Assembly: GCA_030539055.1 (NCBI GenBank)
Contig: JAUNSV010000003.1
Location: 31,346 to 95,345, forward strand
DNA: 64,000 nt
Source: Eubacteriales bacterium
GTDB lineage: Bacteria; Bacillota; Clostridia; Lachnospirales; Lachnospiraceae
Direction: 5' to 3'
Positions 1 to 64,000 of the stretch are shown piece by piece. A program made the position numbers and the translations under genes. The notes beneath the pieces are model-generated. The model saw nothing but the letters and a program-made list of their open reading frames with translations, was not told where the DNA came from and searched no databases. The first letter of the stretch is position 1. The number at the start of each line of letters is the position of its first letter.

Positions 1-2
1 AA

Positions 3-98
3 CGTATTCCTGTAAAAAGATTGCCTATAAAAAATATCAAAATTGGAAATCAAATAATCAGGATGAACATTATGAATACTTATTCTTCGTTGAGATGA
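3..98 (+). CDS. 3' end of a CDS entering from upstream of the window
   Basis: An open frame enters at base 3 and ends in TGA at 96-98. Its last residues are NIMNTYSSLR. The stop overlaps the start of the following methyltransferase as ATGA, the usual sign of translational coupling. Only 31 codons are visible, so I cannot assign a function. The neighbour suggests another part of the restriction-modification locus, but that is inference from position only. Confidence 0.4.
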   Translation, partial: RIPVKRLPIKNIKIGNQIIRMNIMNTYSSLR

Positions 99-961
99 AG
101 GAAAAGAATAAAATAGTCTACGAATCTCCATTGAATTATATAGGCAGCAAGGCTAAGATTGTGACGGATATTAAGTCATTTATTCCAGCTGATGTTGATG
201 TTTTTTTTGATTTGTTTGGCGGTGGATTTAATGTTGGGGTTAATGCAAATGCAGATAAAATTACTTATAATGATATTAATCATTTTGTGAAGGAAATAGT
301 AGAAGCATTGGCAAAGTACGAGGTATATGATTTCCTTCTGTATAGCAAGAAGATAATCAAGCAGTATGGTCTTAAGGCCGCTGATGCAGAAGCATATAAT
401 AATGCAAGAGCATTTTATAATTCATTACCCACAGAAAAGAAGGATCCACGTTTTCTATTTACACTGATTATGTATGGTTATCAGCAACAAATACGTTTTA
501 ACGGAAAACACGAATTTAATAATCCTGTTGGTATGAGATGGCTGAATGATAAAGTACTTGAGAAAATGATAAGTTTTTCACGATATTGTAAAGAAAAACA
601 GTGTATTTTTATGAGTGAGAATTATCTGGAACTTGAAGATAAAATCTCTGCAAATGATTTTGTTTATCTTGATCCCCCATATCAATTGACTACAGGAGCT
701 TATAATGATGGAAAGAGAGGATTCGATGGCTGGAATGCAGAATTAGAAAACACTTTGTTTGAATTTGCCTATCGTCTGAATAAAAAGAATATTCCATTTA
801 TGCTGTCATATGTTGCTGAGCATAAAGGAGTAGTAAATAAGAATTTATTGAATTGGGTTAAAGAAAACAAATACCATATTATTGAATTAGGAGACATATT
901 AGGAATATCTGGGAGTCGCAGAAAGGAAGTGTTGGTGGTAAACTATGAAATTTCAAAATAA
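95..961 (+). CDS. Dam-family (D12 class) DNA adenine-N6 methyltransferase
   Basis: Modification enzyme that would transfer a methyl group from S-adenosylmethionine to adenine N6 in a short DNA site. The fold is visible as SPLNYIGSKAK near residue 11, the SAM-binding motif DLFGGGFNVG near residue 39, and the catalytic motif DPPY near residue 194. The motif order matches alpha-type Dam/DpnM enzymes, and 288 residues is a normal length. The ATG at 95 is chosen because it forms an ATGA overlap with the incoming frame; the same frame is open further upstream, so an earlier start beyond the window edge is not excluded. The 3' end overlaps the restriction nuclease gene by 17 bp, as expected for an R-M operon. 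The recognition site cannot be read from the sequence. Confidence 0.9.
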   Translation: MKEKNKIVYESPLNYIGSKAKIVTDIKSFIPADVDVFFDLFGGGFNVGVNANADKITYNDINHFVKEIVEALAKYEVYDFLLYSKKIIKQYGLKAADAEAYNNARAFYNSLPTEKKDPRFLFTLIMYGYQQQIRFNGKHEFNNPVGMRWLNDKVLEKMISFSRYCKEKQCIFMSENYLELEDKISANDFVYLDPPYQLTTGAYNDGKRGFDGWNAELENTLFEFAYRLNKKNIPFMLSYVAEHKGVVNKNLLNWVKENKYHIIELGDILGISGSRRKEVLVVNYEISK

Positions 962-2153
962 TCCGCATTTTATAATTAAGAGAAATTTGCAAAAGTCAAC
1001 TACTACAGGAATATACTTTAGTGATGCCGTTACTCCAGATGTCATGCAAGATATTTGCATTAAAGTTACAGGTCAAGGAAGATTTACATATGAGTATGTG
1101 GATAATGAATACTCAGATGACTTTTTAGAGAGTACTTATAACAAAGGAAGAATGGCCATTATGCAATACCGTGATATTGTATATTTCATTTCTTTTTCAG
1201 AACAAGAAATAGGTGGTAGAAATTCAAGCGTTCAAAGTGTTCCGACAGCGTTCAATTTGTATTATAGCAATTCATATCCAAACAAAAGACTGTTGTATTA
1301 CTTTTTAAATGTAAATGGAAATCCAGAGACAGATTATCATATTTTAATCTACCGCTTAATGCTTACAATTGGCTTCCAATTTATTAATGCAGATCAAGCA
1401 TTATCACATGCAATAAGCGGATTTTCGTCCATAGATGACATTGTAAATAGTCGTAAAATAAATGCAGGTAGAAACAAAAGCAATAATTCTACATATATTA
1501 CCAAAGATGGTGCAACTTAAATAGATATTTATGGAAAAACATATGGGGCAAGTAAATATGAGACAAGTATGATTTGCTATGCTCTTGCACTTTTGAAAAA
1601 AAGGGAAGAGAAAATTACTTTGTACGAGGTACTAGAAAAAGACCTAAAGGAACTTCCTGAGTCAAGCCTCAAGGTTATTTATTCTATGGGAACTATAAAG
1701 GTAGTACCTACAGATATGAGACTTGAAATTAAGGCATATAATGAAAATGACAGTTTGAGGTCACCAAGATATATATACAATTTGGGTAATAAATTCGGAA
1801 AGAAGAGATGTGCGTTGTGTGGCTGCGAAATACCTGAACTTGTTCAAGGAGCACACATTTGGCCTGTTGCAAATATTAAGAGAGAAGTGCGGATGTCTTT
1901 TGAAGACAAACTAAAGTGTGCGACTGACGGAGAAAATGGATTATGGCTTTGTGAGAATCATCATAAATTATTTGATACAAATATTATTACGCTTGATACT
2001 CATAATGGGAGTGTACTGTATCGCAACGATATTGACCGAAAAAATATAGATTTTCTACATAAAATAACACCACTTGAAATATTGCCCAGTGAAGTAATGA
2101 CAGACAAATTTGTAGAATATCTATGGCATAGAAATCAGGCAATAGGTTTTTGA
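945..2153 (+). pseudogene. Type II restriction endonuclease (HNH type) split by an in-frame TAA
   Basis: Two open stretches, 945-1520 and 1569-2153, share one frame and are separated only by TAA at 1518-1520. Reading through the stop gives a continuous protein of about 402 residues, with KDGAT before the stop and IDIYGKTYGASKYETSM after it; that block looks like one uninterrupted domain. The C-terminal part carries an HNH/zinc-type nuclease: CALCGCEIPE, then GAHIWP, then NGLWLCENHHKLFD. The ATG at 1569 lies inside the domain with no convincing ribosome site. The gene overlaps the Dam-type methylase, so it is most likely the cognate nuclease. A single substitution (for example CAA to TAA) would create the break. 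The truncated 191-residue N-terminal product lacks the nuclease motif, so restriction is probably lost. Confidence 0.8.
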
Positions 2154-2185
2154 CTATGTTCCCCAATGATATCATAAGATGCTCA

Positions 2186-2216
2186 TAGTGCATCGCACTT
2201 TGCGATACACTATTTT
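2186..2216 (+). terminator. Hairpin after the R-M genes, possible terminator
   Basis: TAGTG (2186-2190) pairs with CACTA (2208-2212) and ATCGCA (2192-2197) with TGCGAT (2201-2206), across one C/A mismatch and a CTT loop. Only four T residues follow, so termination may be weak. Confidence 0.5.
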
Positions 2217-2229
2217 ATGCAAAAATGTA

Positions 2230-2258
2230 TTGCTAATGTGCTGACAAATGCATATAAT
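2230..2258 (+). promoter_or_regulatory. Sigma-A-type promoter of the DinJ/RelE locus
   Basis: TTGCTA at 2230-2235 and TATAAT at 2253-2258 with a 17-bp spacer, about 30 bp before the AAAGGAG ribosome site and ATG of the antitoxin remnant. Confidence 0.65.
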
Positions 2259-2291
2259 ATTATTGAGAAGTTTTGAAAGGAGAGATGTATT

Positions 2292-2600
2292 ATGGCAACG
2301 AAATCAGCAAATTTGTATGCAAGAATAGAGCCGGATATCAAAGAATAGGCAGAGAATATTCTTTCTGCACTTGGAATTCCAGCTTCAAATGCTATTAATA
2401 TGTTTTATAAACAAATTATTTTACAAAAGGGAATTCCATTTGATGTGAAAATACCATCTGCAAAGCCTGTGAATATGAGCCAGTCATCTGTAGAGATGTT
2501 AAATGCAGAACTTGAGAAAGGATATGCGGATATTCAGGCTGGGCGTACTAAGTCTGCAAACCGAGTTTTTAATGATATTCGTAATGATTATAAAATATGA
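2292..2600 (+). pseudogene. dinJ: RelB/DinJ-family antitoxin with premature amber stop
   Basis: The ATG at 2292 has a good AAAGGAG site and starts MATKSANLYARIEPDIKE, the typical N-terminus of RelB/DinJ ribbon-helix-helix antitoxins. TAG at 2346-2348 then interrupts the frame where the family usually has Gln (KEQAE), so one C-to-T change explains it. The same frame continues for 84 codons: AENILSALGIPASNAINMFY, then a C-terminal toxin-binding tail ending RNDYKI. An internal ATG at 2400 could give a 66-residue fragment lacking the DNA-binding part. The end overlaps the toxin start by 4 bp, as in intact pairs. The intact protein would bind the toxin and repress the operon. Confidence 0.8.
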
Positions 2601-2890
2601 TTTTTGAAATTGAATTTTCAGAACAGGCTGAAAATGACTTGAGAAGTATCTATGAATATATTGCATTTGAATTGCAGTCACCCGAAAATGCAGCTGGACA
2701 GTTTGGCCGTCTGGAAACGGAGATTATGAAATTGAATCATATGCCGGAACGCTTTCGTGAGTATGAGTATGAACCGTGGCATAGCAGAGGACTGCGGTTG
2801 ATGCCAGTACAGACATACTGGCGGAAAAGGAGAAAGCAAAAAAAGCAAAAGCGTTTGAAAAATTTGTATCAGATACTACTAGAAAGTTAA
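2597..2890 (+). pseudogene. RelE/ParE-family toxin, 3' end replaced
   Basis: The first 71 codons are a normal RelE/ParE-superfamily toxin (FSEQAENDLRSIYEYIA, then PERFREYEYEPW, then GLRLMPV). Family members continue with a short beta-hairpin (DNY..FY, then an RIMYGGRD-like strand). Here that part is missing, and from about 2810 the frame runs into a Lys/Arg-rich tail, WRKRRKQKKQKRLKN. In another frame, 2812-2898 reads as a plausible foreign C-terminus (DILAEKEKAKKAKAFEKF, then stop), so a deletion or recombination has joined the toxin to the tail of a different gene. The catalytic C-terminal strand is absent, so the toxin should be inactive, in line with the broken antitoxin upstream. Confidence 0.75.
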
Positions 2891-2914
2891 AAGGCTAAGA
2901 AGAGGTGAAATCGG

Positions 2915-3796
2915 ATGGCAGTAAAAGGACAAACAATAACTCTTTTTCTTATGGATGAGGATGTAAGCGGTCGTATTAAATGCACTATCGCTGGGTGGAC
3001 TGGCGTTGTTTACAAAATACCTCGTAAGGATTTAGATAGCTGCAAAGACCGTTCTCACCTCAAACAGAGCGGTGTGTACTTTTTGTTTGGTAACAATGAC
3101 CAGACAGATGAAAAAGTTATCTATATTGGACAGGCTGGTGCAAGAAAAAATGGTGAAGGTCTTCTGAACCGCCTTCAAGAGCATAAAAGAAATCCAGAGA
3201 AAGATTACTGGACTGAGGCGGTAGCCATAACAACCACTGATGACACTTTTGGTGCCACAGAGATAAGCTACCTTGAGAATCGTTTCCGTAATCTTGCATT
3301 GGAAGCCAACCGTTACGTTGTAAAGAATGGAAATGACCCGTCACAGGGACATATTTCCGAAGAGAAGGAAAGCGAGCTGGAAAAATTCATTTCCTATGTG
3401 AAGGTAGTTCTCGGAACCTTGGGTTATAAGGCATTTGTTCCAGTGGATGAGAATAAGGAAAAACAGCAGAAGATAGAAGAGACAGGTGAGGAGGAACCAC
3501 TTCTGTTTCTGAAAACGACCAAGGCATCTGCCACCGGAAGAACTACCAGTGATGGATTTGTCGTTTTGAAAAACAGTTCATTGGCGTTAAATCCAACGAA
3601 GAGCTGTCCGAAACCAATCAAGGTGCTACGTGAGAAGTATGCAGATAGAGTTGATTCTAAGGGAATGCTGCTGGAAGATACACTTTTCAGCAGTCCTTCA
3701 GCGGCAGCAGGATTTGTTACATATGCAAGTGCCAATGGGCTGATTATGTGGACAAATGAGACTGGAAAAACTTTGAAGGATGTGGAGTCGGAATAA
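2915..3796 (+). CDS. GIY-YIG nuclease family protein with C-terminal DUF4357-like domain
   Basis: The N-terminal half has a GIY-YIG-type nuclease core: SGVYFLFG near residue 51, VIYIGQAG near 68, then an Arg/His-containing helix (LLNRLQEHKRNP) and E in YLENRF. The C-terminal third (ATGRTTSDGFVVLKNS onward to the end) resembles the DUF4357 module often attached to these proteins in accessory regions. The predicted role is DNA cleavage or DNA-damage handling in a mobile or defence setting; no partner gene reveals the substrate. ATG 2915 follows GAGGTG at a good distance. GC content and codon choice (CGT, CTG, GGC) are unlike the AT-rich core genes, suggesting transfer. It appears intact. Confidence 0.75.
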   Translation: MAVKGQTITLFLMDEDVSGRIKCTIAGWTGVVYKIPRKDLDSCKDRSHLKQSGVYFLFGNNDQTDEKVIYIGQAGARKNGEGLLNRLQEHKRNPEKDYWTEAVAITTTDDTFGATEISYLENRFRNLALEANRYVVKNGNDPSQGHISEEKESELEKFISYVKVVLGTLGYKAFVPVDENKEKQQKIEETGEEEPLLFLKTTKASATGRTTSDGFVVLKNSSLALNPTKSCPKPIKVLREKYADRVDSKGMLLEDTLFSSPSAAAGFVTYASANGLIMWTNETGKTLKDVESE

Positions 3797-3957
3797 AACG
3801 GAGACTGCAAAAATGAACTCTTGCAAAAAATGCAACAGTTCGCTGTGAGTAAAATTAGCCACAGGACAGATAATAGTATAATATAGAAAGCGTGCGCAGT
3901 GCGTTCGTTTTGAGTAAATAAGGCACTTCGCATTGCGGAGAGAGAGGAGGCTCTGAC

Positions 3958-5310
3958 ATGGCAGAAAGTCAAAATATAGAATGGAAAGAGTCGTGGCGTG
4001 ACGAATATCTGAAATGGATATGTGGCTTTGCCAACGCACAAGGCGGTAAGATATATATTGGAACACGGGATGACGGAACGGTCATTGGAGTGAAAAACTC
4101 CAAAAAATTGCTGGAAGACATTCCGAACAAAATTCAAAACAAGCTGGGCATTGTAGCGGATGTGAATTTGCTGAATGAGAATGGTCTTGATTACATTGAA
4201 ATTGTAGTTAATCCGTGGTCTTTCCCAGTGAATTATGATGGCGAGTATCATTATAGAAGTGGCAGCACAAAGCAGCTGCTGCGTGGAAATGCACTAACCA
4301 ATTTTCTGATGGCAAAGACTGGTTTGAAATGGGATGCAGCGACGATTTCTAATATCGGAATCTATGACTTGGACAAGGAGAGTTTCGACATTTTTAGAAG
4401 AGAAGCACTGCGAAGTGGTCGAATGACAAAGGAAGATTTGGATATTCCAAACGCAGAATTGTTAGAGAAACTGGACTTAGTGGTGGACGGCAATTTAAAG
4501 CGTGCTGGTGCATTATGCTTTTACCGGGAACCGGAAAAAGTTATCGGTGGTTGCTATGTGAAAATTGGAAAATTTGAAGGAAGCGAATTGCTGTATCAGG
4601 ATGAGATACACGGTTCTTTGCTTATCATGGCAGACCGAGTAATTGACTTGATTTATTTGAAGTACCTGAAAGCAGCGATTACTTACCATAAGGAAACACG
4701 AGTGGAAACTTATCCCTTTGCCCGTGATGCTGTTAGAGAGGCAGTTTTTAACGCATTGATTCATTGCAATTGGGCAGACAATGTTCCGGTGCAGATTCGT
4801 ATTGAGGATGATGCCATGTTTGTCAGCAACTGCAGTATGCTGCCGTTTGGATGGACAGCAGAGACGCTTTTGGGTTCTCATGCATCCAAGCCGTACAATC
4901 CAGATATTGCGCGGGTGTTCTATCGTGCCGGATATATTGAAAGCTGGGGACGTGGTATCCAGAAGATTCGAGATGCCTGCAAAAATCTGGGCAGCGAAGA
5001 CCCGGAGTACATCGTCCACGGCGAAGATATCATGGTGAAGTTCTCTGCGCTCCAAAGTGCCAAAGTACCAGATTCCAAAACACCAAACCGACATGATGGC
5101 GGTTTAGATGTCGGTTTGGGTGACGGTTTGGAAAAAGAAATCATAAGAATGGTTTCAGAAAATCCCAAACTAACGATGGCAGAGATTGCAGAGAAGCTGA
5201 ATGTTACGAAGCGTACTATTGAGCGTATAGTTAAAGGCTTGCGTGAAAAAGGTGTTATAGAACGCAAGGGCGGCAAGCGATACGGATATTGGGAAGTTCA
5301 TGAAGGTTGA
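3958..5310 (+). CDS. AlbA_2 (Schlafen-like) ATP-binding regulator with C-terminal winged helix
   Basis: Residues 1-130 form an AlbA_2/Schlafen-type domain (NIEWKESW, then FANAQGGKIYIGTRDDGTVIGV). The middle part contains a GHKL-like ATPase region (AVREAVFNALIHCNW, then AGYIESWGRGIQKIRDACK). The last 70 residues are a winged-helix/HTH (MAEIAEKLNVTKRTIERIVK). This architecture is common in proteins annotated as RecG-like or 'putative DNA-binding' regulators in genomic islands; its true target is unknown. The start ATG 3958 is preceded by GAGAGAGGAGG. Base composition is richer in GC than downstream core genes. It is probably monocistronic with a promoter in the 161-bp gap before it, where TATAAT occurs without a clear -35 box. 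Confidence 0.8.
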   Translation: MAESQNIEWKESWRDEYLKWICGFANAQGGKIYIGTRDDGTVIGVKNSKKLLEDIPNKIQNKLGIVADVNLLNENGLDYIEIVVNPWSFPVNYDGEYHYRSGSTKQLLRGNALTNFLMAKTGLKWDAATISNIGIYDLDKESFDIFRREALRSGRMTKEDLDIPNAELLEKLDLVVDGNLKRAGALCFYREPEKVIGGCYVKIGKFEGSELLYQDEIHGSLLIMADRVIDLIYLKYLKAAITYHKETRVETYPFARDAVREAVFNALIHCNWADNVPVQIRIEDDAMFVSNCSMLPFGWTAETLLGSHASKPYNPDIARVFYRAGYIESWGRGIQKIRDACKNLGSEDPEYIVHGEDIMVKFSALQSAKVPDSKTPNRHDGGLDVGLGDGLEKEIIRMVSENPKLTMAEIAEKLNVTKRTIERIVKGLREKGVIERKGGKRYGYWEVHEG

Positions 5311-5687
5311 GACGGTAATCTTCCGGGGTGAAGCAGTAAGCCTAATATTCGTAATCCCCACTCAACCCTTTTGAGTGGGTAAGGTCACAACAGGCGGTAT
5401 TATATAGGAAGCAGCGAGAATGTACTGTTCTCCCCTGTTTCCCAATATCGGCAGTGGATATGTTTCCGAGAGCGTAAAAATCAATAGATATGTTTCCGCA
5501 AACGGACAGGGCTAAAATGTGGAAGCCAGATAATCTGACATTCATCTGAAGCTCTCGTGCCATGTGGAGAGTGTGGTGTTGATGTCAAAGAGAGAAAAAT
5601 AGGGTTTATTAAAATAAATGAGAAATATACAGTAAAGGTTTGTTTTTAGAAATCAATGGAGAGAGACTCAGTATTTTTCATCAGATA
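5311..5687. other. Long non-coding stretch with hairpin and 12-bp direct repeats
   Basis: No supportable gene. It contains a 9-bp stem with 5-base loop at 5357-5379 (CCCACTCAA/TTGAGTGGG) not followed by a T-run, and two copies of GATATGTTTCCG at 5457-5468 and 5487-5498, exactly 30 bp apart. Composition is GC-richer than the core. It looks like debris or flank of a mobile element, but no transposase or inverted termini are visible. Confidence 0.5.
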
Positions 5688-5852
5688 TCAATTCAGTACA
5701 AAGTCTTGAAGTTACAACAGGAGCAGTACAAACAAGGACATAAAGTGAGAAGTCGAGATCAAAAAATGGCTGAAGAAAAGCGTATGTTTGAACTAAAACA
5801 ACAAAAGAAAAAAGAAATAATTAAGGGGGCAATATGTATCATCCGAGACTGA
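5688..5852 (+). pseudogene. C-terminal remnant of a YjdF-type (DUF2992) protein
   Basis: The frame reads LKLQQEQYKQGHKVRSRDQK followed by FELKQQKKKE, matching the Lys/Gln-rich C-terminal tail typical of YjdF/DUF2992 proteins, which usually end KKKEKHKG. The N-terminal domain (about 90 residues) is missing upstream, and the normal stop is lost so the frame runs 18 bp into the next gene. The nearest ATG (5640) has no ribosome site. I read it as a truncated relic. Confidence 0.65.
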
Positions 5853-6841
5853 AAGGGACTCATTATGAAATGGGGTTCCACTATGGAGAAATTCTTGCAA
5901 ACTCTGGTCAAAATTTCAATGAGTATATAAAATTGACAGCAGAAGAACTTGCTTTTGGAAAAGCCTCTTTTTCTATATATAAAAAGTTTATTCCCGAGAT
6001 TTTAGAGGAAGTGCGTGGACTTGCCGATGGAAGCAAAACGGACTTTGAAAAAATGGCACTGTGGTTATTTTCAATGTACGGTTTTGGCAATACGAAAGGC
6101 TGTACTTGTTTTTCTTTTCACGAGAGAGATTGTATTGTGCTATGTAGAAACAGTGATATGTTTCCCGAGATGAAGAAAACAAGTGAGAGTGCATTGTATA
6201 TGGCGAATGGGAAAAACATATTTCTTGGAAATTCTACTTCTTTTGTGCAAATGGAGGATGGAATAAACGAACACGGACTTGCAATTGGCATAAATTTTTT
6301 AATGACAAAAAAATATAAACCTGGAATCAACACGGGCTTTACCACCCGTGCGATTCTTGAAAATTGTAAAACAACCGATGAAGCAATTGATCTTATCCAA
6401 TCATTCCCTCTTTGTTCTACACAAAACTTTGTTCTCGCTGATAAGTTTGGAAAACTTGCTGTCGTTGAAGCATCACCCGAACGAACATCTGTTAGAAAAT
6501 CTAATGATTACGCAGTATCGGCAAATCATTTTATTGATGATTCAATGAAAAACGAACACAGTAATCCCGAAAAAAATTGGTATTACACGAAAGATAGATA
6601 TGAAACAGCGAAACAAGGGATGGAAAGAAGTGGAAAAACTTGCGAATATGCAAAAAGCCTTGCAAGCGGTAAATACGGTTTCATCTGTCAGTATGAAAAA
6701 AAGTTGAATTTCGATACACTTTGGTCATCCGTGTACGATATTTCAAACCTTACGGTTTGGAGAAGCGAAGGGAATCCATCAAAAGTGGCTTATAAAGAGG
6801 ATACTCGCTTAACTTGGGGAATTAAAAAAAGAAAAGTATAA
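5834..6841 (+). CDS. C45-family autoproteolytic acyltransferase/hydrolase
   Basis: Resembles the acyl-CoA:6-aminopenicillanate acyltransferase family (peptidase family C45, Ntn-hydrolase fold). These are made as precursors that cleave themselves before a catalytic Cys. The expected site is visible as TKGCTCFSF near residue 92, followed by the substrate-pocket strand ERDCIVLCRNSDMFPE and the later ENCKTTDEAIDLI and FVLADKFGKLAVVE blocks. At 335 residues it is full length for bacterial members. The substrate is unknown; related proteins hydrolyse or transfer small acyl or amide groups. The start ATG 5834 follows AAGGGGG. It has no partner genes and is flanked by the YjdF relic and a convergent RhuM gene. 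Codon use is intermediate between island and core. Confidence 0.8.
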   Translation: MYHPRLKGTHYEMGFHYGEILANSGQNFNEYIKLTAEELAFGKASFSIYKKFIPEILEEVRGLADGSKTDFEKMALWLFSMYGFGNTKGCTCFSFHERDCIVLCRNSDMFPEMKKTSESALYMANGKNIFLGNSTSFVQMEDGINEHGLAIGINFLMTKKYKPGINTGFTTRAILENCKTTDEAIDLIQSFPLCSTQNFVLADKFGKLAVVEASPERTSVRKSNDYAVSANHFIDDSMKNEHSNPEKNWYYTKDRYETAKQGMERSGKTCEYAKSLASGKYGFICQYEKKLNFDTLWSSVYDISNLTVWRSEGNPSKVAYKEDTRLTWGIKKRKV

Positions 6842-6873
6842 ATTGAAATATAAAATGTGTTGTGCCACTTTTA

Positions 6874-7932
6874 TTATCTTTCATTTTCTTCGTTATTTCT
6901 TGCCACTATTCTTTTTTTGGTTTTAATATTTGGAAGAGACATCTCTAGTTTATCAAAGTCACTGAAATAATGATTATCTTGTAACACTCTATATTTTTCA
7001 AATTCACTTTCTGCAAATGATTTGGCAATAGCTTGTGTAACTTTTCCTTTATTTGTTAGGATTTCTGCATCGTTGAATTGCAAAAACGCATCTAGTTTAT
7101 CTACCCAATCTTTCATTGTCATTGGGATATGTTTTCTAGCTTGTCTAGTTGCGTAGTCCAAGTACATTTCTACAATCTCATTTAATTCAGTCATTTCTTC
7201 TTTTTTTAAATAATTTTTTGCAATAGAAACATCTGTTTTTACAATCTTGCCATTAGGTGCATTTTTCCAGTTTGTTAAACCCATATGTTCTTTCTTATGA
7301 TTTGCTCTCTTTACTATCAGTTTAGCTGCAGTAGCTCCATGAACAGCAAAATTCATTTTATTTTGAACGCATGAAAAAAAGTTTTTTGTGATATCACTTT
7401 CTACATCGTAATCAGATGCAGTTGCATAAATATCAGTTATTTTTTGATAAAATCTTTGTTCGCTAGCTCTTATTTCCTGTATTTCAGAAATAAGATGCTC
7501 AAAATAGTCATCATCAAAAATCTGCCCGTTAATCAATCGATTTTTGTCCAAAATGTATCCTTGCTTTGTAAAAGTATCTAATACTCTTGTTGCCCATTGA
7601 CGAAATTGCGTTGCACGCTCCGAATTAATACGGTAACCTATTGCAATAATTGCAGGTAAAGCATAGAAGTTGGTTTGATATGTTTTTCCGTCATCTGCAG
7701 TATGTGCAAAATTTGCACATACTGTATTTTCATTTAATTCACCCTCTTGAAAGACATTTTTTAAATGCTTGGTGACAACCGTTCTATCGGTATCAAAAAG
7801 CTGGGCGATTCCTTTTTGAGTGAGCCAAACAGAATTATCTTGCACGCGTACTTCAATACCATCTTCTTTTGATTCAGAAGTAAATATCAAAAAATCAACT
7901 GTACTATTTCGAATTTGTATTTTATTTTTCAT
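6874..7932 (-). CDS. RhuM-family protein (virulence RhuM)
   Basis: Residues 20-130 carry the RhuM signature: VWLTQKGIAQLFDTDRTVV, an HTH-like segment, then LNENTVCANFAHTADDGKTY and a Bro-N-like core ending QFRQWATRVLDTFTKQGYIL. The family is widespread in mobile and defence islands. The biochemical role is not established; regulatory or toxin-like roles have been proposed. At 352 residues it is normal length. Upstream GGGAAAGG gives a ribosome site, and the ATG overlaps the stop of a short upstream frame as ATGA, implying it was once the second gene of an operon. It converges with the C45 gene. Confidence 0.85.
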   Translation of the reverse strand: MKNKIQIRNSTVDFLIFTSESKEDGIEVRVQDNSVWLTQKGIAQLFDTDRTVVTKHLKNVFQEGELNENTVCANFAHTADDGKTYQTNFYALPAIIAIGYRINSERATQFRQWATRVLDTFTKQGYILDKNRLINGQIFDDDYFEHLISEIQEIRASEQRFYQKITDIYATASDYDVESDITKNFFSCVQNKMNFAVHGATAAKLIVKRANHKKEHMGLTNWKNAPNGKIVKTDVSIAKNYLKKEEMTELNEIVEMYLDYATRQARKHIPMTMKDWVDKLDAFLQFNDAEILTNKGKVTQAIAKSFAESEFEKYRVLQDNHYFSDFDKLEMSLPNIKTKKRIVARNNEENER

Positions 7933-8105
7933 ATATCATATACCTTTCCCAATGCTTCATTAAACTCATTTTTAGTATACATAATCATTTTAATATTATG
8001 TTGTGATTCAACCTTATGTATTTTATTATAAAATATTTTATTAATAATTACAATATTTATAAAATTTTGTGCAATAGGATACACAAAATACACAAAAATA
8101 TCATT
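7929..8105 (-). pseudogene. 3' remnant of a gene formerly upstream of rhuM
   Basis: An open frame without a usable start reads from 8105 to a TGA at 7929-7931 and ends MYTKNEFNEALGKVYDI. The TGA overlaps the RhuM ATG as ATGA, a typical operon junction, and the last 30 residues look protein-like. Upstream of about 8105 the frame is closed (TAA), where the promoter of the divergent lipoprotein gene begins. I read this as the tail of a lost operon partner; the family is not recognised. Confidence 0.4.
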
Positions 8106-8133
8106 TTACTTTTATAAATAAAAATGATAAAAT
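8105..8133 (+). promoter_or_regulatory. Probable promoter of the lipoprotein gene
   Basis: TTTACT (8105-8110) and TAAAAT (8128-8133), 17-bp spacer, 36 bp before the lipoprotein ATG. Confidence 0.5.
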
Positions 8134-8168
8134 AACACATACTATGATATTTTAGGAGATGAAGCGAT

Positions 8169-8747
8169 ATGAAAAGCAACAAAATTATCTTTTGTTTAAT
8201 GATTATTTTAACATTAGTATTACTAGTTTCTTGTGGTAAAAAAAAGGGAGCAAGAATAATATATGAAGATGGAATAGCTCAAACAGGTGGCTCTATAGAA
8301 TTTGGCGTACAAAAAAAGGGAAGTGCATCAAATGTAGAAGAAGCAGTGAAATTAGTTACTATATATGTACCACTTGGAGAAGGAAAGTTTAGAAAAGAAT
8401 TATTTGAAGTAGATGAAATTACTCCCAAAACAGTATTTGATGGCTTAGTCCATTTTGGAGTATTAGATGAAGAAAGTATATTTCAAAGCTATAGAGAGTA
8501 TAAGGATGAAAACATAGCCCCACAATTAGCTGGTCCTGGTGCAAAAGAGGGTAAAGAATTATTAGAAATGACAGGAGATTTATATATTGAGAATTTAACA
8601 GCAGGATACTTAGTAGGCCCCGATGGTAAGGATATTGCAACTAGTGTAGAAGATGGTTTTGGAGGCTTAAGTGCTTACTTGGATGCAGTTGTCAATACAT
8701 ATGTAGACAATTTTGGATTAGTGGATTGTGCAATCAATCCAGCATAA
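8169..8747 (+). CDS. Lipoprotein with GerMN-like domain
   Basis: The N-terminus is a lipoprotein signal: MKSNK, a hydrophobic run, then the lipobox LVSC (Cys about residue 22). The mature part (VKLVTIYVPLGEGKFRKELF, then TPKTVFDGLVHFGVLDEES, and near the end LDAVVNTYVDNFGL) resembles the GerMN fold found in spore-germination and envelope lipoproteins, though similarity is modest. It would be anchored on the outer face of the membrane. ATG 8169 follows AGGAG. The gene ends just before a strong hairpin terminator; metG begins only 13 bp after that terminator. Confidence 0.65.
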   Translation: MKSNKIIFCLMIILTLVLLVSCGKKKGARIIYEDGIAQTGGSIEFGVQKKGSASNVEEAVKLVTIYVPLGEGKFRKELFEVDEITPKTVFDGLVHFGVLDEESIFQSYREYKDENIAPQLAGPGAKEGKELLEMTGDLYIENLTAGYLVGPDGKDIATSVEDGFGGLSAYLDAVVNTYVDNFGLVDCAINPA

Positions 8748-8749
8748 CA

Positions 8750-8780
8750 AAAAACTGCATCAAAAAGATGCAGTTTTTTT
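8750..8780 (+). terminator. Rho-independent terminator between lipoprotein and metG
   Basis: AAAACTGCATC and GATGCAGTTTT form an 11-bp stem with an AAAAA loop, followed by a T-run. It leaves no room for a promoter before metG. Confidence 0.9.
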
Positions 8781-8793
8781 ATAAGAGGGAAAT

Positions 8794-10401
8794 ATGGACA
8801 AAAAACAAAAATTTTATATTACTACAGCAATAGTATACACATCAGCAAAACCACACATTGGTAATTGCTATGATGTTGTAGTATCGGATGCTTATGCAAG
8901 ATTCAAAAGGTATGAGGGCTTTGATGTTTTTTTTATGACAGGAACAGATGAACACGGTGAAAAAATAGAGAAGAAAGCGAAAGAACAAAATGTATCTTGT
9001 AAGGATTATGTAGATAATATTGCAAATGAGATAAAAACAATTTGGGATTCTTTAAATACAAGTTACAACAAATTTATGCGTACAACAGATCAAGATCATA
9101 TAGAGCAAGTCCAAAATATTTTTAAAAAACTATACGACCAAGGGGATATTTATAAAGGTACTTATGAGGGTTCATATTGTACACCTTGTGAGTCATTTTT
9201 TACAGATTCTCAACTAATAGATGGTAAATGCCCCGATTGTGGTAGAGAAGTATATAAAATGAGTGAAGAGGCATACTTTTTCAAAATGAGTAAATATGCA
9301 AATAAGCTTATAAAACATTTTGAAGAAAATGGAGAGTTCATTTTACCTATATCACGAAAAAATGAAATGATTAATAATTTTTTAAAGCCCGGGCTAAAAG
9401 ACTTATGTGTATCTAGGTCTAGTTTTAAATGGGGTATTCCCGTTTCTTTTGATGAAAAACATGTAGTATATGTTTGGCTAGATGCACTTACAAATTATAT
9501 TACAGGAATAGGTTACAATGCTAATAAAGGAAGAGATGGATCAAGTGATTTATATAAAAAATATTGGCCTGCAGATGTGCATATTATAGGTAAAGATATT
9601 GTGAGATTTCATTCAATATATTGGCCAATTTTTTTAATGGCATTAGGAGAAGAATTGCCAAAAAAAATATTTGGACACCCTTGGCTACTTAGTGCTCCAG
9701 ACAAAGAACAAAATAGTGACGAGGGAATTAAGATGTCAAAATCAAGAGGCAATGTACTTTATCCAGACACTTTAATTAATATATTTGGGGTAGATGGAGT
9801 TAGATTTTTCTTATTGCATGAAATGCCTTATGACAACGATGGATTAATTAGCTTGGATTTAGTTTGTGAAAAATATAATAGTGAATTAGCAAATGTACTA
9901 GGGAATCTTGTACAAAGAACAATTGCCATGGTAAATAAATACAATAATGGCATAGTAGAAAATACTAATTCATTTACAGAAGAAGAAAAAATAATCGATT
10001 TAGATTTACAAAATACAATAAAAAAATGCATAGAAAAAAACATCACATTGATGGAAGAGTATAAAGTAGCAAATTCTTTTGATGCAATTTTTGATATTTG
10101 CAAAAGAGCAAATAAATATATTGATGAAACTTTCCCTTGGATAGTTGCAAAGGATCCAAATAAAAAAGACAGGTTAAATACAATTTTATATAATTTGGTA
10201 GAAGCTATAGTTATAGTTGCTAGTCTTTTAAATTCTTATTTACCACAAACATCAGATACAATTTTAAACGAATTGAATATCAATATTATACCATTTATAA
10301 AAATAAAAAATTATGAATTTGGAAAAATACAAAAAGTAAAAATAAACGAGAATCCTCAAATTCTCTTTCAAAGGAAGGATATAAAAGAAATAAATGTCTA
10401 A
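8794..10401 (+). CDS. metG: Methionyl-tRNA synthetase, short form
   Basis: Charges tRNA-Met with methionine for cytoplasmic translation. Class I signatures are present: HIGN near residue 21 and KMSKSRGN near residue 313. A zinc knuckle (CTPCESFF, then CPDCG) lies around residues 130-150. At 535 residues it lacks the C-terminal EMAP/Trbp111-like tRNA-binding domain carried by many Firmicute MetG proteins; it ends just after the anticodon-binding helices. ATG 8794 follows AGAGGGA. Its last 8 bp overlap the next gene, so metG, traX-like and tatD appear to form one operon. Confidence 0.95.
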   Translation: MDKKQKFYITTAIVYTSAKPHIGNCYDVVVSDAYARFKRYEGFDVFFMTGTDEHGEKIEKKAKEQNVSCKDYVDNIANEIKTIWDSLNTSYNKFMRTTDQDHIEQVQNIFKKLYDQGDIYKGTYEGSYCTPCESFFTDSQLIDGKCPDCGREVYKMSEEAYFFKMSKYANKLIKHFEENGEFILPISRKNEMINNFLKPGLKDLCVSRSSFKWGIPVSFDEKHVVYVWLDALTNYITGIGYNANKGRDGSSDLYKKYWPADVHIIGKDIVRFHSIYWPIFLMALGEELPKKIFGHPWLLSAPDKEQNSDEGIKMSKSRGNVLYPDTLINIFGVDGVRFFLLHEMPYDNDGLISLDLVCEKYNSELANVLGNLVQRTIAMVNKYNNGIVENTNSFTEEEKIIDLDLQNTIKKCIEKNITLMEEYKVANSFDAIFDICKRANKYIDETFPWIVAKDPNKKDRLNTILYNLVEAIVIVASLLNSYLPQTSDTILNELNINIIPFIKIKNYEFGKIQKVKINENPQILFQRKDIKEINV

Positions 10402-11179
10402 TTATGATTCATCTCTTCAAATAAAAAAATTTAAAATCACAGCAACTAAATTAAAAATAATTGCAATCCTATCTATGCTTATAGATCACATAGGTTATAT
10501 GCTTATTTATAATGGAAAATTGTATGGATATAACCCAGAAATTTTAAAAGTAATAAGAATGGAAAGTTATGTTCAAAATTATTTGATATTATATAGAGTA
10601 TGTAGAGTTGCTGGGAGAATAGCATTTCCAATTTTTTGTTATTTGTTAGTTGAGGGCTTTTTACATACTTCAAATTTTTTTAAATACTTTTTAAGAATAC
10701 TTATATTTGCTTTTATTTCAGAAATACCTTTCAATTTAGTATTGTCTAATGGAATTCATTATTCAGCATATCAAAATATTCTTTTCACTTTTTGTATAGG
10801 TTTAGTTTGTATGTGGATTGCTAGTAAAATGAGAGGGGATTTCTTACTCCGTGCTATGGTTTTTATTTTAGGTGCTATTTTATCTGTTATTATTAAAGCA
10901 GATTATTCTTATTGGGGAATAGCGCTTATTTTTGTTTTTTACATATTTAGATATGATAAAATGTGGATGTTTGTTTTTGCATTTATTATTTGCTTTTTAT
11001 CATCTTTTATAGGCAATAATTATGGAGCAGCAGTTTTAGCTCTTATTCCAATAGCACTTTACGATGGAAAAAGAGGAGCAAAACTACCAAAATATTTCTT
11101 TTATATTTTTTACCCACTCCATTTATTTATATTATATTTAATGGTATGGATACCATATAATTTACAAAATATTAAATAA
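10394..11179 (+). CDS. TraX-family integral membrane protein
   Basis: Strongly hydrophobic, with about seven or eight predicted membrane segments. The signature KLKIIAILSMLIDHIGYM near the N-terminus, followed by RVAGRIAFPIFCYLLVEGFL, is that of the TraX family. TraX acetylates pilin in F-like plasmids, but chromosomal clostridial homologues without a pilus are common and their acceptor is unknown. The gene overlaps metG by 8 bp and is followed after 8 bp by tatD, so co-transcription is likely. No sign of mobile DNA around it. Confidence 0.8.
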   Translation: MSNYDSSLQIKKFKITATKLKIIAILSMLIDHIGYMLIYNGKLYGYNPEILKVIRMESYVQNYLILYRVCRVAGRIAFPIFCYLLVEGFLHTSNFFKYFLRILIFAFISEIPFNLVLSNGIHYSAYQNILFTFCIGLVCMWIASKMRGDFLLRAMVFILGAILSVIIKADYSYWGIALIFVFYIFRYDKMWMFVFAFIICFLSSFIGNNYGAAVLALIPIALYDGKRGAKLPKYFFYIFYPLHLFILYLMVWIPYNLQNIK

Positions 11180-11187
11180 GGAAAAAT

Positions 11188-11982
11188 ATGGATATTTTTG
11201 ACACACATACACATTACAATGACAAAATGTATGATTATGATATAGAAGAAATAATTAAAAAAATACGAAAAGAAAATGTAAAACATTTTGTTGTTATAGG
11301 AGCTACAATTAAAGAATCAATAGAAGCTTGTAGACTAGCAAAAAAGTATAATGAATATTTTTCTGTAGGGGTACATCCAGATGTATTACCAGATTTTTTA
11401 CCAAGTAGTAATTATGCAAATGAAATATATAAAAATATAGAACAATTAATTAAAGAAAGAGAATGTATTGCAATTGGAGAAGTAGGTTTAGATTATTATG
11501 GTGAGAATAAAGATGAAAATAATAGAAACATACAAAAAGAATGGTTTATAAAATTTATTAATATTAAAAAACAATATAATTTACCACTTATTATTCATTC
11601 AAGAGACGCTTATAATGATACATATGATATATTAGAAAAGTTCAATGGAAGAGATAACAATACAATTATTCATTGTTACTCATACGATAAAGAATTAGCA
11701 AAAAAATTTTTAAATTTAAATTATTATTTTGGAATAGGTGGTGTAATTACTTTTAAAAATGCTAAAAAACTTAAAGAAGCTATGAGCATTATACCACTAG
11801 AAAATATAGTAACAGAAACTGATTGCCCATATTTGAGCCCAGAACCATTTAGAGGGAAGAGAAATGATTCTTCTAATATAAAATATATAATAGAAGCTAT
11901 ATCTCAAATAAAAGAAGTAGATAAAGAAGAAGTAGCAAAAATTTTATATAATAATGCACTAAGAGTATATAATATAAAATAA
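11188..11982 (+). CDS. tatD: TatD-family metal-dependent deoxyribonuclease
   Basis: Metal-dependent hydrolase of the TatD/YcfH family with 3'-5' exonuclease activity in characterised members. Ligand motifs are visible: FDTHTHYND at the N-terminus, GEVGLDYY near residue 96, IIHSRDA near residue 130, IHCYS near 158 and TETDCPYLSPEPFRGKRN near 210. At 264 residues it is a typical length. The metG-tatD pairing is common in Firmicutes. It ends at a hairpin shared with the convergent pepD gene. Confidence 0.93.
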   Translation: MDIFDTHTHYNDKMYDYDIEEIIKKIRKENVKHFVVIGATIKESIEACRLAKKYNEYFSVGVHPDVLPDFLPSSNYANEIYKNIEQLIKERECIAIGEVGLDYYGENKDENNRNIQKEWFIKFINIKKQYNLPLIIHSRDAYNDTYDILEKFNGRDNNTIIHCYSYDKELAKKFLNLNYYFGIGGVITFKNAKKLKEAMSIIPLENIVTETDCPYLSPEPFRGKRNDSSNIKYIIEAISQIKEVDKEEVAKILYNNALRVYNIK

Positions 11983-12013
11983 AAAAGAGATGTATTACTA
12001 CTTACATCTCTTT
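11981..12013. terminator. Shared hairpin terminator between tatD and pepD
   Basis: AAAGAGATGTA (11984-11994) pairs with TACATCTCTTT (12003-12013), 8-base loop. On the minus strand it is followed by TTTTTT, so it suits pepD best; on the plus strand the T-run is short. It overlaps the pepD stop codon. Confidence 0.75.
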
Positions 12014-13452
12014 AATAAATTGATTAATAAATTATATGTTCTTTCTACAGATTTAATATCCAGTTTTTCATTAATAGAATGAACATTTAATACATTTGGG
12101 CCAAAGGATATACAATCCAAATTACTGATTTTTGATATAAATATTCCACATTCTAAGCCACCATGAGTTGCTTCTATTTTAGCTTCTTTATCATATAATT
12201 CTTTGTATACATCAATTATCAATTTTCTAAAAGAAGAATTTTTATTATATTCCCAAGCAGGGTATGGACTCCTAATTTTAATTTCACCATCAAAAAGAGT
12301 TATTAATTGTTTTAATTTATTATATAATAAATCTTTTTGACTTTGAAAAGTTGATCTAAGAGAATAAGTAAATTGAAAACTATTATTTTTAAGACTTACA
12401 ATTCCTAAATTCATTGAAGTTTTTGGAATATTAAAAGTTTGGCTCATCTCAAATACACCCTGTGGAAGAAGAGAAAGTAAAGTTATTATTTTTTTTGTAG
12501 ATTCATTTGAAAAAGCTACATTTTTAGAATCTTCTATTTCTTTTATACTTATACTTACATTTGGATCAGATTCTTCATATTCATTTTTCATCATTTTTTC
12601 AATAGACAAAATTAAGTCTTTAATTTTTTTATTATCATTTTCTATAAAAAATTTGCATTCACAATTAGAAGATATAACATTATCAAATTCCCCTCCTTGA
12701 ATAGATGAAAGTCTTATTGATGGAAATTCTAAAAGTATATTAGAAAGTACTCTACCCATCAATATGTTAGCATTTATTCTGCCTTTTGTAATATCTATTC
12801 CAGAATGCCCTCCTAAAAGATTATTAATAGAAATAGAGTATAATTTTGATTTTGAGTTAATAGGAGAGGATACAAGAGAATTTATTTTACAATCGACTCT
12901 CTCTCCTCCAGCACAAGATACTGTAAAAACACCCTCAATTTCAGAATCAAGATTAATAAGCTTTCTTCCTTTAATTTTTGATAAATCTATTTTAGATGCA
13001 CCAAGCATTCCTACTTCTTCATCAACAGTAAAAATTGCTTCTAGTGGTGGATGCAAAATATCTTCATCACTAAGTATAGCTAAAATCATAGCTACAGCTA
13101 TACCATCATCTCCACCAAGTGAGGTATCTTTTGCAAAAACGAAAGTATCATCATATTGTAAAATTATAGGATCCTCTTCCATATTTATATTTGATAATGG
13201 TTTTTTTGCACATACCATATCAATATGACCTTGCAAAATGAGTGGCTCACAATTTTCATATGAGATGCTTCCATTTTTAAATATTATTACATTATTATAT
13301 TCATCTTGAATATATTTTAAATTATATTCTTTTGCAAAAGAGACTAAATAATCACTTATTTTTTTGGTATTAAAACTACCATGAGGGATAGATGATATTT
13401 TTTCAAAATATTCAAAAACTTTTTCGGGTTTTAAATTTTTTAAGACATTCAT
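11998..13452 (-). CDS. pepD: Aminoacyl-histidine dipeptidase (PepD, M20 family)
   Basis: Cytoplasmic zinc dipeptidase, releasing amino acids from X-His and related dipeptides. M20 metal-site motifs appear in order: GHIDMVC near residue 75, TSLGGDDGIAVA near 113, TVDEEVGMLGA near 144 and THGGLECGIF near 424. At 484 residues it matches the PepD/PepV-like family. It lies 14 bp after the last gene of the ABC transporter operon and has no promoter of its own visible, suggesting that the transporter and a peptidase are co-expressed. Start ATG 13452 with GGAGCAAAAT upstream. Confidence 0.92.
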   Translation of the reverse strand: MNVLKNLKPEKVFEYFEKISSIPHGSFNTKKISDYLVSFAKEYNLKYIQDEYNNVIIFKNGSISYENCEPLILQGHIDMVCAKKPLSNINMEEDPIILQYDDTFVFAKDTSLGGDDGIAVAMILAILSDEDILHPPLEAIFTVDEEVGMLGASKIDLSKIKGRKLINLDSEIEGVFTVSCAGGERVDCKINSLVSSPINSKSKLYSISINNLLGGHSGIDITKGRINANILMGRVLSNILLEFPSIRLSSIQGGEFDNVISSNCECKFFIENDNKKIKDLILSIEKMMKNEYEESDPNVSISIKEIEDSKNVAFSNESTKKIITLLSLLPQGVFEMSQTFNIPKTSMNLGIVSLKNNSFQFTYSLRSTFQSQKDLLYNKLKQLITLFDGEIKIRSPYPAWEYNKNSSFRKLIIDVYKELYDKEAKIEATHGGLECGIFISKISNLDCISFGPNVLNVHSINEKLDIKSVERTYNLLINLLKRCK

Positions 13453-13466
13453 ATTTTGCTCCTAGA

Positions 13467-13919
13467 TTATTCTGGTGGTAGTAATTCATCATTTGGTATA
13501 ATTTCTTCAATCGGTTCTTCTTCTATTCTTATTATAAATTCAGACATATAATCATTTTTATCTAATCCATTGAGTAGAGCTGGTAAGTTTATTAGGATAT
13601 TATCTATATTATATGGAATTTCAATAGTATAATCTGTAGTTTCTATTGGAGCATTTTTTTCTTTTGTTATATTAAGCGAAAAATTTAACTTTTGCCCTAT
13701 AACAGTTGCCATACCTCTTTCTCTTTTATTTAATTTAATAATAGGTTCTTTTGGAATTATTACTTCTATTTTATACAAAGAATCAATTTGACCCTTTGTT
13801 AGTTCAAAAGTTTTATTATCAAAATAAATTGTATGCCCTCTGCCAATAATGCACATCAATATTGCGATTGAAATTAACAATAATACGGTGCCAATTCTAA
13901 ATAATATTTTTTTAAGCAT
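13467..13919 (-). CDS. Small membrane-anchored protein of the ABC operon, unknown family
   Basis: One membrane segment (about residues 7-27), then about 120 residues predicted outside the membrane, with an acidic, proline-containing C-terminus. No catalytic motif is visible. Overlaps the upstream permease by 8 bp. Small single-span proteins in this position occur in similar clostridial transporter operons (a DUF6672-like protein is possible, but I cannot confirm it). An accessory role for the permease or binding protein is inferred from position. Confidence 0.6.
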   Translation of the reverse strand: MLKKILFRIGTVLLLISIAILMCIIGRGHTIYFDNKTFELTKGQIDSLYKIEVIIPKEPIIKLNKRERGMATVIGQKLNFSLNITKEKNAPIETTDYTIEIPYNIDNILINLPALLNGLDKNDYMSEFIIRIEEEPIEEIIPNDELLPPE

Positions 13920-15030
13920 TGTTTGTTTCTTCCTCCTTTTGAGCTAAAGATAATGCAATGCCTTGCTTTTTTTTAAGATTTCTTTTTTTGGTTTCATACA
14001 TAATCAAAGCAACAGTTATAACGCCATAAGATATAAATACTCTAAAATATTCACCTATCATCGAATCACCAGTTATTTTAGTTCCAGCTTGAGGCGCTAC
14101 AATAAACATCAAGTGGAAGAGAATCACTCCTAAAAAAACATTGCCTATAGAAGCTTTATTTACAGATGCACCACCAACTAGCAAAGCTGCAATACAAAAC
14201 ATACCTATTTGAGAATGAGAAGAGTAAGTGGAAAGATTGCCCATATTTTGTAAGTAGAGAACCATTCCAAAACCAGCAAAAATTGTAGACATTATTATAG
14301 CAATTATACGAGTTCTCTCAACTTTTATGCCTGCATCTCTTGCTACTTCCATATCTTGCCCAACTGCTCTCATATCTTGTCCTAGTTTAGTTTTTTTGAA
14401 CCATAGTATGAATAAGCACAACAAAAATATTATTAAAAAAGTAAGTATTGGTATTTTTATTCCAAAAATACTTATAGATAAAAAATTGTCTATATGTTGT
14501 CTCATATTAAGTAAGCTTACAGTATTTCTTATACCATAATTTCTTGGTAATTTAATTGATGCGTGTTTAATAGGGATTATGGAACCCATCATATATAATA
14601 CAACTAGTTGATAAAGACCATTGATAAAATAGCTTATGATATAACTTGTAACCATTTCTCTGCCTTTTGCCATATTCAATATTCTGCCACAAATATATCC
14701 TAAAAGAATTGATATAGGAATAGAAATAATCATAGCTAATATGATACCAGGAATACCCCATATTTGCCAATCAGCTACAAGTATTAATCCTATTTCTCCT
14801 GCCATAGCACCTAGTGTCATACCAAAATTAAGTCCCATTCCAGCCATTATTGGAATTAATAAACTAAGTATTAAAAAAGTATTTCTTCCTATTCTTGTAA
14901 CAATTTCACTAATCAAATAATTAGGTGAAAAGCCAGATAGAGGAATACAAATTGCACATATAATTATAAACATTATAGGAACAGAGTATTGTTCTAAAAT
15001 ATTTAATAAAGAGAATTTTGATTTTTTCAT
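13912..15030 (-). CDS. ABC transporter permease, branched-chain/sugar type (second)
   Basis: Membrane subunit of the BPD_transp_2 superfamily, about ten hydrophobic segments. The conserved GLNFGMTLGAMAGEIG block near residue 65 and VGQDMEVARDAGIKVERTR near residue 222 (cytoplasmic coupling loop) match the family used by nucleoside (YufP/YufQ-like) and sugar importers. ALLVGGASVNKASIGNVFLG near residue 283 is shared with the neighbouring permease, so the two are diverged paralogues forming a heterodimer. Its start overlaps the end of the preceding gene by 4 bp. Confidence 0.9.
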   Translation of the reverse strand: MKKSKFSLLNILEQYSVPIMFIIICAICIPLSGFSPNYLISEIVTRIGRNTFLILSLLIPIMAGMGLNFGMTLGAMAGEIGLILVADWQIWGIPGIILAMIISIPISILLGYICGRILNMAKGREMVTSYIISYFINGLYQLVVLYMMGSIIPIKHASIKLPRNYGIRNTVSLLNMRQHIDNFLSISIFGIKIPILTFLIIFLLCLFILWFKKTKLGQDMRAVGQDMEVARDAGIKVERTRIIAIIMSTIFAGFGMVLYLQNMGNLSTYSSHSQIGMFCIAALLVGGASVNKASIGNVFLGVILFHLMFIVAPQAGTKITGDSMIGEYFRVFISYGVITVALIMYETKKRNLKKKQGIALSLAQKEEETNNA

Positions 15031-16094
15031 TTTGTTGCCTCCGATTTTCTTGTTAAGGCGTATAAAATCATTCCATTTGATACTATTATTCTTATTACTT
15101 CACTCATATCCATATGAATCATTGAATTCATTACTGTTGGTGTCATAGTTACTATACCTTGAAAAAGAAAAGTTCCAATAACAACATTTGTAATAGATGC
15201 TTTATTTACAGAAGCACCACCAATTAATATTGCACTAACAGCAGGAAGAGCCATATTGAAAGGAGCCATATACAATTGAATAAAACCAAAACCTTGCTCA
15301 TAAACCAATATTCCAATTGCTGCAAGCCATGTAGATATCATTACAGAAAGAGCTCTTGTTTTATCGATATTAATACCACTTGCTTTAGCAAAAACAGGAT
15401 TAGACCCTACAGCAGTCATTGCTGTTCCAGTTTTTGTATGTAAAAAGGCCCATATTAAAAAAGCAAGTAAAGCAAAAAATAAAAGGCTTCCTACAGGTAT
15501 AGATAAATTGCCTATATTAATTTGAAAAATGTTTGCTAAAGCTTTATCAAAAAATCCATCAAGAGAAATAGTAGTTCTAAGCCCTTTTCCTGCTAAGCCC
15601 CAAACCATAGTAGGACTTTTGAATGGAAGAAGCAACCACATCATACACATAAAAGAAACAGAAGAGAAACCTACATAAGTTGCAATCATCATTTCTCCAC
15701 CCTTTATTTTGTTTAAAAGTGCACCATATCCAGCACCAAATATTAAAGCAAATGGAGTAGCAATAACTATAGCCATAACAAAGCTCATAAACCCAGTAAA
15801 GCCAGATTCTATTGATATTGTAGCACCAAGAAGTCCAGAGATTATTCCAAGTGGTAATCCAAAATTAAGCCCACATCCAGAATGGATCATAGGAACCATA
15901 GCAAGAACCAAGCAAGCATTCCAACTAAAACGATTTATAGTATTAGAAATTTGTGTAGTCAAATCTGCACCTACAAAAGGAGCTACAATAAAAAGTAGTA
16001 ATAAAAATAAAGCAATAATAAGTCTAGGTAGTCCAAAATTATGAATCATACTTTTTATAGAAATTTTATTTTTATATGTATCTGTATTTTCCAT
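15027..16094 (-). CDS. ABC transporter permease, branched-chain/sugar type (first)
   Basis: Paralogue of the following permease: GCGLNFGLPLGIISGLLG near residue 73, a coupling loop VGSNPVFAKASGINIDKTR near residue 230 and LIGGASVNKASITNVVIG near residue 290. About nine or ten membrane segments in 355 residues. It would pair with the second permease and the double-ATPase encoded just upstream. The substrate is not set by the permease sequence. Confidence 0.9.
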   Translation of the reverse strand: MENTDTYKNKISIKSMIHNFGLPRLIIALFLLLLFIVAPFVGADLTTQISNTINRFSWNACLVLAMVPMIHSGCGLNFGLPLGIISGLLGATISIESGFTGFMSFVMAIVIATPFALIFGAGYGALLNKIKGGEMMIATYVGFSSVSFMCMMWLLLPFKSPTMVWGLAGKGLRTTISLDGFFDKALANIFQINIGNLSIPVGSLLFFALLAFLIWAFLHTKTGTAMTAVGSNPVFAKASGINIDKTRALSVMISTWLAAIGILVYEQGFGFIQLYMAPFNMALPAVSAILIGGASVNKASITNVVIGTFLFQGIVTMTPTVMNSMIHMDMSEVIRIIVSNGMILYALTRKSEATK

Positions 16095-16103
16095 GAAATC
16101 TCC

Positions 16104-17684
16104 TTATTTTGTCTTCCCTATCATAAGGAATCCGAATTCTTCTGAAGAACTTGCACTATCTAGTATTCCAGAAATTTTGCCATCTGTTACAATAGCAATA
16201 CGATCACAAGTATGTCTTAATTCTTCAAGCTCAGAAGAAATCATTACGATAGTAACATTGTTTTCTTTATTAAATCTTTTTAATGCTTGCAAAACTAATG
16301 ACTTTGCACCAACATCTATACCTCTTGTGGGTTCAGATACAAAAAGAAACCTTGGTTGAAGAGCAAAAGATTTTGCAAGACAAACTTTTTGTTGATTACC
16401 ACCCGATAATTCTTTTGCTTTTTGAGATGGGCTAATACATTTTATTTGCAATTCATTTATATAATATTTAGAAATATCTTTTATTGCTTTTTCATCTCGA
16501 CATTTAATTAAACCACCAAAATATGTTTTCAAAAATTTATTTTGAATTTGCATTGCATTAAAAGCAATATTCCACTCTAAAGATTCATCCAAAAGAAGCC
16601 CTACTTCACGCCTATCTTCAGACACAAAAGCAATTTGAGAATCAAGGAATTTTCGTGGATTATTTAATGGAATAGAGTTACCATCAAATATTACTTCACC
16701 ACCTGCTTCGTATAAACCCATAATACCATTTGGTATTCCGAGCTTTCCTTGCCCAGCAAGTCCACCAATACCAAGTATCTCGCCCTCTTTTATATCTAAA
16801 GTAATATCTCTTACTACTTCTCCAGGCATATCTACCCAGAGATTTTTAATTTGCATAATATTGTTTTTGGTAGAGAGAGTATTTAATACTTTCTTTTCTA
16901 CTTCTATATTTCTACCTATCATAGATTTGGTTATTTCTTCTATATTAGTATCTTTAGCATTTACATTGCTTACAATATAACCATCACGCATAACTACAAC
17001 CTTATCGCACACATCCAAAATTTCTTGCAACCTATGTGTAATAAAAATTATAGCTATACCCAATTCAGACATTTTTTTTATGGAAGATAATAGAGCTACA
17101 GATTCTTTTTCTGTCAAAACTGCTGTAGGTTCATCTAAAATTAAAAGCTTAAGATTATCCTTACTCAATTCTCTTGCTATTTCTGTAAATTGCTTATGAC
17201 CAACAGGCATTTCATTTATAGTCATATGTGAATCTAAATCAATATCCAATAAATCAATTGCATTTTGTGCTTTTGAAGTCATTTTTTTATAATTAAGAGT
17301 ATTTAGTCTTTCACCAAATATCTCAGAGAATACATTTTTATTTACAGGCTCTCTGTTCAATAGAATATTTTCAATTACGCTAAAACCAGGAATTAGAGAA
17401 AACTCTTGGTGTACCATACCAACACCAGCTTTTATTGCATCAAAAGGGCTTTGAAATTGTATTTTGTTTCCATTCAACAAAATTTCGCCCTCGTAACCGC
17501 CTGTTTCTTTAATCATACCCATACCAAAGAGTATTTTCATAAGAGTAGATTTGCCAGCACCATTTTCGCCAACTAATCCCATAATTTCACCCTTATGCAA
17601 GCTTAAATTTATATCTTGTAAAACTTGATTACCAAAAAAACTTTTTTTAACATTTTTTATTTCCAAAAGAGGAATATTTTTCAT
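16104..17684 (-). CDS. ABC transporter ATPase with two nucleotide-binding domains
   Basis: Energises import by the two permeases. Domain 1: Walker A GENGAGKST near residue 39, Walker B LLILDEPTAVL near 168. Domain 2: degenerate Walker A GLAGQGKLG near residue 296, signature LSGGNQQK near 422 and Walker B-like FLFVSEPTRGID near 441. A weakened second site and this 526-residue double layout are typical of RbsA/MglA/YufO-type importers. It follows the binding-protein gene with a hairpin between them, which may lower its expression relative to the binding protein. Confidence 0.93.
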   Translation of the reverse strand: MKNIPLLEIKNVKKSFFGNQVLQDINLSLHKGEIMGLVGENGAGKSTLMKILFGMGMIKETGGYEGEILLNGNKIQFQSPFDAIKAGVGMVHQEFSLIPGFSVIENILLNREPVNKNVFSEIFGERLNTLNYKKMTSKAQNAIDLLDIDLDSHMTINEMPVGHKQFTEIARELSKDNLKLLILDEPTAVLTEKESVALLSSIKKMSELGIAIIFITHRLQEILDVCDKVVVMRDGYIVSNVNAKDTNIEEITKSMIGRNIEVEKKVLNTLSTKNNIMQIKNLWVDMPGEVVRDITLDIKEGEILGIGGLAGQGKLGIPNGIMGLYEAGGEVIFDGNSIPLNNPRKFLDSQIAFVSEDRREVGLLLDESLEWNIAFNAMQIQNKFLKTYFGGLIKCRDEKAIKDISKYYINELQIKCISPSQKAKELSGGNQQKVCLAKSFALQPRFLFVSEPTRGIDVGAKSLVLQALKRFNKENNVTIVMISSELEELRHTCDRIAIVTDGKISGILDSASSSEEFGFLMIGKTK

Positions 17685-17701
17685 ATTTTTCCTATTCTAT
17701 A

Positions 17702-17735
17702 AAAATAGAGGGGAAGAGTAACACCCAACCCCTCA
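17702..17735 (-). terminator. Attenuator-type hairpin between binding protein and ATPase
   Basis: On the minus strand GAGGGG (17734-17729) pairs with CCCCTC (17713-17708), followed by a T-rich TATTTTTAT. It probably allows partial read-through, giving more binding protein than ATPase, or protects the upstream mRNA end. Confidence 0.6.
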
Positions 17736-17752
17736 TTTGTATAATTGTAATT

Positions 17753-19009
17753 TTATTTTGTAGTAAAATATTTCTCAGGTACTTCTACTTTTGTTGCTCC
17801 CATATATCTTCCAGGGTTACCCATTATATATGTATCTTGATAAACTAAAAATGTGTTTGCAGATTTAACTCCTGTTTCAGCATTAGTATAATTTGAACCA
17901 TTCCATTCAGCCTTAGGAGTGAAAACTTGATAAGCTTTTGCTATATCTTCCATACTTTCAAGTTCACTTTCGTTGTTTAATACATTTACAGCATGTTGAG
18001 CAAGACCAGCACTTTGTACATATCCATAAGAGTATGCCCATGTACCAAAACGACCAGCACCATTCTTTTCAACTACAGCACTTTCAACTTTTGCTAATAT
18101 TTTTTCAAAGTCTCCAGCTTCATTTGTTAAATCAATTCCTAAAGCTCCAGGATATCCCATAAGAGGAGATGGAAGATCAGCTTCTATAAAATATCCGCCA
18201 TACTCTAATAGTTGTTTTAAAAGTGGTTCTGTGTGAGCATCATTTGTACAAAAGTAAGCAGCGTTTTTGCCATATTTGTTTACCCATTCAGGAACTTTTT
18301 CCAATATGTATGCTTGAGCACCTGCAACACCTACATCACTTGTTGGATCTGGTGCTGTTTCAAGAACAAAATTCATTCCCATTTCGTTGCAAGCTTCTCT
18401 CATAATAGCTACACGGCGAGACATTGTTTCATAAGCCATATGACGAGGGAAAGAAATATGTACAAAAGTATCACAGCCTAATTCATGAGCTGTTTTAATG
18501 ATTAAATATCCTCTTGCTACAAAGTCATTATTACAAACTAAGTCTGCAGCAGAACCAATTTCAGGAAGATCCTCGTGAGCTTCTCCAGCAATTAAGAGAA
18601 TATCAGGGCGTCTATCTTTAATTTTACGAAAAGCTTCTGTAGTACCAGGAACAGCTTGGTTTACAATAATTGCTTTCATAAGAGGGTCATCAGATAAATT
18701 AACAATTGTTTGAATTGTAGTTTCCAATTCATCTGTAAAATTATCTGGGTATATAGCTAAAGTAACTTTATCCTTTCCGAATTTTTCCATAAAGGCCTCG
18801 GCACCTCTTCTGTCATCTTCTGATTGAGAAACAGAACCAGTAACAATTCCGATGTGGAATGAATCTTTAGGAGCTTCAGTTGTTTCTGTAGAAGCTATTT
18901 CGCTTGATGCTTGAACAGCACTAGTTTCTTTTGTAGTGCTTGATCCGCTACATGCAACAAGACCAAAAATGAGTGTAGTTGCACATAGGAGACTTAATAA
19001 TTTTTTCAT
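17753..19009 (-). CDS. DUF3798-family substrate-binding lipoprotein
   Basis: A lipoprotein signal (MKKLLSLLCATTLIF, then a lipobox ending GLVAC) anchors it outside the membrane. The mature protein follows the BMP/sugar-binding fold (FHIGIVTGSVSQSEDDRRGA, then NPGRYMGATKVEVPEKYF at the end) and matches DUF3798-type binding proteins. Proteins of this family lie with RbsA-like ATPases in clostridia and spirochaetes; I know of no assigned ligand. The start is placed at ATG 19009 because it has GGAGG seven bases upstream; a TTG at 19021 would add four residues and bury that site. First gene of the operon DUF3798-ATPase-permease-permease-small protein-pepD. Confidence 0.85.
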   Translation of the reverse strand: MKKLLSLLCATTLIFGLVACSGSSTTKETSAVQASSEIASTETTEAPKDSFHIGIVTGSVSQSEDDRRGAEAFMEKFGKDKVTLAIYPDNFTDELETTIQTIVNLSDDPLMKAIIVNQAVPGTTEAFRKIKDRRPDILLIAGEAHEDLPEIGSAADLVCNNDFVARGYLIIKTAHELGCDTFVHISFPRHMAYETMSRRVAIMREACNEMGMNFVLETAPDPTSDVGVAGAQAYILEKVPEWVNKYGKNAAYFCTNDAHTEPLLKQLLEYGGYFIEADLPSPLMGYPGALGIDLTNEAGDFEKILAKVESAVVEKNGAGRFGTWAYSYGYVQSAGLAQHAVNVLNNESELESMEDIAKAYQVFTPKAEWNGSNYTNAETGVKSANTFLVYQDTYIMGNPGRYMGATKVEVPEKYFTTK

Positions 19010-19037
19010 AATTACCTCCAATTTTTAATAAAAAATA

Positions 19038-19067
19038 ATTATATCTCATTTATTAGACTATTGTCAA
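19038..19067 (-). promoter_or_regulatory. Promoter of the DUF3798 ABC operon
   Basis: On the minus strand TTGACA (19067-19062), an 18-bp spacer and TATAAT (19043-19038), 28 bp before the ATG. Confidence 0.75.
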
Positions 19068-19103
19068 GGGAATACTAAAAAATGAACAAATGTAAATTAT
19101 ATT

Positions 19104-19137
19104 AAAAAAAGAGTCTATCTTTCACAGACTCTTTAAA
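19104..19137 (-). terminator. Terminator of the tandem membrane-protein genes
   Basis: AAAGAGTCT and AGACTCTTT form a 9-bp stem with a 9-base loop. On the minus strand it is followed by seven T residues. Confidence 0.85.
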
Positions 19138-19155
19138 AAAAATTACATAATAATA

Positions 19156-19659
19156 TTATTTGCTTGATAATACTTTTACCCACATAATTATAGGTATAAA
19201 TACACACACTATTCCAAGAACTATTTCATTATAAGATGGGTCTAATTTTTTGAAAACAATATTGTAAATTTTGCCTAAAATTGTAGGTATGAGAAAAACT
19301 GCGATTAATAACCCAAACGCTGGATAAATTAATATTGCAAAAATTAAAAACACCCACCACCATACTAAATATTTTTTATTAAGGGAAAGAGAAAAAATTG
19401 AAACAGAGTCATCAAATGATAGACACCCTAAGATATGAAGTCTTAATATAGGTACCCATGCACATCCCAAATGCTCGTAATTATAAGTTTTGAATATTTT
19501 TTTATAAGAGTAAGTATTAAATAAATAAGTTACTATAATTAATGCTATAATGGTACAAAAAATTCCAAAAAACAATATGAAAACAAAATCCCAACCATAG
19601 TCATAACTTCCATGAACTATATCAAATAACTCGTACTTACCTCTATTATCATTAAACAT
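19156..19659 (-). CDS. Membrane protein, third of three tandem paralogues
   Basis: Has four hydrophobic segments and shares with its two neighbours the blocks KIFKTYNYEHLGCAWVPILR, a WWW triplet after KKYLV, GKIYNIVFKKLDPSYNE and a C-terminal IPIIMWVKVLSSK. Function unknown; the layout (aromatic loop, conserved Pro, Lys-rich C-terminus) recalls DUF5684-like small membrane proteins, but I would not assign it. GAGGGA precedes the ATG. It is last in the cluster, followed by a strong terminator. Confidence 0.7.
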   Translation of the reverse strand: MFNDNRGKYELFDIVHGSYDYGWDFVFILFFGIFCTIIALIIVTYLFNTYSYKKIFKTYNYEHLGCAWVPILRLHILGCLSFDDSVSIFSLSLNKKYLVWWWVFLIFAILIYPAFGLLIAVFLIPTILGKIYNIVFKKLDPSYNEIVLGIVCVFIPIIMWVKVLSSK

Positions 19660-19741
19660 CTTTCCCTCAATTTAATAATATAATTATATTCCTATTTTTT
19701 GTAGAGCAATTATTACATTTTTAACATTAAGATATTATTTT

Positions 19742-20263
19742 TTATGATGTTTTATTTGATAAAACCTTTACCCACATAATCATAGGTATTAAAGCACTCT
19801 TAATACCAAGTGCTACTTTATCATAAGATGGATCTAATTTTTTGAAAACAATATTGTAAATTTTTCCTAAAAATTTAGCTATAAGAAAAAGTGAGATTAT
19901 ACAACCAATAATTGGATGAATTAATATAGCAAAAAATATTAATACCCACCACCATACTACATATTCTTTTTTAATAGAAAAAGAAAAAACTGTAACAGGG
20001 TCATCAAATGTTAGAAGCCCTAATATATGAACTCTTAATATTGGTACCCATGCATATCCCAGATTCTTGTAATTATAAGTTTTGAATATTTTTGTATACG
20101 AGATAGTATTAAGGATATAAGCTGCAATAAGAAATGATATAAGGATAATAAGGAAAAATAAAAAAATGTAAATTAATATTTCATAATACATCTCTACTAT
20201 AAGTAATGATATAAGGATAAAAAGGAAACATAAAAATAAGAAAAATAATATTCCATAATACAT
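19742..20263 (-). CDS. Membrane protein, second of three tandem paralogues
   Basis: Closest to the third copy: TKIFKTYNYKNLGYAWVPIL, EYVVWWWVL, GKIYNIVFKKLDPSYDK and ALIPMIMWVKVLSNK. It has a longer N-terminus, with extra hydrophobic residues possibly forming an additional membrane span. Ribosome site GAGGT. The 82-bp gap downstream and 82-bp gap upstream are alike, consistent with repeated duplication of a gene-plus-leader unit. Function unknown. Confidence 0.7.
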   Translation of the reverse strand: MYYGILFFLFLCFLFILISLLIVEMYYEILIYIFLFFLIILISFLIAAYILNTISYTKIFKTYNYKNLGYAWVPILRVHILGLLTFDDPVTVFSFSIKKEYVVWWWVLIFFAILIHPIIGCIISLFLIAKFLGKIYNIVFKKLDPSYDKVALGIKSALIPMIMWVKVLSNKTS

Positions 20264-20345
20264 CTTTACCTCAATTCAACATTAAATGTAGTACATATTT
20301 AAATAAAATATACTTTTTTTGAATATCAAATAATGAGTGATTTTT

Positions 20346-20822
20346 TTATACTGTTTTGCTAGAAAATACTTTTATCCACATTACTATTGGTATAAGTGCA
20401 CTTATAATGCCTAATGCTTTTCCATCATAAGCTGGATCTAATTTTTTATAAACCATATTATAACATTTACCCAAACAAAGTAATGTTAATAATATTGCAA
20501 GAAATCCACCAACGCGTGGAATTGCACAAAGTATTATATCTACTACCCACCACCATATAACATACTTTTTGCTATATGAATATTTTCCAAATTCAACTGG
20601 ATCAGTAAAAGAAAGATTTCCTAATATGTGGAGATTCAAAAATGGTACCCATGCGTAACCAGGATGACTATAATCGTATGCTTTAAAAATTTTCATATAA
20701 GCAATTGAATTTATAATATATACTATTAAAGCACAGATAATCCAAAAAATTAACATTCCAACTAATGCTACTCCTATCACTGCCAGAGTTTTTTCATCAT
20801 AATTTTCAAAATTTAAAAACAT
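20346..20822 (-). CDS. Membrane protein, first of three tandem paralogues
   Basis: Most diverged copy: MKIFKAYDYSHPGYAWVPFL, KKYVIWWWV, GKCYNMVYKKLDPAYDGKAL and ALIPIVMWIKVFSSK. Being next to the promoter it is probably nearest the parental gene. Four predicted membrane segments. Ribosome site AGAGGT. Function unknown. Confidence 0.7.
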   Translation of the reverse strand: MFLNFENYDEKTLAVIGVALVGMLIFWIICALIVYIINSIAYMKIFKAYDYSHPGYAWVPFLNLHILGNLSFTDPVEFGKYSYSKKYVIWWWVVDIILCAIPRVGGFLAILLTLLCLGKCYNMVYKKLDPAYDGKALGIISALIPIVMWIKVFSSKTV

Positions 20823-20860
20823 TTTTACCTCTTTTCATAACATATTTTTATAATAGTCAC

Positions 20861-20889
20861 ATTATATCATAGTACAAATGCTATTTCAA
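20861..20889 (-). promoter_or_regulatory. Promoter of the three-paralogue cluster
   Basis: On the minus strand TTGAAA (20889-20884), a 17-bp spacer and TATAAT (20866-20861), about 40 bp before the first paralogue. Confidence 0.75.
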
Positions 20890-20956
20890 TATTCAATTTT
20901 TATAAGTAATTTTTTTATTACTTTTTCTTTTGATGAATTTGTAAAATACATTTATA

Positions 20957-20985
20957 TTGATTATTTTCTTTGTATTTATTATAAT
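20957..20985 (+). promoter_or_regulatory. Promoter of the SH3/NlpC-P60 gene
   Basis: TTGATT (20957-20962), a 17-bp spacer and TATAAT (20980-20985), 30 bp before ATG 21016. Divergent from the paralogue cluster. Confidence 0.75.
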
Positions 20986-21015
20986 ATTAATTAGGAATTA
21001 ATTAGGAGTAAAAAA

Positions 21016-23067
21016 ATGAAAAATGAAAAGCGTATTTTATTAATAGCACGAATTATTACAATTACTATCATAGTATTTATAGTATTATTTATTTTAAAAC
21101 AAAATTATTTTTTCAATAAATATAAAAATAGTACAAATTGGGATGCAACATTCAGTGAAGAAATATATAAAGGAAAAGAGGTTAACTTATTTTATTTAAA
21201 TTTAAGAAATGATTCTAGTGATACAAGTGTAATTATGTATTTACAAAAAAAATCTTTATTAAATAATTACAATGTTTATTTACCAATATGTGAAACTTTA
21301 GCTGATGCTAAAGAAGCATTTGATTATTATATTCATAAATTGAATAATAAAAACAATATATTTTTAACAAATAATGAAAATAATATTTTACTATATGACT
21401 TAATAAATCAAATACCAAAAGACAATGATTTTTATGATGATATAATAGTATCATATATATACGATAATGAAATAATAAACGCTGCAGAGAATAGTACCAC
21501 TCCTTTAAAATACGAGGATGGAAAATATGACTCTAATTGTTTTGTAAAAATTCCTTTAGAAACAAGAAATAATTTTTTACAAGAAGAATTTAAGAATATA
21601 CTCCCAAAAAGAATAAAGCAATATAATATAATAAAAGAATATAAAGAAGTATCAAAAAATGAAGAGAATACAAATGATAATTCTTTAAGTGATATCGATT
21701 CATACAATGAAGTAAATTTGTATTTAAGATTAGCACCAAATGTAGATCAAAAATATTTAAATGCACAATATTGGATAAACAAAATTCCTAATCCAGATGA
21801 CATACTTATGGGTGATGGTGAAATAGAATCAAGAAATTTTAATAGAAAAGAAAAAGAAGCACATAAAGATATTAATTTTTTTAGTATAGAAAAAGATAAT
21901 ACAGAGAAAAAACTTACAACAGAACAATTGAAAAAATTAATGAGCTTTTTTAATTATGATGAAAATAAATCATATTATGTGATGGGAGAAAAGAAAAATA
22001 AAGAATATTTTGATATGCTTAATTCAAAATTCAATATAGAAGAATATGAAAACAAACACCTAAGATATGGTTTTTCTATTGCAAAAACAGATTTAAAAAA
22101 TATTCCAAGTAGTGATAAAGTTTTTACTAATCCTAATAATGTTTTTACAGATGAATTTTTGAGTACTTCAATGATACTTAATGAACCAATAATAATAATA
22201 GCAGAAGATAAAGATGGTGATTGGTATTATGTAATAACGCAATATGGTGGAGGCTGGGTAGAAAAAGAAAAAGTTGCTTTTGCAGAAAACAAAGAGGCAT
22301 GGTTGTTTCTAAAAAATTATGAAAATTTTGTAGTTGTAGTAAATAACAAAGTTCATTACAATTACACACCATATTCAGCTACACCATCATTTGTAGATTT
22401 AACTATGGGAGTAAAGCTTCCTGTACTTCAATATAGAGATGATGATTATATTAAAGAATTACAATTAAAAACAATATCCACAATGTCTAATATTGAAAGA
22501 GTACCATTTAATAATTTTAAAGTGCTAATACCTATAAGAGAAGAGGATGGTTTATTATCATATAAAGAAATATATATGCCTTATTCTGAGGGCTTACATT
22601 TTGGTTATCTTCCATACACAAGAAAGAATGAATTGGAACTTCTTTTCAAATCACTAGGAGATAATTATGGATGGGGTGGGTCATATGATGCAAGAGATTG
22701 TTCTTCTTACATTATGGAAGCTTATAGGTGTTTTGGTCTTGAATTAGCAAGAACTACATCCACACAAAAGCTAATGAATTTTGATACCATAGATTTAACA
22801 GATATGTCAAATGACAGAAAAAAATCAATACTTGATATTATGCCAGCTGGAGTGGAATTAATTTTTTCTGGGCATGCTATGATATATTTAGGCAAAGACA
22901 ATAACGAGTATTTTGTAATAAGCCAAATGGGATCAACAAATATTTCAAACAATTTAGAATATAATGTAATACCTATTTATTCTGTATCTATTAATGATTT
23001 AAATGTACATAGACAAAATAAAAATTCTTGGCTTGATAGTATAGATACTATCCAATTATTACAATAA
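21016..23067 (+). CDS. Membrane-anchored SH3-domain NlpC/P60 (C40) peptidase
   Basis: Probable cell-wall hydrolase cutting peptide stems of peptidoglycan. An N-terminal membrane segment (about residues 7-27) anchors it outside. An uncharacterised region to about 340 is followed by an SH3b-type domain (NEPIIIIAEDKDGDWYYVI, then GGWVEKEKV, around 390-425). The C-terminal catalytic domain has the C40 Cys in YDARDCSSYIMEAYRCF near residue 561 and the His in GHAMIYLG near 619. At 683 residues it is long for the family. The first 340 residues are rich in Asn and Lys. It has its own promoter, and 21 bp separate it from the flavodiiron gene, so read-through is possible. Confidence 0.85.
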   Translation: MKNEKRILLIARIITITIIVFIVLFILKQNYFFNKYKNSTNWDATFSEEIYKGKEVNLFYLNLRNDSSDTSVIMYLQKKSLLNNYNVYLPICETLADAKEAFDYYIHKLNNKNNIFLTNNENNILLYDLINQIPKDNDFYDDIIVSYIYDNEIINAAENSTTPLKYEDGKYDSNCFVKIPLETRNNFLQEEFKNILPKRIKQYNIIKEYKEVSKNEENTNDNSLSDIDSYNEVNLYLRLAPNVDQKYLNAQYWINKIPNPDDILMGDGEIESRNFNRKEKEAHKDINFFSIEKDNTEKKLTTEQLKKLMSFFNYDENKSYYVMGEKKNKEYFDMLNSKFNIEEYENKHLRYGFSIAKTDLKNIPSSDKVFTNPNNVFTDEFLSTSMILNEPIIIIAEDKDGDWYYVITQYGGGWVEKEKVAFAENKEAWLFLKNYENFVVVVNNKVHYNYTPYSATPSFVDLTMGVKLPVLQYRDDDYIKELQLKTISTMSNIERVPFNNFKVLIPIREEDGLLSYKEIYMPYSEGLHFGYLPYTRKNELELLFKSLGDNYGWGGSYDARDCSSYIMEAYRCFGLELARTTSTQKLMNFDTIDLTDMSNDRKKSILDIMPAGVELIFSGHAMIYLGKDNNEYFVISQMGSTNISNNLEYNVIPIYSVSINDLNVHRQNKNSWLDSIDTIQLLQ

Positions 23068-23088
23068 AAAATAATAAGGAGGTATAGT

Positions 23089-24879
23089 ATGAAAAATATT
23101 GTCGAAAATGTTTTTGAATGTGGTATATATGATAAAGAAGCGAGCATTTTTGAAAATCAATTTCCTTTGCTACAAGGTATGTCTTTTAATTCATATGTAA
23201 TTGTAGATGAAAAAATTGTAATACTTGATTGTGTAGATAAAAAATATGAAGAAATATGGCTAAAAAACATTGAAAACATAATAAAAGACAAAATACCAGA
23301 CTACCTTATTTTACAGCATGTTGAGCCAGATCATTCTGGAGCTTTAAAAAAATTTATTGAAAAATACAAAAGCACTATTATAGTGGGAAATGAGAAAACA
23401 TTTGAAATAACAAAAAAACTTTTCGATGAAGATTTTGAGAGTAGAAGAATAGTAATAAATGATGAAGACACATTAGATATAGGAAATAGAAAATTACATT
23501 TTTATTTTGCACCAATGGTTCATTGGCCAGAAGTATTTATGACATATGATGAAGTAGATAAAATATTTTTTTCTGCAGATGCTTTTGGCAAATTTGGATC
23601 AAATGATATATTAGAACCCTGGGATGATGAAGCAAGAAGATATTATTTTGGGATTGTTGCAAAGTATGGAGAGCAAGTTAAAGCCTTATTTGAAAAAATT
23701 AAAAATTTAAACATACAAATTATTGCCCCATTGCATGGACCAGTTTTAAAACAAAATTTAGATCACTATTTTAACTTATATAAAATATGGAGTAATTATG
23801 AAAAAGAGGAAGATGGATTTTTGATTGTATACACTTCTGTATACAATGATACAAAAGAAATAGTATATTATATTAAAGATTTATTGGAAAAAAACTCAAT
23901 TCCAAAAGTAGAAATATTCAATTTATCATTTGATGAAATTAACAAAGTAGTAAGTGAATGTTTTAAATATAAAAATATTATTTTTGCTACTACAACATAT
24001 AATAATAGTATTTTCCCTTTTATGAAAGATTTATTATATAGATTAGTAGATAAAAATTTTCAAAACAAAAATATATTTTTGATAGGTAATGGACTATGGA
24101 GTGAAAATGCTATAAGTGAAATGAAAAATATTTTGTCTTCTTGTAATAATTTAAAATTTGTAAGTAATTTACAAATTGAAGGAGCAATGAAAGAAGAAAA
24201 TAAAACGCAAATTAATACTTTTGCATATAATGCTAGTGAAGAATATATAGCTAAAGATGATTCAAAAGCAAATAAAAATGATAATAATGCGATGTATAAT
24301 ATTGGTTACGGGCTCTACATAGCTACATCAAATGATGGAAAAAAAGATAATGGTTTTGTATTAAATACAGCGATGCAAATAACATCCAATCCAAATCAAA
24401 TGGTTATTTGCATAAATAAAAACAATTATTCATATGAAATAATAAAAGAAAATAAAAAAGTAAATATTAATATTTTAACTACAGATACACCTTTTGATTT
24501 AATAAAACAATATGGATTTCAAAGTGGAAGAGAAGTAGATAAATTTAAAAATGTAAAAATAAATAGAACATCAAATGGGTTAGTGTATTTAAATGATTAT
24601 ATAAATAGTGTAATAAGCTTAAATATAATATACTACAAAGATTTATCTACACATGGAATGTTTATTGGAGAAGTAGTAGAATCAAGAGTATTTAATAATT
24701 TTAAGTCGCTTACTTATGATTATTATCAAAAGAATATTAAACCAAAGCGTGCTAATGTAAAAAAGAAAGGCTGGATATGCAAAATATGTGGGTACATATA
24801 TGAGGGAGATGAACTTCCAAAGGATTTTATTTGCCCAATATGTAAACATGGAGCTATTGATTTTGAAAGAATAGTATAA
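23089..24879 (+). CDS. Four-domain flavodiiron protein with flavin-reductase and rubredoxin domains
   Basis: Reduces O2 and/or NO to protect an anaerobe. Order: metallo-beta-lactamase-like diiron domain (1-250) with iron ligands H77-x-E79-x-D81-H82 in LQHVEPDHSG, later MVHWPEV, SADAFGKFG and APLHGPVL; a flavodoxin domain binding FMN (about 254-400); a flavin-reductase-like domain (about 405-550); and a C-terminal rubredoxin with CKICGYIYEG and CPICKHG. The last two modules could pass electrons from NAD(P)H or a reductase to the diiron site within one chain. Most clostridial FprA proteins have only the first two domains. ATG 23089 follows AAGGAGG. Its TAA overlaps the ATG of the glycosyltransferase gene. 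Confidence 0.93.
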   Translation: MKNIVENVFECGIYDKEASIFENQFPLLQGMSFNSYVIVDEKIVILDCVDKKYEEIWLKNIENIIKDKIPDYLILQHVEPDHSGALKKFIEKYKSTIIVGNEKTFEITKKLFDEDFESRRIVINDEDTLDIGNRKLHFYFAPMVHWPEVFMTYDEVDKIFFSADAFGKFGSNDILEPWDDEARRYYFGIVAKYGEQVKALFEKIKNLNIQIIAPLHGPVLKQNLDHYFNLYKIWSNYEKEEDGFLIVYTSVYNDTKEIVYYIKDLLEKNSIPKVEIFNLSFDEINKVVSECFKYKNIIFATTTYNNSIFPFMKDLLYRLVDKNFQNKNIFLIGNGLWSENAISEMKNILSSCNNLKFVSNLQIEGAMKEENKTQINTFAYNASEEYIAKDDSKANKNDNNAMYNIGYGLYIATSNDGKKDNGFVLNTAMQITSNPNQMVICINKNNYSYEIIKENKKVNINILTTDTPFDLIKQYGFQSGREVDKFKNVKINRTSNGLVYLNDYINSVISLNIIYYKDLSTHGMFIGEVVESRVFNNFKSLTYDYYQKNIKPKRANVKKKGWICKICGYIYEGDELPKDFICPICKHGAIDFERIV

Positions 24880-26228
24880 TGAAAAATTTATTAATAATAA
24901 CTCAATATTTTTATCCAGAAAATTTCCGTATAAATGATTTGGCACTTACTTGGAGGGAATATGGATACAATATATCAATATTAACAGGGCTTCCCAATTA
25001 TCCAAAGGGTATATATTTTGATGGATATAAAAATACAAAAAAAGTAATTTTAGAAGAGTGGGAGGGAATGCAAATAATTAGATTACCAATGCTACCACGA
25101 GGAAAGAGTGCAATTGATTTATCAAAATTTTGTTTTTCATTTGTGTATGAGGGTAAAAAATGGGTAAGAAAATATATAAGTGAATACAAAAAAAATATCA
25201 AAATGAAAAATAGTTTTAATAATGAAAGCAATGATTATATCACATTTGATAATAATACATATCCTATATTTGATTTGATTTTTACATTTGAAGTATCACC
25301 TATGACACAAGCTTTAATTGCACCATATTTATCTAAAAAAATGAATAATATAAATAAAGAAAAAACAATAAAAACATATTTGTATGTTCAAGATTTATGG
25401 CCAGAAAATGTAGAAGAAGTTTTAAATATACATAATCCTTTAATAATTAAACCTATAGAATTGATGGTTTCAAAAATATATAAAGAAACAAATTACATTT
25501 TTGCTACATCAAAATCTTTTGTAAAATGTATTGAAAAAAGATTATATAAAAAAGAAAAAAATGATTCAAGCAATTCAAAAGTACACTATTGGCCTCAATA
25601 TGCAGAAGACTTTTATATTCCAAAAGAAAAAATGAATAAAGATGATACATTCAAAATTTGTTTCACAGGGAATATAGGATACACACAAGGGCTTGGAGAA
25701 TTACCTATAATAGCTAAATTAATAAAAGAAAAAAGTAATAATGAAAAAGATTTTTTATACAATAAAAAAATTAAATTTGTTTTGGTAGGAGATGGACGCT
25801 ACAAAGAAAAATTAATTAAAGAAATAGAAGAGAATGATGTAAAAGAATTATTTGATTTGCACGATAAAGTGGAAGCAAAAGAAATACCAAATATAATTAG
25901 CACTTGCGATATGTGCTTAGTGTCTTTCACAAATAGTGAAGTCTTAAGCAAAACTATTCCATCAAAATTACAATCATATATGGCTTGTGGTATGCCAATA
26001 ATTGCTATAGCTAGTGGAGAAACAAAAAATATTATAGAAGAAGCAAATTGTGGATATGTAAGCAGTGCAAAAGATTATGAAAAATTTATAGATAATATAA
26101 AAAAAGCATTAAATGATAAAGGTGAAGTCCTAGAAAAAAAAGGAAAAAATGCAAGAGAATATTTCTTATTGCATTTTTCCAAAAAGTTATTATTAGATAA
26201 AATGGAAGATTTTTTTAATAAAGAATAA
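24879..26228 (+). CDS. Family 4 glycosyltransferase (WcaI-like)
   Basis: Retaining GT-B sugar transferase, probably for a surface polysaccharide. N-terminal LLIITQYFYPENFRINDLA and LTGLPNYPKGIYFDGYK resemble WcaI/Pel-type family 4 enzymes. The donor-site region is visible as FTGNIGYTQGLGEL near residue 263 and KTIPSKLQSYMACGMPIIA near 359. At 449 residues it is normal length. It shares one base with the preceding stop (TAATG), so translation is coupled to the flavodiiron gene, an odd pairing with no obvious metabolic link. Confidence 0.87.
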   Translation: MKNLLIITQYFYPENFRINDLALTWREYGYNISILTGLPNYPKGIYFDGYKNTKKVILEEWEGMQIIRLPMLPRGKSAIDLSKFCFSFVYEGKKWVRKYISEYKKNIKMKNSFNNESNDYITFDNNTYPIFDLIFTFEVSPMTQALIAPYLSKKMNNINKEKTIKTYLYVQDLWPENVEEVLNIHNPLIIKPIELMVSKIYKETNYIFATSKSFVKCIEKRLYKKEKNDSSNSKVHYWPQYAEDFYIPKEKMNKDDTFKICFTGNIGYTQGLGELPIIAKLIKEKSNNEKDFLYNKKIKFVLVGDGRYKEKLIKEIEENDVKELFDLHDKVEAKEIPNIISTCDMCLVSFTNSEVLSKTIPSKLQSYMACGMPIIAIASGETKNIIEEANCGYVSSAKDYEKFIDNIKKALNDKGEVLEKKGKNAREYFLLHFSKKLLLDKMEDFFNKE

Positions 26229-26252
26229 AAATATTAAATAAAAAAAAGTGAA

Positions 26253-26651
26253 TTAGACTGACACTATCCAAGAGAACTCATCTTCAATTTTTATTTTTAC
26301 TGGCGAAAGCCCATTTGTACTATAGCTTCCAACTGGACTCATAATAATTGCAAATATTGCTTTTTTAATAGGAGCTACATGTATACATTCATCATTTGCA
26401 AACATAAAAGGTCTAATATATAAAGAAGTGCCTTCTTCTTTAGGAACCCAGTCTCTATCTATATCTACTAATTTTTTTAATACATCTAATATAAAATCTT
26501 CATCAAATAAGGGGAGAGTCATTCTTTTTGCAGATAAATTCATTCGCTTAAAATTTTCACTTGGTCTAAATAAATTGATTTGTTGTGGTATACGAGTACC
26601 ACTATCGCAAGGATTGTGAAAATTGGAAATGATAATTGCTTTTAGGTGCAA
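26253..26651 (-). pseudogene. ilvE: Internal fragment of branched-chain aminotransferase (ilvE)
   Basis: The part at 26274-26579 encodes the middle of a PLP branched-chain aminotransferase: INLFRPSENFKRMN, DRDWVPKEEGTSLYIRPFMF and IIMSPVGSYSTNGLSPVKI. The N-terminal domain is missing and the match stops at EDEF, just before the block carrying the catalytic Lys. The flanking residues (MHLKAIIISNFHNP and SWIVSV) do not belong to the family. About 100 codons remain, so the product cannot be an aminotransferase. A 6-bp inverted repeat (GTGGTA/TACCAC, 26585-26602) lies at the upstream junction. Confidence 0.85.
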
Positions 26652-26733
26652 AAATCATTTGTGAAACATTGACTATCTTACTTTTTTGTGCTATAGTACG
26701 AATGAAAAATGCAAATAGGTGCAATAATCATTT
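26643..26733 (+). repeat. Direct repeats flanking the ATPase promoter
   Basis: TAGGTGCAAAAATCATTT (26643-26660) and TAGGTGCAATAATCATTT (26716-26733) differ at one base of 18. Their starts are 73 bp apart, about seven helical turns, and they bracket the -35/-10 boxes. They could be paired operators or scars of an insertion. Confidence 0.7.
26669..26697 (+). promoter_or_regulatory. Promoter of the DUF4143 ATPase gene
   Basis: TTGACT (26669-26674), a 17-bp spacer and TATAGT (26692-26697), lying between the two 18-bp direct repeats. Confidence 0.7.
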
Positions 26734-26747
26734 TTAGGATGGTGGAT

Positions 26748-28049
26748 ATGAATACAGAAATCAAGAGAGATTTATATTTGAATAAACTAATCAAATGCAA
26801 GCAGAACGGACTCATTAAGGTGATTACAGGTGTTCGCAGGTGCGGAAAATCGTATTTATTGAACACACTGTTTTACAATCATCTGTTGTCGGATGGTGTT
26901 CCAGAAAGCCACATCATACGGTTTGCCTTTGACTCTGCCGACGATTTGATCTTGATTGGAGAGAGTCTAATTGAACTTGAAAAAGCAGACAAAAAGGTCG
27001 ACCCCGAAAAATTTATGACCTATATTCGGAGTAAAACAACAGAGAATGGTATGTACTATCTTCTGCTCGATGAGGTGCAGCTTCTTGGATGCTTTGAATC
27101 AGTGCTAAACGGTTATCTGCGGAAAAATAATATAGATGTCTTTGTAACTGGAAGTAATGCAAAATTTCTATCCAAAGATATTATTACGGAGTTTGCTGGG
27201 AGAGGTGACGAGGTTCATATGTTTCCACTCAGTTTTTCAGAGTTTATGACAGTATATACCAGAGATAAATATGAAGGTCTTGTTCAGTATATGCTTTATG
27301 GCGGTATTCCGATGGTTGTGTTGTGTGATGACACATTAGATAAATCCTCTCTGCTTCACAGATTATTTGATGAAATATATATCAAGGACATCTACCGAAG
27401 ACACAAAATAAAGGGGAAAGGTGAACTTGAAGACCTTCTCAATATTCTTTCTTCCTCAATTGGTTCGCTTACCAATCCTGAAAAATTGAAGAACACTTTT
27501 CGTAGTGTTAAGAACTCACGCATTACAGCAAACACAGTCCGCAAATATCTCGAATATCTGGAGGATTCATTCCTTGTGAAGTCAGCTCAAAGATATGATA
27601 TTAAAGGAAAAAATTATATTGAAACACCGCTTAAGTATTATTTCACGGACTTAGGACTTCGGAATGCTCGTATCAATTTTCGTCAGTTCGAGCAGACGCA
27701 CACAATGGAAAATGTCATTTACAATGAGCTTGTTATGCGTGGCTTTGATATTGATGTAGGTGTAGTTCCTGTGGTGGAAAAAAGTGAGGATAAGAAATCA
27801 GTAAGAAAACAGCTTGAGGTCGATTTTATTTGTAATAGGGATTCTAAACGCTATTATATTCAATCAGCATATTCGCTACCGAACGATGAAAAGCGTGAGC
27901 AGGAGCTTCGAGCGTTTCGTAAAATAGGGGATTCTTTCAAAAAAATTATAATCACAAAGGATATCACACCAATGTTTTATAACGAAGAAGGCATTCTAAC
28001 GATGAGCATTTATGATTTCTTGCTTGATGCCGATAGCATTGAAAAATGA
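26748..28049 (+). CDS. AAA_14/DUF4143 family ATPase
   Basis: P-loop ATPase of the AAA_14 plus DUF4143 type. Walker A is ITGVRRCGKSYLL near the N-terminus and Walker B is YYLLLDEVQLL; FVTGSNAKFLSKDI is the sensor region. A winged-helix/DUF4143 part begins about residue 200 (IYIKDIYRRHKIK) and ends in a nuclease-like fold (LEVDFICNRDSKRYYIQSAY). The family is scattered and mobile; its function is unsettled. ATG 26748 is chosen for the GGATGGTGG site upstream; in-frame ATGs at 26709 and 26739 lie before or inside that site. GC-richer codon use (CGC, GGC, CTG) than the neighbours marks it as acquired. Confidence 0.85.
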   Translation: MNTEIKRDLYLNKLIKCKQNGLIKVITGVRRCGKSYLLNTLFYNHLLSDGVPESHIIRFAFDSADDLILIGESLIELEKADKKVDPEKFMTYIRSKTTENGMYYLLLDEVQLLGCFESVLNGYLRKNNIDVFVTGSNAKFLSKDIITEFAGRGDEVHMFPLSFSEFMTVYTRDKYEGLVQYMLYGGIPMVVLCDDTLDKSSLLHRLFDEIYIKDIYRRHKIKGKGELEDLLNILSSSIGSLTNPEKLKNTFRSVKNSRITANTVRKYLEYLEDSFLVKSAQRYDIKGKNYIETPLKYYFTDLGLRNARINFRQFEQTHTMENVIYNELVMRGFDIDVGVVPVVEKSEDKKSVRKQLEVDFICNRDSKRYYIQSAYSLPNDEKREQELRAFRKIGDSFKKIIITKDITPMFYNEEGILTMSIYDFLLDADSIEK

Positions 28050-28078
28050 ACGATGAATTTGCAAAAATAATAATTCAT

Positions 28079-28107
28079 TTGACAAAATAAGATATAGTTT
28101 GTATAAT
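28079..28107 (+). promoter_or_regulatory. Consensus promoter of tRNA-Ser
   Basis: Exact TTGACA (28079-28084) and TATAAT (28102-28107) with a 17-bp spacer, 32 bp before the tRNA. A strong promoter fits a stable RNA gene. Confidence 0.85.
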
Positions 28108-28139
28108 ATTCAAGGCACTAAAAATTACTTTTTAGTATT

Positions 28140-28229
28140 GGAGTCATACCCAAGAGGCCGAAGGGGCGCCCCTGCTAAGGGTGTAGGTCGGATTAAACCG
28201 GCGCGAGAGTTCAAATCTCTCTGACTCCG
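28140..28229 (+). tRNA. tRNA-Ser (anticodon GCU)
   Basis: The acceptor stem GGAGTCA (28140-28146) pairs with TGACTCC (28222-28228), with G as discriminator base. The anticodon stem CGCCC/GGGTG encloses the loop CTGCTAA with anticodon GCT at 28174-28176, reading AGC/AGU codons. A long variable arm (TAGGTCGGATTAAACCGGC region) and a T-loop TTCAAAT confirm a class II tRNA. CCA is not encoded. No second copy of the tRNA 3' end is visible in the window, so no attachment site can be shown. Confidence 0.96.
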
Positions 28230-28410
28230 TTAAATTACTCGCAAATTTAATACATATATTGTTAAATTGAAGAATTTTTTAAGTAGAAAAAAAAATAAGG
28301 TAGAGAGTATTCTTCACCTATTGAGTTTCTCAGTAAAAACGAATTTGATATGGCGAGGAGTATTTAATAAAACAATAATGCATAAGCAATCATTTTGGGA
28401 GGGAAAAAAA

Positions 28411-28596
28411 ATGGCTATGACAAATGAAGAGGCGTGGAATTTTGCGATTGGCCTTGTTCAAATAGATGGCATTAAGCCCTCTGATGATTTTTTGGAACTA
28501 GTTGAAAAAGAAAAAAGAGGTGAAATGACAGGTGATGATATACGCAGAGTCCTTTATAAGAAATACAAAGTAAAAGAGGACACGAAAGATGATTGA
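28411..28596 (+). CDS. VbhA-family antitoxin, orphaned
   Basis: A 61-residue protein starting MAMTNEEAWNFAIGLVQIDG, with the short helical antitoxin layout of VbhA-type proteins that inhibit Fic toxins by blocking the ATP site (in the family through an S/TxxxE/DG inhibitory helix). Start ATG 28411 has GGGAGG at 28399-28404; an open frame from 28267 lacks such a site. Its last 8 bp overlap the start of a Fic-like frame that stops after 20 codons, so the partner toxin is gone. The promoter may be read-through from tRNA-Ser. Confidence 0.72.
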   Translation: MAMTNEEAWNFAIGLVQIDGIKPSDDFLELVEKEKRGEMTGDDIRRVLYKKYKVKEDTKDD

Positions 28597-28651
28597 CCCA
28601 TATTGTTACGAAAATAGTGATATTAGTGCAGAATTAGATGTAAAAAATTAA
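28589..28651 (+). pseudogene. N-terminal stub of a Fic-family toxin
   Basis: ATG 28589 overlaps the antitoxin end by 8 bp, exactly as in VbhA/Fic pairs. It reads MIDPYCYENSDI, like the common start of Fic toxins in such operons, then a foreign SAELDVKN and a stop. The whole Fic domain (HPFREGNGR core) is missing before the terminator. Likely an internal deletion that kept both ends of the operon. Confidence 0.6.
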
Positions 28652-28682
28652 AGCGTTTTAACGATTGTTAGGACGCTTTTTT
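28650..28682 (+). terminator. Strong terminator after the VbhA/Fic remnant
   Basis: AAAGCGTTTTAAC and GTTAGGACGCTTT pair over 13 bp (two G-T wobbles) with a GATT loop, followed by six T residues. Confidence 0.9.
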
Positions 28683-28779
28683 ATTACAAATTATAAAAAC
28701 CATAACTAAAATGCATATTTTTATTAAAAACGGAATTTAAAAAAAGAATTCACTTCAAAAATGTAATTTAAGCTTTATA

Positions 28780-28808
28780 TTGATAAAAAATAATAAATAA
28801 TGTAAAAT
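28780..28808 (+). promoter_or_regulatory. Probable promoter of the def operon
   Basis: TTGATA (28780-28785), a 17-bp spacer and TAAAAT (28803-28808), 62 bp before ATG of def. Confidence 0.6.
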
Positions 28809-28870
28809 ATATAGGTTAATTATAAAATATGATATTATTAAATAAATGAATATGTATATAGGAGAGGAAA

Positions 28871-29362
28871 ATGTCACTTAGGGTTATTAGAAAAGATGGC
28901 GATGAAATTTTACGAAAAAGATCAAAAGAAGTAAAAGAATTAAATGAAAAAACAATAGAATTAATAAAAGATATGAAAGAAACAATGAATAAAGAGGGTG
29001 GATGTGGATTAGCTTCACCTCAAGTAGGGATACTAAAAAGAATAATAATAGTAAAACCAGATGAAGAAAAAGATGAAATTTTTACTTTTATTAATCCACA
29101 AATTACAAAAAGTTCTGAAGAAATGATAGAGTCTTTTGAGGGTTGTCTTTCTATCCCTGGTATGTCTGGCGAAGTAAGTAGACCAAAGAATATAACTGTA
29201 AAAGCATATAATGAACAAATGGTACAATTCGAACAAGAGTATGAAGATTTTTTTGCTAGAATAATATTACATGAAGTAGATCATTTAGATGGCATACTAT
29301 ATAAAGATAGATGCAAAAAGGGTCTAATAAAAAATGAGGATTTAGAAAAAGATGAAAAATAA
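28871..29362 (+). CDS. def: Peptide deformylase
   Basis: Removes the formyl group from nascent proteins, using a metal bound by Cys and two His. Motif 1 is GCGLASPQVG near residue 43 (the usual GxGLAAxQ with Ala-to-Ser and an extra Pro), motif 2 EGCLSIPG near 91, motif 3 HEVDHLDG near 135. At 163 residues it is full length. ATG 28871 follows AGGAGAGG. First gene of a translation/RNA-modification/signalling block; it overlaps fmt by 11 bp, the classic def-fmt pair. Confidence 0.96.
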   Translation: MSLRVIRKDGDEILRKRSKEVKELNEKTIELIKDMKETMNKEGGCGLASPQVGILKRIIIVKPDEEKDEIFTFINPQITKSSEEMIESFEGCLSIPGMSGEVSRPKNITVKAYNEQMVQFEQEYEDFFARIILHEVDHLDGILYKDRCKKGLIKNEDLEKDEK

Positions 29363-30320
29363 AATAATATTTTTTGGCACTCCAGATTTTTCTGTTGCAA
29401 CACTAAAAGCTTTGTATGAAAATAAAAATACGGAAATATTAGCTGTAGTTACAAAAATAGATAAAAAAAGTGGTAGAGGAGAAAAAGTAACATTTTCAAA
29501 AGTAAAAGAATATGCTTTACAAAAGAATATTACTATTTTACAACCCAAAAATATAAAAGAAGATTATGAATGTATATATAAATTAAAACAATATAATGCT
29601 GATTTTTTTATTGTAGTTGCTTATGGTCAAATACTAAGTCAAACAATTTTGAAAATACCAAAAAAAGCTTGCTTAAATGGACACGCATCCCTACTACCTA
29701 AGTATAGGGGAGCATCTCCTATACAAAGTGCCTTACTTAATGGCGATGACAAAACAGGTGTAAGCATAATGCTTATGGAAGAAAAATTGGATGCAGGAGA
29801 TATTTTAAAAAGTATTGAAGTGAGTATAGAAAAAAAAGAAACAAGTAAGTCCCTTTTTGATAAATTAGCTATATTTACTAAAGATGCTATGATAGATGTA
29901 ATAGAAAATTATGATTACTATTATGAAAAAAGAATAAAGCAAGATGAAACTAAAGCTACTTTTGTATATCCTATAAAAAAAGAAGATGCTTTAATAAATT
30001 TTGATAATAATACAAATATACAAATAGAAAGGCAAATACGAGCTATGAATCCTTGGCCAGGTGCATATACATTTTTATTTGATAAAAAATCAAAAATATG
30101 GGATGCACAAATTGTATCTACAGATGAAATTAAAAAAACTTGCGAAGAAGATATAGAAGAAATAATACAAAAACAAAACAAATTAAAAGTAAATATATTT
30201 TTTACTAAAAAAAATATTTATGCTATATGTAAAGAGGGATTTCTTCAAATAAATGAATTGCAAATTGAATCCAAACAAAAAATGAAAGCAATTGATTTTA
30301 TAAATGGTTATTGTAAATAA
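29352..30320 (+). CDS. fmt: Methionyl-tRNA formyltransferase
   Basis: Formylates initiator Met-tRNA using 10-formyltetrahydrofolate. The N-terminus KNKIIFFGTPDFSVATLKAL, the catalytic/folate loop NGHASLLPKYRGASPIQSAL (near residue 108) and the C-terminal tRNA-binding OB-like domain (RQIRAMNPWPGAYT near 230) are all present in 322 residues. The start overlaps def, so the two are translationally coupled, matching their linked reactions. Confidence 0.96.
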   Translation: MKNKIIFFGTPDFSVATLKALYENKNTEILAVVTKIDKKSGRGEKVTFSKVKEYALQKNITILQPKNIKEDYECIYKLKQYNADFFIVVAYGQILSQTILKIPKKACLNGHASLLPKYRGASPIQSALLNGDDKTGVSIMLMEEKLDAGDILKSIEVSIEKKETSKSLFDKLAIFTKDAMIDVIENYDYYYEKRIKQDETKATFVYPIKKEDALINFDNNTNIQIERQIRAMNPWPGAYTFLFDKKSKIWDAQIVSTDEIKKTCEEDIEEIIQKQNKLKVNIFFTKKNIYAICKEGFLQINELQIESKQKMKAIDFINGYCK

Positions 30321-30334
30321 TAAGGAGAAAAATT

Positions 30335-31021
30335 ATGATGTATTTTTATGATCCAACATATATTTTTGTTATAGTAGGTGCATTAATTGGTACTATAGCA
30401 AGTGCTTTAATGCAACATACATATTCAAAATATGCTGAAATCTATTCTAAAAGAAATATTAGTGCGAATGAAGTTGCAAAAGAAATTTTGCAAAAAAATG
30501 GTATTTACGATGTTAGTATAGGAACTGTAGAGGGAACTCTTACAGATCATTATGCACCCAAAATAAAAAAATTATGCTTATCTAATTCAACATATAATTC
30601 TACATCAATAGCTGCTATTGGAGTTGCATCACATGAATGTGGGCATGCTTTGCAAGATGATAAAAGGTATGCGCCACTTGTTTTTTCTATGTATGTAACA
30701 CCTATAGTATCATACGCATCTAGACTCTCATTTCCTATTATTATTGCAAGTATGTTCTTGGGACTTATGAGATTATTTAATATTGGAATAATGCTTTTTT
30801 TTATCACATTATTATATCAAATTTTAACATTACCTATAGAATTCAATGCTTCAAAAAGAGCTATAGAATCATTAGAAAATTATAATATACTAGATGAAGA
30901 AGAAATAATTGGAGCAAAAAAAGTATTAAATGCGGCAGCTATGACTTATGTGGCAGCAGCATTTTCAACTTTATTACAATTGCTTAGATTTGTTTTATTA
31001 TCTAACAGAAGAAGGGATTGA
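30335..31021 (+). CDS. YugP-type membrane zinc metallopeptidase
   Basis: Integral membrane protein with an N-terminal span (about residues 5-25), a zinc motif HECGH in GVASHECGHALQD near residue 97, and two or three further C-terminal hydrophobic segments. This matches the neutral zinc metallopeptidase YugP family, usually next to fmt and rsmB in Firmicutes. The physiological substrate is not known. At 228 residues it is full length. AAGGAG site. It overlaps rsmB by 4 bp. Confidence 0.92.
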   Translation: MMYFYDPTYIFVIVGALIGTIASALMQHTYSKYAEIYSKRNISANEVAKEILQKNGIYDVSIGTVEGTLTDHYAPKIKKLCLSNSTYNSTSIAAIGVASHECGHALQDDKRYAPLVFSMYVTPIVSYASRLSFPIIIASMFLGLMRLFNIGIMLFFITLLYQILTLPIEFNASKRAIESLENYNILDEEEIIGAKKVLNAAAMTYVAAAFSTLLQLLRFVLLSNRRRD

Positions 31022-32283
31022 TGACAAATTTAAGATATATAACATTAAATGCATTATATAAAATTATTGTAGAAAAAAAACTTTCTCATGAAATAATAAA
31101 AGAAACATTTAATACACTAGAAAATACAGAGAAAGCTTATGCACAAAAAGTAATAAAAGGCGTTTTGGAACATATAGAAGAAATTGATAATATAATTCAA
31201 AAATATTCAAAATATAAAATAAATAAATTAAAGCCTATAGTATTATTAATTTTAAGACAAAGTATATTTGAAATGTTTTATATGGACTCAATTCCAACTT
31301 ATGCTACTATTAATGAAGCAATAAAATTAGTAAAAAAATATAAACTATATGGACTAGCACCATTTGTAAATGCACTGCTTAGAAAAATAAATGATGATAT
31401 TATTATATTAAAAAATGAAGATAGTTTTAAAAGCAATCAAGAGAAAAATACAAAGCATATTTATTTTAGAATTAATGATATAAAAAACAGTGAATACATA
31501 ATAAATGAATTATTAAAAGAAAATATTGATATATTATATTATGATGGAGCATTGAATTTTAATATATATAAAGTATTAGAAAGTAATAATATAAAAAAAA
31601 TAATCAATTCAAAATTATTTAAAGATGGTTTTATTACAATTCAAGATGCATCAAGCATATTTATGGTAGAAAAAATTTTTAAATTTTTATGTAGTGAAAA
31701 TTTAATTAATAAAGAGATAAAAATACTAGATATATGTGCAGCTCCAGGTGGTAAAAGCATAGCATTAAAGAATATATTAGATTACAAAAATATAAAATAC
31801 AAATTTATTTTACGAGATAAAAATATTAAGAAAATAGAATTAATAAGAGAAAATTTATTTAGAGAAAAAATAAAAGAAGACAATAATTTTTCTCTAGAAG
31901 TAAAAAATGCACTTGATACAAAAAGTGAAAATAGTAAATTTGATTTAATTATTTGTGATGCACCTTGTTCGGGTCTTGGAGTTATTGCAAAGAAACCTGA
32001 TATAATAATGCACAACAAAGAGAAAATACAAGAAATATCTTTATTACAAAAGCAAATAATCGATAATAATATTAATAAAATAAATAATAATGGACTATTT
32101 ATATATTCTACTTGTACAATAACAAAAGAAGAGAATGATGATAATGTAGAATATATATTAAATAAATTTAAAAATATCAAATTATTGTACAAGAAACAAA
32201 TAAATGTAAAAGATGAAAATAAATGTGATGGATTTTTTATTTCCATATTTAAAAATGAAAATAAAAAACAGGAATTTAAATGA
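31018..32283 (+). CDS. rsmB: 16S rRNA (cytosine-967-C5)-methyltransferase
   Basis: SAM-dependent methylation of ribosomal RNA. N-terminal NusB-like RNA-binding domain (to about residue 140; YALYKI-type start and LRQSIFEMFYMDSIPTYATI). The methylase domain has LDICAAPGGKS near residue 237, DAPCSGLGV near 318 with a catalytic-loop Cys, and YSTCTIT near 362 with the nucleophile. At 421 residues it is slightly short and notably Asn/Ile/Lys-rich. ATGA overlaps on both sides with the zinc peptidase and rlmN genes. Confidence 0.93.
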   Translation: MMTNLRYITLNALYKIIVEKKLSHEIIKETFNTLENTEKAYAQKVIKGVLEHIEEIDNIIQKYSKYKINKLKPIVLLILRQSIFEMFYMDSIPTYATINEAIKLVKKYKLYGLAPFVNALLRKINDDIIILKNEDSFKSNQEKNTKHIYFRINDIKNSEYIINELLKENIDILYYDGALNFNIYKVLESNNIKKIINSKLFKDGFITIQDASSIFMVEKIFKFLCSENLINKEIKILDICAAPGGKSIALKNILDYKNIKYKFILRDKNIKKIELIRENLFREKIKEDNNFSLEVKNALDTKSENSKFDLIICDAPCSGLGVIAKKPDIIMHNKEKIQEISLLQKQIIDNNINKINNNGLFIYSTCTITKEENDDNVEYILNKFKNIKLLYKKQINVKDENKCDGFFISIFKNENKKQEFK

Positions 32284-33347
32284 ATAATATTCGGAATCTT
32301 ACTTATGATGAATTAAAAGAATATATTATCTCTATTGGAGAGAAGCCATTCAGAGCTAATCAAATTTTTGATTGGATACACAAAGAAATGGTTTCTTCTT
32401 ATGAGAGTATGACTAATATTTCTAATGATTTGAAAGATAAATTAAAAGAAAATTATTCAATTTATATGCCTACAATTTATAATAAATATGAGTCAAAAAT
32501 AGATGATACAAAAAAGTATTTGTTATTATTAGAGGATCAAAATATAATTGAATGCGTATTAATGAAATATAAATTTGGATTAACAATTTGCATTTCTTCT
32601 CAAGTAGGATGTAATATGTCTTGCAAATTTTGTGCTTCTTCAATAGGTGGTTCAAAAAGAAATTTACAAATAGGAGAATTATTATCTCAAATTTATGTAA
32701 TTCAAAAAGACATAAAACAAAAAATATCAAATATTGTAATTATGGGTTCTGGCGAGCCTTTAATGAATTATGAAAATATAGTAAAATTTCTTTATATAAT
32801 TAATGATGAAAGAGGACAAAATATTTCATTTAGAAATATTACTATTTCTACTTGTGGTATAGTACCAAAAATTAAAGATTTGTCTAAATTAGAATTACCT
32901 ATTACTCTTGCACTTTCGCTTCACAGCCCAAATCAAGAGGTAAGACAAAAAATAATGCCTATTGCAAACAAGTATGATTATGATGAAACATTAAATGCAA
33001 TAAAAGAATATTATTTAAAAAATAAAAGAAGAATTACTATAGAGTATTCGCTTATGAAAAATATAAATGATTCAGAAGATCAAGCTCATGAGTTAAGTAG
33101 ACATTTGAGGCAATACTTTTTTAATAAAAATATTAATGATAAAAATGTAGATTTTAATGTCAATTTAATCCCAGTAAATGAAGTGAAAGAGTTTAATATA
33201 AAAAGACCAAGTGATAAAACAATATACAAATTTAAAAATATATTAGAAAATAACAATATTAATGTTACAATACGAAGAGAACTTGGAAGCGATATATCAA
33301 GCTCTTGTGGAATGCTAAGAAGGAGACATATTGGAACTAGCTTTTAA
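32280..33347 (+). CDS. rlmN: Dual-specificity rRNA/tRNA adenine-C2 methyltransferase (radical SAM)
   Basis: Methylates A2503 of 23S rRNA and A37 of some tRNAs. The radical-SAM cluster motif C-x3-C-x2-C is CNMSCKFCASS near residue 117. GSGEPLMNYEN near 156 and the C-terminal region with CGMLRRRH, including the methyl-carrying Cys, are conserved. 355 residues, full length. Overlaps rsmB by 4 bp and the phosphatase gene by 17 bp. Confidence 0.95.
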   Translation: MNNIRNLTYDELKEYIISIGEKPFRANQIFDWIHKEMVSSYESMTNISNDLKDKLKENYSIYMPTIYNKYESKIDDTKKYLLLLEDQNIIECVLMKYKFGLTICISSQVGCNMSCKFCASSIGGSKRNLQIGELLSQIYVIQKDIKQKISNIVIMGSGEPLMNYENIVKFLYIINDERGQNISFRNITISTCGIVPKIKDLSKLELPITLALSLHSPNQEVRQKIMPIANKYDYDETLNAIKEYYLKNKRRITIEYSLMKNINDSEDQAHELSRHLRQYFFNKNINDKNVDFNVNLIPVNEVKEFNIKRPSDKTIYKFKNILENNNINVTIRRELGSDISSSCGMLRRRHIGTSF

Positions 33348-34077
33348 TACCAATATAGGCAAAAGAAGACAAGTTAATCAAGATTTTCTATTTGCTACTC
33401 GTGAAAAAATTGGTTCACTACCGAACTTATTTTTTGTGTGCGATGGAATGGGTGGAGAAAAAGCTGGTGGATATGCATCAAAAAGAGCAAGCGAATTAAT
33501 AATTAATTATTTAGAGAATAGAAAAGAAACAGATGTAAATATAAATTTATTGTCATTTGCACTAAATATTGCAAATCTTGACTTGTTTAATAAACAAACA
33601 ACAAATAGAGATTACGAGGGAATGGGAACAACATTTGTAGGTGGATATATAAATTATGAAAAATTGTTTGTTGGTAATATAGGAGATTCAAGATGTTACC
33701 ATATTAGGTCCTTAATTAAACAAGTAACACATGATCATAGTCTGGTAGAAGAGTTAGTCAAAAGAGGAGAAATAAAAAGAAATTCAAAAGAATATATAGA
33801 AAGAAAAAATGTTATTACAAAAGCTTTGGGAGTAGAGAGCAAATTAAGGCCAGATTTTTTCGAAGTAGAATTAATGGTTGGCGATTTCATATTATTTTGT
33901 TCAGACGGTCTAACAAATATGCTAAGTGATAATGAAATATTTGATATAGTACGATCAACAAAAACAATAGATGAAAAAGTAAATTGGCTTATAGAAGAAG
34001 CAAATAGAAAAGGTGGAAGAGATAATATTTCCATAATACTTATAGAAATAGATAAAATTGAAAGGAGTGGAAGCTGA
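33331..34077 (+). CDS. stp: PP2C-type Ser/Thr protein phosphatase, TTG start
   Basis: Removes phosphate from targets of the neighbouring PrkC kinase. Metal-site motifs: CDGMGGEKAGG near residue 32, GNIGDSRCY near 114, FCSDGLTNML near 187 and GGRDNISIILIEI near 227. It starts with TTG at 33331: AAGGAG lies just upstream and the product begins ELAFNTNIGKRRQVNQDF, the expected N-terminus, while no ATG fits. It overlaps rlmN by 17 bp and shares one base with prkC, so the pair is tightly coupled. Confidence 0.93.
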   Translation: MELAFNTNIGKRRQVNQDFLFATREKIGSLPNLFFVCDGMGGEKAGGYASKRASELIINYLENRKETDVNINLLSFALNIANLDLFNKQTTNRDYEGMGTTFVGGYINYEKLFVGNIGDSRCYHIRSLIKQVTHDHSLVEELVKRGEIKRNSKEYIERKNVITKALGVESKLRPDFFEVELMVGDFILFCSDGLTNMLSDNEIFDIVRSTKTIDEKVNWLIEEANRKGGRDNISIILIEIDKIERSGS

Positions 34078-36251
34078 TGGAATTCAAAAAAGAAGAATTG
34101 CTACAAAATAGATACAAAATCATAGACCATATTGGCACTGGCGGTATGAGCTATGTATATAAAGCTTTTGATACAAAAATGAAGCGTGAAGTAGCAATCA
34201 AAATACTAAAATCAGATTATATAGATGATTATGAATTAGTAGACAAATTCAAAAAAGAAGCACAAAATTCTGCAAAGCTTTCACATATTAATATTGTATC
34301 TGCTTTTGATGTTATAGATGAAAATGATTTGCATTGTATTGTTATGGAGTATGTAGATGGAGTAACATTAAAAAAATACATTCAATCAAAAGGTCATTTA
34401 TCAAATGAAGAAACTGTAGATATAGCTATTCAAATTGCAAAAGGACTTGAGGCAGCACATTCACAAGGCATAATCCATAGAGATATTAAACCACAAAATG
34501 TAATACTAACAAAAAAGCATATTGCAAAAGTATCTGATTTTGGAATAGCAAGAGCTGTTGGAAGTTCCACAATTTCTACTTCTGTAGTTGGATCTGTGCA
34601 TTATGTTTCACCAGAGCAATCAAGAGGGTCAAAAGTTGATGAAAGATCAGATATATACTCGCTTGGTTGTACAATGTATGAAATGATTACAGGTAAAACT
34701 CCATTTGAGGGCGATAATACATTAAGCATTATTTTTTCTCATTTAAAAGATACTATAAAAAAACCAAGTTTAGAAAATAAAGACATATATCAAAGCTTAG
34801 AAAAAATTATTTTGAAATCCACATCAAAAGAAGTAAATCTTAGATATCAAAATGCAAATGATTTAATAAAAGATTTGAAAAAAGCAATCAAGAGAAAAAA
34901 TGGAGATTTTGTTTCTGGTTTAATACTTGATGAAGAAGAGGGTACAGTACGAATATCTGATACAGATATGGCAACAATTAAGTCTTGGCAAAATGATGAT
35001 GAAACAAAAATTAAAGGTGAAACATTAAGTGAGAGTAAAGCTAAAATACTAATAAACAAGTATTCTAAAAAAATTAAACATAAACATAATAAAAAAATAG
35101 CTATTATTACTTCAATTCTTTTTATAATTTTATTTATGGTATTACTTATAAATATAACGAATAATAGAAAAAAATATGAAGACAATATAATAGCAAGTGC
35201 TAGCAATATTATAAATACAGACATAAAAAGTAGTGAAGAAGAAATTTTAAATGAAACAACAATAAAAATTCCAATAGAAGAAGATAGTTTAAATGAAACA
35301 AACTATATGCCTAGTATATTAAAAATGGAATTTATGGGAGTTAAATTAGAAACAGCAAAAGAGATTGTTGAACCCTACGGTATTAAAATATGGATACAAG
35401 CACAACAATTTAACGAAAATTATGATGCAGGAAAAATAATATGGGTAAATGGCAATGAATTCAAAAGAGGAGATAGAGTAGATGTTATAATATCAAAAGG
35501 ACCTAAAGTATTAAATTTTACAAATAAAGAGTGGCTTCATTCTCTATCATTGAATGAGATGATACAAATGTTTGATCAAAGAGGTTTATTGTATTCTATT
35601 GTAGAAAGCTATGATGATAATGTGCCTTTGGGTCATATAATAAGTGCAAATAAAGAATTATCTACAGATAGAGGAAAGCTTGAAATTACAGTCTCGCTTG
35701 GAAGTGAGGGCGATTTGCAAGAAGTGCCTTACTTACTTGGTCAAACTTTAGAAAAAGCGAAAGCACTTATACTTAGCAATAATTTTACTATAGGTAATGT
35801 TTACAAGCAAACAAGTAGTGAAAAAGTGGGGAATGTAATAAATCAGTCTAAAGCGTATGGTGAAAAAATAAAAAGAGGCTCAAGTATTGATTTAATAGTA
35901 AGCCAAGGCTTAAAAGAGGAAGATAAAAAAGAAGCAGATAAAATAGAAGAGAGTATAGAAAACAATTGGCATTCTTCTATTAGCACAAGTTATACTATAG
36001 GAAGTGTAGTAGATCCATCAAATAACCCTATAAAAGAAGTAATAGTAGGTATAAGATTAAGACAAGACATAAATGGCACAAATAAATATACAGATCTAGC
36101 ACTACCCAAAATATATAAAAGTGGTACTGAAATAAGCATTAATTATTCAAACATAAAAGGAGTAGTGGGAGTAACTACTGGTGTAGTGGAAGTGGTAGAT
36201 TTGGTTAATAATCAAGTAATGCAAAGTTATACTATAAATTTTTCAAAATAA
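34077..36251 (+). CDS. prkC: PASTA-domain eukaryotic-type Ser/Thr kinase
   Basis: Membrane receptor kinase sensing muropeptides or lipid II, controlling cell-wall metabolism and dormancy exit in relatives. Kinase domain 1-270: GTGGMSYVYKAFD loop, AIKIL Lys, HRDIKPQNVIL catalytic loop, DFGIARA metal motif. An intracellular linker follows, then a single membrane span (about 343-360, IITSILFIILFMVLLI). Outside are three PASTA repeats (about 395-460, 462-535 and 537-605) and a C-terminal beta-rich domain of about 90 residues. The start ATG overlaps the end of stp. In many Firmicutes rsgA follows; here serS does. Confidence 0.95.
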   Translation: MEFKKEELLQNRYKIIDHIGTGGMSYVYKAFDTKMKREVAIKILKSDYIDDYELVDKFKKEAQNSAKLSHINIVSAFDVIDENDLHCIVMEYVDGVTLKKYIQSKGHLSNEETVDIAIQIAKGLEAAHSQGIIHRDIKPQNVILTKKHIAKVSDFGIARAVGSSTISTSVVGSVHYVSPEQSRGSKVDERSDIYSLGCTMYEMITGKTPFEGDNTLSIIFSHLKDTIKKPSLENKDIYQSLEKIILKSTSKEVNLRYQNANDLIKDLKKAIKRKNGDFVSGLILDEEEGTVRISDTDMATIKSWQNDDETKIKGETLSESKAKILINKYSKKIKHKHNKKIAIITSILFIILFMVLLINITNNRKKYEDNIIASASNIINTDIKSSEEEILNETTIKIPIEEDSLNETNYMPSILKMEFMGVKLETAKEIVEPYGIKIWIQAQQFNENYDAGKIIWVNGNEFKRGDRVDVIISKGPKVLNFTNKEWLHSLSLNEMIQMFDQRGLLYSIVESYDDNVPLGHIISANKELSTDRGKLEITVSLGSEGDLQEVPYLLGQTLEKAKALILSNNFTIGNVYKQTSSEKVGNVINQSKAYGEKIKRGSSIDLIVSQGLKEEDKKEADKIEESIENNWHSSISTSYTIGSVVDPSNNPIKEVIVGIRLRQDINGTNKYTDLALPKIYKSGTEISINYSNIKGVVGVTTGVVEVVDLVNNQVMQSYTINFSK

Positions 36252-36264
36252 AAGGAGAATAAAA

Positions 36265-37551
36265 ATGTTAGATTTAAAATTTGTAAGAGAGAATAAAGAA
36301 AAAGTAAAAGAGAATATAAAAAAGAAATTTCAAGATGAAAAATTATCATTAGTAGATCAAGTTATAGAATTAGATGAAGAAAAAAGGTTGGCACAAGTAA
36401 AATCTGATGAATTAAGAGCAAATAGAAATAAAATATCAAAAGAAATAGGCTCTCTTATGGCAAAGGGACAAACAGAAGAAGCAAATAAATTAAAAACAAT
36501 AGTAAAAAATGAAGAGAATGAGCTTTTAAATTTAGAAAAAAAATGTAATGAACTTGATGAAAAAATATTAAAAAACATGATGGTTATTCCAAATATGATT
36601 GATGATTCTGTACCTATAGGTAAGGATGACAGTGAAAATGTAGAAGTAGAAAAATTTGGAGAACCAAGAGTCCCTAATTTTGATATTCCATACCATACAG
36701 AAATAATGGAGAAATTTGATGGAGTGGATATGGATGCAGCAGGCAGAGTAGCAGGTCAGGGTTTTTATTATTTAATTGGTGACATAGCAAGACTCCATTC
36801 AGCAATTTTATCATATGCAAGAGATTTTATGATAGATAGAGGTTTTACATATGCTATACCTCCCTATATGATTAGGTCAAATGTAGTAACAGGAGTTATG
36901 AGCTTCAAAGAAATGGATCAAATGATGTATAAAATCGAGGGAGAAGATTTATATTTAATTGGCACAAGTGAACATTCTATGATAGGAAAATTTATAGATC
37001 AAATTATACCTAAAGATATACTGCCTATAACAATGACTTCTTTTTCTCCTTGTTTTAGAAAAGAAAAAGGATCACATGGTTTAGAAGAGAGAGGAGTATA
37101 TAGAATACATCAATTTGAAAAGCAAGAAATGATAGTTGTGTGTGAACCAGAGGATAGTAAAAAATGGTATGATATACTTTGGAAGAATACTGTAGATTTT
37201 TTTAGATCTATGGATATACCTGTTCGTACATTAGAATGTTGCTCAGGAGATCTAGCAGATTTAAAAGTGAAATCTGTAGATGTGGAAGCATGGTCTCCAA
37301 GGCAAAAAAAATATTTTGAAGTTGGGAGTTGCTCTAATTTGGGCGATGCTCAAGCAAGAAGATTAAAAATAAGAATAAAGGGAGAAAAAGGAAATTATTT
37401 TGCACACACATTAAATAACACATGTGTAGCTCCTCCTCGTATGCTTATAGCATTTTTGGAAAACCATTTAAGAGAGGATGGAACACTTTTTATTCCAGAA
37501 GCATTAAGAATGTATATGGGTGGTAAAGAAAAATTAATTCCAAAACATTAA
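36265..37551 (+). CDS. serS: Seryl-tRNA synthetase
   Basis: Class II synthetase charging tRNA-Ser (a tRNA-Ser gene lies 8 kb upstream). The N-terminal coiled-coil arm (about residues 1-110, Lys/Glu-rich) binds the long variable arm. The catalytic core shows PPYMIRSNVV, FRKEKGSHGLEERGVYRIHQ (motif 2, near residue 263), CSNLGDAQARR and NNTCVAPPRMLIAFLEN (motif 3, near 386). 428 residues, full length. GGAG precedes the ATG; 13 bp separate it from prkC. Confidence 0.96.
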   Translation: MLDLKFVRENKEKVKENIKKKFQDEKLSLVDQVIELDEEKRLAQVKSDELRANRNKISKEIGSLMAKGQTEEANKLKTIVKNEENELLNLEKKCNELDEKILKNMMVIPNMIDDSVPIGKDDSENVEVEKFGEPRVPNFDIPYHTEIMEKFDGVDMDAAGRVAGQGFYYLIGDIARLHSAILSYARDFMIDRGFTYAIPPYMIRSNVVTGVMSFKEMDQMMYKIEGEDLYLIGTSEHSMIGKFIDQIIPKDILPITMTSFSPCFRKEKGSHGLEERGVYRIHQFEKQEMIVVCEPEDSKKWYDILWKNTVDFFRSMDIPVRTLECCSGDLADLKVKSVDVEAWSPRQKKYFEVGSCSNLGDAQARRLKIRIKGEKGNYFAHTLNNTCVAPPRMLIAFLENHLREDGTLFIPEALRMYMGGKEKLIPKH

Positions 37552-37635
37552 TTTTTATAAAAAAAGTCAAATGTCAAAAATTTTATAAAAAAATAGCAAT
37601 AAACATTTTTTATATATAAGATAAAACATATACAA

Positions 37636-37664
37636 TTGACTTATTAATATAAATTTATTATAAT
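37636..37664 (+). promoter_or_regulatory. Promoter of the di-Mop gene
   Basis: TTGACT (37636-37641), a 17-bp spacer and TATAAT (37659-37664), giving a leader of about 60 bases. Confidence 0.8.
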
Positions 37665-37682
37665 GTATACAATAAAAAAAAC

Positions 37683-37733
37683 AAGGAGAAGTATAATATT
37701 ATAATTAAAAATAGTATTATACAAAAAGAGTAG
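37683..37733 (+). promoter_or_regulatory. Leader with Shine-Dalgarno separated from the ATG by a hairpin
   Basis: AAGGAG at 37683-37688 lies 45 bases before the ATG at 37734. Between them GTATAATATT (37691-37700) pairs with AGTATTATAC (37713-37722) with one mismatch. No start codon sits at the right distance from AAGGAG. If folded, the stem would bring AAGGAG to about 13 bases from ATG. A weak AAAGAG (37725-37730) is the only conventional alternative. Confidence 0.5.
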
Positions 37734-38147
37734 ATGATTAGTACAAGAAACAATATGAGTGGAAAAGTATCAAATATTATTGAGGGAAGTGTAAATTGCT
37801 TAGTGCAAGTAGACCTTGGTAATGGAGAAGTGGGAGCATGCAATACTTCTTTGAAGACTGTAAAAGAACTTGGTTTAGCACAAGGCACAGATGTAAAGCT
37901 TTTATTTAAAGCACCTACAGTAATTGTAGCTAATGAGCAAATGAATGTAGGAACTCAAAACAAATTTTATGGCAAAGTTGTAGAAGCAAAAAAAGGTGAT
38001 ATTGTATCATTAGTTAAAATCGAAACAAAAGCTGGCAATAAAATTTCTTCACTTATAACTACAGAATCTTTTGATGAGATGAATGTTCAAGTTGGAAATG
38101 AAATGTATGCTTATGTAAAAGCAATGAATGTTGTTCTTAGTAAATAA
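37734..38147 (+). CDS. Di-Mop (TOBE) molybdate/tungstate-binding protein
   Basis: Two tandem Mop domains of about 68 residues: residues 1-68 (STRNNMSGKVSNIIEGSVN, ending LLFKAPTVIVAN) and 70-137 (TQNKFYGKVVEAKKGDIVS, ending AYVKAMNVVLSK). Proteins of this kind (ModG and molbindins) assemble into rings that bind oxyanions of Mo or W in the cytoplasm. In this window the tungstate importer and W-enzyme operon 13 kb away make an oxyanion-buffering role attractive, but that link is inference. It has its own promoter and terminator. Confidence 0.88.
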   Translation: MISTRNNMSGKVSNIIEGSVNCLVQVDLGNGEVGACNTSLKTVKELGLAQGTDVKLLFKAPTVIVANEQMNVGTQNKFYGKVVEAKKGDIVSLVKIETKAGNKISSLITTESFDEMNVQVGNEMYAYVKAMNVVLSK

Positions 38148-38250
38148 TACATATTATTGAAATATTAAATTGAACTTCATAGAATTAAACTTAGGATAGG
38201 TTTTGTTTTGAAATTTTTTTAAATAATTACTATAGTATGTGATGCTATAT

Positions 38251-38283
38251 AAAAAAGAAAATTAATATTAATTTTCTTTTTTT
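38251..38283 (+). terminator. Terminator after the di-Mop gene
   Basis: AAAGAAAATTAAT and ATTAATTTTCTTT form a long palindromic stem followed by a T-run. It lies 100 bp past the stop; the rest of 38148-38446 is very AT-rich and shows only a possible -10 (TATACT near 38355) for the next gene. Confidence 0.7.
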
Positions 38284-38446
38284 ATAAATATAATAATAAG
38301 TGTAGTTTTATTTTGGAATAATGTTAAAATTATTGTTTTTAAAATTTTATATTTATGTTATACTTAGAATTATAAAATGTAATTTTTAAAAAACACAAAA
38401 AATAAAGAGTATAATATTTTTTATTAAAAGAAAAAAGGAGCTATAG

Positions 38447-39481
38447 ATGTATAGATTTAATAATGATTACAATCATGTTTGTTGCAAAGAAATAATGGAA
38501 GAATTAATAAATATAAAATATAATTCATATGAGGGATATGGGCGTGACACAATATGCCTTGAAGCAAAAGAAAAAATAAAAGAAGCTATTGATTGTGAAA
38601 AAGCTAAGATACATTTTTTGGTAGGTGGAACACAAACAAATCGTATTGTTATTTCTTCTTCCTTACGCTGTTATGAAAGTGTTATTAGTAGTGAAATAGG
38701 TCATATATTTGCACATGAAACAGGTGCTATTGAAAGCACTGGTCATAAAGTAGAAATAATAAAATCTTTTGATGGGAAATTAGATCCTAATCTTTTAATA
38801 AAAAAAATAGAAGAGTATGAAAATAACGATTTTAAGTCGCATATTACTACACCTAGAGTAGTATATACATCGCTCCCTACAGAGCTTGGAGCAATATATA
38901 CAAAAAAAGAATTAGAAGAGATTTTTAATATTTGTAAAGAGCATTCATTATATTTTTATTTAGATGGTGCTAGACTTGGATATGGATTAAATGCAAAAGA
39001 ATGTGATATTACATTAAAAGATTTACCAAAATTATGCGATGCATTTTATATAGGTGGCACTAAATGCGGTGCTATGTTTGGAGAAGCAGTTGTATTAATT
39101 AATGAAAATTTAAAATCAGGTTTTAGACAAATGATAAAGCAAACTGGTGGTTTACTAGCAAAAGGTTTTTTACTTGGTTTACAATTTAAAGTTTTATTTA
39201 CAAATAATTTGTATATGAATATTACAAAAGATGCCGTAGATTATGCTATAAAAATTAAAAAAGCATTTTTAGAAAAAGATATTGAATTATATTATGACAG
39301 CCCTACAAATCAACAATTCATTTTATTAAGTGAAAATCATTATAATATTTTAAAAGAAAAATATATTTTTGAGCACGAGGGAATCATAAATTCAAAGCAT
39401 CAAATAAGAATATGTACAGATTTTATGACTAAGGAAGAAGAGGTTGAGAGTTTAATAAATGATATAAAAATATTACCATAA
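38447..39481 (+). CDS. ltaE: Low-specificity threonine aldolase (PLP enzyme)
   Basis: Cleaves threonine and allo-threonine to glycine and acetaldehyde. The fold-type I PLP pattern is visible: FLVGGTQTNRIVISSSL, HETGAIESTGHK, YLDGARLGYGLNA (Asp to the PLP ring) and the Schiff-base Lys in YIGGTKCGAMFGEA near residue 204. At 344 residues it is typical. AAAGGAG site. The acetaldehyde product is notable because the window also carries an aldehyde-oxidising W enzyme. It converges with the activase gene 6 bp downstream, with no separate terminator visible. Confidence 0.92.
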   Translation: MYRFNNDYNHVCCKEIMEELINIKYNSYEGYGRDTICLEAKEKIKEAIDCEKAKIHFLVGGTQTNRIVISSSLRCYESVISSEIGHIFAHETGAIESTGHKVEIIKSFDGKLDPNLLIKKIEEYENNDFKSHITTPRVVYTSLPTELGAIYTKKELEEIFNICKEHSLYFYLDGARLGYGLNAKECDITLKDLPKLCDAFYIGGTKCGAMFGEAVVLINENLKSGFRQMIKQTGGLLAKGFLLGLQFKVLFTNNLYMNITKDAVDYAIKIKKAFLEKDIELYYDSPTNQQFILLSENHYNILKEKYIFEHEGIINSKHQIRICTDFMTKEEEVESLINDIKILP

Positions 39482-39487
39482 ATTTAA

Positions 39488-42400
39488 TTACAAATTTTCT
39501 TTAGACATTTGTAACATCAATTTAATTCTATTCAATTGATTCACTTCTGATGCAGATGGATCATAATCTATTGCTACAATATTTGCGTCTTCATAATCTT
39601 TTTTTATTTCTTTTATTACTCCCTTGCCTACAATATGATTTGGTAAACAACCAAAGGGCTGTGTGCATACAATATTGCATACACCCTCTTCTATTAATTC
39701 AAGCATTTCTGCTGTCAAGAACCACCCCTCACCTGTTTGATTACCAAGAGATACATATTTTTTTGCACTGCTAGCCAAATTTTTTATATTAGAATGCTTG
39801 CTAAAATGTTTTGATTTAGATAATTCTTTTGATGATACAAATCTTAATCTCTCTAAAAATTTGATTCCTATATTTGATATAATTTTACTTTTTAATGTAC
39901 CACCCAAATATAAGTAACGGAAGTTTTGATTATAAAAAGCATAAAGGAAGAAATCAAGTAAATCTGGCATAACTGCTTCTGCACCCTCTTTCTCAAGTAA
40001 ATCTACTATTTTGTTATTTGCAAGAGGAGAAAATTTGACTAATATTTCTCCAACTACACCTACTTTAGGTTTTTTAATATCTATCCTTTCCAAATTATCA
40101 AAGTCTCTTATCATTCCAATGATATTTTTATTGAAAGACAATAATGAAATTTTGTCTTTAGTTAAACTATCAATACATATTTTTTTCCATTTTTCATGAA
40201 GTGCATTTGTTGAACCTTTTACTTTTTCATAGGGTCTTGTTGCATATACAATTCTCATAAAGATATCACCATAAAGTAAAGCTTGGATTGCTTTTGCAAA
40301 AAGAATAAATGAAAAAGAAAAACCAGGGTTTTTTTCCATTCCATTTAAATTAATTGATATAACAGGTATTTGATCCATATTAGCTTTTCTTAACGCTCGC
40401 CTTATAAATCCAACATAGTTTGAAGCTCTGCATCCACCACCTGTTTGCGACATTAAAATACCAACTTTATTTAAGTCATATTTTCCAGATAAAAGAGCAT
40501 CCATAAATTGTCCTACAACAATAGTCGATGGATAGCAAGCATCATTATTTACATATCTTAGCCCTGTATCTATTATTTTTTTTCCTGTGTTTTGTAATAT
40601 TTCTACATGATACCCACATGAATTTAGTGCAGGCTCCAATAAATCAAAATGAATAGGAGACATTTGTGGAGCAAGAAGAGTATAATTTTTTTTCATTTCT
40701 TCTGTAAAAATAACTCTTTTGTAAGATGATGAATTAATTTTTCTATTTTTATTTCTATTATTACTAATAGCACTTATTAGAGACCTTATTCTTATTCTTG
40801 CTGACCCAATATTATTTACTTCATCAATTTTTAATAGTGTATATATTTTATTAGATCCAACTAAAATATCTTGCACTTGGTCAGATGTTACAGCATCTAA
40901 TCCACAGCCAAAAGAATTTAATTGTATCAAATCTAAATCATCTCTTTTTTTTACATACTCTGCTGCTCTGTATAATCTTGAATGATACATCCATTGGTCT
41001 GTAGCAAGAAGAGGCCTTTCCACATTAGATAAAGAAGAAATACTATCTTCTGTTAAAACAGCAAAACCATATGATTGAATTAAATCTGGTATACCATGGT
41101 GTACTTCTGGATCTAGGTGGTAAGGTCTACCTGCTAGAACTATACCTCTTTTATTATTTTTTTCTATCCACTCTATAGTTTGTTTTCCTTTTTCTTCTGT
41201 TTCTTTTTTTACTTTTTCCAATTCGGACCAGGCTAGGTGAGTAGCAACCATAATTTCTGGTATACTTATTTCGGGAAAATATTTTTTATTTGATAAAGCT
41301 TGTATCATTGAAGGAATCAAAGTAATTTCATCTGTAAATGGTAAGAAAGGATTATAAAATTTAATATTATGAATATGTAAATTTTCTACATTATTTTTTA
41401 TATTTTCTGCATACGATGTTACCATAGGACAATTGTAATGATTTTGAGCATCCTTTGTTTCATTTCTTTCATAAGGTATGCATGGCATAAAAATAAAATC
41501 AGCTCCATTGTTTATTAACCACTCTATATGACCATGCACTAATTTTGCAGGATAACATTCAGATTCAGATGGTATGGATTCAATTCCCATTTCATATATT
41601 TTTCTAGTAGATATAGGAGAAAGTAGAACCTTATATTTTAATTCTTTAAAAAAAGTAGCCCAAAATGGAAAATTCTCATACATATTTAACACTCTTGGAA
41701 TACCAATAATTCCACGGCTTGCTTTTTCTATACTAAGTGGCTCATAATCAAATATTCTATTCATTTTATATTCAAATAGATTTGGTACATCTTGATTTTT
41801 TTTCTCTTTTCCTAAACCTTTTTCACATCTATTGCCAGATATAAAAGGAGAGCCTTTTGAAAAAGTATTGATAGTGAGTACACAAGAGTTTGTACATCCT
41901 TTGCAATGGGTCATTTTTGTATCATATTTTAAATTTATTATTTCATCTAAAGATAGCATTGTTGATTTGGTATCTTTTCCGTTTTTAACTTCATCTTCAT
42001 ATTTATTTTTTGCTATAAGAGCAGCACCAAAAGCTCCCATAATACCAGCTATATCTGGGCAAATAACATTTTTATTTAAGATTTTTTCAAGAGCCCTAAG
42101 AACACTGTCATTGTAAAAAGTGCCACCTTGAACAACAATATGCTCTCCGAGAGAAGAAGCATCATTTATTTTGATTACTTTATATAAAGCGTTTTTAATA
42201 ACAGAGTAAGATAAACCAGCCGATATATCAGAAGTATTTGCACCTTCCTTTTGTGCTTGTTTTACATTTGAATTCATAAAAACAGTACATCTTGTGCCTA
42301 GGTCTATAGGGTTTTTGGCAAATATAGCTTTTGTAGCAAAATCTTTTACATCATATCCTAGTGAGAGAGCGAATGTTTCTATAAAAGATCCACAGCCAGA

Positions 42401-43735
42401 TGAACAAGCTTCATTTAATAAAACATTTTCTACATACCCATCTTTTATTTTAATGTATTTCATATCTTGACCACCAATATCAAGTATGCAATCTACATTT
42501 TTATCGAAAAAAATTGCCCCATTAAAATGTGCTATAGTTTCTACTTCACCATAGTCTAAATGTAAAGCAGCTTTTAAAAGATGCTCTCCGTAACCAGTTG
42601 AGCAAGCACGCTTAATAATAGCACTTTTTGGTAAATTTTCTTTTAAATTCTTTATAGCTCGTATAGAAGCATCTATAGTTTGACCCTTGTTAGATTCATA
42701 AAATGAGTAAAGTAATTTACCTGTAGAAGAAATAAGTGCAAGTTTTGTAGTAGTTGAGCCAGCATCAAAACCAAGAAAGCAATCTCCAGAATAAGTTTGT
42801 AAATTTTGTTTTTCAATTTTTGCTTTACTATGACGCTCTTTAAATTCATCATACTCCTTATTATTATCAAATAGTGGAGAGAGTCTTTTTATTTCATAAT
42901 TTAATTTAACACCTGTTTTTAGTGATGTAATAATAGAACTAATATTATATACTTTTGTATCATTATTTGCACGCATTGCACTACCAATAGCTGCAAATAG
43001 ATGTGAAAACTCAAAATCTATTACTTGACTTTTATCAAGATTTAAAGTGCGAATAAAAGATTCTTTTAGTTCTGATAAAAAGTGAAGTGGACCACCCAAA
43101 AAAGCAATATTGCCACGAATTGGTTTACCACAAGCAAGACCAGATATAGTTTGTGAAACTACAGCTTGAAAAATAGAAGCAGATAAATCCTCTTTAGTAG
43201 CTCCCTCATTAATTAAAGGCTGTATATCGGATTTTGCAAAAACTCCACATCTTGCTGCAATTGGATAAATCATATGATAGTTTTTTGCATAATTATTTAA
43301 ACCACTAGGGTCTGTTTTAAGAAGAGAAGCCATTTGATCAATAAAAGAACCAGTCCCACCAGCACAAATTCCATTCATTCTTTGATCAACATTTTTACCA
43401 TCAAAATAAATTATTTTGGCATCTTCACCGCCAAGCTCAATAGCACAATTTGTTTGAGGTGCAAAAAATTTAAGAGCAGTAGATACAGATACAACCTCTT
43501 GCATAAAATCTGTATTAAGAGCATTAGAAAGAGATAAACCACCAGAGCCAGTGATTACAATTTTTACACTTACATCTCCAAGCTCATTATGAATTTGTTC
43601 TAGTAAAGAAATAAGACACTCGCTTATATTTGCGAGATGTCTTTTGTATTCAGAAAAAATTATTTTATTATCCTCATTTAAGAGACACAATTTTACTGTA
43701 GTCGAGCCAATATCAATTCCTAGTTTATTAATCAT
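39488..43735 (-). CDS. Giant acyl-CoA dehydratase activase (two BcrAD/BadFG domains plus DUF2229/HgdB-like part)
   Basis: 1415 residues. Two ASKHA ATPase domains: 1-260 (LGIDIGSTTVKL, CAGGTGSF and CGVFAKSDIQ) and about 320-575 (GFDAGSTTTKL, CSSGCGSF and CTVFMNSNVK). Each has the two Cys that hold a bridging [4Fe-4S] cluster in activators of 2-hydroxyacyl-CoA dehydratases. A DUF2229 region (about 660-880, GIPRVLNMYENFPFWATFF) and an HgdB/BcrC-like C-terminal region (FGCGLDAVTSDQV, GGGCRASNYVGF) follow. Large fusions of this kind are widespread in clostridia without a proven substrate. The ATG has no ribosome site and sits about 6 bases after a -10 box. Confidence 0.9.
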   Translation of the reverse strand: MINKLGIDIGSTTVKLCLLNEDNKIIFSEYKRHLANISECLISLLEQIHNELGDVSVKIVITGSGGLSLSNALNTDFMQEVVSVSTALKFFAPQTNCAIELGGEDAKIIYFDGKNVDQRMNGICAGGTGSFIDQMASLLKTDPSGLNNYAKNYHMIYPIAARCGVFAKSDIQPLINEGATKEDLSASIFQAVVSQTISGLACGKPIRGNIAFLGGPLHFLSELKESFIRTLNLDKSQVIDFEFSHLFAAIGSAMRANNDTKVYNISSIITSLKTGVKLNYEIKRLSPLFDNNKEYDEFKERHSKAKIEKQNLQTYSGDCFLGFDAGSTTTKLALISSTGKLLYSFYESNKGQTIDASIRAIKNLKENLPKSAIIKRACSTGYGEHLLKAALHLDYGEVETIAHFNGAIFFDKNVDCILDIGGQDMKYIKIKDGYVENVLLNEACSSGCGSFIETFALSLGYDVKDFATKAIFAKNPIDLGTRCTVFMNSNVKQAQKEGANTSDISAGLSYSVIKNALYKVIKINDASSLGEHIVVQGGTFYNDSVLRALEKILNKNVICPDIAGIMGAFGAALIAKNKYEDEVKNGKDTKSTMLSLDEIINLKYDTKMTHCKGCTNSCVLTINTFSKGSPFISGNRCEKGLGKEKKNQDVPNLFEYKMNRIFDYEPLSIEKASRGIIGIPRVLNMYENFPFWATFFKELKYKVLLSPISTRKIYEMGIESIPSESECYPAKLVHGHIEWLINNGADFIFMPCIPYERNETKDAQNHYNCPMVTSYAENIKNNVENLHIHNIKFYNPFLPFTDEITLIPSMIQALSNKKYFPEISIPEIMVATHLAWSELEKVKKETEEKGKQTIEWIEKNNKRGIVLAGRPYHLDPEVHHGIPDLIQSYGFAVLTEDSISSLSNVERPLLATDQWMYHSRLYRAAEYVKKRDDLDLIQLNSFGCGLDAVTSDQVQDILVGSNKIYTLLKIDEVNNIGSARIRIRSLISAISNNRNKNRKINSSSYKRVIFTEEMKKNYTLLAPQMSPIHFDLLEPALNSCGYHVEILQNTGKKIIDTGLRYVNNDACYPSTIVVGQFMDALLSGKYDLNKVGILMSQTGGGCRASNYVGFIRRALRKANMDQIPVISINLNGMEKNPGFSFSFILFAKAIQALLYGDIFMRIVYATRPYEKVKGSTNALHEKWKKICIDSLTKDKISLLSFNKNIIGMIRDFDNLERIDIKKPKVGVVGEILVKFSPLANNKIVDLLEKEGAEAVMPDLLDFFLYAFYNQNFRYLYLGGTLKSKIISNIGIKFLERLRFVSSKELSKSKHFSKHSNIKNLASSAKKYVSLGNQTGEGWFLTAEMLELIEEGVCNIVCTQPFGCLPNHIVGKGVIKEIKKDYEDANIVAIDYDPSASEVNQLNRIKLMLQMSKENL

Positions 43736-43741
43736 ATTTGT

Positions 43742-43770
43742 ATTTTATCAAAAAAGAGTATACATTTCAA
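43742..43770 (-). promoter_or_regulatory. Promoter of the activase gene, placing the mRNA start at the ATG
   Basis: Minus strand TTGAAA (43770-43765), a 17-bp spacer and TAAAAT (43747-43742). Six bases separate the -10 from ATG 43735, so the transcript would be nearly leaderless. Confidence 0.55.
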
Positions 43771-43782
43771 CATAAGAATTAA

Positions 43783-43811
43783 TAGACACTCAATAAAAAA
43801 AATGATATAAT
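43783..43811 (+). promoter_or_regulatory. Promoter of gap-pgk-tpiA
   Basis: TAGACA (43783-43788), a 17-bp spacer and TATAAT (43806-43811), 73 bp before ATG of gap. Divergent from the activase promoter. Confidence 0.7.
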
Positions 43812-43884
43812 ATTAAAATAAAAATAATTTAAAAAATTATTAAAAAATCAACAAAAAATGTAATAAATTAAGGAGGAATTTGTA

Positions 43885-44901
43885 ATGTCTGTAAAAGTAG
43901 CAATTAATGGTTTTGGCCGTATAGGTCGTCTTGCATTTAGGCAAATGTTTGGGAAAGAGGGTTATGAAATTGTAGCAATTAATGATTTAACTGATCCAAA
44001 AATGTTGGCACATCTTCTAAAATATGATTCATCGCAAGGAAGATATGACCATTGGGAAGAAGTGGAAGCTGGAGAAGATTTTATTGTTGTTTGTGGTACA
44101 AAAATCAAAATATACAAAGAGGCAGATGCTTCAAAACTTCCTTGGGGAGATATAGGTGTAGATGTAGTACTTGAATGCACAGGTTTTTATACATCAAAAG
44201 ACAAGTCTATGGCACACATAAATGCTGGAGCAAAAAAAGTTGTAATTTCTGCACCTGCTGGAAATGACTTAAAAACGATAGTATACAATGTAAATCATAA
44301 TACTTTAACAAAAGAAGATAATATTATTTCTGCAGCTTCTTGTACTACAAATTGTTTAGCACCAATGGCAAAAGCATTGCAAGATACATACCCAATTCAA
44401 AGTGGAATTATGGTAACAATTCACGCATATACAGGAGATCAAATGCTATTAGATGGTCCACACAGAAAAGGTGATTTACGAAGAGCTCGTGCAGCAGCTA
44501 TAAATATTGTACCAAATTCTACAGGAGCAGCAAAAGCTATAGGTTTAGTTATTCCAGAATTAAAAGGCAAATTGATTGGTTCTGCTCAAAGAGTTCCAAC
44601 ACCAACAGGTTCAACTACACTTTTATTTGCTGTAGTAAAAGGAAAAGAAATTACAATAGAAAAAATAAATGAAGCAATGAAAAAAAATTCAAATGAATCA
44701 TTTGGATACACAGAGGAATTGATTGTATCACAAGATGTTGTAGGAATGATGTATGGCTCATTATTTGATGCAACGCAAACAATGGTATCTAAAATTACAG
44801 ATGACTTATATCAAGTTCAAGTAGTATCTTGGTATGATAACGAAAACTCTTACACATCTCAAATGGTTCGAACAATTCTCCATTTGGGTTCACTCATTTA
44901 A
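43885..44901 (+). CDS. gap: Glyceraldehyde-3-phosphate dehydrogenase
   Basis: Oxidative phosphorylation of G3P with NAD+ in glycolysis. The N-terminal Rossmann motif [13 protein letters not shown] and catalytic [12 protein letters not shown] (nucleophile Cys near residue 153) are intact, as is the C-terminal [13 protein letters not shown]. 338 residues. AAGGAGG site. First gene of a three-gene glycolytic operon. Codon choice leans to preferred codons, as expected for high expression. Confidence 0.97.
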
Positions 44902-44919
44902 TTTGAGGAGGAAAAAATT

Positions 44920-46134
44920 ATGGAAAGTTTTAATAAAGTAACAATTGATGATATAGATGTATTTGGTAAAAGAGTATTACTTAGACTCGATTTAAATGTG
45001 CCTATACAAGATGGTTCAATAAAAGATAAAAATCGTTTAATAACTGCACTTCCAACTATCAATAAATTGTTGAATGATGGTGGAAAAATAATAATGTGTT
45101 CTCACTTAGGAAAACCAAAAGGAGAAGCAAATAAAAAATTTTCTTTGGAAATAGTAGCAAAAGAATTATCAAATTTATTGAACAAAAAAGTAAAATTTTT
45201 AGATTCAGATATAGTAATAAATGATGATGTAAAACAACAAATAAATCAAATGCAAAATGGAGAAATATGCCTTCTTCAAAATACAAGATTTAGAAAAGAA
45301 GAAGAGTTATGTGAGGAAAACTTCTCAAAAGAATTAGCTAGTTTATGTGATATATATGTTAATGATGCATTTGGAACAGCACATAGAGCTCATGCATCAA
45401 ATGTGGGAGTTGCAAAATTTGTAAAAGAAAATGCTGTAGGATACTTAATGTTAGATGAGATTAGATTTTTAGGCAATGCTATTAATAATCCAAATAGACC
45501 TTTAGTAGCAATTCTTGGTGGAGCAAAAATAGAAGATAAATTAAATGTAATAAGTAATTTGCTTGTGAAATGCGACACATTGATAATAGGTGGTGGAATG
45601 GCATATACTTTTCTTAAAGCAAAAGGATATGAAATTGGACAATCACTTTGTGATAATAGTAAAATACAATATTGCGAAGAAATGATGAATAAAGCAAAAA
45701 GATTAAATAAAAAATTACTTCTACCTATTGATGCAATATGTGCAAATAGATTTCCAAATCCTATAGATGAAAATATTCCAACAAAGTGTTTTAAAGCAAA
45801 TGAAATACCAAGTGATTATATGGGACTAGATATAGGAGAGGAAACAATTAAAATTTTTATGAAAGCATTAAAAAATGCAAAGACTGTAGTATGGAATGGA
45901 CCTATGGGTATGTTTGAAAATAAAAAGTTTGCTTTAGGAACATATTGCATAGCAAGAACTTTAACAGAATTAAAATATTCAACTACTATTATTGGTGGAG
46001 GAGATAGTGCTTCTTTTGTCAATAATTTTGGTCTTAGTTCTAAAATGACACATATTTCTACAGGTGGAGGAGCATCACTTGAATTTTTAGAGGGAAAAGT
46101 AATGCCTGGAATAGATGCAATTAATAATAAATGA
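44920..46134 (+). CDS. pgk: Phosphoglycerate kinase
   Basis: Makes ATP from 1,3-bisphosphoglycerate. N-terminal LLRLDLNVPIQDGSIKDKNR and substrate-site SHLGKPKG, YVNDAFGTAHRAHASN, AILGGAKIEDKLNV and the C-terminal STGGGASLEFLEGK nucleotide region are all present. 404 residues. GGAGG site, 18 bp after gap. Confidence 0.97.
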   Translation: MESFNKVTIDDIDVFGKRVLLRLDLNVPIQDGSIKDKNRLITALPTINKLLNDGGKIIMCSHLGKPKGEANKKFSLEIVAKELSNLLNKKVKFLDSDIVINDDVKQQINQMQNGEICLLQNTRFRKEEELCEENFSKELASLCDIYVNDAFGTAHRAHASNVGVAKFVKENAVGYLMLDEIRFLGNAINNPNRPLVAILGGAKIEDKLNVISNLLVKCDTLIIGGGMAYTFLKAKGYEIGQSLCDNSKIQYCEEMMNKAKRLNKKLLLPIDAICANRFPNPIDENIPTKCFKANEIPSDYMGLDIGEETIKIFMKALKNAKTVVWNGPMGMFENKKFALGTYCIARTLTELKYSTTIIGGGDSASFVNNFGLSSKMTHISTGGGASLEFLEGKVMPGIDAINNK

Positions 46135-46146
46135 GAGGAGTTTAAG

Positions 46147-46890
46147 ATGAGAAAAAAAGTAGTAGCAGCAAATTGGAAAATGAATTTAACAATTGAAGAA
46201 AGTATAGAGCTATTACAAAAAATTAAAAACCATATTAATATTGATACAAAAGAAGTAGTATTATGTGTTCCTTTTACAAATATTTATACTTGCAAAGAAG
46301 AAACAAAAAATACAAATATTCATATAGGAGCAGAAAATTTATATTTTGAAGAAAAAGGAGCATACACAGGTGAAATATCATCTAGTATGCTTTTATCGCT
46401 TGGAGTAGAATATGTTATTATAGGTCATTCAGAAAGAAGACAAATATTTAATGAAAATGATGAAATGATAAATAAAAAAGTATTAAAAGCTCTTTCAAAA
46501 AATATTTATCCAATATTGTGCTGTGGAGAAACATTAGAGCAAAGAGAAAAAAATGAAACCTTATCTATTATAAAAAATCAACTTAGTAAAGATTTGATAA
46601 ATGTTACCAAAGAAGATGCAATGAAAATAATTATTGCTTATGAACCTATATGGGCTATAGGAACAGGCAAAACAGCAACATCTAGCCAAGCGGAAGAAGT
46701 ATGCAAATATACAAGAGAAATAATTAAGGAACTATATGATAAAGAAGTGAGTGAAAATGTAAGAATATTATATGGTGGGTCCGTGAAAGCATCTAATGCA
46801 AAAGAAATATTTGCAAAAGAAAATATTGATGGTGGTTTAATAGGAGGTGCTTCGCTTACAGAAGAGTTTATTGATATAGTGAAAGCATAA
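46147..46890 (+). CDS. tpiA: Triose-phosphate isomerase
   Basis: Interconverts DHAP and G3P. Catalytic residues: Lys in AANWKMN, His in IGHSERRQ, Glu in AYEPIWAIGTG; phosphate loop YGGSVKASNA and GGLIGGASL. 247 residues. Last gene of the operon, 12 bp after pgk. No clear terminator follows; instead an open DUF6273-like remnant begins almost at the stop codon. Confidence 0.97.
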   Translation: MRKKVVAANWKMNLTIEESIELLQKIKNHINIDTKEVVLCVPFTNIYTCKEETKNTNIHIGAENLYFEEKGAYTGEISSSMLLSLGVEYVIIGHSERRQIFNENDEMINKKVLKALSKNIYPILCCGETLEQREKNETLSIIKNQLSKDLINVTKEDAMKIIIAYEPIWAIGTGKTATSSQAEEVCKYTREIIKELYDKEVSENVRILYGGSVKASNAKEIFAKENIDGGLIGGASLTEEFIDIVKA

Positions 46891-46915
46891 TAAAACACAT
46901 TCGAAAATTTGTTTT

Positions 46916-47473
46916 TATTCAAATGATGAAAAAAGAATAGATCTTACCTGGAGAAATTGTACATTAAGAAAATGGCTTAATAATGAATTTTATAATAAAG
47001 CATTTTCAAATGATGAAAAAAATAGAATTATTGAAACAATACATAAAAATGAAAGCAATAGAGGTGCGATTCATCCTGATACAAATGATAAAGTATTTTT
47101 ATTAAGTGAAAAAGAAATAAAAAAGTATTTTGAAAATGAAAATAATTATGATTCCGATATGGGAATGTATGATGAGAAAAAAGAAAATGATATTAAACAA
47201 GCTTTATTTAATGCAACTACAAAAATGACTGATTATGTAGATCGTAATAGGAGATTACTTTGTATTATGTGGGATTCTAGAGAACATTATTATATTTTAG
47301 ATAATAGGGGTGGAAAAGGTTTTATATATTGGTTAAGAACTCCAAGCTCTAATTTAGATGATGATTGTACACCAATATTATTTCTAGATAATTGGCTTGG
47401 AACTATTTCTGAAGCTCCAGGGTTTATAAATTTTATAGGTGTTCGCCCGGCAATATGGGTTTCATTGGAATAA
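46916..47473 (+). pseudogene. 5'-truncated DUF6273-type protein remnant
   Basis: One open frame with no start codon until 47159 reads LTWRNCTLRKWLNNEFYNKA, DKVFLLSEKEIKKYF, YWLRTPSSN and ends GVRPAIWVSLE. These blocks in this order are the DUF6273 pattern (WRxCxLRxWLN, FLLS, WWLRSP, VRPALW). The N-terminus is missing; an internal start at 47159 would keep only half the domain. It is inserted directly behind tpiA. Function of the family is unknown; members are often secreted or surface-associated. Confidence 0.75.
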
Positions 47474-47524
47474 ATTATAATATAATTATAAAATATAATA
47501 CTAACAACCTTCACTATGATTTTA

Positions 47525-47553
47525 TTGATAATATTTTTATTTTACTATATTAT
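47525..47553 (+). promoter_or_regulatory. Promoter of comM-dprA
   Basis: TTGATA (47525-47530), a 17-bp spacer and TATTAT (47548-47553), 27 bp before the ATG; GGAGG at the ribosome site. Confidence 0.6.
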
Positions 47554-47580
47554 TTTAATAATTGAATTTTGGAGGTATAA

Positions 47581-49125
47581 ATGTATTCAAAAATAATAAG
47601 TGCTGTAACTAAGGGCATAAATGGTATTGTACTTTTTGTTGAAGCAGATTCATCAAATGGTATGCCAACATTTGTTATGGTAGGGAATTTATCACAAAAT
47701 GTAAAAGAAGCAGAAGAAAGAATTAGAACGGCACTTCATAATAATGATATAGATATACCGCCAAAGAGAGTAACTGTAAATATTACTCCTGCTGATATAA
47801 AAAAAGATGGTACCCATTTAGATTTACCTCTTGCTATAGCTATATTAAAATCTCTAGGTTACTTTAGTGAAGTGGACATTAGAAATTATGCTTTTCTTGG
47901 AGAAATAGGGCTTGATGGCAAAATAATAGCTACAAGAGGGATATTGCCTATGGTTACTTCTTTAAAGGAATATGGTATTAAGGGAGTATTTGTACCAAAG
48001 GATAATGCAAATGAAGCTTCTGTTATAGGAGGAATAGATGTATATGCTATTTCACATTTAAAAGAAATAATAAAAATATTAGATAGTAATGATAATTTTT
48101 TTAGTGCCAAAACTCACCCTAAGTATATATATAAAGAGAGTGAAGAAAATTATAATGTTGACTTTCAAGATGTCGTAGGTCAAAATTTTTTGAAGAGAGC
48201 ATGCGAAGTAGCTGTGTCAGGCAATCATAATATTTTATTTTCTGGACCAGCAGGGTCAGGGAAAACTATGATTGCAAAAAGAATACCTACAATCATGCCT
48301 CCTTTAAGTTTAAAAGAAAATATTGAAATATCAAAAATATATTCTATAGCAGGCTTACTCTCAAAAGGTGCAACACTATTATTGAAAAGACCTTTTCGTG
48401 CTCCACATCATTCAATTACAACCACAACTCTTATAGGTGGTGGAAATTATCCTATTCCTGGCGAAATATCATTAGCACACAATGGTGTTCTTTTTTTAGA
48501 TGAAATACCTCTTTTTTCAAAATTTTGTATAGAAACATTAAGACAACCTCTTGAAGATAAAGAAATTAATATTACAAGACTTAAAGGTGCATATGAGTAC
48601 CCTGCGAATTTTATGCTTGTTGCGGCTATGAACCCTTGCCCTTGTGGATATTATCCAGATAGAAATAGGTGCAATTGTAAAATCACAGATATTAGAAGAT
48701 ACCAAAGAGGTATTTCTAAGCCTATTTTGGAGAGAATAGATATTTGTGCAGAAGCATCACCTTTGCAATATAAAGATATGACATCAAATCAAAAGGGCGA
48801 GTGTTCAAAAGATATAAGAGAAAGAATAAAAAAAGTAAGACAAATTCAAAATGAAAGATTCAAAAATTATTCCAAAATAAATTATAATGCAGAAATGACA
48901 AACAAAGAAATAAATAAATTTTGTATATTGGAAGAAGAAGAAAAAGAATATTTAGAAAAAATATTTACTGTAAAAAAACTTTCTGCAAGAACATATCATA
49001 AATTATTGAAAGTAGCACGAACTATTGCAGATATGGGAGGAAGTGAAAACATTAAAAAAGAGCATTTAATTGAAGCTGCATCATATAGGGGTTTGGAAGA
49101 AAAACTTTTTGATGAATTATATTAA
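47581..49125 (+). CDS. comM: YifB/ComM-family Mg-chelatase-like AAA+ ATPase
   Basis: A helicase-like ATPase; in naturally competent bacteria ComM drives branch migration during integration of incoming DNA. N-terminal ChlI-like domain (VTVNITPADIKKDGTHLDLP), Walker A FSGPAGSGKTM near residue 220, Walker B GVLFLDEIPLF near 302, zinc-like MNPCPCGYYPD near 347, and the C-terminal ChlI domain. 514 residues, full length. It is followed directly by dprA, another transformation gene, a common pairing. Confidence 0.94.
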   Translation: MYSKIISAVTKGINGIVLFVEADSSNGMPTFVMVGNLSQNVKEAEERIRTALHNNDIDIPPKRVTVNITPADIKKDGTHLDLPLAIAILKSLGYFSEVDIRNYAFLGEIGLDGKIIATRGILPMVTSLKEYGIKGVFVPKDNANEASVIGGIDVYAISHLKEIIKILDSNDNFFSAKTHPKYIYKESEENYNVDFQDVVGQNFLKRACEVAVSGNHNILFSGPAGSGKTMIAKRIPTIMPPLSLKENIEISKIYSIAGLLSKGATLLLKRPFRAPHHSITTTTLIGGGNYPIPGEISLAHNGVLFLDEIPLFSKFCIETLRQPLEDKEINITRLKGAYEYPANFMLVAAMNPCPCGYYPDRNRCNCKITDIRRYQRGISKPILERIDICAEASPLQYKDMTSNQKGECSKDIRERIKKVRQIQNERFKNYSKINYNAEMTNKEINKFCILEEEEKEYLEKIFTVKKLSARTYHKLLKVARTIADMGGSENIKKEHLIEAASYRGLEEKLFDELY

Positions 49126-50046
49126 ATGAATAAAAGGATGAATAAATTGAATAAAAGAACAAAAAAAATTAATAACAAAATTGATATTCAAAATGTAAAC
49201 TATGGGAGTATAAATTATCCAAAAAGATTATCATTATTAAGTGATGCTCCAAAAACAATTTATTATAAAGGCACTTTACCAAGAGATGATTATCCTACAG
49301 TTGGCATAGTGGGTTCAAGAACAGCATCTGAATATGGTATTAAATTAGCAAAATCAATAGCTATGACTTTATCAAAAAAAAATATACAAGTAATTTCTGG
49401 AATGGCTCTCGGAATAGATTCAGCTGCACATATTGGAGCTATAGAAGTAAACAAAGCGAATTATGCAATTCTAGGTTGTGGAGTGAATATTTGTTATCCT
49501 GCATATAATTATAATATTTATGAAAAAATTATTGATTTAAAAGGTGGCATTATTTCTGAATATCCAAATGATACTCCTCCCCTTTATTATAATTTTCCTA
49601 TTAGAAATAGAATCATTGCAGGCTTTTCAGATGTATTAATAATAGTTGAAGCAAGACATAATTCTGGATCATTAATTACAGCAGAATATATGCTTAAGCA
49701 GGGAAAAGATATTTTTGCAATACCTGGGAGAATAGGTGATGCTATATCTTGTGGCACTAATGACTTAATAAAACAAGGCGCATATATTTTTACTTGTGTA
49801 GAAGATGTTTTAGATTATTTGGGAGTTAAGAATAATAAAAAAATACCAATAGAAGATATAAAGAAAAAAGATTTAGATTATTTTGAAAAAATAGTATATT
49901 CAAAATTAACAAACAACTCATCTCATATAGACGAAATCATGGAATTATGCAAATTACCAATTGAAATATGTCTTCAAACTTTAATGAGTTTACAAATAGA
50001 GGGTTTAGTAGAGCAACCTATGAATGGGTATTATAGAAAAATTTAA
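49126..50046 (+). CDS. dprA: DNA-processing protein DprA
   Basis: Binds incoming single-stranded DNA and loads RecA. Rossmann-like core: VGIVGSRTASEYG, VISGMALGIDSAAHIGAI, AILGCGVNICYP, RNRIIAGFSD and GSLITAEYMLKQGKDIFAIPG; a C-terminal winged helix follows (about 240-306). At 306 residues it lacks the N-terminal SAM-like extension of longer homologues. ATG 49126 abuts the comM stop; ATG 49138, after AAAAGG, is an alternative start. Confidence 0.94.
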   Translation: MNKRMNKLNKRTKKINNKIDIQNVNYGSINYPKRLSLLSDAPKTIYYKGTLPRDDYPTVGIVGSRTASEYGIKLAKSIAMTLSKKNIQVISGMALGIDSAAHIGAIEVNKANYAILGCGVNICYPAYNYNIYEKIIDLKGGIISEYPNDTPPLYYNFPIRNRIIAGFSDVLIIVEARHNSGSLITAEYMLKQGKDIFAIPGRIGDAISCGTNDLIKQGAYIFTCVEDVLDYLGVKNNKKIPIEDIKKKDLDYFEKIVYSKLTNNSSHIDEIMELCKLPIEICLQTLMSLQIEGLVEQPMNGYYRKI

Positions 50047-50088
50047 AATATTTTAAAAATTATTCTTTCAAACACTTTTTTGTTTTGA

Positions 50089-50117
50089 TTGACTATGATA
50101 TAAATTATTGTTATAAT
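50089..50117 (+). promoter_or_regulatory. Promoter of the tungsten-oxidoreductase operon
   Basis: TTGACT (50089-50094), a 17-bp spacer and TATAAT (50112-50117). Transcription should start near 50124, giving a leader of about 195 bases that contains the riboswitch. Confidence 0.85.
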
Positions 50118-50149
50118 GAATACAACTTATAAAAAAAATTTATGGATTA

Positions 50150-50275
50150 AAACTCCGAGTTTATTTTAGCTTATGTATTCTTTATAAAATACATTGCTAT
50201 ATGGACCAATGAGCACATTTGGAAACAGTTGTGCTTGCCATTTTTGCGAAGGAGATTATTGCAAGGCTAGGAAAG
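50150..50275 (+). promoter_or_regulatory. Moco/Tuco-type riboswitch aptamer
   Basis: The leader contains the conserved CTCCG (50153-50157) and the 3' core TTGCGAAGGAGA and GCAAGGCTAGGAAA characteristic of the molybdenum/tungsten cofactor RNA motif. Stems: ATGTATT/AATACAT (50173-50194), AGCACA/TGTGCT (50212-50235), GCC/GGC (50237-50239 with 50265-50267) and TTGC/GCAA (50244-50247 with 50261-50264). Related RNAs control cofactor synthesis, transport and cofactor-using enzymes. Downstream genes here are exactly of those kinds. Whether it prefers Mo or W cofactor cannot be read with certainty. Confidence 0.9.
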
Positions 50276-50294
50276 CATATGCAATAATTTTTTT
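50255..50294 (+). terminator. Intrinsic terminator overlapping the riboswitch core
   Basis: ATTATTGCA (50255-50263) is perfectly complementary to TGCAATAAT (50280-50288), followed by a T-run to 50294. The 5' arm contains the GCAA that the aptamer needs, so terminator and aptamer exclude each other. Confidence 0.8.
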
Positions 50295-50318
50295 AATCAC
50301 AAAAAAAAGGGAGGTTAT

Positions 50319-50795
50319 ATGAAAGTTTTACAAGTAAAACCCGATAAGTGTATCGGTTGCAGAACCTGTGAAATTGTATGCGCATTTAGTCATAATGGCA
50401 AGAGCAATCCAAGATTTGCAAATTTAAAAGTATTACCATTTGAAAAAGCTGGAATACAAGTACCTGTTGTTTGCCAGCAATGTGAAAATGCTTCTTGTAT
50501 GAATGTATGCCCTGTTCATGCTATTTTTCGTGATGAGAATAGTGCTTACATAATTAATCAAGATAAGTGTATTGGATGTAAATTATGTATGAATGCCTGT
50601 CCTCTTGGAAACATTGGTATCAATCATGAAAAGTTTCAAATGCATAAGTGTGACCTTTGCAAGGGAGACCCTATGTGTGTAAAGTTCTGTCCATCGGGAG
50701 CACTTACTTTTGTTGATCCAGATGAAGATCAAGATAGAAGAAGAGTTGTAGCTCGTGCATTTAAGGAAGTATTTGGCGAAGAGGAGGATAAATAA
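50319..50795 (+). CDS. Polyferredoxin subunit of the aldehyde oxidoreductase (four [4Fe-4S])
   Basis: 158 residues with 16 Cys in four groups: C11/14/17/21, C52/55/60/64, C84/87/90/94 and C111/114/120/124, enough for four [4Fe-4S] clusters as in HycB/AorA/WorS-type electron-transfer subunits. It would carry electrons from the tungsten site to the NuoEF-like module. GGGAGG precedes ATG 50319; the aldehyde oxidoreductase gene starts one base after its stop codon. First structural gene behind the riboswitch. Confidence 0.9.
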   Translation: MKVLQVKPDKCIGCRTCEIVCAFSHNGKSNPRFANLKVLPFEKAGIQVPVVCQQCENASCMNVCPVHAIFRDENSAYIINQDKCIGCKLCMNACPLGNIGINHEKFQMHKCDLCKGDPMCVKFCPSGALTFVDPDEDQDRRRVVARAFKEVFGEEEDK

Positions 50796-50796
50796 G

Positions 50797-52599
50797 ATGA
50801 GTACATCATTTATGAATTGTGTCATAAGAGTAGATCTTAAGACAGGAAAAATTAGCAAGGAACCTCTCAATATGCAGTTCGCTAAAGACTATATTGGAGC
50901 AAGAGGTCTTGGAACAAAATATCATATAACTGAGTGTAAAGCAAATATAGATCCACTTGGTCCAGATAATAAACTTATATTTATGACAGGTCCACTTACT
51001 GGAACATTTTCACCATGCTCTGGGCGTTATGAAGTTGTAGCTAAAGCTCCACTTACAGGAACTATTGGAGCAGCAAACTCAGGTGGACACTTTGGTCCAG
51101 AACTAAAATATGCAGGATACGATGGTATTATTTTTGAAAATCAAGCAAGTAAGCCAGTATATCTTCTTATTGAAGATGATAAAGTCGAGCTTCGTGATGC
51201 TAGTGATTTATGGGGTAAGACAGTTTTTGAAACTACAGATATATTAAATGAAAGACATGGTGAAACTGCAAGAGTTGCTTGTATTGGGCCTACTGGTGAA
51301 AGACTTGTTCTTTACTCTGGTGTTATGAATGATAAGCATAGAGCAGCTGGTCGTGGTGGTCTTGGTGCTGTTATGGGTTCTAAAAAACTTAAAGCAGTAG
51401 TTGTAAAAGGAACTGGTTCTGTTGAACATGCTCTCCCAAAAGAGTTTATGGATGCTTGCATAAATGCTCGTCAAGTTCTTAAAGCTCATCCTGTAACAGG
51501 AGCAGGACTTGGTGCATATGGAACACAAATTTTAGTAAATATTATTAATGGTTCAGATGCAATGCCAGTAAATAACTGGAAAGATGGTTCACACTTTGAT
51601 AAGGGTGAGGATATTTCTGGAGAGGCACTTGTTGATAAATACTTAGTTCGTAACAAAGGATGCTTCGGATGTTGTATTGGTTGCGGGCGTGTAACAAAAA
51701 TTAAAGAAGGTCCATTCAAAAGTTTTGGTGAGGGACCAGAGTATGAGGCTGGTTGGTCATTTGGAGCAGATTGTGGAGTTTCAGACCTTGCAGCAGTATG
51801 TAAAGCAAACTTTATTTGTAATGAATACGGATTTGACCCTATTACACTTGGTTCTACAATAGCTTGTGCTATGGAACTTTTTGAGATGGGTGCAATTAAA
51901 GAATCAGAAATAGGATTTCCACTTAGATTTGGTGATGCAGTAGCTATGGTTAAAGCAGCTGAGATTACTGGTAAGGGTGAGGGATTTGGAAAAATTTTAG
52001 GTGAGGGATCATATAGACTTGCTACAAAATATGGACATCCAGAACTTTCAATGAGTGTTAAAAAACAAGAAATGCCTGCTTATGATGGTCGTTGTATGCA
52101 AGGTATTGGTCTTGAGTATGCTACTTCAAACCGTGGTGGATGCCATGTTCGTGGTTATATGACAAGCCCAGAAATTTTAGGTATTCCAATAAAAGTTGAT
52201 CCACTTACAACCGAGGGTAAGGCTCCACTTCTTAAGACATTCCAAGACCTCACAGCAGCATTTGATTCAGCTGGTATTTGTTTATTTACTTCATTTGGAA
52301 TTGGTCTTAAAGAACTTTGTGAATTATATCGTGCAGCAGTTGGTTCTAATGAATCCGATGAGGAAATTTTGCTTAAGGGTGAGAGAACTTGGAACTTAGA
52401 GAAACTTTATAACATAGAAGCTGGAGTAGAGAAAGACACATTGCCACCAAGACTTCTTAGAGAAGCTCTTCCATCTGGGCAAGCAAAAGGAAATGTAAAT
52501 CAACTCGATGTAATGCTTAAAGAGTATTATGAAGTTCGTGGTTGGGATAAAGAGGGTATTCCAGGCGATAAAAAGAAAAAGGAATTAAATATAGGATAA
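50797..52599 (+). CDS. aor: Tungsten aldehyde:ferredoxin oxidoreductase, catalytic subunit
   Basis: Oxidises aldehydes to acids (or reduces acids in reverse) at a tungsten bis-pterin site. Family landmarks: AGRGGLGAVMGSKKLKA near residue 190; cluster ligands C289-x2-C292-x3-C296 in GCFGCCIGCG; and the fourth ligand C495 in DSAGIC (usual motif DxxGLC, here Ile for Leu). These positions are nearly those of archaeal AOR. 600 residues, full length. The start is ATG 50797, behind GAGGAGG in the end of the ferredoxin gene; an upstream in-frame ATG at 50755 has no site. Codon use shifts to CTT, CGT and GGT compared with core genes, pointing to high expression or transfer. The aldehyde substrate is unknown. 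Confidence 0.95.
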   Translation: MSTSFMNCVIRVDLKTGKISKEPLNMQFAKDYIGARGLGTKYHITECKANIDPLGPDNKLIFMTGPLTGTFSPCSGRYEVVAKAPLTGTIGAANSGGHFGPELKYAGYDGIIFENQASKPVYLLIEDDKVELRDASDLWGKTVFETTDILNERHGETARVACIGPTGERLVLYSGVMNDKHRAAGRGGLGAVMGSKKLKAVVVKGTGSVEHALPKEFMDACINARQVLKAHPVTGAGLGAYGTQILVNIINGSDAMPVNNWKDGSHFDKGEDISGEALVDKYLVRNKGCFGCCIGCGRVTKIKEGPFKSFGEGPEYEAGWSFGADCGVSDLAAVCKANFICNEYGFDPITLGSTIACAMELFEMGAIKESEIGFPLRFGDAVAMVKAAEITGKGEGFGKILGEGSYRLATKYGHPELSMSVKKQEMPAYDGRCMQGIGLEYATSNRGGCHVRGYMTSPEILGIPIKVDPLTTEGKAPLLKTFQDLTAAFDSAGICLFTSFGIGLKELCELYRAAVGSNESDEEILLKGERTWNLEKLYNIEAGVEKDTLPPRLLREALPSGQAKGNVNQLDVMLKEYYEVRGWDKEGIPGDKKKKELNIG

Positions 52600-52605
52600 A
52601 ATATT

Positions 52606-52881
52606 ATGCAGGTTAAGTACTTCGCATATATTAGAGACTTTACCAAATGTAAAGAATCTATAGAAGAATACAAACCAACCATTAAGGAGTTGCTTCATTC
52701 TTTGGCCGACAAATACGGTGATAAATTTAAGAATGAAGCACTTACTCCTGATGGTAATGATTTAGGTGAGAGAATTATTATTTTAATTAATGGTAGACAT
52801 GTTGCTCACCTAGGTGGCATTAATGCGAAGATAAATGAATCTGACATTGTGCAGGTATTTCCTGTAGTTGCAGGAGGCTAA
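52606..52881 (+). CDS. moaD: MoaD/ThiS-family sulfur carrier
   Basis: 91-residue ubiquitin-like protein ending VFPVVAGG, the C-terminal Gly-Gly that is adenylated and thiocarboxylated. MoaD supplies the dithiolene sulfurs of molybdopterin. Position inside the AOR operon and a MoeB-like activating enzyme 9 kb downstream in the same unit indicate a dedicated pterin-sulfuration route for the tungsten enzyme. No moaE (the partner subunit) is in the window. Its end holds the AGGAGG site of the next gene. Confidence 0.88.
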   Translation: MQVKYFAYIRDFTKCKESIEEYKPTIKELLHSLADKYGDKFKNEALTPDGNDLGERIIILINGRHVAHLGGINAKINESDIVQVFPVVAGG

Positions 52882-52882
52882 G

Positions 52883-53374
52883 ATGGAAGAAGTAAAGCTT
52901 AGTAATAATGTTGATGAAAAAGAAATTAAATTAATACTTGATTCATATAAAAGTGAAAGACGCTATGCTCTTTTTATGCTTCAAGATATGCAAAATAAAT
53001 TTCAATTTGTTCCACGGAATGGTATGGAAATGCTTTCAAAATATCTTGATTGTCCAATATCTGAATTGTATGCAATGGCAACTTTTTATAAAGCATTAAG
53101 TCTTAAACCAAAAGGGAAACATATAATTAAATGTTGTGATGGTACAGCGTGCCATATTAGAGGAAGTCTAAATTTAGTAGGAGAGTTAAAAAGAAAACTT
53201 GGTGTTGAACCAGGAGAGACTACTAAAGATGGACTTTTTAGTTTTGAAACAGTAAATTGTATGGGTTCTTGTGCACTTGCACCTGTTGTAGTTATTGATG
53301 AAAAATATTATGGAAAAGTAACTATGGAACAACTCCCAAAAATTCTGGATGAGTACAGAGAGGGGGGAAAATAA
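52883..53374 (+). CDS. nuoE: NuoE/HydC-like [2Fe-2S] subunit
   Basis: 163 residues; thioredoxin-like ferredoxin with C85-x4-C90 and C126-x3-C130, the NuoE pattern. N-terminal helical part YALFMLQDMQNKFQFVP is also typical. It transfers electrons next to the FMN of the NuoF-like partner. ATG 52883 has AGGAGG directly upstream; an in-frame ATG at 52868 would destroy that spacing. Stop and next start are adjacent (TAAATG). Confidence 0.92.
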   Translation: MEEVKLSNNVDEKEIKLILDSYKSERRYALFMLQDMQNKFQFVPRNGMEMLSKYLDCPISELYAMATFYKALSLKPKGKHIIKCCDGTACHIRGSLNLVGELKRKLGVEPGETTKDGLFSFETVNCMGSCALAPVVVIDEKYYGKVTMEQLPKILDEYREGGK

Positions 53375-55180
53375 ATGAAGACTATTCGTATTTGTTGTGG
53401 TACTGGCTGTCTTGCAAATGGTGCTACTCTTGTCGCTTGCGAGTTTGAGAAACAACTTAGTGGTAGTAAAGATGCAAAACTTGAGTGTGTCATTAAAAAA
53501 ACTGGCTGTAATGGTTTTTGTGAAAATGGACCACTTGTAACAATAGTTCCAGATGATATCGCATACTATCATGTTAAACCTAAAGATGTTATTGAAATTA
53601 TTGATAAAACTATTAAAAATGGTGAACTAGTTGAAAGACTTTTATATAAAGATAACGAGGGAAAACCAGTTAAGACAAAAGAGGAAAATCCTTTTTACAA
53701 ACCACAAAAGAAAATAGCACTTAGAAATATAGGTATTATTGACCTAGAGAGTATTGATGATTATTTAGAGAATGGTGGGTATGAAGCATTAAAGAAAACT
53801 CTTAATATGACTCAAGATGATATCATTAAAGAGGTTGAAGAATCTGGACTAAGAGGTCGTGGTGGTGCAGGATTTCCTACTGGTAGAAAATGGAGAACAG
53901 CACAAGGATATGATGTATTTCCAAAATATGTTGTATGTAATGGAGATGAGGGTGACCCAGGTGCATTTATGGATAGGTCAATTCTTGAGGGAGATCCACA
54001 TTCAGTTCTTGAGGGACTTGCAATTTGTGCAATAGCTATAGGTGCAGAAAAAGGATATTTATATATAAGAGATGAGTACAATCTTGCACTTAAGCATATA
54101 AAAAAAGCAATAGTTGATGCAGAAAAAAAAGGATATCTTGGTGATAATATTTTAGGGTCTGGAAAGAAATTAAAACTAGAAGTTGTTCGTGGTGGTGGTG
54201 CTTTCGTATGTGGGGAGTCTACTGCCCTTATGAAATCAATAGAGGGAAAAGTAGGTGAGCCAAGAGCTAAATATATTAGATCAGTTCAAAAGGGACTTTG
54301 GGATCATCCAACAGTACTAAATAATGTAGAAACTCTTGCAAACATTCCTTATATTTTTTTACATAGTGCAAAAGAATTTGCTTCTATTGGTACAAAAGCT
54401 AGTGCTGGAACTAAGGTATTTGCACTTGTTGGAAAAGTTAAAAGAACAGGACTTGTTGAAGTTCCTATGGGAACTACACTCCGAGAACTTATTTTTGATA
54501 TTGGTGGTGGTGTCATAGGAGATAGAGAATTTAAAGCAGTGCAAACTGGTGGGCCATCTGGTGGTTGTATTGGAAAAGAATTACTTGATTCACCACTTGA
54601 CTTTGAAGAGTTAAAATTAAAAGGTTCAATGATGGGATCTGGTGGTGTTATTGTTATGGATGACACAAGTTGTATGGTAGAAGTAGCAAGATATTATGTA
54701 GAATTCTTGTGTGGTGAATCTTGTGGAAAATGTACACCATGTCGTGAGGGTCTTAGAAGAATGCTAGAAATTCTTACAGATATTTGCAATGGAAAAGGTA
54801 CAATGGAAGACCTTGATATACTTATGCTCTTAGCTGAAACAATGGGTGATGCTTCACTTTGTGCTCTTGGTAAATCAGCAATGAATCCAGTTGTATCAAC
54901 TCTTAAATTATTTAGAGATGAGTATGAAGCTCATATTAAAGAGCATTATTGTCCTGCAGGAGTTTGCGAAAAGCTTACTGAATTTTATATTGATAAAGAT
55001 ACTTGTAAGGGGTGTTCTGCTTGTAGCAAAGTTTGCCCAGTTGGAGCTATCACAGGAGAAATAAAGAAAGTTTACACTATTGATAGGAAGAAGTGTATTG
55101 CTTGCGGATCTTGTAGAAATACTTGTAAATTTGATTCAGTTCATACAAGAGGAAAGGAGGGTTGTGATGCTAAAAATTAA
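53375..55180 (+). CDS. nuoF: NuoF/HydB-like NADH-binding flavoprotein subunit
   Basis: 601 residues. N-terminal [2Fe-2S] thioredoxin-like part (CCGTGCLANG and GCNGFCENG); FMN/NADH core with GRGGAGFPTGRKW near residue 165 and GDEGDPGAFMDRSILEGDPH near 189; SLBB region; [4Fe-4S] motif ESCGKCTPCREG near 450; and a C-terminal two-cluster ferredoxin (CKGCSACSKVCP and CIACGSCRNTC). This extended form is the one found in electron-bifurcating hydrogenases (HydB) and formate dehydrogenases. Here it would link the tungsten enzyme to NAD(H) and perhaps ferredoxin. Overlaps the next gene by 14 bp. Confidence 0.94.
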   Translation: MKTIRICCGTGCLANGATLVACEFEKQLSGSKDAKLECVIKKTGCNGFCENGPLVTIVPDDIAYYHVKPKDVIEIIDKTIKNGELVERLLYKDNEGKPVKTKEENPFYKPQKKIALRNIGIIDLESIDDYLENGGYEALKKTLNMTQDDIIKEVEESGLRGRGGAGFPTGRKWRTAQGYDVFPKYVVCNGDEGDPGAFMDRSILEGDPHSVLEGLAICAIAIGAEKGYLYIRDEYNLALKHIKKAIVDAEKKGYLGDNILGSGKKLKLEVVRGGGAFVCGESTALMKSIEGKVGEPRAKYIRSVQKGLWDHPTVLNNVETLANIPYIFLHSAKEFASIGTKASAGTKVFALVGKVKRTGLVEVPMGTTLRELIFDIGGGVIGDREFKAVQTGGPSGGCIGKELLDSPLDFEELKLKGSMMGSGGVIVMDDTSCMVEVARYYVEFLCGESCGKCTPCREGLRRMLEILTDICNGKGTMEDLDILMLLAETMGDASLCALGKSAMNPVVSTLKLFRDEYEAHIKEHYCPAGVCEKLTEFYIDKDTCKGCSACSKVCPVGAITGEIKKVYTIDRKKCIACGSCRNTCKFDSVHTRGKEGCDAKN

Positions 55181-55943
55181 GATTGACGAAAAAGATTATG
55201 AGTGTGAAAAAGGCACAATACTTCTTGATTTTTGTAGAAAAAAAGGAATAAATATTCCTACACTTTGTGAGCATGGAGCAATAGCGGAAGTAGCTAGTTG
55301 TAGACTTTGTATTTGCGAAGTAATAATAAAAGGAAGATCTCAAGTAGTTGTTTCTTGTGTATATCCTATAGAACAAGAATGTGAAATACTAACTCATAGC
55401 GAGAAGATAGATAGAGAAAGAGGAGTGATTCTTATGCTTCTTAAACTCCGTGCACCAGAATCAAAAGAAATACAAGAACTATGTGAGAAATATAAAGCAC
55501 CTGAATATAAGAGATTTAAAACTCTTGATGGTGGAAAATGTATTATGTGTGGAAAGTGCGCACTTGTTTGTAAAGAACTTGGGTCATCGGCTATTTCAAC
55601 AATTAATAGAGGAATATCAAAAGAAATTTCTACTCCTTATGGAGAACCAAATATTACTTGCATTGGTTGTTTAAGTTGTGCACATGTTTGTCCTACTCAA
55701 GCAATTAATTTTGAAAGTGATGATAAGCATAGAAAAATTTGGGGCAAGGAATTTAAACTTGTATATTGTAAAGATTGTAAAAAACCAATTGGTACTGTTG
55801 AAGAGATAGAATATGCAAAAAAGAAGACTCCAGTTAAAGATGAAGATGCATACAACTATTGTGATGAATGCAGAAGATTACATATTGCTAAAGTAATGGC
55901 TGCAACATATGGTGAAGTTGAAACTGAAATGAGTAGTAAATAA
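55167..55943 (+). CDS. NuoG/HydA N-terminal-like iron-sulfur subunit
   Basis: 258 residues. [2Fe-2S] plant-type site C34/C45/C48/C64; two [4Fe-4S] sites C125/128/131/135 and C165/168/171/175; then a C-terminal zinc- or cluster-like quartet C201/C204/C232/C235. It resembles the N-terminus of HydA/NuoG, but has no hydrogenase H-cluster or molybdopterin domain, so it is a wiring subunit only. Start ATG 55167 follows AGGAGG; an open frame from 55080 overlaps nuoF in a different frame and is not real. Completes the NuoEFG-like module. Confidence 0.88.
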   Translation: MLKIKIDEKDYECEKGTILLDFCRKKGINIPTLCEHGAIAEVASCRLCICEVIIKGRSQVVVSCVYPIEQECEILTHSEKIDRERGVILMLLKLRAPESKEIQELCEKYKAPEYKRFKTLDGGKCIMCGKCALVCKELGSSAISTINRGISKEISTPYGEPNITCIGCLSCAHVCPTQAINFESDDKHRKIWGKEFKLVYCKDCKKPIGTVEEIEYAKKKTPVKDEDAYNYCDECRRLHIAKVMAATYGEVETEMSSK

Positions 55944-55985
55944 TTCTACTTACAATAAATAAAAAAATTCTAAAAGGAGAAAAAA

Positions 55986-57032
55986 ATGTTTAAGAAATTT
56001 TTATCTGTAGCAATAGCTACAACACTTGCTTTAAGCCTTTTTGCGTGTTCTACACCAAAAGCTGAAGCACAAGTAGCAACAAGTGAGGCACAAGTAGCAA
56101 TAACAGAAGCACAAATAGCAACAATTGAATCAGAAACAGCAAAGCAAATCGTTGAAGTAAATCTTGAAATCTTAAAAGAACAAGATGATTCTATGATTAA
56201 CACTTACTCAATACTTGCTGTAAATGACAAGGCACCTTTTGTAGATGCAAATGGAACTGCAATTACTGATGTAAAACTTTATACTGTAGGTGCTAATGCT
56301 TTAATTAATTGGTTTTTATCAGAAGGGCTTGATCTTTCAGGACAATATGGATTCAATGAATATGGAGAATATCTTTTTTATATAAAAGATGATGCTCCAA
56401 AATCAAAAGGAGAGATTGTAAATGCTACTGATGATACAAGAGTGATTAAACTTTCTACTACTACATCTGTAAACGATTCAGGGCTTCTTGGAAATATTCT
56501 TCCAAAGTTTGAAGAAAAGTATGGATACAAAGTAGAAGTATATTCAGCAGGAACAGGAAAGGCAATTGCAAATGCAAAAGCAGGAAATGCAGATGTGATT
56601 TTAGTTCACGCAAAAGCACAAGAAGACAAATTTGTAGAAGATAAGTTTGCTCGTATTGTTGATGGATTTGATAAGGAGAGACTTTCTTTTATGTATAACT
56701 TTTTTGTATTATGTGGACCAAAAGAGGATAAAGCAAATGTAAAAAATTCTGCAACAGTACTTGATGCATTTAAAGCAATTGCAGATGGAAAATATTTATT
56801 TGTTTCAAGAGGCGATGGATCAGGAACTCATACAAAGGAGCTTGCTCTTTGGCCAAAAGATTTAGGAATTACTGCCGAAGCTACAACTTTTGAAGCATAT
56901 AAGGATTGGTATATTTCTTCTAATGCTGGGATGGGAGCGTGTTTATTACAAGCATCAGAAAAGGGAGCATATATTTTATCAGACAAAGCTACATTCTTAA
57001 CATTCAAAGCTAATGGCGGAAAAATAAAATAG
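55986..57032 (+). CDS. tupA: Tungstate-binding lipoprotein TupA, circularly permuted
   Basis: Extracellular lipoprotein (signal ending LFAC, Cys 21) capturing tungstate for TupBC. The family core is present: IKLSTTTSVNDSGLLGNILP (residues 155-174), VLCGPKEDKAN, and the oxyanion-site block SRGDGSGTHTKE (274-285). The usual C-terminal segment is not at the end: the protein stops at ILSDKATFLTFKANGGKIK. The missing piece appears at residues 55-135 (LEILKEQDDSMINTYSILAV, NALINWFLSE and YGEYLFYI), between the signal and the canonical start. A three-fold heptad linker (27-47) joins it to the anchor. AAAGGAG site. First of tupABC. Confidence 0.92.
   Translation: MFKKFLSVAIATTLALSLFACSTPKAEAQVATSEAQVAITEAQIATIESETAKQIVEVNLEILKEQDDSMINTYSILAVNDKAPFVDANGTAITDVKLYTVGANALINWFLSEGLDLSGQYGFNEYGEYLFYIKDDAPKSKGEIVNATDDTRVIKLSTTTSVNDSGLLGNILPKFEEKYGYKVEVYSAGTGKAIANAKAGNADVILVHAKAQEDKFVEDKFARIVDGFDKERLSFMYNFFVLCGPKEDKANVKNSATVLDAFKAIADGKYLFVSRGDGSGTHTKELALWPKDLGITAEATTFEAYKDWYISSNAGMGACLLQASEKGAYILSDKATFLTFKANGGKIK
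56064..56126 (+). repeat. Three 21-bp tandem repeats in tupA
   Basis: Encodes EAQVATS, EAQVAIT, EAQIATI just after the lipid-bearing Cys, a probable flexible or helical spacer between membrane anchor and binding domain. Confidence 0.85.
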
Positions 57033-57048
57033 TTGGTATAATTAAAAT

Positions 57049-57732
57049 ATGCCAATTATTCAAGAAGCTATAAAATTAATATTTACTTTTGATAAGACAC
57101 TTACAGATATACTTATAGTAACACTTAAGATGTCAATATCAAGTTCTGTTATTGCACTCATAATAGGTGTTCCTATTGGTGTTGTTTATGGTTATCATAA
57201 AAATAAAATATGTAAATTTTTAATTATTATTAATCGCACACTTATGGGAATGCCACCCGTAGTGTGCGGTCTTTTTTGCTTTTTACTCTTTTGCGGTGTA
57301 GGACCACTTAGACATATGAAACTTTTATATACTATACCAGGAATGGTTATTGCACAAGTAATTTTGATTACACCAATAGTGATTGGTACTCTAGAACCAT
57401 TTGTAGAAAAAATATATCCAGATGTGAGAGATACTATATATGGATTAAAAATAGCTAGAGTAAAAAAGATATTTTTGTTAATAAATGAAAGCAAGTATGA
57501 GATAATATCAATATATTTAATTGCATTTTCTAGAGCAATAGCAGAAGTAGGAGCAGTTTCAATGGTTGGGGGAGCAATAATATTTAAAACAAATGTTATG
57601 ACAACAGCAATTATGAATTATACAAATATGGGAAATTTTAATATGGCAATGGCACTTGGAATAATTCTTCTTTTGTTTTCATTTGTGGTAAATATAATAG
57701 CTACACTATTACAAATATTAGCAAATAAATAG
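57049..57732 (+). CDS. tupB: Tungstate ABC transporter permease TupB
   Basis: 227 residues with five or six membrane segments. The EAA-type loop near residue 130 (DTIYGLKIARVKKIFLLINE) couples to the ATPase, and AFSRAIAEVGAVSMVGGAI near 165 is characteristic of Mod/Tup/Wtp permeases. It sits between tupA and tupC with 16- and 1-bp gaps. The ribosome site is weak, so translation may depend on tupA. Confidence 0.93.
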   Translation: MPIIQEAIKLIFTFDKTLTDILIVTLKMSISSSVIALIIGVPIGVVYGYHKNKICKFLIIINRTLMGMPPVVCGLFCFLLFCGVGPLRHMKLLYTIPGMVIAQVILITPIVIGTLEPFVEKIYPDVRDTIYGLKIARVKKIFLLINESKYEIISIYLIAFSRAIAEVGAVSMVGGAIIFKTNVMTTAIMNYTNMGNFNMAMALGIILLLFSFVVNIIATLLQILANK

Positions 57733-57733
57733 T

Positions 57734-58369
57734 ATGATTAAAATTGATTGTATAAAAAAATCTTATAATGGAAAAAAAGTTGTTGATGTACATAACATTT
57801 CTTTTGAAGAGAATGTGCATTATGTTTTACTTGGTGCAAATGGTTCAGGAAAAAGCACATTTGCAAGATTATTAGCTGGAATAATAAGAGATGATAATAA
57901 GCATTTAATAAAAATACCAAATAAATTAAAAGTAGATCCTCAAAAAAAATATTTACAAATTGGATATTTACCACAGAAAGCTTATATGTTTGATATGAAT
58001 TTAGTAGGGAATATTAGTATAGCTTATGATGGAAAAAACAAAAATAAATTTGATACAAAAGTAGAAGAATTAATACAAGCATTTAATATAGGATATTTAA
58101 GAAAAGAAAATGCAAAAGGGTACTCTGGTGGAGAGCAACAAAAAGTTGCTCTTGCTAGATTTTTGATGAAAGATTTTGACATTATGATTTTAGATGAGCC
58201 AACAAGTGCAATGGATGATAAATCTACAATTCTTGCAGAAAAAATTATTAAAGAATATATGAAAGAAAGAACAGTATTATTAATTACACATGAAAAAGAG
58301 CAAGCTATAAGGTTTTCTAATAAAAAAATAGTAATGGATAATGGAAAAATAATACAATGGAACTCTTAA
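57734..58369 (+). CDS. tupC: Tungstate ABC transporter ATPase TupC
   Basis: 211 residues. Walker A LLGANGSGKSTFARLL near residue 33, signature YSGGEQQKVALARFL near 131, Walker B IMILDEPTSAMDD near 152 and switch His in LLITHEKEQ. No C-terminal TOBE/Mop domain, unlike many ModC proteins; a separate di-Mop protein is encoded at 37734. Overlaps the first moeA by 13 bp. Confidence 0.93.
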   Translation: MIKIDCIKKSYNGKKVVDVHNISFEENVHYVLLGANGSGKSTFARLLAGIIRDDNKHLIKIPNKLKVDPQKKYLQIGYLPQKAYMFDMNLVGNISIAYDGKNKNKFDTKVEELIQAFNIGYLRKENAKGYSGGEQQKVALARFLMKDFDIMILDEPTSAMDDKSTILAEKIIKEYMKERTVLLITHEKEQAIRFSNKKIVMDNGKIIQWNS

Positions 58370-59586
58370 AAGTAGATAGTTTAGAAGTAGCAAAAGAAAA
58401 ATTATATAATGAGTATAAAAAAGGATTAGGAATAGAAATTGAAGAAGTTTTGGTTTCTGATTCTTTTAATAGAGTAATAGCAAACAATGTTATTTCAAAA
58501 GTAAATGTGCCAGATTTTAATAGATCAACTGTTGATGGATATGCAGTTCTTGCTAAAGATACAAACGGATCAAGTGATACTATCCCTACATTTTTAAAAG
58601 TAGTTGCAGAAAGCAAGATGGGAGAAGAGTGCAAAACAAAAATTGTAAGTGGTGAATGTGTTTATGTGCCAACTGGTGGTATGCTTCCAATTGGTGCAAA
58701 TGCAATGGTAATGCTTGAGCATACAGAAAATTTGACAAATGAAAAAATAGCGATATATGAGGCTACTCCAGAATGGAAAAATGTAGTTCATATTGGTGAT
58801 GATATAAAAGAAGAAGAGACAGTAATAAAAAAAGGGAAAAAAATTTCTGCTGGTGATATGGGATTACTTTCATCAATAGGAGTAGAAAGTATTAATGTAT
58901 ATAAAAAATGGAGAATAACAATTATTTCTACAGGAGATGAACTAGTAAGTAATGAAAAGGATTATAAATTTGGAAAGATTAGGGATGTAAATTCAAACTT
59001 ACTACTTGGCTTATGTATAGAAAATAATTTTGAAATAGTAAATAAATTTTTAATAAAAGATGATGAGAATGATCTAAGGGAAATAATTAATGACTGTAAA
59101 AAAAATAGTGATGTAGTTGTTATATCTGGTGGTAGTTCAAAAGGGAAAAAAGATTTGAGTGCAAAAGTTATTTATGAACTTTCATCAACTGGTGTACTTA
59201 CGCATGGAATTGCAATTAAACCTGGAAAACCTACTATTACTGCTTATGATAAAAAAACAAATACCGTATTAATAGGACTTCCAGGGCATCCTATAGCTGC
59301 TTTTTTACTTTTTAAATTACTTATTGTAGATTTATATGAAAAAATTACTTGTGAAAAAAACAAAAGCTTACAAAAGTATTTAGAACTATGTATTTCTGAA
59401 AATTTACCAGCTTCTCCAGGTAGAACAACATTCCAATTAGTAAGTATAGAGAATGATAAAGCAATACCAATATATGGGAGGTCGGGATTAATTCACACTC
59501 TGTCTATGGCTATGGGATATATAATTATGGAAGAGAATCAAGAAGGAATTAATAAGGGAGAAAGAGTAAAAGTATATTACTTATAA
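58357..59586 (+). CDS. moeA: Molybdopterin molybdenum/tungsten-transferase MoeA (first)
   Basis: Inserts the metal oxyanion into adenylated molybdopterin. 409 residues with all four MoeA domains: NRSTVDGYAV near residue 50, the MogA-like active loop VVISGGSSKGKKDLS near 255, GLPGHPIAAF near 305 and a C-terminal beta domain. Two MoeA-type proteins follow each other here, a pattern linked in other organisms to separate Mo and W insertion. Its final base is shared with the start of the second (TAATG). Confidence 0.93.
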   Translation: MELLKVDSLEVAKEKLYNEYKKGLGIEIEEVLVSDSFNRVIANNVISKVNVPDFNRSTVDGYAVLAKDTNGSSDTIPTFLKVVAESKMGEECKTKIVSGECVYVPTGGMLPIGANAMVMLEHTENLTNEKIAIYEATPEWKNVVHIGDDIKEEETVIKKGKKISAGDMGLLSSIGVESINVYKKWRITIISTGDELVSNEKDYKFGKIRDVNSNLLLGLCIENNFEIVNKFLIKDDENDLREIINDCKKNSDVVVISGGSSKGKKDLSAKVIYELSSTGVLTHGIAIKPGKPTITAYDKKTNTVLIGLPGHPIAAFLLFKLLIVDLYEKITCEKNKSLQKYLELCISENLPASPGRTTFQLVSIENDKAIPIYGRSGLIHTLSMAMGYIIMEENQEGINKGERVKVYYL

Positions 59587-61520
59587 TGAATATGGGAGAG
59601 AGAAATTTATATTTACATACAATTTCTGTAGAGGAAGCATTATCAAAATATTATAATTATTTACAGCAAAATAAAATACAAATTGGTGGTGCAGAATTTG
59701 TAAAAACAGAAGATGCTCTAGGCAGAATTACTTGTGAGGCAGTTTATGCCAAAAGTAATTCTCCGTTATTTAATGCAGCAGCAATGGATGGAATATGTGT
59801 GGAAAGTAAAATAACAAAAGGAGCAAGTGAAGAAAATCCAATTGTGTTAAATTTAGGAAAAGATTTTTTGATAGTTGATACAGGAGATGCAATCAAGTCG
59901 CCTTATGATGCTGTTATTATGGCAGAAGATGTGATTGAAATTGATGATACTCATATAAAAATTGTTGGATCTGTTCCCGAGTGGGAAAATGTAAGACCAG
60001 TTGGCGAAGATATTGTAACTGGAGAAATGATTATTCCAAGCAATCATAAGATTTCGCCAATAGATATTGGCGCTATTCTTGCAAGTGGGAATCTGAATAT
60101 TAGTTGTTATAAAAAAATAAAGGTAGGAATAATACCTACTGGAACAGAAATAATTGACCCAAAAGAAAAACCTATGGAGGGAGATATTATTGATTCAAAT
60201 TCTTATATGATTAAGTCATTAGTAGATAATAGTGGTGGCGTAGGAAAAAGATATGGAATAGTAAAAGATGATTATGAATTAATAAAACAGCAAGTGAAAA
60301 AATCAATTGAAGAAAATGATATTACAATTACGAATGCTGGTTCATCTGCTGGGACAAAAGATTTTACAGTACATATTTTAAGAGAGCTTGGAGAAGTAAT
60401 CGTACATGGTGTTGCAATGAAACCTGGTAAACCTGTAATTCTTGCAATTGTAAAAGGAAAACCAGTAATTGGACTTCCTGGATATCCACTTTCTGCATAT
60501 CTTGCTTATGATATTTTTGTAAAACCGTTAATAGAAAACAAGGTAAATCTTGATAACAAAATTAGTAATCATAATATTATAAAAGCAAAAGTTGCAAAAA
60601 GAATAGTTTCTTCTCTTAAACATAAAGAGTATGTGCGTGCCAAAGTTGGAAAAGTAAATGGGGAATATATAGCTTCACCACTAAATCGTGGGGCTGCATC
60701 GCAAATGAGTATGGTTAGAGCAGATGGATTATTAATTATTCCAAAAAATAGCGAGGGTGTTGAAGCAGGTGAGAAATGTATAATAGAACTCTTGAAAAAT
60801 AAAAACAATTTTGATAATATTATTGTATCTATTGGTTCGCATGATATGCTTATGGATATTGTTGCAGATATTTTAGCATACAAATATAAAAATATTATTC
60901 TTTCATCAACACATGTTGGTTCAATGGGTGGACTAATGGCATTAAAAAGAGGCGAAACAATAATCGCACCAACACATCTTCTTGATGAAAGTACTGGGGA
61001 ATATAATATTAATATAATAAAAGAGTTGTTTAATAGAAATGATAGTATATCATTAATAAAAGGCTTTAATAGAATTCAAGGCATAATGGTTAAAAAAGGT
61101 AATCCATTAGGGATAAAAGGAATCAATGATTTAACAAAATACAGATTTGTAAATAGACAAAGAGGAGCTGGAACACGAGTTCTTCTTGATTATTTGTTAA
61201 AGAAAAATGGGATAGATTTTAATTTGATATCAGGTTACGACAAGGAAGTTACAACACATATGGCTGTTGCTGCCTGTGTTAAAAGTGATGATATTGATTT
61301 TGGACTAGGAGTAAAATCAGCTGCTGATAGTATGAATCTTGATTTTATTGAAGTAGGAGTTGAAGAGTATGATTTTGCAATAAGAACAAAAGATCTTGAA
61401 GATGAAAAAATAAAAGCATTTATAGAGGTTATTTCTGGAAATGAGTTGAGAAAAAAATTAGATAATCTTGGTGGATATAGTTATTCAAATGTTGGTAAAA
61501 TTATTAAAGACATAAATTAG
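59586..61520 (+). CDS. moeA: MoeA fused to a periplasmic-binding-protein-like domain (second)
   Basis: 644 residues. 1-405 is a complete MoeA (NAAAMDGICVES, TITNAGSSAGTKDFT, GLPGYPLSAYLAY). From about 410 a PBP-like/LysR-effector-like domain follows (IIVSIGSHDMLMDIVADIL, HVGSMGGLMALKRGE, FVNRQRGAGTRVLLDYLL), with no signal peptide, so it acts in the cytoplasm. Such fusions occur in clostridia and archaea; the domain might sense or hold oxyanion and select W over Mo, but this is inference. The start ATG 59586 overlaps the first moeA stop; ATG 59592 is an alternative. Confidence 0.93.
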   Translation: MNMGERNLYLHTISVEEALSKYYNYLQQNKIQIGGAEFVKTEDALGRITCEAVYAKSNSPLFNAAAMDGICVESKITKGASEENPIVLNLGKDFLIVDTGDAIKSPYDAVIMAEDVIEIDDTHIKIVGSVPEWENVRPVGEDIVTGEMIIPSNHKISPIDIGAILASGNLNISCYKKIKVGIIPTGTEIIDPKEKPMEGDIIDSNSYMIKSLVDNSGGVGKRYGIVKDDYELIKQQVKKSIEENDITITNAGSSAGTKDFTVHILRELGEVIVHGVAMKPGKPVILAIVKGKPVIGLPGYPLSAYLAYDIFVKPLIENKVNLDNKISNHNIIKAKVAKRIVSSLKHKEYVRAKVGKVNGEYIASPLNRGAASQMSMVRADGLLIIPKNSEGVEAGEKCIIELLKNKNNFDNIIVSIGSHDMLMDIVADILAYKYKNIILSSTHVGSMGGLMALKRGETIIAPTHLLDESTGEYNINIIKELFNRNDSISLIKGFNRIQGIMVKKGNPLGIKGINDLTKYRFVNRQRGAGTRVLLDYLLKKNGIDFNLISGYDKEVTTHMAVAACVKSDDIDFGLGVKSAADSMNLDFIEVGVEEYDFAIRTKDLEDEKIKAFIEVISGNELRKKLDNLGGYSYSNVGKIIKDIN

Positions 61521-61543
61521 AAATTTGATATTAGGAGAAGAAA

Positions 61544-62050
61544 ATGTATAATGTAGCAATACTAGTTTCATCTGACTCTTCATTCAATGGAACAAGAGAA
61601 GATTTGTCTGGACCAAAAATGAAAGAAATATTAGAAAAAAGCGATGAAGCAAAAGGCATTCTTAAAGTAACAGAGATGAAAATACTTCCAGATGAAAAAA
61701 ATTTATTATGTGAATATATGAAAGAAAAAGCAGATAATGAAGATGTAAATTTGATACTTACAACTGGTGGGACAGGATTTTCAAATAGAGATGTTATGCC
61801 AGAAGCAACAAAAGATGTTATAGAAAAAGAAGTGCTAGGAATTCCAGAAGCGATGAGACTTAAGTCTCTTGAAATTACTACTAGAGCGATGCTTTCAAGA
61901 GGAGTAGCTGGAATAAGAAATAATACATTGATAATAAATATGCCTGGTTCTCCAAAAGCAATTGAAGAAATGTTATCATATGTTTTGCCAGCAGTGATTC
62001 ATGGATTAGATATTTTACTTGGAAATACAAAAAATTGTGCTAGAAAATAA
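61544..62050 (+). CDS. moaB: Molybdopterin adenylyltransferase (MogA/MoaB family)
   Basis: Activates molybdopterin by adenylation before metal insertion by MoeA. 168 residues: VAILVSSDSSFNGTREDLSG at the start, LILTTGGTGFSNRDVMPEAT near residue 69 (MPT-binding GGTG and Asp), and IINMPGSPKAIEEML near 128. AGGAG site, 23 bp after the second moeA. Confidence 0.93.
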   Translation: MYNVAILVSSDSSFNGTREDLSGPKMKEILEKSDEAKGILKVTEMKILPDEKNLLCEYMKEKADNEDVNLILTTGGTGFSNRDVMPEATKDVIEKEVLGIPEAMRLKSLEITTRAMLSRGVAGIRNNTLIINMPGSPKAIEEMLSYVLPAVIHGLDILLGNTKNCARK

Positions 62051-62153
62051 TTTTGATTGTAATTATTGGGAGTGAAATAAAAGTAAATGCTATACACTGT
62101 TTGGCAGGAATGTGCTTTAAAAAATTAAAGTAATTGTGTGAAAGTGAAGTATA

Positions 62154-62840
62154 ATGTATAAAAATAGATATATAAGAAATAAAATATTGACTAATGAAGA
62201 ACAAAAATTATTAAAAAATAAAACTGTTGTTGTTTTTGGATGTGGTGGACTTGGTGGTTATATTATAGAAGAATTAGCTAGAATAGGAATAGGGAAATTA
62301 ATTGTTTGTGATATTGATATTTTTAAAGAAAGCAATTTGAATAGGCAAATACTATGTAAAGAAAATGATCTTGGAAGAGAAAAAGCACTTGTAGCAAAAG
62401 AAAGAGTGAGTGAAATAAATAGCGAGATAAGTATTGAAAGTACTAGTGAAAATTTGTTTGAAGATGTTAATAAATTAGTATTTATAATTAAAAAAGTTGA
62501 TGTGGTAGTAGACGCACTAGATAGTATAAAAAACAAAAAAGAATTAGAAAAAGTATGTAAAGAATGTAACAAGATTTTGATTCATGGTGCAATCGGTGGT
62601 TGGCAAGGGCAAGCTTCAACAATATTTCCAGGAGATAATACTATAAGTAAATTTTATGGAGATAATATTGATATAGAAGATAAACTTGGGAATCCATCTT
62701 TCACACCAGCAATAGTAGCATCTATAGAAGTAGCTGAAACTATAAAAGTACTAATAGGAAAAACGAATCGACTTTTATCAAAAAAAATGTTAGTTATTGA
62801 TTTGGAAAATAATGATTTTGAAGTGATTGAAATGGATTAA
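62154..62840 (+). CDS. MoeB/ThiF/HesA-like adenylyltransferase (E1 type)
   Basis: 228 residues. Nucleotide-binding FGCGGLGGYIIEELARIG near residue 28, the acidic DIDIFKESNLNRQI near 57, and VDALDSIKNKKEL near 118. It would adenylate the C-terminal Gly-Gly of the MoaD-like carrier at 52606. The paired CxxC zinc site of classical MoeB is not visible. The 103-bp gap before it contains no gene I can support; its ribosome site AAGTGAAG is modest, so a local promoter is possible. Confidence 0.88.
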   Translation: MYKNRYIRNKILTNEEQKLLKNKTVVVFGCGGLGGYIIEELARIGIGKLIVCDIDIFKESNLNRQILCKENDLGREKALVAKERVSEINSEISIESTSENLFEDVNKLVFIIKKVDVVVDALDSIKNKKELEKVCKECNKILIHGAIGGWQGQASTIFPGDNTISKFYGDNIDIEDKLGNPSFTPAIVASIEVAETIKVLIGKTNRLLSKKMLVIDLENNDFEVIEMD

Positions 62841-62845
62841 TAATA

Positions 62846-63154
62846 ATGGAGAGTAAAAATTTAAAAAAATCAATTGACAAAAGAATATCTCTAATAGATA
62901 GAGATGTTTTTTTGTGGCTTGAAGAAGAAAAGAAAAAGGATGCAATCGGTATATGCGAAAAAAAATTTCATGCTGATTATATAGTAGAAAATTTATATAA
63001 GTATAGTGTTGGAGATGAATTAACTTTCAATAATATAAGATATATTATAGAACAAATTGGTAAAACTTGTTACAAAGAAGAATGTGATTTATTTAAAATA
63101 GAAAAAAAGCCATGTAGGCTTATAAAAGGAGTTGCTTTTGCAAAAGAAAAATAG
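62846..63154 (+). CDS. Half-size MOSC-domain protein
   Basis: 102 residues. The part from about residue 42 (FHADYIVENLYKYSVGDELT, IEQIGKTCYKEECDLF, CRLIKGVAFAKE) aligns by eye with the C-terminal half of MOSC domains (ENIT, VGDRLRIG, GKxCHxxC, MPREGIFAK), including the Cys-containing loop. The N-terminal half of MOSC, with its GDAHAG-type block, is absent; the first 40 residues are helical and charged. MOSC proteins bind or sulfurate the pterin cofactor, so position in this operon agrees. It starts 5 bp after the E1 gene. Last gene of the unit. Confidence 0.65.
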   Translation: MESKNLKKSIDKRISLIDRDVFLWLEEEKKKDAIGICEKKFHADYIVENLYKYSVGDELTFNNIRYIIEQIGKTCYKEECDLFKIEKKPCRLIKGVAFAKEK

Positions 63155-63244
63155 TATAGATTTTTTAAAATAATATAAAGCAAGTTGAAATATGTAAATT
63201 ACAAAATATGAGATTTACTAATAAGAGAATCAAATTATGAAAAC

Positions 63245-63273
63245 TTGATTTCAATAGAATTTGATAGTATAAT
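63245..63273 (+). promoter_or_regulatory. Promoter of the flavodoxin-family gene
   Basis: TTGATT (63245-63250), a 17-bp spacer and TATAAT (63268-63273), 38 bp before ATG 63312. Confidence 0.75.
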
Positions 63274-63311
63274 ATGAAAAAATAATTAATAAAAAAGGAT
63301 AAGGTGATTAT

Positions 63312-63929
63312 ATGAAAGTAATTTTAGTAAATGGTTCTCCACACAAAAATGGTTGCACAAATAGAGCATTAGAAGAAATACAAATGCAATTAAAAAAAGA
63401 AAAAATTGATGCTGAAATATTTTGGATTGGAACAACTGTACAAGGTTGTATAGGATGTTATAAATGCAAAGAAACAGGAAAATGTGTGTTTGATGATAAA
63501 GTAGGTGAATTTTTAGAATTAGCAAAAGAAGCTAATGCATTTGTTTTTGGCTCTCCAGTATACTATGGTTCTGCTTGTGGTTCTATTATATCATTTATGG
63601 ATAGAGTATTTTTTAGTGGAGGTGAATATTTAGCTGATAAACCTGCAACATCTGTAGTATCATGCCGTAGAGGTGGAGCTACAGAAACTTTTTCGCAACT
63701 AAATATGTATTTTACAATCAATAATATGCCTGTAATTTCTTCACAATATTGGAATCAAGTACATGGTCAAACTCCAGAAGAAGTTGAACAAGATAAAGAG
63801 GGTCTGCAAACTATGAGAACGCTTGCAACAAATATGGCTTGGGTTTTAAATAGTATGAATGCAGGGTTAGAAAAGGGAATTAAAAAGCCAACGAGAGAGA
63901 AATGGATTAATACTAATTTTATAAGATAA
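63312..63929 (+). CDS. NAD(P)H-dependent FMN reductase / iron-sulfur flavoprotein-like
   Basis: 205 residues with a flavodoxin-like fold: VNGSPHKNGCTNRALEEI (FMN phosphate loop) and FVFGSPVYYGSACGS near residue 78. A Cys cluster GCIGCYKCKETGKCVF near 46 matches the compact Cys motif of iron-sulfur flavoproteins, though many annotated NADPH:FMN reductases share part of it. Likely a redox carrier or quinone/nitro-group reductase in the cytoplasm. Has its own promoter, so it is not part of the tungsten operon. A palindromic operator-like site follows it. Confidence 0.85.
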   Translation: MKVILVNGSPHKNGCTNRALEEIQMQLKKEKIDAEIFWIGTTVQGCIGCYKCKETGKCVFDDKVGEFLELAKEANAFVFGSPVYYGSACGSIISFMDRVFFSGGEYLADKPATSVVSCRRGGATETFSQLNMYFTINNMPVISSQYWNQVHGQTPEEVEQDKEGLQTMRTLATNMAWVLNSMNAGLEKGIKKPTREKWINTNFIR

Positions 63930-63938
63930 AAAATATAT

Positions 63939-63967
63939 TGACACGGTGTCAAAATAGTGATATAGTA
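63939..63967 (+). promoter_or_regulatory. Promoter with palindromic operator, driving a gene beyond the window
   Basis: TTGACA (63939-63944), a 17-bp spacer and TATAGT (63962-63967). The -35 is the left half of a perfect palindrome TTGACACGGTGTCAA (63939-63953), a form often bound by TetR-type repressors. Confidence 0.65.
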
Positions 63968-63986
63968 TTGCTATATCACTTTTTTA
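63957..63986 (+). terminator. Hairpin with T-run after the flavodoxin-family gene
   Basis: AGTGATATAG (63957-63966) pairs with CTATATCACT (63972-63981), 5-base loop, then TTTTT. It would end the flavodoxin-family transcript but also covers the -10 of the next promoter. Confidence 0.75.
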
Positions 63987-64000
63987 TTTATGATTTAGAT

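Follow-up and report, generated by a model that had tools for sequence, protein, structure and literature searches.

A predicted TupA-type tungstate-binding lipoprotein with a circularly permuted chain from gut bacteria

The open reading frame at positions 55986-57032 of the window (the whole 64,000-nucleotide stretch analysed here, from a Lachnospiraceae genome) raises the question of whether a tungstate-binding protein may exist as a circularly permuted TupA, and if so, from where such a form originated. The coordinates and translation of this frame are as given in the original prediction, which read its product as a TupA with every canonical part present once but in rotated order, and this reading was borne out at the sequence level by a swapped two-piece match in phmmer and by profiles run in both directions, as discussed below. 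The stop codon lies directly behind the ILSDKATF block, and the TTTS strand is preceded by the segment that closes the chain in canonical TupA, all of it behind a lipoprotein-type signal (Table 1). This moved segment does lie ahead of TTTS as predicted, although residues 58-135 are better limits for it than the proposed 55-135. A second complete C-terminal segment, which had been named as possible evidence against a permutation, is absent: in 79 of 83 permuted sequences, the chain continues for only 3-6 residues beyond the main block (GGKIK in the window protein). Pfam recognizes PBP_like_2 at residues 150-342 only.

Table 1. Positions in the window of the permuted gene, its parts, and the surrounding operon.
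Feature	Position	Strand	Remarks
Moco/Tuco riboswitch aptamer RF01055	50141..50270	+	53.5 bits vs gathering score 36; heads operon
4Fe-4S ferredoxin-like subunit	50319..50795	+	Pfam Fer4 families
Aldehyde:ferredoxin oxidoreductase family protein (AOR/WOR)	50755..52599	+	PF01314 467 bits, PF02730 280 bits
MoaD/ThiS-like protein	52606..52881	+	PF02597
NuoE-like, NuoF-like, and 2Fe-2S/4Fe-4S electron-transfer subunits (three ORFs)	52868..55943	+	PF01257, PF01512, PF10589, PF13510
Predicted permuted TupA-type binding lipoprotein (cpTupA)	55986..57032	+	348 aa
Lipoprotein-type signal and linker, residues 1-57	55986..56156	+	Cys at residue 21; by eye
21-bp tandem repeat encoding heptad-like linker	56062..56129	+	3.2 copies
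Moved block, residues 58-135	56157..56390	+	homology to canonical TupA C-terminus
Joint of old C-terminus to old N-terminus, residues 136-152	56391..56441	+	
Main block, residues 153-343	56442..57014	+	canonical TupA, TTTS strand to D(R/K)xT block
TupB-type permease	57049..57732	+	NF041773 1.1e-40, 139.9 bits, below 320-bit cut-off
TupC-like ATPase	57734..58369	+	211 aa; PF00005; NF041774 1.4e-26
Two MoeA genes	58357..61520	+	second with C-terminal PBP-like domain
MoaB/MogA-like protein	61544..62050	+	PF00994
ThiF/MoeB-like protein	62154..62840	+	PF00899

In a phmmer search against the PDB, residues 153-342 matched positions 6-180 of the 3lr1 chain (whole-sequence E 1.3e-42) and residues 58-83 matched positions 183-208, i.e., the order was swapped, and the same swapped two-piece match was seen against 3muq, 5my5, and 3kn3. 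Since the piece at residues 58-83 is weak by itself (1.5 bits against 3lr1, 6.4 against 3muq, -1.6 against 5my5, and 3.0 against 3kn3), we examined the moved block using block profiles built from relatives, with 415 shuffled proteins as controls. The profile of the permuted N-terminal block matched 83/83 canonical proteins with 11.0-63.3 bits (shuffle maximum 6.4, n = 415), and in every one of them the match lay downstream of the main block. Conversely, the canonical C-terminal profile matched 35/35 permuted proteins, each time upstream of the main block and with at least 44.9 bits. Aligning the moved block to the canonical C-terminus in hhalign gave a probability of 99.6 and an E-value of 1.5e-24 (for a single comparison) over 67 columns with 34% identity; the alignment spans from the LEIL strand to the LF strand, and the permuted form has about 11 additional residues in the middle of the block. 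In the canonical sister locus L134, window residues 147-343 fell at 1516-2064 by tblastn, and residues 58-136 followed directly at 2065-2271. By these sequence comparisons, the moved block is a homolog of the canonical TupA C-terminal segment, and it would occupy its former position in the folded protein.

The AF2 model of the window protein is confident, with residues 1-22 of the mature protein at pLDDT <50, and the protein is matched best by two tungstate proteins, 3lr1 and 5my5. Foldseek and VIA-align both follow chain order, and the match to 3lr1 leaves the moved block uncovered. ModA and WtpA are distant in sequence (9-15% identity in the alignment rows compared). The NCBIfam TupA model NF041772 aligns residues 153-343 to its positions 16-192 of 266, and because the score of about 126 bits (126.2-126.6; E 1.1e-36) stands against a curated cut-off of 400, the window protein fails to be named TupA by the NCBIfam standard.

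We give almost no credence to the explanation that the rotated order is an artefact of assembly or gene calling. Metagenome assemblies are the source of most members, but the order is identical in 80/80 scanned loci (the best 80 of 113), which include that of an isolate, Slackia equolifaciens DSM 24851, and the profile matches of the two blocks are separated by 16 residues in 83/83 permuted sequences. Assembly error in particular is excluded by the recurrence of the same order in 84 non-identical main-block sequences from many assemblies and one isolate.

These loci came from a scan of a collection of named genomes using two patterns drawn from permuted sequences, in which we analysed the best 80 of 113 stretches encoding relatives, some of them sharing a genome. 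As the patterns favor the permuted form and the loci are the best 80 of 113, the count of 80/80 is no unbiased rate. A recount with two profiles gave 79/79, the 80th locus (L098) being interrupted by a contig end. Going by record titles, most of these best 80 of 113 belong to bins of Lachnospiraceae, Oscillospiraceae, Ruminococcaceae, or unplaced Clostridia, a large number of which are from ruminants; further hosts are the Slackia isolate (L081) and one bin each of Slackia, Coriobacteriales, and Solobacterium. Most sequences are from metagenome bins, whose taxonomic labels may be wrong.

Evenly drawn whole-genome samples, in which a match to the full span of the window protein was taken as the permuted order, gave rates for different taxonomic ranks. 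The class sample contained a full-span match in 4/391 genomes (own genome included), besides 44 genomes matching through just the main block, which is the pattern of canonical proteins, and 15 through no more than the signal region or some other short stretch. Some match was found in 158 of the 299 genomes of the phylum sample, and among the matches listed one, from the own genome, was full-span. The own family gave 8/398 (one interrupted by a contig end) with 13 others via the main block, and the class of Slackia 2/197 with 62 others via the main block. Apart from these samples, 35 genomes searched in the order of genome G758 gave two permuted ones, with nine others via the main block. Four of 12 other genomes of the genus, these four being 75-87% complete, had no match. 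Over all loci, the non-identical main blocks comprise 84 permuted, 87 canonical, and 2 truncated forms (a few of the canonical calls were initially made by tail length only), and a double-segment intermediate, with the segment at both ends, was found in 0/173.

Where the chain would now begin and end can be mapped onto the published lobe limits of TupA, i.e., residues 2-76 and 201-251 for lobe A and 91-200 for lobe B (PMC5517513). The canonical chain runs from the first part of lobe A through lobe B to the last part of lobe A, having its C-terminal segment last and both ends on lobe A. The permuted chain, in contrast, has this segment at its N-terminus and would open right ahead of the last strand of lobe B. 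From there it is predicted to pass from the signal and linker through this strand and a crossover into a contiguous lobe A (old C-terminal part, short joint, and old N-terminal part), and then through the central strand to the rest of lobe B, where it stops. The moved block itself would thus consist, from N- to C-terminus, of the last lobe B strand, the second crossover, and the C-terminal portion of lobe A. The mapping supports a relocation of both chain ends from lobe A to lobe B, and with it the originally proposed shift of the membrane anchor to a different face; both crossovers would be retained, and the lipid anchor would sit on lobe B. An idea that the cut fell in the hinge and left a single crossover was dropped, as the published lobe limits put the cut inside lobe B and both crossovers remain.

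As for the anchor, the putative signal was read from the sequence by eye (Cys 21 behind LFA), and a loose lipobox pattern, which is a rough one, occurs in 63/83 permuted and 70/87 canonical proteins, with median linkers of 31 vs 22 residues. While the lipoprotein signal of the original prediction stands on this reading, its heptad linker does not stand as a conserved element: it is the product of the 21-bp repeat, is unconserved in an alignment of nine sequences, and is replaced in relatives by other low-complexity linkers. Given this repeat origin and the differing linkers, we dropped the linker as a functional coiled coil. At another locus (L049:6001-6010), codon 3 of the apparent tupA start is an in-frame stop, and the true start may be elsewhere.

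The ligand residues of TupA are TTTS, His59, Arg118, Thr124, and Asp170 (PMC5517513). By motif mapping, they correspond to TTTS at 158-161, H208, R275 (in SRGD), T281, and D333 of the window protein, and the mapped residues have the identical letter in 60/60 permuted members. The TTTS string is no strict mark of the family, since it is found literally in just 57/87 canonical proteins. Besides these residues, the permuted form has in common with TupA (Desulfovibrio alaskensis 5my5 and Geobacter 3lr1) its homology over both fold blocks, a TupB neighbor, and a tungsten gene context. We consider it very likely that the product of this gene is the lipoprotein that captures the oxyanion for a TupABC-type tungstate importer, and that its chain is circularly permuted. 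Such a protein would close on tungstate between its lobes and then pass it to TupBC as TupA does.

In the alignment of the aptamer that heads the operon, the second hairpin of the model is deleted, which by order we take as P3; Moco/Tuco RNAs without P3 associate with tungsten cofactor genes (PMC2408646). The AOR/WOR gene is the sole match of its kind in the source genome, and the set at 50319-55943 (AOR/WOR, ferredoxin, MoaD-like, NuoE, NuoF, and 2Fe-2S proteins) has the look of an NAD-linked tungsten oxidoreductase, perhaps a bifurcating one. On the TupC-like ATPase, other ABC models outscore NF041774, and as its 211 residues match model positions 1-210 of 319, it seems to be without the C-terminal part of ordinary TupC. 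Among the relatives' loci with room for it, tupB lies at most 300 nt from the permuted gene in 68/71, and an AOR-like match is within the available flanks of 33/80 permuted loci. RF01055 is no general mark of permuted loci, because a search of 11 relatives' loci left 10 without a match and only L085 positive, at 2505-2622, just ahead of the open frame of its permuted gene (from about 2645). In the window, the second MoeA gene (59586-61520), which adjoins a plain MoeA gene, contains a PBP-like domain (PF12727, 219 bits).

It is unlikely, in our judgment, that the fold was kept for the binding of molybdate or another anion, or that the protein acts as a sensor instead of as a part of a transporter. 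The stem leading to the permuted clade is long (1.12 changes per column in the IQ-TREE of both blocks; the TupB stem has 1.36), which leaves room for a change of specificity, and second permuted copies (L019 and L020) are present in two congeneric genomes, with no tupB found around L038, which lies on the contig of L019 and is the one available with long flanks. The invariant ligand residues, the adjoining tupB in nearly all loci with room, and an operon that combines a tungsten-type oxidoreductase with cofactor genes and a P3-less aptamer nevertheless argue for tungstate uptake, as does a separate ModA gene at another place in the same genome. The neighbors of L038 are a thymidine kinase and an unrelated ABC importer.

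To trace the origin of the tungstate-type permuted form, we ran FastTree on 35 permuted and 83 canonical sequences, treating the main block (176 columns) and the moved block (69 columns) separately. With either block, the permuted sequences form one clade, and the nearest canonicals are f124 TupAs within a wider canonical group. In the main-block tree, L134, L163-L166, L169, and L173 adjoin the permuted clade (0.90), followed by L108-L110, L113, and L118; the moved-block tree contains the same two groups, but with L173 one step further out, the nearest six at 0.73 and the permuted clade itself at 0.99. In an earlier FastTree run with fewer canonical sequences, L134 was the sole sister with either block, and the moved-block support for the permuted clade was 0.0. 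Two f124 TupAs, L172 and L170, fall outside the sister group in FastTree; L172 is a divergent canonical TupA without a TTTS string in genome G791, which also has the permuted tupA L161.

An IQ-TREE of both blocks (35 permuted and 15 chosen canonical sequences) gave 100/100 for the permuted clade and 97/93 for its grouping with seven f124 canonicals, where L169 is on a long branch and of unsure placement. Homologs of the same order, which the original prediction had proposed to map on a TupA tree, are thereby placed as one clade beside these canonicals. In the TupB tree (31 + 15), the partners of the permuted proteins likewise form a 100/100 clade, grouping with the f124 partners at 91/96. Inside the permuted clade of the IQ-TREE of both blocks, resolution is poor and taxonomy mixed, which suggests horizontal spread.

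A fusion, in which a TupA that had been truncated at its C-terminus acquired a replacement at its N-terminus from a second TupA-like gene, is very unlikely to have produced this order. Such an origin was raised for TpMglB-2 by its authors (PMC4990184), and the sister group is supported by the moved block at only 0.73. However, separate analysis of the two blocks recovers f124 sister groups that are almost identical, with an identical group next outward, and the TupB tree follows them; a donor from the same lineage, e.g., a tandem copy, would be indistinguishable from a permutation via duplication. As the two-block trees show the same ancestry for both pieces, a true permutation is favored over a fusion of unrelated pieces. 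The single clade, the congruent blocks, and the agreement of TupB argue for one circular permutation, followed by spread through Clostridia and to the coriobacterium Slackia. The permuted form thus seems to have a single origin from an ordinary tungstate-binding protein and to have spread later, with its transporter, between distant gut bacteria.

Such a permutation probably began in a lineage with ties to family f124, where a canonical tupA would have been duplicated in tandem and the two copies then fused in frame. The first copy would have lost its 5' part, leaving its C-terminal block behind the lipoprotein signal, and the second copy its 3' end, after which permuted tupA would have dispersed as a transporter unit. 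Among the canonical genes, L125 has two adjacent tupA copies, and in G758 a second canonical tupA (L173, G758:C8:34891-35652), with TTTS altered to TTET, lies behind tupA-tupB-tupC.

Natural permutation of ABC binding proteins is already known from TpMglB-2 (Tp0684), a type I binding protein of Treponema pallidum whose chain is circularly permuted and for which a class "Type Ic / Cluster Bc" was proposed; it still binds glucose and changes shape upon binding, and its authors suggest a link to tethering (PMC4990184). Like the window protein, in which the anchor is predicted, TpMglB-2 is naturally permuted and lipid-anchored. Unlike the window protein, it has a type I sugar-binding fold in which three N-lobe strands moved to the C-terminus and an extra crossover is present, and its moved part is just 13% identical to the canonical counterpart. 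The two moves are opposite, as in permuted TupA a C-terminal segment went to the N-terminus, and there is no sign of a common origin. In agreement with the original prediction, which knew of no permuted Tup, Mod, or Wtp protein, we found no permuted TupA, ModA, or WtpA in the open-access literature, TpMglB-2 being of another class, and the main text of two tungsten surveys (PMC13328260, PMC11980592) uses TupA with "permut" absent.

If correct, this would be one of the rare cases of natural permutation in a binding protein, with its canonical sisters, its permease partner, and its single origin all visible, so that both the succession of steps and the influence of tether position become testable. 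It also bears on surveys of how gut microbes use tungsten. The two surveys above tally TupA via COG2998 or BLASTp. All 60/60 permuted members scanned match the linear NCBI TupA model at E <=0.001, and the best of them (E 8.3e-43) reaches about 147 bits as estimated from the 126.6 bits at 1.1e-36 of the window protein, which is far below the 400-bit cut-off, so permuted TupAs are likely to go unnamed.
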